Position numbers and translations under genes: made by a program. A DNA stretch of 44,636 nt. Origin: Gomphosphaeria aponina SAG 52.96 = DSM 107014. Lineage in GTDB: Bacteria > Cyanobacteriota > Cyanobacteriia > Cyanobacteriales > Gomphosphaeriaceae. Where the stretch lies: positions 1-44,636 of the forward strand of contig JADQBC010000010.1 in the NCBI GenBank assembly GCA_016903655.1, in the 5' to 3' direction. Position 1 is the stretch's first letter; the number at the start of each line of letters is the position of its first letter. This document shows positions 1-44,636 of this stretch, in pieces. The notes under the pieces were generated by a model. The model was not told the DNA's origin and searched no databases. It saw only the letters and a program-made list of their open reading frames with translations.

Positions 1-81
1 CATCATCGTTTAGATAGAGATTTGAACGGAGCAATTAACATTTTTTTCAATTCCTTGGTTATCCAAGGCGGTCTCGGCTAA
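1..81 (+). pseudogene. C-terminal end of an IS200/IS605-type TnpB (partial, runs off left edge)
   Basis: Frame 1 reads HHRLDRDLNGAINIFFNSLVIQGGLG*; DRDLNGAINI matches the TnpB RuvC-III signature (DRDxNAAxNI). Confidence 0.6.
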
Positions 82-83
82 TA

Positions 84-797
84 GACAGTATTTCAACAGA
101 TTCTACTTGTTTATTCAAGTTTAGTCGTGAAAAATTAGCACATGAACTTTGGGTAAATGGAATCACACTAACACTGGATAAATACAGACAAGATATTCTC
201 GCAGCCCAGAATGCTATTGATGGAACATTAGAAAATGATACTCTCTCGGGAAATAAACAGCCTAACCTGATCAATGGTTTTGAGGGGAGTGACAGAATAG
301 TTGGGAGAGGAGGAAGGGATCAAATATTCGGTGGTAGTGAAAATGACATACTCTTTGGTGGTAGTGAAAATGATCAATTAAACGGCGGGCTAGGAAATGA
401 CATACTCTTTGGTGGTAGTGAAAATGATCAATTAAACGGCGGGCTAGGAGGTGATTTATTAATTGGAGGCGCTGGTGCAGATCATTTTATCTTATATTCC
501 CCATCTGAAAAACAAGATATTATCCGCGACTTCACAACACAAGAAGACAAGATAATTATTGATGCTAAAGGTTTTGGTGGTGGACTAACCCCAGGTGTCT
601 TAGGGTCAGAATCCTTTACGCTGGGAATTGCTGCACAAGATCTAAATGATCGTTTCATTTACAATAATTCTATCGGTCCAAAAGGATATGGAAAATTATT
701 ATATGATGTTGATGGTTCAGGTCCTACACAAAAAGTTAGAATAGCTCTTTTCCCCAATGCACCTGCTCTCACTGCTACTGATTTTGAGATAATTTAA
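84..797 (+). CDS. RTX-type calcium-binding repeat protein, C-terminal part (5' end missing or interrupted)
   Basis: Open frame 3 with nonapeptide repeats (NDILFGGSENDQLNGGLGGDLLIGGAGADHF) and the typical tail DIIRDFTTQEDKIIID...; stop at 795-797. Confidence 0.75.
   Translation, partial: DSISTDSTCLFKFSREKLAHELWVNGITLTLDKYRQDILAAQNAIDGTLENDTLSGNKQPNLINGFEGSDRIVGRGGRDQIFGGSENDILFGGSENDQLNGGLGNDILFGGSENDQLNGGLGGDLLIGGAGADHFILYSPSEKQDIIRDFTTQEDKIIIDAKGFGGGLTPGVLGSESFTLGIAAQDLNDRFIYNNSIGPKGYGKLLYDVDGSGPTQKVRIALFPNAPALTATDFEII
342..449 (+). repeat. Two perfect 54-bp tandem copies encoding 18 aa (two RTX nonapeptides each)
   Basis: aatgacatactctttggtggtagtgaaaatgatcaattaaacggcgggctagga at 342-395 and 396-449, identical. 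Confidence 0.9.
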
Positions 798-1053
798 GTG
801 CTTTTTAAATGGATAAACTACACTAATTAATAGTGAGTCCTTGTCAGCCTCCGCTGCGGACTTTCTTTATGTAGCTCCCAATTTCAATGCCTGGGGATTT
901 TGGGCTGCAATGAATGCTTTTGCATAATAATTAAAACCCCCTTTTCTCTGACTAATAAAAAACAGACCTTTTGTCTTATTAAAATAAGTAAAAAATAATA
1001 TAAAACAGCCCTGCTAGGTTAGGGGGAATTAAACCAAAAAATCTTGTCCAAAA

Positions 1054-1635
1054 ATGATAACTAGCAACTTGCATGAATTTAAAAACGTCCAGCCTAAAAA
1101 TATGCAAATGAAAATAACATCACTAAAGAATATAACTGAGATTCCTTACTTAAATGAACAAGGAAAGCTACCTGAAGAGTTGCAAGGAAAAATCGGCGCT
1201 TATGCAGTTTTTAATCAAGAAAAAGAGCTGCAATTTGTGGGATATTCACGGGAAATTTATCTCAGCCTGAAACAACATTTAGTGCGTCAACCAGAAAATT
1301 GTTATTGGCTAAAATACCAAACCATAACCCATCCCAGTCGTACAATTTTAGAAGAAATTCGCTCTTCCTGGATAAGAGAAAATGGGACAATTCCTCCAGG
1401 AAATAGCACAGAAGAGGCAAAATGGACTCAACCAATTGATGCCAAACTTTCCATGACAGAAGGGGAACAAGCAACATATAATAACAGTGATGAATTAGGA
1501 AAAATTAAACTGCTAAAACAAGTAGCCAGAAAAGTAGAAGCGGAAATAAAAGAAAGTCTGAAACGCAGAGAATTACAAGAAGACATCCGCTTTAATCCGA
1601 AAATAAAAGAACAAGGTTTACTTGACCTTCAATAA
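1054..1635 (+). CDS. GIY-YIG nuclease-like protein
   Basis: KIGAYAVFNQEKELQFVGYSREIYLSLKQHL...SWIRENG fits a cyanobacterial GIY-YIG-family protein. Confidence 0.65.
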   Translation: MITSNLHEFKNVQPKNMQMKITSLKNITEIPYLNEQGKLPEELQGKIGAYAVFNQEKELQFVGYSREIYLSLKQHLVRQPENCYWLKYQTITHPSRTILEEIRSSWIRENGTIPPGNSTEEAKWTQPIDAKLSMTEGEQATYNNSDELGKIKLLKQVARKVEAEIKESLKRRELQEDIRFNPKIKEQGLLDLQ

Positions 1636-1748
1636 ATATTACCCAATTCGGTTATTGAAATACAAAGAAGCTTCTAGAAAGCAGATGAAAAAATAACAAG
1701 CTATGATATAGTGAGAGGTTAACAAGCAGATTTCTCCCTTTTCTATTG

Positions 1749-3335
1749 ATGATGCAACCATTGTTAAACAATCGTTACCGTATAGTAAAAACCTTGGGTA
1801 GAGGTGGCTTTGGCGAGACTTTTCTGGCAGTAGATACCCATTTACCATCAGGGAAAAAGTGCGTGATTAAACAGCTAAAACCAGCCATAGAAGCGCCAGA
1901 AATACCCCAATGGATACAAGAGCGCTTTCAGCGAGAGGCGGCAATTTTAGAAGAACTGGGTGCAGGAAGTGAGCAAATTCCTAAACTTGCTGCCTATTTT
2001 GCAGAAAATGGTAACTTTTATTTAGTTCAGGAATGGATCGAAGGGGAGACACTGACACAAAAGGTGGCGCAAACAGGAACTCTGTCAGAGGCAGAAGTAA
2101 CACGAATCTTGGTTAACCTTCTGCCAGTATTGGATTATATCCACAGTCGCCGCATTGTTCATCGGGATGTGAAACCTGATAATATTATTCTCCGTGTGGC
2201 AGATGGTTTGCCAGTATTAATTGATTTTGGGGCGGTAAAAGAGGCAATAACTACGGTGATTAAACCAGGAAATGCCCCCCCTTCACAAGCAATTGGTACT
2301 CCTGGCTATATGCCATCCGAACAAGCAGCGGGTCGTCCAGTTTATGCTAGTGATTTGTATAGTTTGGGCTTAACAGCAGTATTTTTATTAACAGGAGTAA
2401 TACCTCAAGCCTTAGAAACTAATGAGCAAACAGGAGAAATTCTCTGGCGACGGGTTGCACCTGGGCTGCATTCTCAATTAGCTACAGTTATTGATAAGGC
2501 CATTCGTTTTCATCCTCGCGATCGCTTTACCAACGCCCAGGAAATGCTCTCTGCTTTACAGTTTTGCCCAAATACTCCTCCCGTAATCTACCCAAGAGGG
2601 ACTCCCGCACCACAACCTGTTCAACCCCCAACTGGTAAAACAGTGGTGGTTGCTCCTCCCCAGGGAGAAGAAGAACATGACTGGCTGAAGTTAGTAGTTT
2701 TACCTGTGTTATTCGTAGGCGGATTGGGTATTTTTGCTTTCGCCCTTGGGTTTAGTTTATTTTTACCCAGGGAAGAATCTGACCCTATTGTAGTAACACA
2801 GACAGAAGTAGAACCAACTCCAGAAGTAGAACCAACTCCAGAACCTAGTCTAGAACCAGAAACAACATTAGAAACAGAAGAGGAACCAACTCCAGAAGAG
2901 GAACCAACTCCCATTCCACCGCCAGTCAAGCCAGAAAATCCGCTCCCCATCTTTCCTTTGGGGACAAATGGGGAAGAAATATTGCAAGCTTTGGGAGAAC
3001 CAAATTCAAAGAATAAAGGCTATTATCCAGATACTGTGGCTTGGAGTTATGAATATTCAGAACCCAATTCAGTAAAGATACGCTATATAATAAATGAAAA
3101 GACAGGAAAACTGAGTGAAACAGAGATTTATTTTTCTCCATCAGTAGCATTAGAAGTTATGGAACAAAGCTTAAATGATTTATTAGGAGGAAATACTCCC
3201 GAATATATTAAAGAGGGACTGAGAGAGATTTACGCAGGTCAAAATGATATGCGCTCATTTTCTCAGGAGAATTTAGAAGGTTGGATTCGTCTAGAACAAA
3301 ATCAAGAAATTTTTCTCAGAATTGGGAAAAAATAG
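1749..3335 (+). CDS. Serine/threonine protein kinase with TM segment and Pro/Glu-rich linker
   Basis: Kinase motifs GRGGFGETF, HRDVKPDN, DFGAVK, GTPGYMPSEQ; hydrophobic helix; EPTPEVEPTPE linker. Confidence 0.92.
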   Translation: MMQPLLNNRYRIVKTLGRGGFGETFLAVDTHLPSGKKCVIKQLKPAIEAPEIPQWIQERFQREAAILEELGAGSEQIPKLAAYFAENGNFYLVQEWIEGETLTQKVAQTGTLSEAEVTRILVNLLPVLDYIHSRRIVHRDVKPDNIILRVADGLPVLIDFGAVKEAITTVIKPGNAPPSQAIGTPGYMPSEQAAGRPVYASDLYSLGLTAVFLLTGVIPQALETNEQTGEILWRRVAPGLHSQLATVIDKAIRFHPRDRFTNAQEMLSALQFCPNTPPVIYPRGTPAPQPVQPPTGKTVVVAPPQGEEEHDWLKLVVLPVLFVGGLGIFAFALGFSLFLPREESDPIVVTQTEVEPTPEVEPTPEPSLEPETTLETEEEPTPEEEPTPIPPPVKPENPLPIFPLGTNGEEILQALGEPNSKNKGYYPDTVAWSYEYSEPNSVKIRYIINEKTGKLSETEIYFSPSVALEVMEQSLNDLLGGNTPEYIKEGLREIYAGQNDMRSFSQENLEGWIRLEQNQEIFLRIGKK

Positions 3336-3342
3336 TTGATAG

Positions 3343-3391
3343 TCAACCATCAACAATTAACCATTAACCATTAACCATCAACCATCAACCA
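3343..3391 (+). repeat. Heptamer array (TCAACCA/TTAACCA)x7 running into the start codon of the next kinase gene
   Basis: tcaacca tcaacaa ttaacca ttaacca ttaacca tcaacca tcaacca followed by tg; the last A is the A of ATG at 3391. Confidence 0.9.
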
Positions 3392-4965
3392 TGAGTCACT
3401 GTTTGAATCCTGAATGTCTGCATAAAAATCCCTTGGGGACAAAACTTTGTGAGCGGTGCGGGTCAAAAATACTGTTATGGGATCGCTATCGAGCAGTACA
3501 TTGTATCGGTGCAGGGGGAATGGGGCGCACTTTTTTAGCAGTAGATCAACATCGGTTAAACAGTCGCTGCGTCATTAAACAATTTATAGATTTAAAACAA
3601 GCTGGGAGACAAAGAGATAAATTAATTAAATTATTTAAACAGGAAGCAATTCGCCTAGACGAGTTAGGGGAACATCCTCAAATTCCCGACCTGTTAGCTT
3701 TTAAGGAACAAGAAGGAAGACTATATTTGGTACAAGAATTTATTAATGGTCAAGATTTACTAAGAGAGTTGGACAAAGAAGGATTATTTACTGAAGAAAA
3801 GGTGATAAAAATCCTCAATGATTTATTACCAGTGCTGGAATTTATTCACAAAAAAAATATAATTCATCGGGATATAAAACCAGCTAATATTATTAGAAAT
3901 GAACAAGGGGATTTAGTCTTAATTGATTTTGGAGTAGCCAAAGAATTAACAGATACTGCACTAAATTCACAAGGAACTATTGTAGGGACTGCTGCCTATG
4001 CGGCACCAGAACAACTCCAAGGAATGGCATTTCCCGCAAGCGATCTCTATGGTTTAGGGGCAACTTGTATTCGCTTATTAACAGGAGCATTTCGCAAATC
4101 AGATGGATCTGATGAGTTATTTGATCCGCTCAAGATGGAGTGGAAATGGCGACATAAAACTTCAACAAGCGAGAATTTAGGTAATGTGTTAGATAAATTA
4201 GTGCAGTATCGAGTAAGCGATCGCTTTCACACGGCGGCTGAAGTTTTAACTGCACTCGCACCCCAACCAATTAAATTAAATCGTCCTCCCCAACCACCTC
4301 CACCACCTGCACCCATGAGCAAAACTGGGCTTCGGAAATATAGAAGCACTTTCTCTACCACAAAAACCCCTTTTTCTCCCGAAGAGCAACCGACAAAAAT
4401 AAATGAAAAGAGAAATCAACTCCCTGTAGCAGAGCCAACCACCTTTGTCATACCTGCTGTGACTGCGGTTTCTATTCCTAGTGATGTTAGTGCTGACTAT
4501 ACAAAATTAAGAGATTTATTACACGGTCAAAAATATCTTGAAGCAGATCGAGAAACTTATAAATTAATGTTGCGAGTTGCTCGTCGCGATCCTCAAGGAT
4601 GGTTGCGACCAGAAGATCTAGAAAAATTCCCCTGCACTGACTTAAAAATCCTTGACCAACTCTGGGGAGAATACAGTGGTGGACGCTTTGGTTTTACTAT
4701 GCAAAAACAGATTTATCAAAGTTTAGGCGGTACTGAAAAATATCATAAACAAATATGGCTAGAATTTTGCAAACAAGTAGGTTGGCTGGTGGGGGAAAAA
4801 TGGTTAACTCATTCTCAGTTAAACTTTCAACGGACAGCCCGCATAGGACATTTACCTGTGGCTAATGCTACGGATTTAATGGGAGGTATGGTTGTGTTGA
4901 ATACTAACTTAATTGATCATGGATATTTTACTGCTCTCATTCAGAAAATTGGTGTTTGTTGTTGA
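3391..4965 (+). CDS. Ser/Thr protein kinase with N-terminal zinc ribbon and C-terminal GUN4 domain
   Basis: CLNPECLHKNPLGTKLCERCG; GAGGMGRTFLA; HRDIKPANI; C-terminal DYTKLRDLLHGQKYLEADRETYKLMLRVARRDPQGWLRPEDLEKFPCTDLKILDQLWGEYSGGRFGFTMQKQIYQSLGG is GUN4-like. Confidence 0.92.
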   Translation: MSHCLNPECLHKNPLGTKLCERCGSKILLWDRYRAVHCIGAGGMGRTFLAVDQHRLNSRCVIKQFIDLKQAGRQRDKLIKLFKQEAIRLDELGEHPQIPDLLAFKEQEGRLYLVQEFINGQDLLRELDKEGLFTEEKVIKILNDLLPVLEFIHKKNIIHRDIKPANIIRNEQGDLVLIDFGVAKELTDTALNSQGTIVGTAAYAAPEQLQGMAFPASDLYGLGATCIRLLTGAFRKSDGSDELFDPLKMEWKWRHKTSTSENLGNVLDKLVQYRVSDRFHTAAEVLTALAPQPIKLNRPPQPPPPPAPMSKTGLRKYRSTFSTTKTPFSPEEQPTKINEKRNQLPVAEPTTFVIPAVTAVSIPSDVSADYTKLRDLLHGQKYLEADRETYKLMLRVARRDPQGWLRPEDLEKFPCTDLKILDQLWGEYSGGRFGFTMQKQIYQSLGGTEKYHKQIWLEFCKQVGWLVGEKWLTHSQLNFQRTARIGHLPVANATDLMGGMVVLNTNLIDHGYFTALIQKIGVCC

Positions 4966-5017
4966 TGGTTGATGGTTGATAGTTGATAGTTGATGGTTGA
5001 TAGTTGATGGTTGATGG
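4962..5017 (+). repeat. Heptamer array (TTGATGG/TTGATAG)x8, inverted relative to the array at 3343-3391
   Basis: Eight consecutive 7-mers differing only at position 6; the kinase stop codon TGA (4963-4965) lies in the first unit. Confidence 0.9.
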
Positions 5018-5044
5018 TCTTCCATGAACGATTAACAATAAAAA

Positions 5045-6313
5045 CTAATGAGAGAGATAATTATTCGCTGTCAACAACATAATCAGTCCAGTTATCAAAG
5101 CAGTTTTATATGATTGGGGAACAGGATTTTTATTTTTTTTATTTGAATTAAAAACTATAGAAGTGGATTGAGGTTGGTATTTTCCCACCTGTTGTAAGCA
5201 TAAAAACCAATCAATAGTTTCTGGCTTCACCCATCCTTTTTTCACAGCTATTTCTCCAAACCTTTTACCTGTTAGAGACTGCTCATTTAAAATAGAAGAT
5301 ATTTGTTTGGTTGTTAAGATGTTAGCTTTTCCGAGATATTCTCCTAAGCGGAGAGCTTGTTGACTTTCAATTAAATCATCTAATTCTTTGGCAAAGAAAT
5401 CAATTACCTCTGGTGATACCCAGCCCTTTTCAACTATAATTTCTCCCAAGAGACGGTGACGTTGTTGTTCCTTGATTTCCAGAGCTGCTTGCAGTTGTTC
5501 TGCTGAAATTAAACCCGCTTTTTTCAGACGTAACCCCAGAGGTAAAGACTGTAATTCTAAGAGCCAAGAAAATTGATAGTGGTTGAGCTTTTGCTGTATC
5601 ACATAACCAAAAAAAGGGAGACTTTCTACTAAGTAGCGCCGCCAAAGACGTTGAGGTTCTGAGGCAAGTCGGAATAACCATTCTAAACCTACTTGACTCA
5701 TCCATTTAGGCGATCGCCGAACACAACCAGCTTCAAAATCTATAGTTGCACCAATTCCCAAAAATACCTTAACATTAACTAACTGGTTTTTATACTTAGC
5801 AATCCACTTTTCTTGTTTAGGAGCGCCCAACCCAACTGCCAAAACTGTAGCCCCAGATTTGTTAATTTTATCAAGAATTTTCTCACATTCTAACTCATCT
5901 TTTTCAAAGCCAAAATCAGGGGAATAAGTATCTACTACTATTTCCCTTTCTACTTGCTGATTAATTTTAATTTTAGCTTTTTCGGCTACTCCTGCTTCAG
6001 CTCCCAATAAAAATATTTTAACTTTTTCGTTGTTTTTGTTATATTGGTAAAAAGCAGGGAATAAATCAGACCCAGAAATCTTTTCTGTGATTGGATTACC
6101 TAAGATTTTTGAAATATATTGGAGAATTTTACTATCGCAAACTCGATATTCTGCGATCTTATAAGCTTTAAGTAATTCAAGATCGTTCTGCAATTTAACT
6201 AAGTGATCTATATTAGGTGTCACCACAAAGCCTCCAGCATGAGTTAGTTTCTCTAATAACTCCTTCATGCTTAAGTTGTCTATCTCTATGTTAAGCAACT
6301 TTACTGGTTTCAT
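5045..6313 (-). CDS. WecG/TagA/CpsF-family glycosyltransferase with C-terminal extension resembling PilB/MshE N-terminal repeats
   Basis: Family pattern TPNIDHLVKL...RVCDSKIL...KISGSDLFPAF...AVGLGAPKQEKW...FLGIGATIDFEAG; C-terminal LRLKKAGLISAEQLQAALEIKEQQRHRLLGEIIVEKGWVSPEVIDFF and RFGEIAVKKGWVKPETIDWFL. Confidence 0.88.
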   Translation of the reverse strand: MKPVKLLNIEIDNLSMKELLEKLTHAGGFVVTPNIDHLVKLQNDLELLKAYKIAEYRVCDSKILQYISKILGNPITEKISGSDLFPAFYQYNKNNEKVKIFLLGAEAGVAEKAKIKINQQVEREIVVDTYSPDFGFEKDELECEKILDKINKSGATVLAVGLGAPKQEKWIAKYKNQLVNVKVFLGIGATIDFEAGCVRRSPKWMSQVGLEWLFRLASEPQRLWRRYLVESLPFFGYVIQQKLNHYQFSWLLELQSLPLGLRLKKAGLISAEQLQAALEIKEQQRHRLLGEIIVEKGWVSPEVIDFFAKELDDLIESQQALRLGEYLGKANILTTKQISSILNEQSLTGKRFGEIAVKKGWVKPETIDWFLCLQQVGKYQPQSTSIVFNSNKKNKNPVPQSYKTALITGLIMLLTANNYLSH

Positions 6314-6559
6314 TTTTTTTCGGGTTACTTTATATTTATAAAAATTACTAAGTGAGTTTGGAGAAAAAATCTAAATCAGTGAGCAGGTTTAATTTTTTTT
6401 TCCCCCTAATAATTTTATTCTACCCGAAAATCAAAGAAAATATCAACAGTACAAATATTTAAAAAAGATGGAAATAAGTAAAAGTCATATGTAAAAACAC
6501 TGAAACATTAACAAAAATAAATAAGAGCCAAATAGGGGAATAAATTATAAGTGAGGTAC

Positions 6560-6585
6560 AGACTACCCCTCAAGAGGGGTAGTCT
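6560..6585. other. Perfect 11-bp stem / 4-nt loop hairpin
   Basis: agactacccct caag aggggtagtct; no T-run follows on either strand. Confidence 0.8.
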
Positions 6586-6716
6586 AAAATTAACCCCGAA
6601 TGCGGTTCAATAGTTTAGTAAAAATCTAGGTAAACTTAGGTATAATAGCTCTTAGTTTAACCTGCGATTCCTTTGGGCAAAAGTAGAAGGGGATAAACTC
6701 TAAAACGTAAGTCCAG

Positions 6717-6770
6717 CTTGAAACTGAACCATTCCCTTGAATGCTTGAAACTGAACCATTCCCTTGAATG
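6717..6770 (+). repeat. Two perfect 27-bp tandem copies upstream of the TnpB-like gene
   Basis: cttgaaactgaaccattcccttgaatg at 6717-6743 and 6744-6770. Confidence 0.9.
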
Positions 6771-7077
6771 CAGAACCTTGACAACTCTGTCTTTTTGTAG
6801 GTACAACAATACAGGCTAGTTATCGGTTTGACAGCTAATTATTACTGACAAAGAGATTTGGCAGTAAACTGATTTTTTCTTGATGTAAGCATATTGATAT
6901 AGAAATTATCATCATTAACAAAAAAGCTGAAATATCGCGGAAGAACTGGTGCAGAATGTAAAGAGAGATTATGCAAGTTTTTGCAGCCAGATTATACGGT
7001 CATAGACCGTAGTCATCGAGTCAGAAATTAATTGAGGAGCTAGCTGCAACAACAAAAAAAAATATCAACCCACCCCC

Positions 7078-7107
7078 TTGACGTAAAAGGTTAAATGTTG
7101 TTATAAT
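7078..7107 (+). promoter_or_regulatory. Sigma70-type promoter for the TnpB-like gene
   Basis: TTGACG (7078-7083), 18-nt spacer, TATAAT (7102-7107), about 35 nt before the ATG. Confidence 0.6.
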
Positions 7108-7141
7108 GTTGGCATAGATAAAAAATAGGTTTTAAAAATAT

Positions 7142-8677
7142 ATGCCCCTGGCAGCCCATCATACATACATATTAACTCAAATAATGCCAATAGTAGATTG
7201 TTCAGACTATGAGCAATTGGATTATATTATGAATAAATGTGGCATTGTTCGTTCCGAAGTATATAATAGGCTGGGTTCTCTTAAAGGTTGGGGGAAAAAC
7301 TGGAAATTCACAGATAAAATTATTAGAGAAAAATTAACACCTGAACAATTAGGAATACCATCAAAAATATTTGAATATAGCAGTGTCGATTGTTTTAAAG
7401 CTATTTCAGCGCAACAAGATGCTGCTATTAGTTTTTTAATTAAAGATATTTACCAGAAAACAAATGATGCTAACGAAAGAAAAAGATTAATCAATTTATT
7501 ATCTTCAGAACCTACTAAAGACAATTGGTTACACAGAAAATTTAGAAAACAATATTTAAAAGGACATACTTACTTAAGAAACCAAATAGTTTATCACAAG
7601 CAAGCCTATAAATGTATTAGGATTAGTCGCTACAAGGTAAAAATTCAAGTACAGGGAATTGAAAAAGGTAAGCGCATTACTTTGGTTGTAAAAACCAATA
7701 AATTACCTACTGGTCAAATTAGGGTAATACAAAATAATGGTAAATATGAAATTCATACAGCCTTGAAAAGAAAAGTATCTTCAAAACCTAAAAAAATTGA
7801 GAGAGTAATAGGGTTAGATAAAGGTTATACTGAGGTTTTTTTTAGCTCTGAGAATAAGGTAATTGCTAAAGAATTGGGGACTAAATTAACTCAAAAAACT
7901 GAGAGAATTAACAGGGAGAACAAAAACAGAAATCGTTTATTTGCTAATGGTAAACTTCATAAAAATGAGCAAAAAAGACAGAATATTATTGAGCAGAATT
8001 TAGGGAGAAAAAGAAAGAATAAAAAGCTTAATAAAGACAAACAAGAAATTAAATCTTATATTAGGCAAGAGTTAAAGACTGTCTTAAAAACTCCTACCTT
8101 AATTTATGCTGAAGACTTAACATCACCTATAAGAAATAAAACCCAAAATAAGCGCATCAACAGACAGTTAAATAGTTGGGTCAAGGGTGAATTACAGAAA
8201 TCGCTCGAAGAGATATGTAGGGCTACTGGTTCAACCGTAATAACAGTAAACCCAGCATATACGTCGCAAATAGATCACCTTACGGGGACTTTATTGGGAG
8301 TCAGAAAGGGTGATAGATTTTACCGTTACAATGGGGACGTATTGCAAAGTGATTATAATGCTGCTAAGAATATTCTTGCTCGTGGTACAGAGCAAGAAAT
8401 AACGCGATATACAAAATATCGTGAAGTCAAAACAGTGTTATTAAAACGTACCGTGACATATCTTCACTCCATTGATAGTAGTGTAAGTGAAGCTATAGAC
8501 AATGAGTGGCTAAATTCAAAGTTTAGTAGTGAAGCTTTAGCTATTGAGGAGGATATGTTTCCCCCTGGGGTAGGGGGAAAGATTAAGCAGGATCAAGGGA
8601 GTGGTAATCAAGCTACGAAAGATTCACCAATCTATCACGCAAATGAGTGTGGTCAGTTAGAATTACCTGGCTTTTGA
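7142..8677 (+). CDS. TnpB/Cas12-like RuvC nuclease lacking the Cys zinc ribbon
   Basis: RuvC-I VIGLDKGYTEVFF, RuvC-II LIYAEDLTSPI, RuvC-III LQSDYNAAKNILAR; between YTSQ and SDYNAAKN there are no cysteines. Confidence 0.85.
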   Translation: MPLAAHHTYILTQIMPIVDCSDYEQLDYIMNKCGIVRSEVYNRLGSLKGWGKNWKFTDKIIREKLTPEQLGIPSKIFEYSSVDCFKAISAQQDAAISFLIKDIYQKTNDANERKRLINLLSSEPTKDNWLHRKFRKQYLKGHTYLRNQIVYHKQAYKCIRISRYKVKIQVQGIEKGKRITLVVKTNKLPTGQIRVIQNNGKYEIHTALKRKVSSKPKKIERVIGLDKGYTEVFFSSENKVIAKELGTKLTQKTERINRENKNRNRLFANGKLHKNEQKRQNIIEQNLGRKRKNKKLNKDKQEIKSYIRQELKTVLKTPTLIYAEDLTSPIRNKTQNKRINRQLNSWVKGELQKSLEEICRATGSTVITVNPAYTSQIDHLTGTLLGVRKGDRFYRYNGDVLQSDYNAAKNILARGTEQEITRYTKYREVKTVLLKRTVTYLHSIDSSVSEAIDNEWLNSKFSSEALAIEEDMFPPGVGGKIKQDQGSGNQATKDSPIYHANECGQLELPGF

Positions 8678-8774
8678 AATCTAGGCAATCAATCACATAC
8701 CTAAGTTTACATAGGTTTAGTGTACCCCAGTCAAAGCAGATAAAATCAAGTAAGTAATTGAAAGTCCCACTAAA

Positions 8775-10049
8775 ATGACGAGCTTGCCAAATTCCACCGA
8801 GTCAAATTCCCCAAACGAAAATGGACAAATAGAAGTGCCCAATGGGATCAAGCCAGAGCTAGCTAATGAGGCAAATAACTATGAAATCAAGATCCCACCG
8901 CCGAAGAAACAAATTTACGGCAAAAGTAAAGAGATTTCCTACTCTTGGATGATTTCCCTGGCGATCGCCCTCATGGTAGGAGGATTATGGTTTCACTTCG
9001 AGTGGTTGGGTTTCTCCGCTTCTTTAGTAGCTCTTTTGCTTTCCCTTCAGGTGATTTTGCCATCGGCAAGAAATTGGGTGAGTCATTACTTAACCCCCGA
9101 TGAGCGCAAGCTATTTTTGGGTTTTTTTGGTTTAGTATTGGCGAGCGCAGGTTTATTCAACTACTTGGGTTTTTACAGAAGCATCGGCAATTGGCTCAAC
9201 CAATTTAAATACGATGAATTTGGATCTTGGGCAGAATGGGTAGGCGCATTAGGACAAATTTCCATTGCCGTTCTCGCCGTTTATGTAGCGTGGGCGCAAT
9301 ATGTAATTTCCAAAGAGCTAACCACCCAGCAAAACAAAATCACCCAGCAACAGACCATTGATGCTTACTTTCAGGGAGTATCTGATTTAGCCCTGAATGA
9401 AGAAGGATTACTAGAAGACTGGCCACAAGAAAGAGCGATCGCCGAAGGGCGCACAGCATCAATTCTCAGTAGCGTGGATGCATCAGGGAAAGCAAAAATA
9501 TTGCGGTTTTTATCCCGCTCCCGTTTGGTAACACCTTTGCAGCGAGATAGTCACTTAGGCAGACCAATGTTTGATGGGAATGGAGGATATGCAGAAGATC
9601 GGGTGTATGGAGTGCGGGTAATTAGTTTAGGAGTGATGTTAGCAGGAACAGATCTGGCAGGTCAAGATTTACGCTGGGCAGACTTAAGCGAAGCAAATAT
9701 GGTGCGCACCAACTTAAATCACAGCGATCTAGTGAAAGCTAACTTAAGTCGGACTATTTTATACGAAGCCAACCTAGCAGGAGCAGACTTGAAAAATGCC
9801 CGTCTCTTTTATGGCAAACTAGAAACAGCCAGTCCTCGCAGTCGCACCATTGAGCCAGACTATGAAACGGGAGCCCATACGGGGGCAGTCATAGAAAAAG
9901 CAGACTTGAGTGAGGTGAAAAATCTCAGCGAAGAACAGCGTTATTACTGTTGTTGCTGGGGTGGGGAAAAAACCAGAGCCACAATTCCTGGTGGTTGTGA
10001 GGGAATACCCAATTTATTAGGAAAATCAGCCAAATTTCAGGAAAAATGA
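8775..10049 (+). CDS. Pentapeptide-repeat protein with N-terminal transmembrane segments
   Basis: AGTDLAGQDLRWADLSEANMVRTNLNHSDLVKANLSRTILYEANLAGADLKNARL; hydrophobic helices upstream. Confidence 0.85.
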   Translation: MTSLPNSTESNSPNENGQIEVPNGIKPELANEANNYEIKIPPPKKQIYGKSKEISYSWMISLAIALMVGGLWFHFEWLGFSASLVALLLSLQVILPSARNWVSHYLTPDERKLFLGFFGLVLASAGLFNYLGFYRSIGNWLNQFKYDEFGSWAEWVGALGQISIAVLAVYVAWAQYVISKELTTQQNKITQQQTIDAYFQGVSDLALNEEGLLEDWPQERAIAEGRTASILSSVDASGKAKILRFLSRSRLVTPLQRDSHLGRPMFDGNGGYAEDRVYGVRVISLGVMLAGTDLAGQDLRWADLSEANMVRTNLNHSDLVKANLSRTILYEANLAGADLKNARLFYGKLETASPRSRTIEPDYETGAHTGAVIEKADLSEVKNLSEEQRYYCCCWGGEKTRATIPGGCEGIPNLLGKSAKFQEK

Positions 10050-10050
10050 G

Positions 10051-11436
10051 CTATAAACCTAAAATAGTTCTGGCAATCTGAAAATAGATGAGAACCCCTA
10101 AAACATCAACAGCGGTAGTAATAAAAGGAGCTGACATGAGGGCAGGATCTAGGCCAAAAGAGCAGAAAAGGAAAGGGAGGGAGCTCCCTGCCACAGATGC
10201 CAAAAAAGCGATCGCAATTAAACTAATACCTACAGACAGGGCAACAGAAAAATTACCTTGTAACCAGTAAGCCCAAATTGTCACCATAATTGCCAAAATT
10301 GTGCCCAGCATAATTCCTGCTACTGCTTCGCGGAAAATCACTTTTCCTGTGCCTAAATCCTTTAGTTCTTCAGTATTTAAACCCCGAATCACTACGGTGG
10401 AAGACTGAGCGCCCACATTCCCCCCTGTACCAGTGAGCAAAGGAATAAAAGCCGCCAAAATTGCCATTTGTTGTAAGAGATCTTCTTGAGAACTAATAAT
10501 AGTAGCTGTGACCGTATTAGTTAATAATAAGACCAAGAGCCAGACAACCCGTCTGCGAGCAACGGTAACTAGGTTTGTTTGAAAATAATTATCTCTATCT
10601 GCTTGTAACCCTCCCAAAGCATAAATATCTTCCGTTGCTTCCTGCTCTAAAATATCCAAAACATCATCGATAGTGACAATGCCCACTAAACGCTGTTCTC
10701 GATCAACAACGGGAAGTGCTAGTAAATCATAACGTTGAATTAGTCTTCCCACTTCCTCTTGATCAGTATCTGTATGAACACAAATGAAATCACGAGTCAT
10801 AATTTCATCGAGGATTTTATTGGGGGAAGAAACCACCAAATCTCGCAGAGAAACAATGCCAGTGAGATGCCTTTGAGCATCAGTGACATAGAGATAATAA
10901 ATAACCTCAGAAGCATTAGCCAAACGGCGCAGGCGATCGAGAGTTTCCGTGACAGTTAAGTTTTCCTTGAGAGAAATATATTCAGGGGTCATAATTCGCC
11001 CTGCTGTAGATTCCTCATAGCCTAAAAGTAGGGCAGTAGTCTCCCTTTCTTTGGGACTCAATTGTCCGAGCAAACGAGTGACAACTTTAGCAGGTAACTC
11101 ATCAAACAACCGCGCTCGGTCATCAGGGGACATTTTATCGACAATATCTAGTACCTCCTGATGTTTAAACTTTTGAATCAGGGCTTGTTGTACAGAGGAA
11201 TCTAGATGCTCATAGACATCAATAGCCTCTGCCTTGTTGAGCAAGCGAAAGGCGATTACCTGCTGTGACTCTGGTAAACCTTCAATCGCCTCAGCAATAT
11301 CCACTGGCTGCACTGGGACTAACAGCGCTTTTACGCCTTCGAGGTTTCCCTGCTCGAGCAGTATTTGTAACTGAGTGCGAACTAATTGCCGCAGCTCGCT
11401 CCGTGAACTTGTTTGGATCGGATTAAGATTTTCCAA
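10051..11436 (-). CDS. mgtE: Magnesium transporter MgtE
   Basis: MgtE_N, tandem CBS domains, and MgtE integral domain with PLLTGTGGNVGAQSSTVVIRGL. Confidence 0.95.
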   Translation of the reverse strand: MENLNPIQTSSRSELRQLVRTQLQILLEQGNLEGVKALLVPVQPVDIAEAIEGLPESQQVIAFRLLNKAEAIDVYEHLDSSVQQALIQKFKHQEVLDIVDKMSPDDRARLFDELPAKVVTRLLGQLSPKERETTALLLGYEESTAGRIMTPEYISLKENLTVTETLDRLRRLANASEVIYYLYVTDAQRHLTGIVSLRDLVVSSPNKILDEIMTRDFICVHTDTDQEEVGRLIQRYDLLALPVVDREQRLVGIVTIDDVLDILEQEATEDIYALGGLQADRDNYFQTNLVTVARRRVVWLLVLLLTNTVTATIISSQEDLLQQMAILAAFIPLLTGTGGNVGAQSSTVVIRGLNTEELKDLGTGKVIFREAVAGIMLGTILAIMVTIWAYWLQGNFSVALSVGISLIAIAFLASVAGSSLPFLFCSFGLDPALMSAPFITTAVDVLGVLIYFQIARTILGL

Positions 11437-11742
11437 GGTGAACCTTCTTCTTTTTTAGGATTTCATGGATATGATGGGAATAGTTGTCACAACCATTTTA
11501 TGCTGTTTCCTGGATCAATTATCAGTTATCAGTTACTTACTTGCAAGGCTTAAAATTACAGTTTGATTACTTAATGGAATAACTGTTCACTGATTTAAAA
11601 CTGTGTTACCCTATTATTGGAAGAGATTTGGTTCGGTAGCAAAGTTTGGTTCAAATGTTTGTTCATATGCAATCCTGGCAGTATTGGCTGGCTTGTTTCC
11701 GAAGTCTCAACCTCAGTAAATTTCTGATTTTGGAGACAAACT

Positions 11743-12072
11743 ATGTCAATTTATGTGGGTAATTTATCCTACGATGTCACAGAAAGTGACCTATCAACTG
11801 TATTTGCAGATTATGGCACAGTTAAGCGCGTTTTTCTGCCAACTGACCGTGAATCTGGACGGATACGAGGTTTTGGTTTTGTCGAAATGTCCAGCGAAGC
11901 TGAAGAAGAAAAAGCCATTGAAACTCTCGATGGCGCTCAGTGGATGGGACGGGAGATGAAAGTTAATAAAGCAAAACCGCGAGAAGATAATCGCGAAAAC
12001 CGTCGTCCTTCTGGCGGTGGTCGGCGCAATAACTATTCTCGCAATAACGATATAACGATTGATCGAGATTAA
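11743..12072 (+). CDS. Cyanobacterial RNA-binding protein, single RRM
   Basis: MSIYVGNLSYDVTESDL (RNP2) and RGFGFVEM (RNP1). Confidence 0.95.
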   Translation: MSIYVGNLSYDVTESDLSTVFADYGTVKRVFLPTDRESGRIRGFGFVEMSSEAEEEKAIETLDGAQWMGREMKVNKAKPREDNRENRRPSGGGRRNNYSRNNDITIDRD

Positions 12073-12097
12073 ATATGAGGAGGAAATAGCACAGAAA

Positions 12098-12129
12098 AAA
12101 AGACTCAGGCAGTAATGCTTGAGTCTTTT
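12098..12129 (+). terminator. Rho-independent-like terminator after the RRM gene
   Basis: aaaagactca ggcagtaatgct tgagtctttt: 10-bp stem ending in TTTT. Confidence 0.75.
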
Positions 12130-12201
12130 ATCAATGAACAATTATCAGTTAGTGAATCCGTTAAAGCTCCCCAAAGATGAATAATAAAAGGAGATCCTAA
12201 A

Positions 12202-12591
12202 ATGAGTAATGAAGCAAATGTTCCCGAAGAAAGCGCCATTGTTGAAGTTGAAAGTGAAGAGATAGTGGTAAAAGAAAAGACTGATAATGTACCACAAGAA
12301 ACAATGGCTTTGATTGAAGCGATTAAACGAAAAGCACAGTCAGAAACGCAAAAAGCAGGTGAATTTACCCGTGAGAAATATCTTGAGGGTGTACGAAAGG
12401 CTCGCATAGAAATTGAAAAGCTGAATTTTAGCCCAGAGCAAGTAGAAACATCTATTAAACAAATCCAGAGTGAAGTGGAGAAAGATTGGGATGGGTTATT
12501 GAAAGAAGTGAAAAGTTTTGGCGATCGCCTGAGTGATGCGGCTAAAGCTGCTTGGGATGCACTCACTGCTCCTCGTTCTAAATCGGAGTAA
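12202..12591 (+). CDS. Conserved hypothetical protein, charged/helical
   Basis: ORF with RBS-like aaaaggagatcc upstream; helical C-terminal half. Confidence 0.6.
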   Translation: MSNEANVPEESAIVEVESEEIVVKEKTDNVPQETMALIEAIKRKAQSETQKAGEFTREKYLEGVRKARIEIEKLNFSPEQVETSIKQIQSEVEKDWDGLLKEVKSFGDRLSDAAKAAWDALTAPRSKSE

Positions 12592-12628
12592 TAATTCAAA
12601 TTAAAAAACAATTGGAGAGAAAAAAATC

Positions 12629-12790
12629 ATGGGAGATTTAGTGCGCATTTTGATTGCTATTTTTTTGCCCCCACTGGGCGTGTTTTTACAGGTGGGGATT
12701 GGTAAGGATTTTTGGATTAATATTCTCCTTACTTTGTTGGGTTATATCCCAGGAATAGTTCACGCTGTTTGGATTATTGCCAAAAAATAA
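12629..12790 (+). CDS. YqaE/Pmp3 family (UPF0057) small membrane protein, 53 aa (absent from supplied ORF track)
   Basis: MGDLVRILIAIFLPPLGVFLQVGIGKDFWINILLTLLGYIPGIVHAVWIIAKK*, classic Pmp3 pattern. Confidence 0.9.
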   Translation: MGDLVRILIAIFLPPLGVFLQVGIGKDFWINILLTLLGYIPGIVHAVWIIAKK

Positions 12791-12806
12791 TCCCCATTTC
12801 CTAAAA

Positions 12807-12833
12807 AGGGGTTGATTGTTGCTTTCAACCCCT
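12807..12833 (-). terminator. Hairpin terminator for the minus-strand esterase gene
   Basis: aggggttga...tcaacccct stem; on the minus strand it is followed by TTTTT. Confidence 0.65.
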
Positions 12834-12853
12834 AAAAAAAGCACGGGCTTAGT

Positions 12854-13798
12854 TTAACCTCCTTTTTTCAGAGTGGCTACGCCTAAAATCCCAAAAGTTA
12901 AGAGCGCAAAAGTAGCGACAGGTTCTCGAACTTGAGTTGTGCGAGAATCTAATTCTTGAGCAGCTAATTGAGCAATTCCTTCATGAGCAAAAGTGGTGGG
13001 ATGTACACTGTCCCAGAATAAATATTCATCTGGATTATTACAAATCCTCCCAGTTTCTAAGTCCAAACAAGCATCAGTAACATTGGTAAGACCAAAACTT
13101 TCTGGGTTGTTGAGTGCCGCCTTAAAAAAGGAATTAACATCTAGGGGAATGAGGTTGAGTTCTGGATTTTTGCTCTGATTTAATGATTGCGCTAACAGGG
13201 AGTTATGACCTGCGGTTAACTGGTTTAAAAATGTGGAAACTACAGGGTCTTGATTCGTAGCTGGTGTCTCTCCCAAATCCCCGAGATTAACTACCATGAT
13301 ATTTTTCGCCCCGACATCGGCGAGGGAATTTACTGCTGTCAAGATATTATTTACAGGTATGCTGGGATCGGTAATGTTCCCCAAGGTATAATCGTTGGAA
13401 CCTGCCCAGACAATATAAAGTGCTTCAGGATCGGCAACCCGAGTAGCCTGGGTAAAACCATTGATTTGCTGTTGTAGTCCTGGTAAACCTGGAACTTGAA
13501 CGTTGGTGTTTCCTGTGGTAGCACCAAAAAAAGCAAAGTTATTGTTGGGATTGGGGGTTAATCCTATTTCTGTGGCTAGATATTCTGTCCATACTGGGCC
13601 ATTGGATAAACGACCTTTAAAGTAAGGTGGACTGGGAGGTTGTCCTGTAGCTTCAAAAAAATTCCCCGTATCGGAGAGGCTATCCCCAAATACATAAATC
13701 TCGCTAAAGCTGGCTGCTTTTGCTTGGAGGGGAAGCAAGGAAGAGATGAGGGCAAATACTGTGGCGATAATTGATTTTTTCATGTTATCCCAAGTCAA
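12854..13798 (-). CDS. SGNH/GDSL-family esterase/lipase with signal peptide and PEP-CTERM-like tail
   Basis: YVFGDSLSDTGN, WAGSNDY, DSVHPTTFAHEGIAQ; C-terminus VREPVATFALLTFGILGVATLKKGG. ORF start may be internal (MKKSIIATVF). Confidence 0.88.
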   Translation of the reverse strand: MTWDNMKKSIIATVFALISSLLPLQAKAASFSEIYVFGDSLSDTGNFFEATGQPPSPPYFKGRLSNGPVWTEYLATEIGLTPNPNNNFAFFGATTGNTNVQVPGLPGLQQQINGFTQATRVADPEALYIVWAGSNDYTLGNITDPSIPVNNILTAVNSLADVGAKNIMVVNLGDLGETPATNQDPVVSTFLNQLTAGHNSLLAQSLNQSKNPELNLIPLDVNSFFKAALNNPESFGLTNVTDACLDLETGRICNNPDEYLFWDSVHPTTFAHEGIAQLAAQELDSRTTQVREPVATFALLTFGILGVATLKKGG

Positions 13799-13864
13799 AG
13801 TACATGGTAGATTCTAACTGCAAGTAGTGTCAGTTTTCTTAAAAGGTATTTATAAAATAATTAT

Positions 13865-13900
13865 GTAGGGGCGGGTAATGCTTCAAAACCCGCCCCCTAC
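13865..13900. repeat. Short GGGGCGGGTTT family hairpin 3' of the SLH gene
   Basis: gtaggggcgggtaatgcttcaaaacccgccccctac. Confidence 0.7.
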
Positions 13901-13911
13901 TGGGTTAGGTT

Positions 13912-15060
13912 TTAGGGATTTTTGACTACTGTTTGTAAAACCTCTTCAGCAGATCTACCATCTCCTTGATAACCAAAATACCATAGGGCAGCGGCTGCCT
14001 CGGCACGAGTTACGGGTTTTTTGGGTTGAAAAAGGGTTGTATAACCAAATACGCGCCGCACATTGGCTAATTCCCCATTTTGGAAGTCAGCATAAAGACT
14101 ACGCATTGCTAATGGACTTATTTCTGCTGCATCTTGAAATCCCCAGGTTTCTTTGATTGACTCAATGGTAGCTGTGGGTAATGCTTTACGAATATCTAAG
14201 GGTACTTTCCAGAAAATCAAGTCTTCTCTTGTCAAAGTAGCTACGGGGCGAAAATTTAACGCGGTACTATCTCCACTCAGTCTCGAAGGAATTAACCCAG
14301 CTTCTGCTAATCCTTGAATTACTGCAAAGTCAGGGTCAGTTTGACTAACATCAGTATAAGCAGGTTCAGCAGTATTTGCAGCTAAACGGATTTGTTTCCC
14401 TGGTTCATTAGCATACATCCGATTATTTGCATTTACCAACCAACGGGCATATTCTCTTCTTGTAATAATTTCCTGGGGTTGAAACTTTCCCTCTTCCCCA
14501 GTTACAACTCCTAAAGCTCCTAAGTTTTCTATATATTTACGCAATTGCTCTGGTGCTTCCTCTAAGTCGGAAAATGTTTCAGGGGTGGTTGGTGTGGGGT
14601 TAGTTTCCCCCAGGGGAGTGGTGGTAGAGTAGGCGATCGCAAATTCTGTGGTGGGAGACACAGAAACAATTGACACCGTTACTTCTAAATCATCCCGACT
14701 TGCTACTAAAGTGTTATTCTCTTGACTAGACAACTGCCAGTTATTATTTTCCAACTCTTTTTGATAATAGTTTTCGATCGCATTACTGGGATCTGAAGAC
14801 TGCCAACGAGTCTTTCCTGGTTGTGTTTCCAGTAATTTTGCCCCAGGATAAATAGGAATATCTGGGGGAAAGTCATCTGGTAATTGAGTTTGTGTCTCCT
14901 TTGGGGGAGTTGTTGGCTCTGGTGTAGGCACTACCTGTGAATCCTGTTGTAATTGCGGGTCTGGGGCAAGGCTCCCTTCTAAAATTTCGTTACCGCTACA
15001 GGAAGTTAGCAGCAAAACTAATAAACTTGAAAGAATGGAGTAGGATTTATTTGGCAACAT
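13912..15060 (-). CDS. SLH-domain lipoprotein
   Basis: Lipobox LLTSCSG; SLH-like segments EIITRREYARWLVNANNRM and KPVTRAEAAAALWYFGYQ. Confidence 0.82.
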   Translation of the reverse strand: MLPNKSYSILSSLLVLLLTSCSGNEILEGSLAPDPQLQQDSQVVPTPEPTTPPKETQTQLPDDFPPDIPIYPGAKLLETQPGKTRWQSSDPSNAIENYYQKELENNNWQLSSQENNTLVASRDDLEVTVSIVSVSPTTEFAIAYSTTTPLGETNPTPTTPETFSDLEEAPEQLRKYIENLGALGVVTGEEGKFQPQEIITRREYARWLVNANNRMYANEPGKQIRLAANTAEPAYTDVSQTDPDFAVIQGLAEAGLIPSRLSGDSTALNFRPVATLTREDLIFWKVPLDIRKALPTATIESIKETWGFQDAAEISPLAMRSLYADFQNGELANVRRVFGYTTLFQPKKPVTRAEAAAALWYFGYQGDGRSAEEVLQTVVKNP

Positions 15061-15192
15061 GGCTAAGAAGAGGCAAAAATTGAAGTTGAACAGATGATCT
15101 TAGGTTAAAATCAAAAAGAGGCAATATCAAATAATTATTTAGTAGATAACCATGTTGAAAAGCTATGAAGCCATCTGAACGATACACCGCTG

Positions 15193-15342
15193 ATTACTTC
15201 AGCATTTTTTAGAGTAACGATTCTCGAAGAATCACCGCCCCAGACACCTATCCCTCCTGACTTTATCGCCAGTAAAGGTCAAACATTAGGTGACATTGTT
15301 AATCCTATTGTGGGATAAGATGAGTGGGAATGTCTGAAATAA
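15193..15342 (+). pseudogene. Degenerate reading frame interrupted by one in-frame stop
   Basis: ccgctgattact... reads PLITSAFFRVTILEESPPQTPIPPDFIASKGQTLGDIVNPIVG*DEWECLK*. Confidence 0.35.
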
Positions 15343-15366
15343 TTATACTCGATCTTCAATAAAATA

Positions 15367-15606
15367 ATGGAAAGTAAAACTCAAATTAAATCATTAGGCA
15401 ATTTTCTCAATGTAGAGATTCCTCCTGCAATCGCCGAATCTTTAAAACTCAAGGCAAATGATATTTTAATTTGTCATGTAGAAGAAGGTAAATTAATCCT
15501 TGAAACCGTTAAAAATTCTGACTATAGCTTAGATGAATTATTAGCAGAAGAAATAGAAATAAGCCAAGAAATTGACTGGGGAAGTCCTCAAGGAGAAGAA
15601 ATTTGA
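15367..15606 (+). CDS. AbrB/MazE-type antitoxin
   Basis: KSLGNFLNVEIPPAIAESLKLKANDILICHVEEGKLILE matches SpoVT-AbrB fold; directly upstream of mazF-like. Confidence 0.85.
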   Translation: MESKTQIKSLGNFLNVEIPPAIAESLKLKANDILICHVEEGKLILETVKNSDYSLDELLAEEIEISQEIDWGSPQGEEI

Positions 15607-15947
15607 AAGACTATATTCCTCAAAGAGGAGATTTTATTCGTTTAACATTTAACCCTCAAGCTGGGCATGAACAAATGGGAACTCGCCCCGCACTTGTATT
15701 GAGTAAAGATCAATTTAATCTGAAAATGGGTTTTATTTTTGTCTGTCCTATTAGTAATACGACCAGAAAAAATCCTTTTTATGTTGCTATTCCTGATAAT
15801 GAATTTGTTACAGGAGTAATTATGACAGATCAATTAAGGTCTTTAGATTATCGTGCTAGAAATGCGAGTTTTATCAGTAAATGTCCAACCTTTCTCCTCC
15901 TAGAAGTTCTGAAACGAATTAAACCCATTTTGTTTGATTCTACATAA
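15603..15947 (+). CDS. MazF/PemK-type endoribonuclease toxin, TTG start overlapping the antitoxin stop
   Basis: YIPQRGDFIRLTFNPQAGHEQMGTRPALVLS...FVCPISNT; TTGA overlap 15603-15606. Confidence 0.92.
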   Translation: MKDYIPQRGDFIRLTFNPQAGHEQMGTRPALVLSKDQFNLKMGFIFVCPISNTTRKNPFYVAIPDNEFVTGVIMTDQLRSLDYRARNASFISKCPTFLLLEVLKRIKPILFDST

Positions 15948-15995
15948 ACAAGAATTATAAAAGGCAAAAATTGAGGTTGAAAAGATAATATAAAG

Positions 15996-16250
15996 TTAGA
16001 GACTGTTTAAAAAATATTCTACGGAAACTTCATCTTGATTTAATATGTTTTTAAGTGTTCCCGTTGCTAAGGTTTTTCTTGGCATTGGTACAACACAACC
16101 CAATTCTGTTTTTCCTCTTATTTGAGCTTCTTCAGATGATAATTGTTTTTTGAGAATTAGATGACTACCTTTTTGTCGCACTTGCACAAAACCCAATCTT
16201 TCCAAAGCTCGAACCGTATCAACACTACTAACTCTTGGTAATTTAGGCAC
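15996..16250 (-). CDS. hicA: HicA-family toxin
   Basis: LPRVSSVDTVRALERLGFVQVRQKGSHLILKK; VPMPRKTLATGTLKNIL. Confidence 0.9.
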   Translation of the reverse strand: MPKLPRVSSVDTVRALERLGFVQVRQKGSHLILKKQLSSEEAQIRGKTELGCVVPMPRKTLATGTLKNILNQDEVSVEYFLNSL

Positions 16251-16449
16251 TTAACACCTCGAAAGTTGTAAATAAACGAGGAGAGGTTTTTGGTAAAGGA
16301 AATTCTTCTAAATAAAGTTCTGTTGCTTCTTTTAAATTTGCAAGTGCTTCTTCAATGGTATTTCCCTGACTGGCTGTGCCAATTTCTGGACATTCAGCTA
16401 CATAAACATCTTCTTCCCAATAAATAATTGCTGTAAAATTGTGAGTCAT
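16243..16449 (-). CDS. hicB: HicB-family antitoxin
   Basis: FTAIIYWEEDVYVAECPEIGTASQGNTIEEALANLKEATELYLEE; 8-bp overlap with hicA. Confidence 0.9.
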   Translation of the reverse strand: MTHNFTAIIYWEEDVYVAECPEIGTASQGNTIEEALANLKEATELYLEEFPLPKTSPRLFTTFEVLSA

Positions 16450-16560
16450 TTTTAGTTAACTTAGGCGTGTTTATAATTTTAAATTATAGCTCAATGCTTG
16501 TTTTTTAGGCAAATAAAAGAACTTGGAAATCATTTTTACTGACAGGAATTTTATCCTCAT

Positions 16561-17625
16561 TTATTTCTCTATTTCCCTACTCTCACAATACCCCATCAAC
16601 TCACTCGGTTTCACCGCTCCTCGCTCAGTAATAATTGCACTAATTAACTCCCCAGGGGTAACATCAAAAGCGGGGTTATAAAACTCTACCCCAGTGGGAG
16701 ATAAAACCGTATTTCCTATCTGATAGATTTCTGAAGGATGCCGCTCTTCAATGGGAATTTTACTCCCATTAGCTAACTCAAAATCAACCGTTGATAGAGG
16801 TGCTGCCACAAAAAAGGGCACATTGTGATATTTTGCTACTACTGCCAGAGCATAAGTGCCAATTTTATTAGCTGTATCTCCATTGGCTGCAATGCGATCT
16901 GCGCCTACAATTACTGCATCTATCATTCCCTGCTGCATACAATGAGCTGCCATACTGTCAGTTATTACTGTCACTGGGATACCGTCTTGCACACATTCCC
17001 AGGCGGTTAATTTTGCCCCTTGTAATCTTGGGCGAGTCTCATCTGCATACACCCTGATTAGTCGCTCTTCCCGCCAGGCAGAACGAATTACTCCTAAAGC
17101 TGTTCCGTAACCTGCGGTGGCCAAGGCTCCTGTATTGCAGTGGGTGAGAATAGTTAATTTAGTTGGAGATGTTGGTAATACTTCTAAGCCATTATCCCCA
17201 ATTTTTTGACAGGTTTCCAAGTCTTCTAATTGTATTTGTTTGGCGGTTTCAAGAAGAATTGCTGTAATTTCTTCTACCGTCCCAATGTTTTCGTAGGCAG
17301 TTTTGACCATGCGGGCGATCGCCCAAAATAAATTAACCGCTGTAGGTCTTGTATTGCGCAAAGTTTGGGCTACTTTTTCCAATTTGCTTAAAAATTCTTC
17401 TCTCTCAGAGGTTTTAATTTCCCTTGCACCTAAATACATCCCATAAGCTGCGGCTACACCAATAGCTGGCGCTCCTCTTACTATCATAGTTTGAATCGCT
17501 TCTGCCATGTCTGCACTGCGACTAATTTCTACTACTTCGTATTGATTTGGTAATTTTGTTTGGTCAATTAATACGACTTTATCTCCATCCCAAACTACTG
17601 GATATATCTGAGATTCTTTTGTCAT
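16561..17625 (-). CDS. mtnA: S-methyl-5-thioribose-1-phosphate isomerase
   Basis: [56 protein letters not shown]. Confidence 0.95.
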
Positions 17626-17683
17626 ATTTTTTCCTCCTTTTTACATTCATTTTAGCTTTTTCTCAGTGATGACTTGGTGCAAA

Positions 17684-17748
17684 GGGGCTGGTTTTGAGAG
17701 AAAAATTTCGTTTTTGCACCATAAGTTGCCACTAAACCCGCCCCCTAC
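17684..17748. repeat. GGGGCGGGTTT palindromic repeat family member
   Basis: ggggctggttttgagag...cactaaacccgccccctac. Confidence 0.6.
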
Positions 17749-17751
17749 ACC

Positions 17752-17868
17752 CCGTTGCTGAATTGAAGCATGAAACCTTAAAGTAGGGAGTGAGGAGAGG
17801 GGAGAGGGTTTTAGTTTGGTTAGTAGTTTTTGTAAAAATATAATTCATGACTCAAAAAACGCAACGCC
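17752..17868 (+). mobile_element. MITE-like element, copy 1
   Basis: ccgttgctgaattg...aaaccttaaagtag...gagagggttttagtttggttagtag...ctcaaaaaacgcaacgcc; matches reverse complement of 28640-28766. Confidence 0.75.
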
Positions 17869-19084
17869 AAACTCCTTGCAACCAAGAGCGGATTTTCTGT
17901 AACAAATATTTGCCTATTCCTCTGGGTACTTGGTCAAATTTATAATTAAATAATACCTCCATCATCTCTTCTGTGGTCAAATGAGTTAAATAAGCCACAC
18001 CTTTATCTATTTTCCCATCACTATATTCTAGATAAACTCGCCGACTTATTTGCTCTGACAAATTCCACTTGAGCGCAAAACGCTGCTGCATTTCCTTTTG
18101 ATACTCTGAAAAATCAGCTAACTGGTTTTTCAAATAACCTGCCAAATATTTTACTGCAATTTCTGCTCCTTCCATTCCGTGTCTTATCCCTTCTCCCCCC
18201 AAAAAATTTACTGTTGAAACCGCATCTCCTATAGCAACAATATTATCTCGATAGTAAATATCTTTTAAACCCATTGAATATTGTAAAATCGACCCATGAA
18301 CATCAATTATTTTATATTGCTTTATGTATTCTTTTAAAACCAAATTAATATAATACTTTAAAGGCTTAATTTCCTTAACTATTTTATGCTCTTCATTAAT
18401 AATTGCTGCTCCCACTTTCAAGCGGTTGTTTCCCATAGGAAAAATCCATGAGTATCCTGCTGGCATCCATTTATAACCCAGAAAAAATGTGAGGGAGTCG
18501 GCATATTTTTGATACTTTTCCGTTTCAACTTCAATTAAATACTCAATTCCCGTTCCCTTTAAAAAATCAGGTTTAGCTTGTTTATGCTCATAAATAACCT
18601 TTCTCGCGTAGCCCGTTGCATCTACAAGGATTTTAGTAGCAACAATAATTGTTTCTCCCCCCCGTTTTTTGAGCAAAACTAAAGTTTTTCCCTGCTTTTG
18701 TTGGTGTTGAACATAACGACAACCCAGCCAAACTTCCCCCCCATTTATCTCAACTTCCTCTGCTAAAAATGCTCTAAGTTTTGCAAAATCAAAAACTGCC
18801 CCTAAACTTTGCTCAGACTCCCAACTGCGATTTACATTAGTAGTAATTACCCTAACTTTCTGCCAGAAACTAGCCACAACTTCCACAGGTAAATCAAATC
18901 TTGTCAAAGTTTCTCGGGGAGTTGCGGCACTAGAAAAGATGTTTTGGGAAAAATTCTCATGTTGCTCTACCAATAACACTTGATAACCCAATTTTGCTAA
19001 TAACCTAGCACCATGACCACCAGCAGGCCCTGCACCCACAATTACCACATCAAAATTTTTCATAATCTTCTGCCTTCTAGCCAA
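17852..19084 (-). CDS. FAD-dependent oxidoreductase, geranylgeranyl-reductase-like
   Basis: DVVIVGAGPAGGHGARLLAKLGYQVLLVE; VAIGDAVSTVNFLGGEGIRHGMEGAEIA. Likely start at MKNFDVV. Confidence 0.85.
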   Translation of the reverse strand: MARRQKIMKNFDVVIVGAGPAGGHGARLLAKLGYQVLLVEQHENFSQNIFSSAATPRETLTRFDLPVEVVASFWQKVRVITTNVNRSWESEQSLGAVFDFAKLRAFLAEEVEINGGEVWLGCRYVQHQQKQGKTLVLLKKRGGETIIVATKILVDATGYARKVIYEHKQAKPDFLKGTGIEYLIEVETEKYQKYADSLTFFLGYKWMPAGYSWIFPMGNNRLKVGAAIINEEHKIVKEIKPLKYYINLVLKEYIKQYKIIDVHGSILQYSMGLKDIYYRDNIVAIGDAVSTVNFLGGEGIRHGMEGAEIAVKYLAGYLKNQLADFSEYQKEMQQRFALKWNLSEQISRRVYLEYSDGKIDKGVAYLTHLTTEEMMEVLFNYKFDQVPRGIGKYLLQKIRSWLQGVWRCVF

Positions 19085-19581
19085 TCTTTGCCTCCAGGAT
19101 ATTGAGCTAGATGAGTATCAATTATATCAGGTAACTCTTCTTCTTCAAAATTATAGGTTAACAGCAATAAATCTTTAGTTCTTATCATTAATTCCCTTTT
19201 ATTTACCATTTCTTTAAGTTGAGTAGGAGTTAAACTTCCTCCCCGAACTTCTACATTAGCTGGACGAATAGCTGCTGCATAAGCTTTATTTAAATAACTT
19301 TCCCATTCATCCTGTTTAATATAATAAGAGTTTTTATTATCTTTCAGATTGAGCTTTTTTATTTGGAGGAGAGAATCAGAAATTGAAGCCACCCAAGAAT
19401 TAGTTAAACGCAGTTCAACTTGATTTTTAATTAAATGAATTAGCAACCTCACTAAAAAGGATTCAATATTTCTAATAATTGCCTTTTTACTCATTTCCTC
19501 TAACTCATCCACCAGAGCTAAAGCATCTGTGTAACGTGCTTCTACGATGCTATTTCTTAACTCCATTAATTCTTGAGTCAT
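19060..19581 (-). CDS. DUF29 family protein
   Basis: YTDALALVDELEEMSKKAIIRNIESFLVRLLIHLIKNQ pattern. Confidence 0.75.
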   Translation of the reverse strand: MTQELMELRNSIVEARYTDALALVDELEEMSKKAIIRNIESFLVRLLIHLIKNQVELRLTNSWVASISDSLLQIKKLNLKDNKNSYYIKQDEWESYLNKAYAAAIRPANVEVRGGSLTPTQLKEMVNKRELMIRTKDLLLLTYNFEEEELPDIIDTHLAQYPGGKDWLEGRRL

Positions 19582-19627
19582 AGTTTCTTTCGCTTTCGTT
19601 TTTGTTCTTCTTAAATCAGCTCAATTT

Positions 19628-19688
19628 GGTGCGTTACGGCAGACATTTAGATTTGCTGTCTGCAAAAATTTTTGCTGCCTAACGCACC
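19628..19688. repeat. Palindromic repeat with GGTGCGTTA ends
   Basis: ggtgcgttacggcag...ctgcctaacgcacc inverted ends. Confidence 0.75.
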
Positions 19689-19696
19689 CTAGGAAA

Positions 19697-21613
19697 CTAA
19701 CTAACAACAGCAGGTTGTTTGTGTTTTTGAGTCAAGAAAGCGGCGAGAATTTGTTCAGCAATTTGGGAACTTGTTAAACCTAAATCAGCGAAAGATTCCT
19801 CTGGTGTTGCATGGTCAACCAGCTTATCTGGTACACCAAAACGCTTGAGAGAAACTAGGATATTATTATCTAGTAACGCTTCAGCAACTGCTGAACCAAA
19901 ACCACCCATTAAACAGCCTTCTTCTAAAGTTACTACTTTGCCAATACGCTGGGCTAAAGGTAAGATTAATTCAGTATCCAAAGGCTTAACAAAACGGGCA
20001 TTAACTACTGTAGCTTCCATACCGTGTTCGCTGAGAATTTCAGCAGCTTGCAGAGCAGTATAAACCATAGTGCCATAACCCAAAATTAGTACGTCATCCC
20101 CATTGCGGAGAATTTCGCCCTTACCAATTTCTACGCTTTCCCAACCTTCTTCCATAAGAGGAACACCAAAACCATTACCCCGTGGATAACGCATGGCGAT
20201 CGCCCCTTCTGTATATTCTACCCCAGTAACAATCATGCGTTGTAACTCAGCTTCATCTTTCGGTGCCATAATTACCAAATTGGGGATGCAGCGGAGATAG
20301 GCAATATCATACATTCCCTGGTGGGTTGGGCCATCTGCACCGACAATACCAGCACGATCCATACAGAAGAAAACTGGCAGATTTTGGATACAAACATCAT
20401 GGATAATTTGGTCATAAGCCCTTTGCAGGAAAGTAGAATAAATAGCAACTACTGGGCGCATTCCTTCACAAGCTAAACCAGCAGCTAGGGTAACGGCGTG
20501 CTGTTCTGCAATCCCTACATCAATATATTGTTGAGGCAATTTTTCATAGAGTTTGTCCAAACCTGTCCCCGTAGCCATTGCCGCCGTAATGCCAATTATT
20601 TTGGCATTATTCTCTGCTAATTTCGTGAGAGTATGGGCGAATACTTTGGAATAGCTAGGGGGTTTAGGTTTACTTACTGGGTGAGGTTTACCTGTTGTTA
20701 GGTTAAACGGACTTTGAGCATGGTAGCCCACTTGGTCTTTTTCTGCCAGTTCGTAGCCTTTTCCTTTCACTGTTGCTACATGAACAAATACAGGGCCTTT
20801 TACTTTATGAGCGTGTTGGAAGGTTTCAATAAGTTCACTTAAATTGTGACCATCAATAGGGCCAAAGTATTTAAAACCCAGTTCTTCAATTACCGCCCCT
20901 ACTTTAGGCACTGCAAGGCGTTTCATCCCTTCTTTCAGGCGTTCCATTTCTGGGGTGAAGGAGTCACCGAAGAAAGGTAGATGTTTAAACTGTTCTTCTA
21001 AATTACCCGAAAGGAATTGAATGGGCTCGCTGAGACGCACTTTATTCAGGTAACGGGAAATTGCCCCAACATTAGGAGAAATGGACATTTCATTGTCATT
21101 GAGTACCACCATTAAGTTAGTGTGGGGTAAATGTCCCGCATGGTTAATCGCTTCTAATGCCATTCCCCCAGTCAGCGCCCCATCCCCAATGATTGATACT
21201 ACTTTAAAGTTTTCTCCCTTAGCATCCCGAGCCAGTGCCATCCCTAAACCTGCGGAAATACTTGTAGAAGCATGACCTGCACCAAAGTGGTCAAACTTAT
21301 TTTCACAGCGTTTGAGATATCCAGCTACCCCATTTTTTTGCCGTAGGGTGTGGAAGCGATGATATCTTCCTGTGAGCAGTTTGTGGGGATAAGCTTGGTG
21401 TCCTACATCCCAGATTACTTTATCCCTGTCTAAGTCTAGAGTTTGGTAAAGGGCGATGGTGAGTTCCACCACCCCTAAACCTGGCCCGAGATGGCCCCCA
21501 CTGGTTGATACTGTTTCTAAGTGCTTTTCTCGAATTTGACGGGCGATATCTTCCAACTGACGTATAGAAAAACCGTGCAACTGATTCGGATGTGTAATTT
21601 CACTTATGTGCAT
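19697..21613 (-). CDS. dxs: 1-deoxy-D-xylulose-5-phosphate synthase
   Basis: [85 protein letters not shown]. Confidence 0.98.
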
Positions 21614-21783
21614 CTTTGCCCCTTCTTTTCTCTACTATTTGACACTTTACTCGATCTAATTCCTTCGATTTATGAAGAAATATTGCCTCTGTGTAGTTAT
21701 TCTGTCTCTCGTTTGAGCGCAATCAGCTTCTTCTTTTTTGCGTAAAGTTATATTAATTATTTTAACGATTCCTTTACAAACAC

Positions 21784-21809
21784 GGTGCGTTAGCGCTGCG
21801 TAACGCACC
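21784..21809. repeat. Short palindrome with GGTGCGTTA ends, related to 19628-19688
   Basis: ggtgcgtta gcgctgcg taacgcacc. Confidence 0.75.
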
Positions 21810-21824
21810 CTAGGACTTGATAGA

Positions 21825-23135
21825 TTACCAAAGTTTTCGCCACCAGGGGGTGGGGGTTGACTCAATAAAGTCCATTTTACTGCGAATAGTACCCACATCC
21901 CAACCAGTTAACTGGGCTAATGTTTGCGCTTCTCTTTCCTGTCTTTCTTTTACTGACAGTTGATAGTCTCGGGCTGCATCACATTTCATTTCGCCCCGAA
22001 ATGGATGACGAATTACATAACGCCCCTGGAAAAATTGCTGGTTAGGGGTTTCCTGGAAGTGCAAATCAGCAGGAAAGCGATCGCGTGTATAACGCACATG
22101 CAGTCTGGTAATAAATACAGAACTCCCCATATTCGGATTCACCCAAAATACTCCTGCTTTGCGTAGTTCATCTGGTGTCAAAGGTTCTGCTGAACAGGGG
22201 TCACAACTTCCCATATCCCAAGCATATTCAACAAATGCTACTCTGCCTCCTTCTTGTTGATGATATTTTGTAAACATAGCCTGATAAAAGTCATTAAATT
22301 CCTGTTGGACAAAGCCAGGAATTTCTACATCTGAAGGTATTTGTACTGTACGATAATTAGTTAATTCTATGTGGCCTTGAGGAGAAAGTAGATAAACAAT
22401 TAAATCCTGTTCTCCCTGAGCATTGACCATACCCAAGCGAATTGGTAACATAAACTTAGGAGATTCATAGGCCATCATTAGAGGACGGAGAGATTGAAAA
22501 CCAGCAGCATCGAATTCGGCTAAATTTACTTTAGCCACAAAGAATTTAAGATTTTCCTTAATATAAGGTTGGAGAATTTCCCTTGCACCTGGGGGAATTT
22601 TATAACCATTTTGGTTGAGCCAAGTTTCCAGACCATCTGATTCTTTTGCACTAAGAATCAGAATATCATATTCTCCCACAGAAAAACTGTTTTCTATAGT
22701 TACTCCGAGAGAATTTTTTTCTCTTATTGAGCTTTCAGCGCTTGATGCTTGTGGGGCTGGGGCTAAAGCATCTTCCTGTCTGCCTAAGAAAACATCACAG
22801 GGATTCTCATCGAAATATTCTACCAATCGTGGGGCGCTAAAACCATCCAACCTAGCGAGAATTTCTGGGTCGCCCACATTAACTTGTTCTTCTTGTAAAA
22901 TAACAGGAACGGGGACAACTAAGGCAAAGTCTTTTACCTCGCCTTGATAATCATTTGCCATAGTTAAAACAGTGCGGTTGCCATCCCGTGCTATAATTAC
23001 TTGGGAAGCTTGGTTATAAAGATTAGTGTCTGCTTTTGCCACATAAAATCCGCAAAATGCTAAGGCAGGTTGGGCGAGAAAAACTACTGCTAAAACACCT
23101 ATGATTAAAGTAATTAAACCTCGAACTAATCGCAT
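21825..23135 (-). CDS. DUF2330 domain protein, exported
   Basis: Signal peptide; AFCGFYVAKADTNLYNQASQVIIARDGNRTVLTMANDYQGEVKDFALVVPVP. Confidence 0.88.
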   Translation of the reverse strand: MRLVRGLITLIIGVLAVVFLAQPALAFCGFYVAKADTNLYNQASQVIIARDGNRTVLTMANDYQGEVKDFALVVPVPVILQEEQVNVGDPEILARLDGFSAPRLVEYFDENPCDVFLGRQEDALAPAPQASSAESSIREKNSLGVTIENSFSVGEYDILILSAKESDGLETWLNQNGYKIPPGAREILQPYIKENLKFFVAKVNLAEFDAAGFQSLRPLMMAYESPKFMLPIRLGMVNAQGEQDLIVYLLSPQGHIELTNYRTVQIPSDVEIPGFVQQEFNDFYQAMFTKYHQQEGGRVAFVEYAWDMGSCDPCSAEPLTPDELRKAGVFWVNPNMGSSVFITRLHVRYTRDRFPADLHFQETPNQQFFQGRYVIRHPFRGEMKCDAARDYQLSVKERQEREAQTLAQLTGWDVGTIRSKMDFIESTPTPWWRKLW

Positions 23136-23200
23136 TTTTCAACTCCTTGGGCTAGTTTTTTTGAGATAAAAAGGGGGCGGGTGATTAATAGAGAACGAAT

Positions 23201-23271
23201 GTAGGAGCGGGTTTAGGGACAAGCTTTGAAACAGAAGAATAAGCTTGATATCAAAACCAGCCCCATCCCTA
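23201..23271. repeat. GGGGCGGGTTT palindromic repeat family member
   Basis: gtaggagcgggtttaggga...gatatcaaaaccagccccatcccta. Confidence 0.75.
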
Positions 23272-23304
23272 AAATAACTGCTGATTGTCAGATTTCGATT
23301 GAGA

Positions 23305-24210
23305 TTAAGAGATTGTCTCTAAACCCGCCCCGTAAGCACGCCTAGGAATAAACTGCCAAGAAAATCTGGGAGCTGACCAAACTTTATCTAAGAAAATGGT
23401 GCAAGGAGAAAGGATAAATAAAGCCCAAAACATGGCAGTTTCAAGATAGAACTGATGCTGGAGAATAAAAGTAAGAACAGCCAGAGCGATCGCCCAAATT
23501 AATCGACTAAAATAAGAATTGGGAATAGAACGAGGGTCAGTCAACATAAACAGGGCAAAAAGTAATAAACTCCCACTCATTAACTGATGGTGCAAAACAT
23601 CCCAACTCCAACCAAGATAGAAATTGCGCATTGCTTCTAAAATGGTATAAGCTAATAAAAAAGCAGCAGAAGTATCCCACCTGCCAACTCGTTTTAAAAT
23701 CATGCCTCCTGTACCTAAAAATAATAACAAATACCACCAATCAGTTCCCCATTGTCCAGGAGAAACCCAAGCATCATTAGTGAAAAGCAAAGCAGCAATA
23801 ATGCCAAAATTAGCAGGATTGAAAAAGTGTTTACCTCGGAAGCGGAAAAAGAATTTAGAAGCGATCGCTCCTACACCAGCTAAGGCGAGCGTACTGTATT
23901 CATTAGCCCTTAATAACAGACACAAACCCAAAGCAGTAATTAAAGCACTGCGCCAAGAAAGAGCAACTTCATAACGCCAATGTAGGGGCGGATTTAGGGA
24001 TAACCTCGGCATTAAAGTGACCATCTTAAAATCAAAACCCGCCCCACTAAGTAAAATTTGAGTTAACAAACAACTAAGAATTAGAACCAGTATCAAATCT
24101 GGTCGGAGCGTCCAATCTCTGGTACTAATACCTAACAAGAGAAAGCTACCAAGAAAGAGAATCTGATAATCACGAGCATCTTGAAAAATCATAATTTTAT
24201 TACTATTCAC
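23305..24210 (-). CDS. RnfD/NqrB-like multi-spanning membrane protein
   Basis: FRFRGKHFFNPANFGIIAALLFTNDAWVSPGQWG; GSLLLFALFMLTDPRSIPNSYFSRLIWA. Confidence 0.82.
   Translation of the reverse strand: MNSNKIMIFQDARDYQILFLGSFLLLGISTRDWTLRPDLILVLILSCLLTQILLSGAGFDFKMVTLMPRLSLNPPLHWRYEVALSWRSALITALGLCLLLRANEYSTLALAGVGAIASKFFFRFRGKHFFNPANFGIIAALLFTNDAWVSPGQWGTDWWYLLLFLGTGGMILKRVGRWDTSAAFLLAYTILEAMRNFYLGWSWDVLHHQLMSGSLLLFALFMLTDPRSIPNSYFSRLIWAIALAVLTFILQHQFYLETAMFWALFILSPCTIFLDKVWSAPRFSWQFIPRRAYGAGLETIS
23982..24048. repeat. GGGGCGGGTTT palindromic repeat family member inside the RnfD-like CDS
   Basis: gtaggggcggatttagggataacc...cttaaaatcaaaacccgccccacta. Confidence 0.8.
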
Positions 24211-24226
24211 TGTTCACTGATAAAGG

Positions 24227-24292
24227 AGAGGGCGGGTTTTTACTTATATTTTTTGTCTTTTTCCAGAATTTGTCCCTCAACCCGCCCCTACA
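24227..24292. repeat. GGGGCGGGTTT palindromic repeat family member
   Basis: gagagggcgggttttta...tttgtccctcaacccgcccctaca. Confidence 0.75.
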
Positions 24293-24380
24293 TTTTAAAT
24301 GGATAACTGATAACTGACTTTGAGACTCGGATGGTTCTCATGTTACGATATATGGAACGCTCTTTTTGGGGTTAATAACT

Positions 24381-25148
24381 ATGACACAAACAAGTTCACC
24401 AGTCACCTCCCCACCGCCAACTTCTCCCTCAGAAAAATTTACCTTTGAAGAATATCTGTTTTATCAGGATAACTCAGATACCCGTTATGAACTATTTCGG
24501 GGAAAATTAATTCCAATGCCAACACCTACTGCATTACATACAGACATTTGCAAATTTCTGGTTTATCAATTTCAGCGTCATTTTGCTAGAGCTAATCTAA
24601 GTTTAGTAGCTGTGAAGAATGTGGGGGTGAGAACAGAAATTGATTCCTCTCGCATTCCTGATGTTATTCTTTGTACTCCACAACTATGGCAACAAGTTCG
24701 GAGCAGAAAAGGGGCTGGAGTGTTAGATTTTGAGGAAGTTCCCACTTTAGTGGTAGAAGTCACCAGCGAAAATTGGCGGGATGATTATATACGCAAACGG
24801 GCAGAATACGCGATGATTGACATTCCCGAATACTGGATCGTAGATGCAAATAAGCAAAGAGTGAGGATTTTAACCCAGCCAGAGAAAGAAGATGGTTACG
24901 AACATACGGATTTTTTACCAGGTCAAGAAATTCGCTCACGACAGTTTCCTGAATTGGTATTATCAGTAGCTGAAATTCTCTCCCCGCCTATTGTTGAGGA
25001 TTTAATTAAAGCAGAACAAACCTTCGTTAGTCAACTCGAAGAACAAGTAAGTGAAGAACGCCAGCGGGCTGAAACTGAACGCCAGCGGGCTGACAGGTTA
25101 GCTGCTATGTTACGGGAAAGAGGAATTGACCCAGATAGTTTTGTCTAG
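24381..25148 (+). CDS. Uma2 family (DUF820) putative endonuclease with C-terminal coiled coil
   Basis: TFEEYLFYQDNSDTRYELFRGKLIPMP; PTLVVEVTSENWRDDYIRKRAEYAMIDIPEYWIVD. Confidence 0.92.
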   Translation: MTQTSSPVTSPPPTSPSEKFTFEEYLFYQDNSDTRYELFRGKLIPMPTPTALHTDICKFLVYQFQRHFARANLSLVAVKNVGVRTEIDSSRIPDVILCTPQLWQQVRSRKGAGVLDFEEVPTLVVEVTSENWRDDYIRKRAEYAMIDIPEYWIVDANKQRVRILTQPEKEDGYEHTDFLPGQEIRSRQFPELVLSVAEILSPPIVEDLIKAEQTFVSQLEEQVSEERQRAETERQRADRLAAMLRERGIDPDSFV

Positions 25149-25167
25149 GAATTATATTTGATTTGTG

Positions 25168-25194
25168 GTAGGGGTAATTATAAATTGCCCCTAC
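25168..25194. terminator. Hairpin between convergent genes
   Basis: gtaggggtaatt ata aattgcccctac. Confidence 0.6.
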
Positions 25195-25225
25195 GCTTTT
25201 AACTTTTTCCTAAAATGTAGCCTAA

Positions 25226-25885
25226 TTAAGTTACATTAGTAAATAACTGTTCCCAGTCCATTGACTCTGCTTCTGGTTTGGCAACTATTTCGACAATTTT
25301 CTTTTGTGCCGCAGATTGAAACAAGGATTCTACAGAAACTTGCGCTACTTTAGTGCGAGAAATACTCCCCTCAAACAGAGTATCTGCGGCTGACATAATA
25401 ATAGGGTCTGGGTTATCTGGGTTTTTCAGGCCACCAGGTCTGACAATTGTATAAGTTAAACCACTTTCTTGAAGATATTTCTCAGCCTGCTTTTTCCAAT
25501 ATAAAATTAACCAAAATAAATTGAGGGGATGGAAAAATTTAGACACACATAAGGAGGAAACTAGGACAAAATGCTCAATAGATTTAGGTTTAGCCATATT
25601 TACTAAATTTTTTGTCCCTTGGTAGTCAACTTGATAGGGGCCAGTAGGATCTAAACTAGGACTAGCTCCAGTAGCGCAGAGGATCACAGTACAATCAGCG
25701 ATCGCTTTTTCTAAACTCTCAGGTTTTAGCACATCTCCCACTACTAATTCTGCTGCAGGTGGTAATATTTCCTTCCCCTTTTCTAAATTTCTCACCAACG
25801 CGCGTACAGTAATATTACGTTGAACTAACTCTTCAACTATTCTCCGTCCAGTTTCTCCAGTTGCTCCAGCGACAAATGCTTTCAT
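25226..25885 (-). CDS. NAD(P)-binding SDR-type protein
   Basis: KAFVAGATGETGRRIVEELVQRNITVRALVRN; TYTIVRPGGLKN. Confidence 0.88.
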   Translation of the reverse strand: MKAFVAGATGETGRRIVEELVQRNITVRALVRNLEKGKEILPPAAELVVGDVLKPESLEKAIADCTVILCATGASPSLDPTGPYQVDYQGTKNLVNMAKPKSIEHFVLVSSLCVSKFFHPLNLFWLILYWKKQAEKYLQESGLTYTIVRPGGLKNPDNPDPIIMSAADTLFEGSISRTKVAQVSVESLFQSAAQKKIVEIVAKPEAESMDWEQLFTNVT

Positions 25886-26048
25886 AAATCAAGCTCCTCA
25901 ATAAACTGTAATTAATACCTATTTTGCCGTAAAAAAGGAGTGTTGGCATCAGTAAAAATACATGATTAATAAATATAAAAATTCCCAAAATTTTTAACAT
26001 TCAAAGGGAAATGGGAATATTATTAAGAATAGACATAAGCAAGGTGGT

Positions 26049-26780
26049 TTGATGTTAGAGCCAATAAATGGAAATGAGCCAATTTTCTTAGACCAAAATA
26101 ATGTTACCTCAGAGCAACTCGAATTAGCAGACAGAGAACCGATTCAATTTCAAACGAATTTTGAAGGGTTTATGGAGATGTACAGTGAGATGCAAACCGT
26201 CGCTGAATATCTCAATGCTCACGAAGGCTGGTTTTGTCGCTGCGCCCAGCCTATGACTGCAGAACCGCTCGGAAATAATGGTTATACTCTTACTATTGGG
26301 CGTTTTGGTTCTTTTGGCTATGAAGTAGAACCAAAAATGAGTGTAATTTTAGAACCACCCAAGGATAGAGTTTATTTAATGCGCAGTATTCCCGTGCCAG
26401 ATTACAATCCTCCAGGTTATGAAGTTGACTATCAAGCTTTGATGGAATTAGCAGAAATTGCTGCTGCTGATGCAGCAGAAGGAATGGTTGCTATTTACCG
26501 AAAACAAGGGAAATTAGCATTACCTGATGTAATTACCAAGGTTAAGTGGGAATTGCATCTGAAAGTAGCAGTGAGGTTTCCTAAGTTTATTTATAAATTA
26601 CCTTTAAATCTGATTCAAACAACAGGCGATCGCCTTTTAGCTCAAATAGTAGGCCAAGTTTCTCCTCGTTTAAGTTACAAAGTACAGCAAGATTTTCATT
26701 CTCGTTTTGGTCTTCCCATCCCCCCGAAAACTGCCAGAAAATTTGCGAAAATTATTACGACTGATGGAATTGTTGCCTAA
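26049..26780 (+). CDS. DUF1997 family protein
   Basis: FCRCAQPMTAEPLGNNGYTLTIGRFGSFGYEVEPKMSVIL pattern. Confidence 0.8.
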   Translation: MMLEPINGNEPIFLDQNNVTSEQLELADREPIQFQTNFEGFMEMYSEMQTVAEYLNAHEGWFCRCAQPMTAEPLGNNGYTLTIGRFGSFGYEVEPKMSVILEPPKDRVYLMRSIPVPDYNPPGYEVDYQALMELAEIAAADAAEGMVAIYRKQGKLALPDVITKVKWELHLKVAVRFPKFIYKLPLNLIQTTGDRLLAQIVGQVSPRLSYKVQQDFHSRFGLPIPPKTARKFAKIITTDGIVA

Positions 26781-26791
26781 ATTGAAGAAAT

Positions 26792-26820
26792 TTACCCCCC
26801 CCGAAGACTTGGGGGGGTAA
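26792..26820. terminator. Hairpin between convergent genes
   Basis: ttaccccccccgaagacttgggggggtaa. Confidence 0.6.
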
Positions 26821-26827
26821 GAGGGGG

Positions 26828-27298
26828 TTACATTTTACTAATAATTCTCTGGACAATTTGCATTCCTGTTACTGCTTGCCAACCAAAAAGCCCCAATAAT
26901 ACTAGATTGAGGGCAATATGGGTATAACGCGCAAAAACATTGCCTTTCTGCATAAAAGGAACTAGGGAAGCGGCAGTAGCAATTATTCCTGTCATTCCTA
27001 ATCCTACTAGCAGATGGGGACCAAAAAAGAGTTTACCATTATTAATGTAAGTAACTGCCATGCCGCCAATAGTACCTAGTACCATCAAAGCTAGCAAAAT
27101 TGAACCAACTTGGTGATGTCTGCTGTTAAAGTTTTTCTTAATTAATTCTTTTCTGTGTTCTTTATCAGCACTGCGAGTGCGCTGAATTTGAATGCCAAGA
27201 TATAGGGCATATACAGCAGTTCCCAGAAGAATCCACATAATGATAGGATGACCAAATTGGGACCAGGTTTTCACTGCTTCTGGAATCTCGAAGTTCAT
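26828..27298 (-). CDS. DUF4079 family membrane protein
   Basis: SQFGHPIIMWILLGTAVYALYLGIQIQRTRSAD; four predicted TM segments. Confidence 0.82.
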   Translation of the reverse strand: MNFEIPEAVKTWSQFGHPIIMWILLGTAVYALYLGIQIQRTRSADKEHRKELIKKNFNSRHHQVGSILLALMVLGTIGGMAVTYINNGKLFFGPHLLVGLGMTGIIATAASLVPFMQKGNVFARYTHIALNLVLLGLFGWQAVTGMQIVQRIISKM

Positions 27299-27352
27299 TT
27301 TGTTCTCCTCTCTCAGTAATAATCTTTATAAAACTTAACATATCTAAAGGCG

Positions 27353-28567
27353 ATGTTTTCCAACCAGGATATACTTTTACTTGAAGCAGCCTGCAGTGGG
27401 AATCTCACACAGGTAAAAACTTTACTAGCAGCAGGAGCGCAAGTAGATACCTCAGACGAACAAAATACTACTGGATTGATGTACGCTGCTCACAAAGGTG
27501 ATAAGGAGATAGTTAAAGTCCTCCTAGAAGCTGGTGCATTTGTGAATAAAGCAAGTAAAAGGCACAAAATTACAGCCTTAATGCTAGCCGCAGCAGCAAA
27601 TCGAGTTGATGTAGTGCAACAGTTACTAGCTGCTGAGGCTGATGTGAATAGCAAAAATGATGATGGTTCAACTGCTTTAATGATTGCTGCTTATAAAAAT
27701 AATCTACAAGTTGTACAATTGCTGTTAGCGGCTGGTGCTGATGTGCAGATTACTGATAAACATGAGGATACAGCCCTGAATTTGGCAGTAAAAGTGGGCA
27801 ATAGTGAGATTGTGCAAATACTGCTCCAAGCAGGGGAAGATGTGAATAGTAATACGGCTGATGGGGGCACAATACTGATGCTGGCGGCGGCTGAGGGCCA
27901 GACAGAAGTAGTGAAAGTACTACTAGAAGCAGGGGCAAATGTGAATGACCAAGATCTTGAAGGGGAAACAGCTTTACATTTTGCGGCCTTAGAAGGTTAT
28001 CAGGAAGTAGTGCAGGTTTTACTTCGAGCAGGTGCTAATGTGGGCATGAGAAATCATGTAGGAGATACTCCTTTGATGGTGGCAGCGTTGCAGGGTCATG
28101 GGGAGATTGTGGAGGAAATATTACGTTGTGGTGGTGAGGCAAATGGGGCAAACCAGGGAGAAACACCTTTAAGTTTGGCAGCATCTCAGGGTGATTATGA
28201 AGTAATCAAAGTACTACTAGCGGGGGGAGCGGATGTGAATACTCGCCTTGCAAGGGGAAAAACTCTGTTGATGAAAGCAGGCGATCGCGGCGATCTAGAA
28301 ATGATGAAAATGTTAATTAATGCAGGTGCTGATGTTAATTTACAAGATCAAGCGGGAGCAACTGCGTTAATGTGGGCCGCTCATCGGGGTTATGTGGCAG
28401 CGGTAAAGGTATTATTAACAACAGGTAAAGTGGATATTAATCAGAAAAATAATGGGGGTTATACTGCTTTAATGTTAGCTGAATTTAATCAATATCCAGA
28501 GGTAGTGCAGTTACTCAAAGAAGCTGGAGCAGCCTCGGTAAGCAGGATGGGGGATTTAGAGCAATAA
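27353..28567 (+). CDS. Ankyrin-repeat protein
   Basis: About eleven 33-aa ankyrin repeats (e.g. GETALHFAALEGYQEVVQVLLRAGANV). Confidence 0.95.
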   Translation: MFSNQDILLLEAACSGNLTQVKTLLAAGAQVDTSDEQNTTGLMYAAHKGDKEIVKVLLEAGAFVNKASKRHKITALMLAAAANRVDVVQQLLAAEADVNSKNDDGSTALMIAAYKNNLQVVQLLLAAGADVQITDKHEDTALNLAVKVGNSEIVQILLQAGEDVNSNTADGGTILMLAAAEGQTEVVKVLLEAGANVNDQDLEGETALHFAALEGYQEVVQVLLRAGANVGMRNHVGDTPLMVAALQGHGEIVEEILRCGGEANGANQGETPLSLAASQGDYEVIKVLLAGGADVNTRLARGKTLLMKAGDRGDLEMMKMLINAGADVNLQDQAGATALMWAAHRGYVAAVKVLLTTGKVDINQKNNGGYTALMLAEFNQYPEVVQLLKEAGAASVSRMGDLEQ

Positions 28568-28629
28568 TTTATTCAAGACTAATGATGATGAAACTCCGCT
28601 AATATCTGAATTAGAAAATATTGCTATTT

Positions 28630-28776
28630 TATGGGGCGTGGCGTTGCGTTTTTTGAGTAATGAAATATATATTTACAAAACCTACTAACCAAACTAAAAC
28701 CCTCTCCCCACTCCCTACTCGGCAACTCCGCTACTTTAAGGTTTCATTGGACAATTCAGCAACGCCTATGGGGCGT
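28630..28776. mobile_element. MITE-like element, copy 2 (127 bp, 28640-28766) with 10-bp target site duplication
   Basis: TATGGGGCGT at 28630-28639 and 28767-28776; ends ggcgttgc...gcaacgcc (8-bp perfect TIR). Confidence 0.85.
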
Positions 28777-28873
28777 TTATTTGCTCAATCTCCTGATATG
28801 GCCTTGACACAAGCTGCTAAATTAAATGACCCTCACCCAAAATGAAATCAACTTTAACAAAGATGATTAACAA

Positions 28874-29290
28874 ATGGCTAAAGACGTTTTCCATCAGCAA
28901 GTTAAAAATGCTTTAATCAAAGACGGATGGGAAATCACTGATGATCCTTTTACTATCCGTATTAGCGAAGCTATCAAATTACAAATTGATTTGGGGGCAG
29001 AAAATGCGATCGCCGCCACCAGAAATTCAGAAAAAATTGCGGTAGAAATTAAAAGTTTTATTGCTGACTCTGAGATTAGTGCCTTTCATACTGCTTTGGG
29101 GCAATATCTCAACTACTATCAAGCACTCGAAGAACAAGAACCAGACCGTATGATTTATTTAGCTATTCCTGTAGAAACCTATCAAGACTTTTTTCAGCTT
29201 CCTTTTATTCAAAGAGCTTTAAAACGTTATCAAGTTAAATTAATCATTTATGATCCTAAATCGGAGGAGATTAAACAATGGATAAGTTAG
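28874..29290 (+). CDS. xisH: XisH-like protein (fdxN-element excision controlling factor family)
   Basis: MAKDVFHQQVKNALIKDGWEITDDPFTIRI...AVEIKSFIADSEISAFHTALGQYLNYYQALE. Confidence 0.95.
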   Translation: MAKDVFHQQVKNALIKDGWEITDDPFTIRISEAIKLQIDLGAENAIAATRNSEKIAVEIKSFIADSEISAFHTALGQYLNYYQALEEQEPDRMIYLAIPVETYQDFFQLPFIQRALKRYQVKLIIYDPKSEEIKQWIS

Positions 29291-29613
29291 AAAAATATCG
29301 GCAATTTATTAAGAACATTTTAACAGAACACGCCGCAAGCTCCACTACCACTGATACAGTAAAAGCAGAGCTAATTTTTGATCACGAACACGATCATTAT
29401 CAACTGAATTATGTGGGGTGGCAAAGAGATAAGCGGGTATTTGGTCCTGTGATGCATTTTGATATTGAAGATGGTAAGATTTGGATTCAATATAATGGTA
29501 CGGAAGACTCCGTTGCTGAGAAGTTAGTGGCGATGGGTGTACCTCCTTCTGATATTGTTATTGGTTTTCATTCGTCTTTTAAACGTCAATTTACTCCTTA
29601 TGCTGTTAGCTAA
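29278..29613 (+). CDS. xisI: XisI-like protein
   Basis: KLEKYRQFIKNILTEHA...DHEHDHYQLNYVGWQRDKRVFGPVMHFDIEDGKIWIQYNGTE; overlaps xisH by 13 bp. Confidence 0.95.
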   Translation: MDKLEKYRQFIKNILTEHAASSTTTDTVKAELIFDHEHDHYQLNYVGWQRDKRVFGPVMHFDIEDGKIWIQYNGTEDSVAEKLVAMGVPPSDIVIGFHSSFKRQFTPYAVS

Positions 29614-29685
29614 TCATTGTTTTCCAAATTGGCACTTTACCACCCGATACATAATTAATTGGTCGCACAAAATTAATTACCGCAG

Positions 29686-29750
29686 GTAAGGGCGGGTTTT
29701 GATTTAAAGATAACGTTGCTCACAAAGATCAAGGCTAAACCCGCCCCTAC
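29686..29750. repeat. GGGGCGGGTTT palindromic repeat family member
   Basis: gtaagggcgggttttgatttaaagataac...gctaaacccgcccctac. Confidence 0.8.
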
Positions 29751-29866
29751 AGAAATTGTGTAAATAATTTTGCTTATCTACTTAATTATTAAAAACTATC
29801 AGACTACTGGAATGTTTTTTTTCTTTTGTTTATAACTTATTAGGTTTGTATCCAAACTTAAGAAGC

Positions 29867-32800
29867 TCAAATATTTCCTTGTTTGACTTCAACTCTAACA
29901 ATAGTTGTCTGAGAACCTTTTTGTGCAAACCAGGTTACACGTTCTTGAACTAAATCTAATTCTAACAAATAGTTACCTGGTTGTTTTGGTGCAGTAATAG
30001 TTAAAGAAAGTTCAATTTCTTCTGAAGGGGCAAAATTTTCTGGTAAATATGTTCTGCCATCATCCCATTGAATTACTTGTTCGTTTTCATCTAACCAATG
30101 ATTTCCTAATTTGATTGGGGTATAAGGGAAAAATTTCCAAATTCCAGAACTTATATTCTTAACTTTTACTGGAATTTTTACCTGTTCTTCTACTGATAAA
30201 CTTAAATATTCTTGAGCTGTTATTTCTGCTCTAAAGCTTGAACCTTCACTTTCATTTACAGTTAGTTCAATTATTTGATTGTTGATTTCTTTATTGTTAA
30301 ACACAACCAAAGGTGAGTGAATTAAAAATAAGTTGATTAAATAATCACCTGGTAATAAAGGTGCAATTACAGGAACCAGTAATTCTGCTTCTTCTGATGG
30401 TTTTACTAGCATAGGTAATGCAATTCTTTCATCACTATACAATTTTTCTTTTTGTTCATTGTTTGACAAGTAATAACCAACATATATAACATTTTCAATT
30501 GATTTTGTTTCCCAAACTAAAGAACTTATGTTTTTAACTTTTACTGGAAGCAGATAAGTTTTTCCTGTAGAAATATTTAAAGTTCTTTGTGTGGTTATTT
30601 GTGCTTGATATGCTGACTTTTCAAAAGGAAAATTATAATTTTGCTGATTAATATATTTTTGAATTGTTTCTCCTAATATGTCAATTTGGTTTGCTTCTGT
30701 GAAAATATGGTGATTGCTATTAATTATTGCGATTTCTAACCCCATCTCAAACTGTTGATACCAATCTATTTGAGAATCTACACGAGAAAAAATATAAGGA
30801 TTCAAATTGCTTTGAGAGGCAAAAATTAAAACTAATTTTCCTAAATATTGTCGAGGGATATAACTTTCTGTTAAAACCAATAAGGCTACTTTTTTTCCAA
30901 AATTCTGAAGTTGTTCTGCTATTTCAAAAACAACTTTACCTCCCAAACAATAACCCCCTAAAAAGTAATTACCATTGGGTTGTATGGTTAAAATTTCCGA
31001 AACATAATAAGCAGCTAAATTTTTAATATTCTCTTCATTTACCCAACCGTAACCAGAAAATAAGCCATATAATGGTTGGTTTTCATCTAAATAGTTAGCA
31101 AGAAAAGATGTTTCACCAAATCCGTTAGAACACCAAAACAAAGGTGGTAGAGTTCCGTTTGTATTTGTTCCCACAATTAACCCTTCCTCTTTTACCCTTT
31201 TCCATTCCCATCCAGCAGTTAAAGCAAGAATATGGCGATACTCTTCATTTGTTATTGGTAATTTTTGGAGAGATTCTTTTGCTTGTTTTTGACTAATTAA
31301 CTTCGCTTGTTCTGCAATATTTGTGAGTTGAAACAGAACAGCTAAAGGCAGTTTTTGATTAAATGTTTTTTCGATTTCAGCTAGTAATTTTACAGAAAGT
31401 AGAGAATGTCCTCCTAACTCGAAGAAGTTATCAGTTATACCTATACCTTTAATTCCTAATACCTCTTCCCAAATTTGGGTTAGTTTTATCTCTAATTCAT
31501 TCTTCGGGGCTAGATAATTTGTTTCTAATTCTTGTCTGGTTGTGTCTGGTTTAGGTAATGCTCTTCGGTCTATTTTTCCATTGGGAGTTAGGGGTAATGC
31601 TTCCAAAAATACGAACCCATTAGGTATCATATATTCTGGTAGCTTGGTAGCTAAGAATGAGCGTAACTCACTGATGCTTTGATGTTTGGCTACAATGTAG
31701 GCTACTAAACTCTTGTTATCTGGTGTGTCTTCTCTGACAATTACTACTGCTTCTTTTACTTCTAAATGTTGGTTTAATATTGTCTCTATTTCCCCTAACT
31801 CTATGCGATATCCTCTGATTTTTACTTGGTTATCAATTCGCCCAATAAATTCAATATTACCATGGGGTAAATAACGAGCTAAATCACCTGTTTTATATAA
31901 TTTTCCTGCACCAAAAGGATTATAAATAAATTTTTCTGCGGTTAATTCTGGGCGGTTTAAATATCCTCTGGCTACTCCTTTTCCTGCAAGATATAATTCT
32001 CCTACTACCCCAATGGGAGTTGGTTGCAAGTTGGTATCTAAAATATAAATTTTAGTATTGCTTATTGGTTTCCCTATGGGTAAATTATCGGCATTTTCTA
32101 CCACATTATTAACAGGGTACCAAGTTGAAAATGTAGTGTTTTCTGTGGGCCCATAAACGTGAATTAAGTTTTCTGGTTTTCCTTTTTCTATGATTTCTTT
32201 TACCCATTTTGGCTCTACTTTTTCTCCGCCAAATAAGACATATTTAAAAGTGTTAAATGCTTGAGGATGAATACTAGCTATTTGATTGAATAAAGCTGTG
32301 GTTATAAAAATTGTATCTAGCTCTTTTTCTTTTAATTGCTCAATAAATAATTCTAATTGTAAAGTAGTCTCTTTGGGAAAAATGACTAATTTAGCTCCAT
32401 TTAATAAAGCTCCCCAAATTTCAAAAGTAGCAGCATCAAAGGATGTATTTGCAATTTGAGCTATTTTAGCTGCAGGGCGAATGTTTATATAGTTGGTGTT
32501 TTTGACTAATCTATTAACTGATTTATGCTTGACTAATACACCTTTTGGTTTTCCTGTTGAACCAGATGTATAAATGACATAAGCTAAATTTTTACTACAA
32601 ACTGCACTTTTAAGATTTTCTTTGCTTTCTGGTTCAATTTTATCCCATGTGTCAGTACGGACAATTTTTCCTGGATAAGAAAATAGTTTTTCTTCTGACT
32701 TTTCTGTTGTTAATAAAACGGAAATTTTAGCATTATCTAACATATAAATAAGGCGATCGCTTGGATAATTTGGCTCTAATGGTACATAAGCTCCTCCTGC

Positions 32801-34720
32801 TTTTAATATCCCTAATATTCCTATTATCATTTCTAGCGATCGTTCTACACAAATTCCCACTAAAGTCTCTGGTTTTACCCCTAATTTTTGTAAATAATGT
32901 GCTAGTTGATTTGCTTTTTCATTTAATTGAGAGTAAGTTAATTGTTGCTCTTCAAACACAACTGCAATCTTATCGGGTGTTTTGGCTACTTGCTCTTCAA
33001 ATAGTTGATGAATACATTTATCTTTGGGATCATCTGTTTTAGTGTTATTCCAGTCTCTTAATATTTGTTGTTTTTTTGCTTGTGTTAAGAGAGGTAAGTG
33101 TGAGATTTTCTCATCTGGGTTATTAATGATACCTCTTAAGAGAATTTGAAAATGTCTTGTCATTCTCTTAATGGTAGCTGAGTTAAATAAATCAGTATTA
33201 TATTCAAATGTTATTTCAATTCCTCCTTGTTTTTGTCTGATATAAAGGGTTAAATCAAATAAAGAGCGATTTTTTTCAATGTTGATTCTTTCTTTAAATG
33301 AAGAACAATTAAGAGAGCTATTTTCTGGAGTATTCAGAAAGTTAAACATTACCTGAAAAATAGGTGACTGACTTAAATTTCTGTCTGGTTGTAATTCTTC
33401 TATTAATTTCTCAAAAGGTAAATCTTGATTTTCATAAGCTTCTAAACTGACTTGTTTTACTTGCTGTAAGAATTGTCGAAAACTTAAATTACTATTGAGC
33501 TGGTTTCTTAAAGCTAAAGTGTTTAAAAAACAACCAATTAAATTTTCTGTTTCTAATTTTTTCCGCCCTGCAATAGGAGTACCAACAATAATATCTTCTT
33601 GCCCTGTATAACGACATAATAATACTTTAAATGCTGCGAGTAACAGCATAAATAAAGTTACCTTTTCTTCTTGGCTAATTTGCTTCAGATTTTTTTCTAA
33701 TTCATTGGGCAATAAAAATGCAATACTTTTGCCTTGATAACTAGGTATTAAAGGACGTTTTTTATCAGTTGGTAAGTTAAGAATAGGAAGTTGACCACTT
33801 AATTTTTCTTTCCAGTATTTTACTTGTTTTTTATATAATTCTTGAGTTAATTGTTTTTTCTGCCAGATGGCAAAATCTCCATATTGAATTGGTAATTCTG
33901 GGAGGGTATTAGTTGCTCTTTTTTCTAGGGTTTCATAGCAAGTTAATAATTCTTTAATAATAATTTCTGATGACCAACCATCAGAAATGATATGATGATT
34001 TACTAGCAAGAGAATATACTCATTATTGGCTAACCGAAATAATGTAGCTCTCAGCATTAAATCTTGAGCTAAATTAAAAGGCTTTTCTATTATTTGAGTT
34101 GCTAATTTCTGAAAGGTTTTTTGTTCTTCTGACTCATCAGCTAAATTAATTATGGGTAATTCTAATGACCAATTTTCAGCAATAATTTGCTTTAATTCTC
34201 CATTTTCACTCCTGAATGTTGTTCTTAAGGTTTCATGTCTGGTAATAATTTGATTTAGTGCTTGTTTTAAATTTTCAATGTTCAGCTCTTGAGTGAATTT
34301 AAAAGCTTTAGGCATATTATAGACTGGAGAGTCTGGTTCCAATTGATTGAGAAACCAAAATCTGGTTTGGGTAAAAGAAGCGGGGTAAGAGTTACAGTCA
34401 TTATTTCTGACAATTTTATTTTCTTGTGTTAGCTGTTTTTCTGCTAAACGGCGAAGGAGTAATTCTTTTTTTTCTGGGGATAAATTAGCTATTTTTGCTT
34501 GTATATCAGTATTGTTATCCATAGGAAAAATAGTCTGTTGTGCGGTTTGATTCGTTTCTGTGAGTAAGGTAATAATTTCAGGTTTATTTTCCTTTATTGT
34601 TTGTCTAATTTCTGGTGTCATCGCTCCCGTTGGAGCACTATAAAGTAAACGCCCTTCTTCAACCCACAGTTTAATATTTAGTTTTTCTAGTTTGGATAAT
34701 ATATTTTTAATATCTTTCAT
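29867..34720 (-). CDS. NRPS: TubC-like docking - C - A - PCP - TE, then two Ig/NBR1-like domains
   Basis: Docking LSKLEKLNIKLWVEEGRLLYSAPTGAMTPEIRQTIKENKPEII; C HHIISDG; A YTSGSTGKPKG, VYGPTE, YKTGD; PCP NFFELGGHSLL; TE GGYCLGG; C-terminal VKVKNISSGIWKF...LPENFAPSEEIELSLTITAPKQPGNYLLELDLVQERVTWFA. Confidence 0.93.
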   Translation of the reverse strand: MKDIKNILSKLEKLNIKLWVEEGRLLYSAPTGAMTPEIRQTIKENKPEIITLLTETNQTAQQTIFPMDNNTDIQAKIANLSPEKKELLLRRLAEKQLTQENKIVRNNDCNSYPASFTQTRFWFLNQLEPDSPVYNMPKAFKFTQELNIENLKQALNQIITRHETLRTTFRSENGELKQIIAENWSLELPIINLADESEEQKTFQKLATQIIEKPFNLAQDLMLRATLFRLANNEYILLLVNHHIISDGWSSEIIIKELLTCYETLEKRATNTLPELPIQYGDFAIWQKKQLTQELYKKQVKYWKEKLSGQLPILNLPTDKKRPLIPSYQGKSIAFLLPNELEKNLKQISQEEKVTLFMLLLAAFKVLLCRYTGQEDIIVGTPIAGRKKLETENLIGCFLNTLALRNQLNSNLSFRQFLQQVKQVSLEAYENQDLPFEKLIEELQPDRNLSQSPIFQVMFNFLNTPENSSLNCSSFKERINIEKNRSLFDLTLYIRQKQGGIEITFEYNTDLFNSATIKRMTRHFQILLRGIINNPDEKISHLPLLTQAKKQQILRDWNNTKTDDPKDKCIHQLFEEQVAKTPDKIAVVFEEQQLTYSQLNEKANQLAHYLQKLGVKPETLVGICVERSLEMIIGILGILKAGGAYVPLEPNYPSDRLIYMLDNAKISVLLTTEKSEEKLFSYPGKIVRTDTWDKIEPESKENLKSAVCSKNLAYVIYTSGSTGKPKGVLVKHKSVNRLVKNTNYINIRPAAKIAQIANTSFDAATFEIWGALLNGAKLVIFPKETTLQLELFIEQLKEKELDTIFITTALFNQIASIHPQAFNTFKYVLFGGEKVEPKWVKEIIEKGKPENLIHVYGPTENTTFSTWYPVNNVVENADNLPIGKPISNTKIYILDTNLQPTPIGVVGELYLAGKGVARGYLNRPELTAEKFIYNPFGAGKLYKTGDLARYLPHGNIEFIGRIDNQVKIRGYRIELGEIETILNQHLEVKEAVVIVREDTPDNKSLVAYIVAKHQSISELRSFLATKLPEYMIPNGFVFLEALPLTPNGKIDRRALPKPDTTRQELETNYLAPKNELEIKLTQIWEEVLGIKGIGITDNFFELGGHSLLSVKLLAEIEKTFNQKLPLAVLFQLTNIAEQAKLISQKQAKESLQKLPITNEEYRHILALTAGWEWKRVKEEGLIVGTNTNGTLPPLFWCSNGFGETSFLANYLDENQPLYGLFSGYGWVNEENIKNLAAYYVSEILTIQPNGNYFLGGYCLGGKVVFEIAEQLQNFGKKVALLVLTESYIPRQYLGKLVLIFASQSNLNPYIFSRVDSQIDWYQQFEMGLEIAIINSNHHIFTEANQIDILGETIQKYINQQNYNFPFEKSAYQAQITTQRTLNISTGKTYLLPVKVKNISSLVWETKSIENVIYVGYYLSNNEQKEKLYSDERIALPMLVKPSEEAELLVPVIAPLLPGDYLINLFLIHSPLVVFNNKEINNQIIELTVNESEGSSFRAEITAQEYLSLSVEEQVKIPVKVKNISSGIWKFFPYTPIKLGNHWLDENEQVIQWDDGRTYLPENFAPSEEIELSLTITAPKQPGNYLLELDLVQERVTWFAQKGSQTTIVRVEVKQGNI

Positions 34721-34895
34721 ATTGTTCCTGTTTCTCTGTTTTGTTTTTCTATTATAAATGGATTTTCAGCAAAAGTGGTTATAAGTGTTCGTTTTTCTTT
34801 TTGAAAATTATTTATAGCAGTGCTCGAGTTTGTATTTTTGCGGTCATTTGCGCGGTTATTGAGCGTAGTCGAAATGCAATGACCTTCAACTCAAA

Positions 34896-35513
34896 TTAAA
34901 TTGACCAGATTTGTTGAGGGGTTAATTTTAATTCAGGAAAGGTGGGAGAAATAATTAAACTCTCATTTTGATAAGATTTCATGGCATAGGTTTTATCTTC
35001 TTGGAGGGTATAAACAAAAACTGTCGGTTGTTTTGGATTACCTAAATAACTGCGAGAAGCGATCGCCTCATAATCTATAATCCAGTATTCAGGAATGCCC
35101 AAAAGTTGATATTCTTCTAGTTTATCCACATAGTCATCTTCCCAATTTGTGGAAACTACTTCAACTACTAAATTAGGAGCATCTAGTAAAGCGGAATAAG
35201 CAGTAGGATGAGCTTCCCATATTGTTTTATCTATCACTGTTACATCAGGATTACGACCTCTTTCTTTTCCTTCTTTATTTTCTGTTCTAATTACAATTCT
35301 GCCAGAAACTCGATAATTAAGTTTTGCTCTTTCAACCTCTTTATCAAACTGTCGAATGATAAAATCAGCAAGATCTTCATGTCTTCTTGTAGCTAAAGTA
35401 CGCATAATTTCTCCGTTTACTAATTCATAACGTCCTTCTTCATCTGGCAATTGTTTGATAAATTGTTCAAAAGTGAGTAGTTTTTGTTCAGGTTTGTTGA
35501 TGGTTGTTATCAT
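34896..35513 (-). CDS. Uma2 family (DUF820) putative endonuclease
   Basis: TFEQFIKQLPDEEGRYELVNGEIM; PNLVVEVVSTNWEDDYVDKLEEYQLLGIPEYWIIDY. Confidence 0.92.
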   Translation of the reverse strand: MITTINKPEQKLLTFEQFIKQLPDEEGRYELVNGEIMRTLATRRHEDLADFIIRQFDKEVERAKLNYRVSGRIVIRTENKEGKERGRNPDVTVIDKTIWEAHPTAYSALLDAPNLVVEVVSTNWEDDYVDKLEEYQLLGIPEYWIIDYEAIASRSYLGNPKQPTVFVYTLQEDKTYAMKSYQNESLIISPTFPELKLTPQQIWSI

Positions 35514-35596
35514 GGTTAACCTCGTCTGTGTTAAATTTTAATTGCCTCTCTGTTATCTTATCATTTTAGCGCATAAATGGTAATTGAGCAACTAAT

Positions 35597-38500
35597 TTAA
35601 ATTTCCCCTATCTCTAGAGTTTGATAAGTGTTATTTAATCTATCAGCTAATTCTTCAATAGTTGTATATTCAAATAAATCAGGCAAAGGTAATTCTATCT
35701 GAAAAATATTTCTAATTCTGGCTACTATTTGTGTGGCTAATAAAGAATGTCCACCTAAGGCAAAAAAGTTATCATTAATGCTTATTTTTTCAATGTTTAA
35801 TACTTCCTGCCAAATTTGGGCTAATTTTATTTCTATTTCATTACTAGGTGCAACAAATTCATCTTCCCTGTTAGTTTCAAAATCTGGCGCTGGTAATGCT
35901 TTTCTGTCTATTTTTCCGCTGGGAGTAAGAGGAAAAGCATCTAAAAACACAAAAGCCGAAGGAATCATATAATCAGGGAGCTTTTTGCTTAAAAATTGCC
36001 TGATTTCTTTTATTTCTATTGGCTTTTTAGTAATAATATAAGCAGTTAAATACTTATCTCCCTGTTCATTTTCTCTGGCAATAACTACTGTTTCTTTTAT
36101 ATCTGGATGTTGATTAAGATTAGCTTCAATTTCTCCTAATTCTATGCGAAAACCTCTGATTTTTACCTGGTTATCTATTCTGCCTAAAAATAATATACTG
36201 CCATCTGCTTTTAAACGTCCTCTATCTCCTGTACGATAAATTCTTTGATTATTTTCTGCTAAAATAAATTTGGCTTGTGTCAGCGCTGGTTGTTGCCAAT
36301 ATTCTAATGCAACATAAGGACTTTTAATAGCAATTTCTCCATAAACTTCATTATTTTTTCCTGCTTCATTCAATAATAAAATTTCTGTGTCTTCTATCGG
36401 ATATCCAATAGGTATATTTTCCCCCATATTTTCTGTTTTTTGATTGATAAAATATTGCAGATTGAAGCTTGATTCTGTTTGACCAAAAATATTAGTTAAA
36501 ATACATGATTCAGGAAAATATTTTTGAAACAATTCTACATCTTTTTTAACTACTTTTTCTCCCCCTAACACAACTAATCGCATATCATTTAGTTGTGATG
36601 AATTGCTGGCGGCTAATGTTTCCATTAAATAACGATAAACTGTGGGAGTGGAATGATAAATTGTGATTTTTTCCCTGATTAACCATTCCAACAAACTGCT
36701 CATACTTTCATTTTTTACATCACAGGGATATAAGGTTGCTCCATTTAATAATGCGCCAAAAATATCCATAATAGCAGCATCAAAACTAATTGATGATATT
36801 AAAGTTAATTTATCATTACTGTTCAGGTGAAGATTATTTGTATAATTTCTGATAAAATGAAGCACATTTCTGTGATTTTGTCCCACTCCTTTGGGTTTTC
36901 CTGTTGAACCTGAAGTGTAAAAAATATAAGCAATACTATCTGGGGCAATTGATGGGTTATTTTGCAGGTTTTGGTTTAATTCTATTTCATCAAAGTTAAT
37001 GATTGGTATGTTTTCCTGGGTTAACTCTATGGCTAAATTATAGTTATTATTATTGGTAATAATAACCGTTGCTTGTGCATCTTCTAAGATATAATTTAAC
37101 CGTCCTTGAGGATAAGATGCGTCTAAGGGTACATAAGTTTTTCCTGCGGTTAATACTCCTAATATTGCTGCTATTGCAGGTGCATCATGTTCAAATAATA
37201 ACCCTATTCTTGTTGTTTCATGAGTTGATTGCAGTTGTTGAATTTGAAAGGCGATCGCTTTTACCCATTCATTCAATTCTGCATAACTCCAGCAATATTT
37301 TTGACTTTTTATTGCTATTTGTTCTGGGTATTTTGGCACTTGTTGCGCAAATCTTGCTGGTATTGATTGCTCTATTTCTTGTTTGGTAAATTCTGTAAAT
37401 GGTCTTAATGTAATTATATTATTTTTATTATTATTCCAGTCAATTAATATTTGCTGTTTTTCTGCTGCTGTTAAGAGAGGAAGTAGGGAGATTTTCTCGT
37501 GAGGATTATTAATAATACCTTTTAACAAGACTTGAAAATGTCCCGCCATCCGCTCAATAGTTGACCGCTCAAATAAATCAGTATTGTATTCAAAATAACA
37601 ATCCAGTCCTGATTTATTTTCCACAATATCCAAACTTAAATCTAATGCTGCAACTCCTCGGTCAAACTTTACTTCTTCTATGGTTAAATCTTCTATTTCT
37701 ACGGTAGATCCTGGTAAATTCCTCAATTGAAATAATACCTGAAATAAGGGATTATGAGTTAAAGAGCGTTCTGGGTTTAATTCTGCTACCAATTTCTCAA
37801 AAGGTATATCTTGATTAGCATAAGCTTCTTTTGCTACTTCAATAACTTGCGCTAATAATTCCTGAAAAGTTAAATCACCATTTAACTGAATACGCAACGC
37901 TAAAGTATTAATAAAAACCCCAATTAATTTTTCTATTTCTAACCGTGAACGTCCTGCAATAGGACAACCTAAAATGATATCTTCTTCCCCTGTATAACGA
38001 TATAATAAACTCGCAAAAGCTGCCAACAAAGTCATAAATAGTGTTGCATTTTGTTGCCAACTTAAATCTTTCAGAGATTTACTCAAAGTTGGGGATAAAG
38101 TTAAACAATGTTTTGCACCTGAAAATGTTTGTAATGCTTGGCGCTGTCTATCAGTAGGTAACTCTAATATTGGTAAATTCCCACTTAATTTATTTAGCCA
38201 ATAATTTAATTGAGATTGTAATTTTTCCCCTTGTAACTGTTCTTTTTGCCACTGAGCAAAATCTGCATATTGTATGGTTAAATCTGGTAAGGGTGATGGT
38301 AAATTTTGACTAAAAGCTTGATATAATTTGCCTAATTCTTCAATTAAAACCCCTGCTGACCAACCATCAAATACAATATGATGTGTGGTTAATAATAAAA
38401 TTTGCTTTTCTTCTTTAAGTTGCACTAAACTTGCTCTTAATAAAGCATCTTTGGCTAAATTAAATGGTCGTTGTGCTTCTTCTTTGATTAGTTTTTCTAA

Positions 38501-38926
38501 TTGTTTTTTCTGTTCATTTAAAGAGCGTAAATCAATGATTGATAATTTTAAGTTAACCTGAGAATTTATTTCTTGAATAGGTAAACCATCAACAAGGATA
38601 TATTTACTTCTTAAAACTTCATGGCGACGCAAAATTTCATTTAAACTAAACTCCAGTGCCGTTACATTTAACTTACCTGCCAGTTTAATATTAATAGGGC
38701 GGTTATAAGCAGTATTTTCTGGTTCTAATTGTTGCAGAAACCACATTCTTTCTTGCGCAAAGGAAAGGAGGAAATTTTCCCTATTTACTCTTTTGGTAAT
38801 AGTTTGTTGTTGTTTTACTGCTGCTCTTTTTTGCTGCATTTTTTGCTCAAACAGCGTTCTTTGTGCGGGGGTTAAATTAGCAATCCGTTTGTTTATTTCA
38901 TTGTTCATTTTTTGCTTATTATCCAT
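35597..38926 (-). CDS. NRPS module C - A - PCP
   Basis: C HHIVFDG; A FYTSGSTGKPKG, FGQTES, YRTGDRGR; PCP NFFALGGHSLLATQ. Start placed at MDNKQKMNNEINKRIANLTPAQR to avoid overlapping the upstream gene. Confidence 0.93.
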   Translation of the reverse strand: MDNKQKMNNEINKRIANLTPAQRTLFEQKMQQKRAAVKQQQTITKRVNRENFLLSFAQERMWFLQQLEPENTAYNRPINIKLAGKLNVTALEFSLNEILRRHEVLRSKYILVDGLPIQEINSQVNLKLSIIDLRSLNEQKKQLEKLIKEEAQRPFNLAKDALLRASLVQLKEEKQILLLTTHHIVFDGWSAGVLIEELGKLYQAFSQNLPSPLPDLTIQYADFAQWQKEQLQGEKLQSQLNYWLNKLSGNLPILELPTDRQRQALQTFSGAKHCLTLSPTLSKSLKDLSWQQNATLFMTLLAAFASLLYRYTGEEDIILGCPIAGRSRLEIEKLIGVFINTLALRIQLNGDLTFQELLAQVIEVAKEAYANQDIPFEKLVAELNPERSLTHNPLFQVLFQLRNLPGSTVEIEDLTIEEVKFDRGVAALDLSLDIVENKSGLDCYFEYNTDLFERSTIERMAGHFQVLLKGIINNPHEKISLLPLLTAAEKQQILIDWNNNKNNIITLRPFTEFTKQEIEQSIPARFAQQVPKYPEQIAIKSQKYCWSYAELNEWVKAIAFQIQQLQSTHETTRIGLLFEHDAPAIAAILGVLTAGKTYVPLDASYPQGRLNYILEDAQATVIITNNNNYNLAIELTQENIPIINFDEIELNQNLQNNPSIAPDSIAYIFYTSGSTGKPKGVGQNHRNVLHFIRNYTNNLHLNSNDKLTLISSISFDAAIMDIFGALLNGATLYPCDVKNESMSSLLEWLIREKITIYHSTPTVYRYLMETLAASNSSQLNDMRLVVLGGEKVVKKDVELFQKYFPESCILTNIFGQTESSFNLQYFINQKTENMGENIPIGYPIEDTEILLLNEAGKNNEVYGEIAIKSPYVALEYWQQPALTQAKFILAENNQRIYRTGDRGRLKADGSILFLGRIDNQVKIRGFRIELGEIEANLNQHPDIKETVVIARENEQGDKYLTAYIITKKPIEIKEIRQFLSKKLPDYMIPSAFVFLDAFPLTPSGKIDRKALPAPDFETNREDEFVAPSNEIEIKLAQIWQEVLNIEKISINDNFFALGGHSLLATQIVARIRNIFQIELPLPDLFEYTTIEELADRLNNTYQTLEIGEI

Positions 38927-38954
38927 CCTAATTATTGCCACAATTTTTAAATAT

Positions 38955-39185
38955 TTACTTAACAGCAAGTTTTGAAAGTGCAACAGGTAGTGACTCTCCA
39001 TCTGCAAGATAACATTCTTTCATTCCTTCATAAGCTTCATACAATTCATCTAATGCTTCTTCAGGAGTATCACCAAAAGCAGATACATTAGGTAATTCTA
39101 CTAAATGAGCTAAGAAATCTCCCTGCTCATCTTTATATAAATTGATGGTATATCCATCCCAATCGTAATCTTTTAGTCTATTCAT
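38955..39185 (-). CDS. HicB-like antitoxin-type protein, no HicA partner adjacent
   Basis: DYDWDGYTINLYKDEQGDFLAHLVELPNVSAFGDTPEEALDELYEAYEGMKE. Confidence 0.75.
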   Translation of the reverse strand: MNRLKDYDWDGYTINLYKDEQGDFLAHLVELPNVSAFGDTPEEALDELYEAYEGMKECYLADGESLPVALSKLAVK

Positions 39186-39191
39186 ATAAAT

Positions 39192-39575
39192 TTACAAATA
39201 ATTATTTTTTAATTGATTAAATGCTTCATCTGTCATTTGAATTTTACCTTCTAAAATATCTAAAACAACAGCTTCACTTTCAAATATGCTTAACAAATCT
39301 TGAGGTTGTAAATTATCTTCTTCTAAAATAGCTTTGAGTAATTCTAATCTCTCAAGTTGAGGAATTGACTCATGTTTATTTTCATATTCATAAACCAATA
39401 TTCCTAATAGTTTAAGATAATCTTCATCATCTTTTGTGAGTTTTTCTTTGTCTAAAATCTTATTAATTTGTTTTTGAGTAGCAATTAATTCTTGTTCATT
39501 GCTAATGGGACGTGGGGGAAAACTTGTGATTAAATTAAGATAATAGTTGCTAAATTTTTCTAAACCAGTCGTCAT
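39192..39575 (-). CDS. HigA-like antitoxin
   Basis: KAILEEDNLQPQDLLSIFESEAVVLDILEGKIQMTDEAFNQLKNNY; directly downstream of the higB-like reading frame. Confidence 0.7.
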   Translation of the reverse strand: MTTGLEKFSNYYLNLITSFPPRPISNEQELIATQKQINKILDKEKLTKDDEDYLKLLGILVYEYENKHESIPQLERLELLKAILEEDNLQPQDLLSIFESEAVVLDILEGKIQMTDEAFNQLKNNYL

Positions 39576-39853
39576 TTTTCCAATTGTCCTTATTGTATTC
39601 TGAATGAGTTAAAATTGCTCTTATAAAAATCATCTGTATAATCTATATAGGTTATTAGACGATAATTATTACCGCTAATATTAAAAATTATCAAATTACC
39701 AACTAAATCTGCTGATGGAAACATTTTTCTCAATTCCTGAAAGTTATTAAAACCATTTTTTGATATTCTTTCATACCAAAGTAATAAACCAGATTTAGCA
39801 GTGGAATGTTTTTCCCAAAATTCTCTTAGGGTTCTTTTACTTATAACACGCAT
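39550..39853 (-). pseudogene. HigB-type toxin gene, frameshifted near its 3' end
   Basis: MRVISKRTLREFWEKHSTAKSGLLLWYERISKNGFNNFQELRKMFPSADLVGNLIIFNISGNNYRLITYIDY; removing one base from the 5-nt homopolymer at 39625-39629 yields DDFIRAILTHSEYNKDNWKNDDWFRKI*. Confidence 0.75.
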
Positions 39854-39936
39854 TAAAATAAATTGACAAGATTGATAATTTTGTAGTAAAAATGTAACTA
39901 TTTAATTCTTATTTAAATATAATACTTACTACAAAA

Positions 39937-41835
39937 TTAATTATTTAGCAATTTTGCTGCTTCCTCATCACTCAATAATTCAATTTCCTCTAACAAATCA
40001 GCTATCTCTTCTGATTCTATCATCTTTGCTTGATTTTCCAGAATTTTTTCTGCCATTTTTGCCACAGTAGGTTGCTCAAAAAAGATGAGAAAAGACAACT
40101 CTACTTGCAATGTTGCTAACACCCGATTAACTATTCTTGCAGCACTAATTGAGTCTCCTCCAAATTGGAAAAAGTTATCATAAATTCCCACTTTTTCTAC
40201 TTTTAATACCTCACACCAAATTGCTACTAACTCTTCTTCTATCTTAGTACGAGGGGGAGCATATTCTGGTAAAGGAGCTTCTGGATTTGATGCTTGTAAC
40301 CCTAACTTTTCTGCCAACCCAATGCGCTGAATTTTTCCTGTGCTTCCTTTGGGAATTTCACTTAAAAATATTACCACACGGGGTACTTTAAAATCAGCCA
40401 GTCTTGCTGCTACAAACTCTTTAATTTCCCCTTCAGTAATAGTTTTTCCCTCTTTTAATACCACTGCTGCTGCCACATCTTCTCCTAAAAGAGTGTGAGG
40501 CGCTGCGAATGTTACCACCTGTTGAATAGCAGGATGCTCTAATAAAATTTCATCCACTTCACGGGGGGAAATTTTCTCGCCTCCTCGGTTAATTATTTCT
40601 TTTATTCGCCCTTTGAGAAATAAATACCCATCCTCATCTAAATATCCTAAATCACCTGTTCTAAACCAACCATTGGTGAAGGCTTTTTCATTTGCTTCTG
40701 GGTTATTGGCATAGCCTTGAGTTACATTTGCTCCTTTAATAACTACTTCTCCCACTTCTCCTACTGGTAATAAATTCCCCATTTCATCCATAATCGCAAT
40801 TTCTGGGCCCGCTGCTACTCCCACTGATCCAGGTTTGCGCACGAAGGGCGGTAAAGGATTACTTGCCATTTGATGTGCAGCTTCTGTCATTCCGTAAGAT
40901 TCAATCACAGGAGCATTAAATACTTTTTCCAATTCTGCCATCACTACTGGCGGTAATGACGCAGAGGAGGAGCGAATAAACCTGAGAGGTGACTGGGTAA
41001 TAATTTCCCGATTTGCTGCTGCTCGCATCAAAATTGTTTGGTGCATTGTCGGAACCGCACTATACCATGTGGGGCGAAATTCGTCAAGCCAGGGGAAAAA
41101 TTCTGGCGCAGAAAACCCAGGAGTACAAACCACACTACCACCAGCACTGAGAGACGAGAGTAATACTCCAATTAGCCCATGAATATGGAATAAAGGCATG
41201 ATATTTAAACAGCGATGCCTGCGGCTGGCTACGCCTACGCTCTCTTTTAAACCCAAACTTTCTCGAATATTTTGAGCAGAAACACAGAGATTTTTATGGG
41301 TAAGTAAAACCATTTTCGGGCGGGAAGTTGTACCAGAAGTGTGCAAAATTAAAGCCACATCTTCTGGTTTAGCAAAACCATTTTTTGCAGCAGTTTTAGT
41401 TTCACCCCCAGTAAGAGTAAAAATTCCCGCCTCTTCTTCTAAAATGGGGGAAAGTTGCACCACAGGAATGCCCAATTTTTTAGCTACAATTATGGCATCT
41501 TCTGCAACTCCTGGCTGAATAATTAACGCTTTAGCATTTAAATCTTCTAAATAAAATTTAAACTCCTGGGTACGATAATTGGGATTTAAAGGAGCAGCAG
41601 TAGTATATGAAGAAACTGCTAAAAAAGCCACAGCCATTTCTGGGCTATTAGGAAGGGCGATCGCCACTCTATCATTACACTCTACTCCCATCTTTTTTAA
41701 TGTGTTTACCACTTCCTTAATTTTATGGTGCAAACCTTTGTATGTTAGAGGTTTGCGGTTAATACCAAGAAGGGCTATATTTTCTGGATTTATTTCTGCT
41801 TGAGTTTTAATTAATTGATAGATAGTATTTTGCAT
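39937..41835 (-). CDS. AMP-dependent acyl ligase (AAE3/oxalate-CoA ligase-like) fused to a C-terminal carrier protein
   Basis: LILHTSGTTSRPK; MPLFHIHGLIGVLLSSLSAGGSVV; PTWYSAVPTMHQTIL; GRIKEIINRGGEKISPREVDEILL; carrier NFFQFGGDSISAARIV. Start inferred at MQNTIYQ. Confidence 0.85.
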   Translation of the reverse strand: MQNTIYQLIKTQAEINPENIALLGINRKPLTYKGLHHKIKEVVNTLKKMGVECNDRVAIALPNSPEMAVAFLAVSSYTTAAPLNPNYRTQEFKFYLEDLNAKALIIQPGVAEDAIIVAKKLGIPVVQLSPILEEEAGIFTLTGGETKTAAKNGFAKPEDVALILHTSGTTSRPKMVLLTHKNLCVSAQNIRESLGLKESVGVASRRHRCLNIMPLFHIHGLIGVLLSSLSAGGSVVCTPGFSAPEFFPWLDEFRPTWYSAVPTMHQTILMRAAANREIITQSPLRFIRSSSASLPPVVMAELEKVFNAPVIESYGMTEAAHQMASNPLPPFVRKPGSVGVAAGPEIAIMDEMGNLLPVGEVGEVVIKGANVTQGYANNPEANEKAFTNGWFRTGDLGYLDEDGYLFLKGRIKEIINRGGEKISPREVDEILLEHPAIQQVVTFAAPHTLLGEDVAAAVVLKEGKTITEGEIKEFVAARLADFKVPRVVIFLSEIPKGSTGKIQRIGLAEKLGLQASNPEAPLPEYAPPRTKIEEELVAIWCEVLKVEKVGIYDNFFQFGGDSISAARIVNRVLATLQVELSFLIFFEQPTVAKMAEKILENQAKMIESEEIADLLEEIELLSDEEAAKLLNN

Positions 41836-41985
41836 TTTCTGATTTAAATTAGTAACTTTTTTTAAGCGTAAATCAATTATAGCAATATCAGACAAGGGGC
41901 TTAATACAAGGGGCTTAAGATTTTTGTATCATTAATATATATATAAACATGGCTATAGCTATTTTTGCTTGTATATCACTCATGG

Positions 41986-43871
41986 TTAAATTTCTCCAGT
42001 TTCAATTGATTGAGTTAGAATTAACTCTACTTTCTCTGCCATTTCTGCTATTGTCGGAGTATTTAAAAAATCCTTTAAAGACACTTGCACCCCTAATTTA
42101 GCTACTATACGGTTAACAATTTGAGTAGCTGATATAGAATTACCTCCTAATGCGAGAAAATCATCTTTAACGCCTATTTTATCTATTTTCAATACTTCTT
42201 CCCAAATATTAGTTATTATTATTTCTGTTTGACTTCTGGGAGCAATGTAAGTATTAGGCTGAAATAAATAATCTTTCAATGTATCTTTTAACTTAAATCT
42301 TTGGCTTTTCCCAGTTTTTACTTTGGGAATTTCAGGCACAATAATTATTTTACTAGGTATTTTAAATTCTGCTAAAGATTCAGTTAAATATTTTTTTATT
42401 TCCTCTACATTAATCTTAGCATTCTCTTCCAAAACCACCGCACTAATTACATCTTCGCCTAGTGATTGATGGGGAATAGGAAAAGTAACCGCTTCTTTGA
42501 TTTCTGGCAACTTAAGCAGTAAATTATCTATTTCTTGAGGGGAAATATTATTGCCACCCCGATTAATTATTTCTTTAAGTCTTCCTTGTAAAAATAAATA
42601 ACCATCTTCATCTAAATATCCTAAATCACCCGTTTTCAACCAACCATTAATAAAACTCTTTTCTTTAGCATCATTATTCAAATAAGATGAGATAACATTT
42701 TCACCTCTAACAATTATTTCGCCAGTTTCCCCTATTGGTAAAAAATTACCTGATTTATCTATAATTGCTATTTCACTACCGATACTTTTACCCACAGAAT
42801 TGAGTTTGCGTAAATTTAACCTATTACTGGTTAAATTGGGAATTTCTGTCATGCCATAAGCTTCTATTAAAGGTACATTTAATATTTGTTCTAATGCTTC
42901 TATAGTTTGACTAGATAAAGATGCAGCACCTGAGCGAATAAATCGTAGATAAATTTGTCTATTTTCTAATCCTTTTTCTTGCAAAATTTGTAAAATAGCT
43001 AGATGAATGGGAGGAGAAACAGAATACCAAGTAGCTTGACTTTCTGCTAACCAATCTAAAAATAAATCTGGGTTAAAATCACCATTGATACAAACTTTTC
43101 CCCCAGTAAATAAAGGTAAAAACAAGTTACTTACAATTCCATGAACGTGGTATAAAGGTATAACATTTAAACAAGTATCTTGCTCTAATAACTCTAGAAT
43201 TTTAGCATTTTTTTCACAGCAATAATAAAGTGATTTCTGAGTAACAGGTACAAGCTTTGATTTACCTGTTGTTCCTGAAGTTAAAAAAATTAAAGCTATA
43301 TCATCTTCTTGGGCAAAATTCTCTTTTTTAACCTGTTTTTTCTGTTCAGGTATTAAATTAAATTTACCTAATAATAAACTTCCTTTAAAAGTGGTTTTAA
43401 CCCCCCCTAACCCCCCTTAGTAAGGGGGGGAAATGACTCCCTCCCCTTAGTAAGGGGAGGGTTGGGGTGGGGTTTGATTTTCTTAGTATCTCTTATAATT
43501 TCAAAAGTATCAAGATTAAATTTTTTCGCAACTTTCTTATATTCAGGAAAGTAAAATAATACTTTTGGTTTTAATTGAGTTAAATATTCTCTTAATTCTT
43601 GTTCCGTTAATTGCGGGTTAATTAGGGCACAAGTAGTACTGCATGATAAAGCTAAAATAGCTGTTGCAGTTTCTAGACTATTTGCAGGTGCTAATAAAGC
43701 AAGGCGATCGCCTTTTTTAATTCCTAAAGTATTTAACTGTTGCTGGATAGTTTCAATTAACTCTAACAAAAATTGATAAGTTAATGAGTTGGTTTGATTT
43801 CCTGAAAATATGGCGATCGCATCAGGATTTTTTGCCGCATGAGCCTTAATTTTTTGATAAATAGTATTCAT
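41986..43871 (-). pseudogene. Second acyl ligase-carrier gene, split by a poly-C/G repeat (ORFs 43407-43871 and 41986-43125)
   Basis: N-terminal MNTIYQKIKAHAAKNPDAIAIF and C-terminal ...LIFLTSGTTGKSKL...NVIPLYHVHGIVSNLFLPLFTGG...DDFLALGGNSISATQIV lie in two frames joined at the repeat 43391-43434. Confidence 0.85.
43391..43475. repeat. Poly-C/G palindromic repeat inside the acyl ligase gene
   Basis: gtggttttaaccccccctaaccccccttagtaagggggggaaat followed by ccctccccttagtaaggggaggg. Confidence 0.85.
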
Positions 43872-43877
43872 TTTATT

Positions 43878-44636
43878 TTAATAAATTAATTGGGTATGAA
43901 CTTCTAATAAAAAAGTAGCATTAAGCTGAAAAAATTGCTCAACAATAGTATTTAATTCTGACAAAGATTGCAGTTTAGTAGCATGAACACCTAAGGACTG
44001 AGCAAAACTAACCCAGTTGAGAGGAGGTAATAAAGTTTGTTGTGCCGCTTGTAAATTATTTTGAAATCTTTGATAAACAGTTCCATAACCTTGATTATTA
44101 GAAACAACATAAAAAATAGGTAATTGATAACGGACTGCAGTAATTAAATCCATACCGTGCATTGCCATTGAACCATCACCCGTTAATACTATCACAGGAT
44201 GTTCAGGTTTTGCTAATTTAATCCCTATTCCTGCATTAATTCCCCAACCCATTGGTGCTATATTAGCAGCAGAAAAAAAGTTATCTATCTCTGTTACTAA
44301 CCATGCAACAGCAGCAAAGCGACGACAAAAACCAGCATCTACACAGAGGATAGTATTTGATGGAAATTTAGCTTGTAATTCTCTAATTAATAAACTCAGG
44401 GAAAGTACTTTTTCCTCAATTTCATTATTTGGCTTAAAAGCTGAAAATAAAGGAATAGATTGTAATTCTTGTACCCATTTTAACCGAGCATTGAGGGTGG
44501 TTTTAACCCCCCCTAACCCCCCCTTAGTAAGGGGGGGAAATACTTGCTCTTTTCCTTTACTTTGGGGGGGAAATACTTGCTCTTTTCCTTTACTTTGGGG
44601 GGGAAATACTTGCTCTTTTCCTTTACTTTGGGGGGG
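43878..44636 (-). CDS. TPP-dependent enzyme (acetolactate-synthase/decarboxylase-like), C-terminal part; runs off right edge
   Basis: VIVLTGDGSMAMHGMDLITAVRYQLPIFYVVSNNQGYGTVYQRF (TPP-binding motif). The frame stays open to 44636, beyond the 44252 ATG used in the ORF track. Confidence 0.8.
   Translation of the reverse strand, partial: PPQSKGKEQVFPPQSKGKEQVFPPQSKGKEQVFPPLTKGGLGGVKTTLNARLKWVQELQSIPLFSAFKPNNEIEEKVLSLSLLIRELQAKFPSNTILCVDAGFCRRFAAVAWLVTEIDNFFSAANIAPMGWGINAGIGIKLAKPEHPVIVLTGDGSMAMHGMDLITAVRYQLPIFYVVSNNQGYGTVYQRFQNNLQAAQQTLLPPLNWVSFAQSLGVHATKLQSLSELNTIVEQFFQLNATFLLEVHTQLIY
44498..44541. repeat. Second copy of the poly-C/G repeat, in frame inside the TPP enzyme gene
   Basis: gtggttttaaccccccctaacccccccttagtaagggggggaaat, same as 43391-43434 plus one C. 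Confidence 0.85.
44531..44636. repeat. 33-bp tandem repeat, 3 perfect units plus 7 nt, truncated by the window end
   Basis: gggggggaaatacttgctcttttcctttacttt at 44531-44563, 44564-44596, 44597-44629. Confidence 0.92.

What the first reader, a model, noticed from the sequence alone, without database searches (positions are those of the whole stretch)
6622..8718. Possible undescribed TnpB-type element: zinc-ribbon-less nuclease between 20/22 bp inverted ends with no transposase
Seen: aaatctaggtaaacttaggtat (6622-6643) matches the reverse complement of 8697-8718 at 20 of 22 positions, and the only large ORF between is a 511-aa TnpB-like protein. Known: IS200/IS605 and IS607 elements do not carry terminal inverted repeats, and TnpB is normally an accessory RNA-guided nuclease, not the transposase. 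Inference: either a non-autonomous DDE-type element has captured a TnpB lineage, or the ends are subterminal recognition hairpins of an unusual IS605-like element. GTTTAGT occurs outside or overlapping both ends (6613-6619, 8715-8721) and could mark the target.
Basis: partly seen in the sequence, partly recalled or inferred. Interest (0 to 1): 0.78.

Follow-up and report, generated by a model that had tools for sequence, protein, structure and literature searches.

The report
IS607 element with decayed transposase gene
The stretch is an old copy of a known kind of jumping gene (IS607 family) whose own transposase gene has decayed while its RNA-guided nuclease gene is still intact; the less ordinary part is that this nuclease belongs to a widespread lineage that has lost the usual zinc-binding ribbon.

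Summary
The 22-bp inverted pair is real (20/22; no shuffle reached that). The reading as a new TnpB element with terminal repeats and no transposase is not supported: relatives place it in the IS607 family. The closest full relatives (Xenococcaceae L118, Crocosphaera L119) carry the same ends, and L119 the same inverted pair, around an intact IS607 serine transposase gene plus a TnpB 58-60% like the window's. In the window that transposase gene is a remnant: an IS607 profile matches 6854-7009 with two stops. Sequence conserved in relatives runs past the repeats to a left end at 6603 and a right end at 8728, so the pair lies 19 and 10 bp inside the ends, with the form and position of IS607 TnpA-binding motifs. 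Filled and empty Moorena sites of a sister subfamily show the IS607 two-base exchange core (CC/TC). The missing zinc ribbon is not decay of this copy: 98 of 103 aligned proteins (window included), from Cyanobacteria and Gammaproteobacteria, lack the four-cysteine ribbon, while the RuvC D-E-D triad is invariant in the two alignments made (18 and 25 proteins). I found no description of this lineage in the papers searched. New variant of a known kind; moderate interest.

The parts
6603..8728 (+). whole IS607-family element, 2126 bp including the core bases at each end
   Evidence: ends shared with relatives, flanks unrelated; the exact core of this subfamily is inferred
6603..6608 (+). left end, (G)C|GGTT
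   Evidence: CGGTT in the window and 11 other loci, G just before it in 11 of 12
   Evidence: the same motif just inside the left end of L118 and L119; role by analogy with PMC6188088
6836..7069 (+). decayed remnant of tnpA, C-terminal third of an IS607 serine transposase
   Evidence: 68% DNA match to L063 tnpA, translated match with stops, NF033518 hit at 6854-7009, E 5.9e-6, two stops
7142..8677 (+). tnpB, 511 aa, RuvC D226-E324-D404 intact, no zinc-ribbon cysteines
   Evidence: predicted structure matches Cas12f and ISFba1 TnpB
8555..8583 (+). hairpin in the proposed right-end guide RNA, overlapping the tnpB 3' end
   Evidence: inverted repeat; 5 of 6 predicted pairs with compensatory changes in 15 loci
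8697..8718 (-). right recombinase-binding motif; right arm of the inverted pair
   Evidence: matching motif in L119 and L120
8715..8728 (+). right end, GTTTAGTGTACCCC; core taken as CC at 8727-8728
   Evidence: AGTKNACCCC boundary in the window and 14 relatives, unrelated flanks after it

Best explanation
The stretch 6603-8728 is an IS607-family insertion sequence. TnpB, guided by an RNA made from the right end, would cut empty sites so that the element is retained by repair. In this copy tnpA has decayed, so it is immobile or movable only in trans, while tnpB is open with an intact catalytic triad. Shown here: ends, tnpA remnant, family, conserved end motifs, two-base core in a sister subfamily. 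Inferred by homology: TnpA binding, circle, guide RNA, nuclease activity.
For: Closest full relatives L118 and L119 have the same ends and an intact upstream tnpA that is IS607 transposase by NF033518 (209 and 214 bits, cut-off 110). The window has the broken remnant, found by DNA match, by translation and by the family profile. Ends conserved in relatives with unrelated flanks. L119 carries the same inverted pair. Six Moorena insertions of a sister subfamily have empty sites showing the CC/TC core once, against both junctions when filled. Motif form and distance from the ends match those described for IS607 and IS1535 (PMC6188088). Right-end hairpin with compensatory changes.
Against: No empty site was found for the window itself. 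In the window's subfamily the left junction reads C-G where a strict CC core would give C-C, so the exact core is open. No TnpA binding, RNA or activity data. The part of the fold that carries the hairpin overlaps coding sequence.
Confidence: 0.93

Rival explanations
1. A non-autonomous DDE-type element with terminal inverted repeats has captured a TnpB gene.
For: An inverted pair of 20/22 flanks a lone intact TnpB gene.
Against: Conserved sequence continues outside both repeats; the gene found between these ends in relatives is a serine transposase, with its remnant in the window; sister-subfamily sites show a two-base core and no longer duplication.
Confidence: 0.01
2. An IS200/IS605-like element whose inverted ends are Y1 recognition hairpins.
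For: TnpB is common in IS200/IS605, and subterminal recognition sequences are typical there (general knowledge).
Against: The two arms lie 2 kb apart and pair with each other, not each as a local hairpin; relatives encode a serine transposase; the core occurs at both ends of Moorena insertions, whereas IS200/IS605 insert 3' of a short motif (PMC10711439).
Confidence: 0.02
3. It is an IS607 element still moved in trans by another IS607 TnpA of the host, rather than a dead relic.
For: tnpB and both ends look intact; the genome has an intact IS607 TnpA on contig C130 and a partial one on C41. TnpB copies of the sister subfamily without a recognised tnpA next to them are numerous in Moorena.
Against: Only one full copy in the held genome; the end motif GTAAACNTAGGTAT occurs nowhere else in it, so the C130 element does not share it exactly. 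The assembly is 76% complete.
Confidence: 0.15

Closest known systems
IS607 family (IS607, IS1535): serine transposase TnpA plus TnpB
   Same: Gene order tnpA-tnpB in relatives, imperfect inverted repeat near but not at the ends, short direct repeats ~10 bp apart, GG (CC) exchange core, no longer target duplication (PMC6188088)
   Different: tnpA decayed in this copy; TnpB has no zinc ribbon; the left core base of this subfamily is not an exact match
TnpB-only (IS1341-type) elements
   Same: One intact gene, tnpB, between ends
   Different: A tnpA remnant is present, so by the rule used in PMC9956272 this is a decayed IS607 element, not IS1341
ISFba1 TnpB and Cas12f (RNA-guided nucleases)
   Same: Fold, RuvC D-E-D triad, proposed right-end RNA
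   Different: No four-cysteine ribbon; 12-17% identity over the top Foldseek matches; no RAGATH-18 or other Rfam hit in the window
pro-Fanzor TnpBs of cyanobacterial IS607 elements (PMC10711439)
   Same: Cyanobacterial, IS607 transposase partner
   Different: Those have DPG in RuvC-I and a moved glutamate; here RuvC-I is D-K-G and the glutamate is in the ED-L motif

Membership tests
IS607 family | IS607-type serine transposase (TnpA) encoded upstream of TnpB | tested here: met
   Intact in L118, L119 and L122; in the window only as a remnant, 6854-7009
IS607 family | Two-base identical core at both ends and in the target, no longer target duplication | tested here: inconclusive
   Met in the Moorena sister subfamily at six sites; in the window's subfamily not established, left junction C-G, right CC, no empty site for the window
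IS607 family | Imperfect inverted repeat and short direct repeats near, not at, the ends | tested here: met
   19 bp in from 6603 and 10 bp in from 8728; description in PMC6188088
IS607 family | TnpA binds the repeated motifs and the element moves as a circle | not testable with these tools
   bench test needed
TnpB nuclease family | RuvC triad D-E-D | tested here: met
   D226, E324, D404 invariant in 18- and 25-sequence alignments
TnpB nuclease family | Four-cysteine zinc ribbon between RuvC-II and RuvC-III | tested here: not met
   0 cysteines in the window region; 98 of 103 aligned proteins have fewer than four; C4 finger is part of the motif in PMC3627910. It therefore departs from that published signature, though TnpB models and fold match
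TnpB nuclease family | RNA-guided DNA cleavage | not testable with these tools
   only a covarying right-end hairpin is seen
IS200/IS605 | Y1 tyrosine transposase or insertion 3' of a fixed motif with only one end bearing it | tested here: not met
   The gene found between the ends in L118, L119 and L122 is a serine transposase; the core is at both ends in the Moorena subfamily. All loci were not scanned for Y1
DDE element with terminal inverted repeats | Repeats at the very ends, with a target duplication | tested here: not met
   Conserved sequence runs beyond both repeats

The most novel reading that the evidence does not exclude
A broad, functional and undescribed TnpB lineage of IS607 elements in Cyanobacteria and Gammaproteobacteria has replaced its zinc ribbon by a conserved metal-free loop (full ribbon, two cysteines and none occur within one clade) and still works as an RNA-guided nuclease.
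Probability: 0.4. Interest if true: 0.5.

Novelty: new variant of a known kind. Interest (0 to 1): 0.35.

Why it matters
It closes a false lead (a new kind of TnpB transposon) and shows how IS607 recombinase-binding sites can look like terminal inverted repeats. What is worth keeping is the nuclease lineage: the four-cysteine zinc finger is treated as part of the TnpB signature (PMC3627910), yet about 100 related proteins, some in many copies per genome, lack it while the aligned ones keep the catalytic residues. That makes the role of the ribbon, and how it was lost, directly testable.

Tried and rejected
Relatives by single-protein peptide patterns in GTDB genomes: none; solved with an alignment. 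PDB by single sequence: none. Empty site for the window: only the coding part of the flanking gene has homologues. Core of the window's subfamily from Crocosphaera: native gene ends in L244 and L247 suggest AG-CC-TT or AG-TC-TT, but no empty site of the same strain was found. Rfam: nothing in the window at gathering thresholds. My flank query for one search was retyped with part missing (3433 bases instead of 5060; much of the L050 left flank and the last G154 flanks were lost); only sites re-aligned base by base are used. A single-sequence fold of the window's right end is not better than shuffles (z -0.86); only the alignment gives support. Paper searches for a ribbon-less IS607 TnpB found none, in a limited library.

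Full report
Observation. The inverted pair 6622-6643/8697-8718 is present at 20/22 and beats chance: 40 dinucleotide shuffles of the region gave at most 18/22, and a 22-mer search with up to 3 mismatches gave no match in shuffles. The ORF 7142-8677 hits Pfam PF07282 (Cas12f1-like TNB) above its cut-off and NCBIfam guided_TnpB below its cut-off (76 against 100 bits).

What it is. A search of 293 genomes of the order found many relatives, several in multiple copies per genome. The nearest, L063/L118 (Xenococcaceae MO_234.B1) and L119 (Crocosphaera MO_188.B44), have an intact tnpA just upstream of tnpB, called IS607 transposase by NF033518 at 209 and 214 bits. The window holds what is left of that gene: 6836-7038 matches L063 tnpA DNA at 68%, 6854-7069 translated matches its C-terminal third at 55% with stops, and the IS607 profile, which owes nothing to these relatives, hits 6854-7009 with two stops. 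Compared with L063, about 190 bp net is missing between the left end and tnpB (from the coordinates), and a 27-bp tandem duplication lies in that stretch.

Ends. L063 and the pieces in G233 share sequence up to the same points and then diverge (in G233 the two ends lie in opposite orientation on one contig, so that copy is rearranged). Across relatives the left end reads C|GGTT with a G before it in 11 of 12 loci, and the right end AGTKNACCCC in the window and 14 relatives, followed by unrelated flanks. In the window this is 6603 and 8728. On the left the arm is two ~10-bp direct repeats. For IS607 elements an imperfect inverted repeat near the ends and short direct repeats were described, with IS1535 motifs starting about 20 bp from its left end (PMC6188088). 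That the motifs bind TnpA here is inference.

Exchange site. In Moorena (sister subfamily; protein 42-45% identical; most copies with no tnpA found next to them) six insertions have homologous unoccupied sites in other Moorena genomes. CC or TC occurs once in the empty site and at both junctions of the filled site. This fits the IS607 two-base core (GG on the other strand; TC is one base off). For the window's own subfamily the target G-CC is inferred from conserved gene ends in Crocosphaera relatives, and the left junction reads C-G, so the core is not exactly repeated there. I leave this open.

Guide RNA. At the right end a hairpin (window 8555-8583) keeps its pairs, with compensatory changes in 5 of 6 pairs over 15 loci; in the Moorena subfamily 14 of 39 predicted pairs show such changes. 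The region overlaps coding sequence in part, and a single-sequence fold of the window is unremarkable. No Rfam family is hit in the window.

Zinc ribbon. The window has no cysteine in this region. Of 103 aligned proteins, window included, 98 have fewer than four cysteines there and 63 have none; five have four or more, of which three are distant canonical TnpBs and two (L116, L117) come from one genome. A tree sets 26 members apart from the three canonical TnpBs at 100/100, with L116/L117 nested inside, next to gammaproteobacterial members most of which keep two cysteines. The root is a midpoint, so whether the ribbon was lost several times or regained is not settled. The set contains near-identical copies and loci fetched twice, and relatives were collected with patterns next to this motif, so 98/103 is a description of what was fetched, not an unbiased frequency. 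The catalytic D226, E324 and D404 are invariant in the 18- and 25-sequence alignments; three Moorena copies outside those alignments have the glutamate region broken by an insertion. The predicted structure is confident there (blocks of pLDDT ~85-92) and Foldseek matches Cas12f and ISFba1 TnpB.

Verdict. A decayed IS607 copy: ordinary in kind. The lineage of TnpB without a zinc ribbon is a variant I found no description of in the papers I could search; whether it is an active nuclease is untested.

Noticed in passing
L073 2758-2902 (own genome, contig C65:7757-7901): A 145-bp fragment 99% identical to window 8564-8708 (tail of tnpB and part of the right end), cut short at both sides; a recent truncated duplicate of this element.
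   Followed up: partly
window 6560-6585: A perfect 12-bp palindrome (AGACTACCCCTC/GAGGGGTAGTCT) just outside the left end; perhaps a terminator of the neighbouring gene.
   Followed up: no
window 6716-6769: Two perfect 27-bp tandem copies inside the decayed tnpA stretch.
   Followed up: no
L243 1650 onward (genome G301, genus of L119): A left end of the same kind at the same gene-end site as in L119, with no tnpA, tnpB or right end seen in the 1.5 kb held after it: apparently a remnant left end.
   Followed up: partly
L104 (own genome, contig C130, about 5717-6256): Another IS607 element with an intact serine transposase and a broken TnpB that has a zinc ribbon; a possible source of transposase in trans.
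   Followed up: partly
L052, L055, L056 (Moorena): Three TnpB copies carry an in-frame insertion VREAWPTA in RuvC-II that replaces the catalytic glutamate; its DNA resembles a repeat seen elsewhere in these flanks.
   Followed up: no
window 3343-3392 and 4961-5018: Heptamer tandem arrays (TCAACCA and GTTGATG, the same family in opposite orientation) flank the protein kinase-GUN4 gene 3391-4965.
   Followed up: no
window 29867-39007: Two nonribosomal peptide synthetase genes (condensation, AMP-binding, PP-binding; TubC docking and thioesterase domains).
   Followed up: no
L256-L270: 15 viral-collection contigs encode relatives of this TnpB, 30-47% identical in the best segment, some on contigs over 100 kb.
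   Followed up: no
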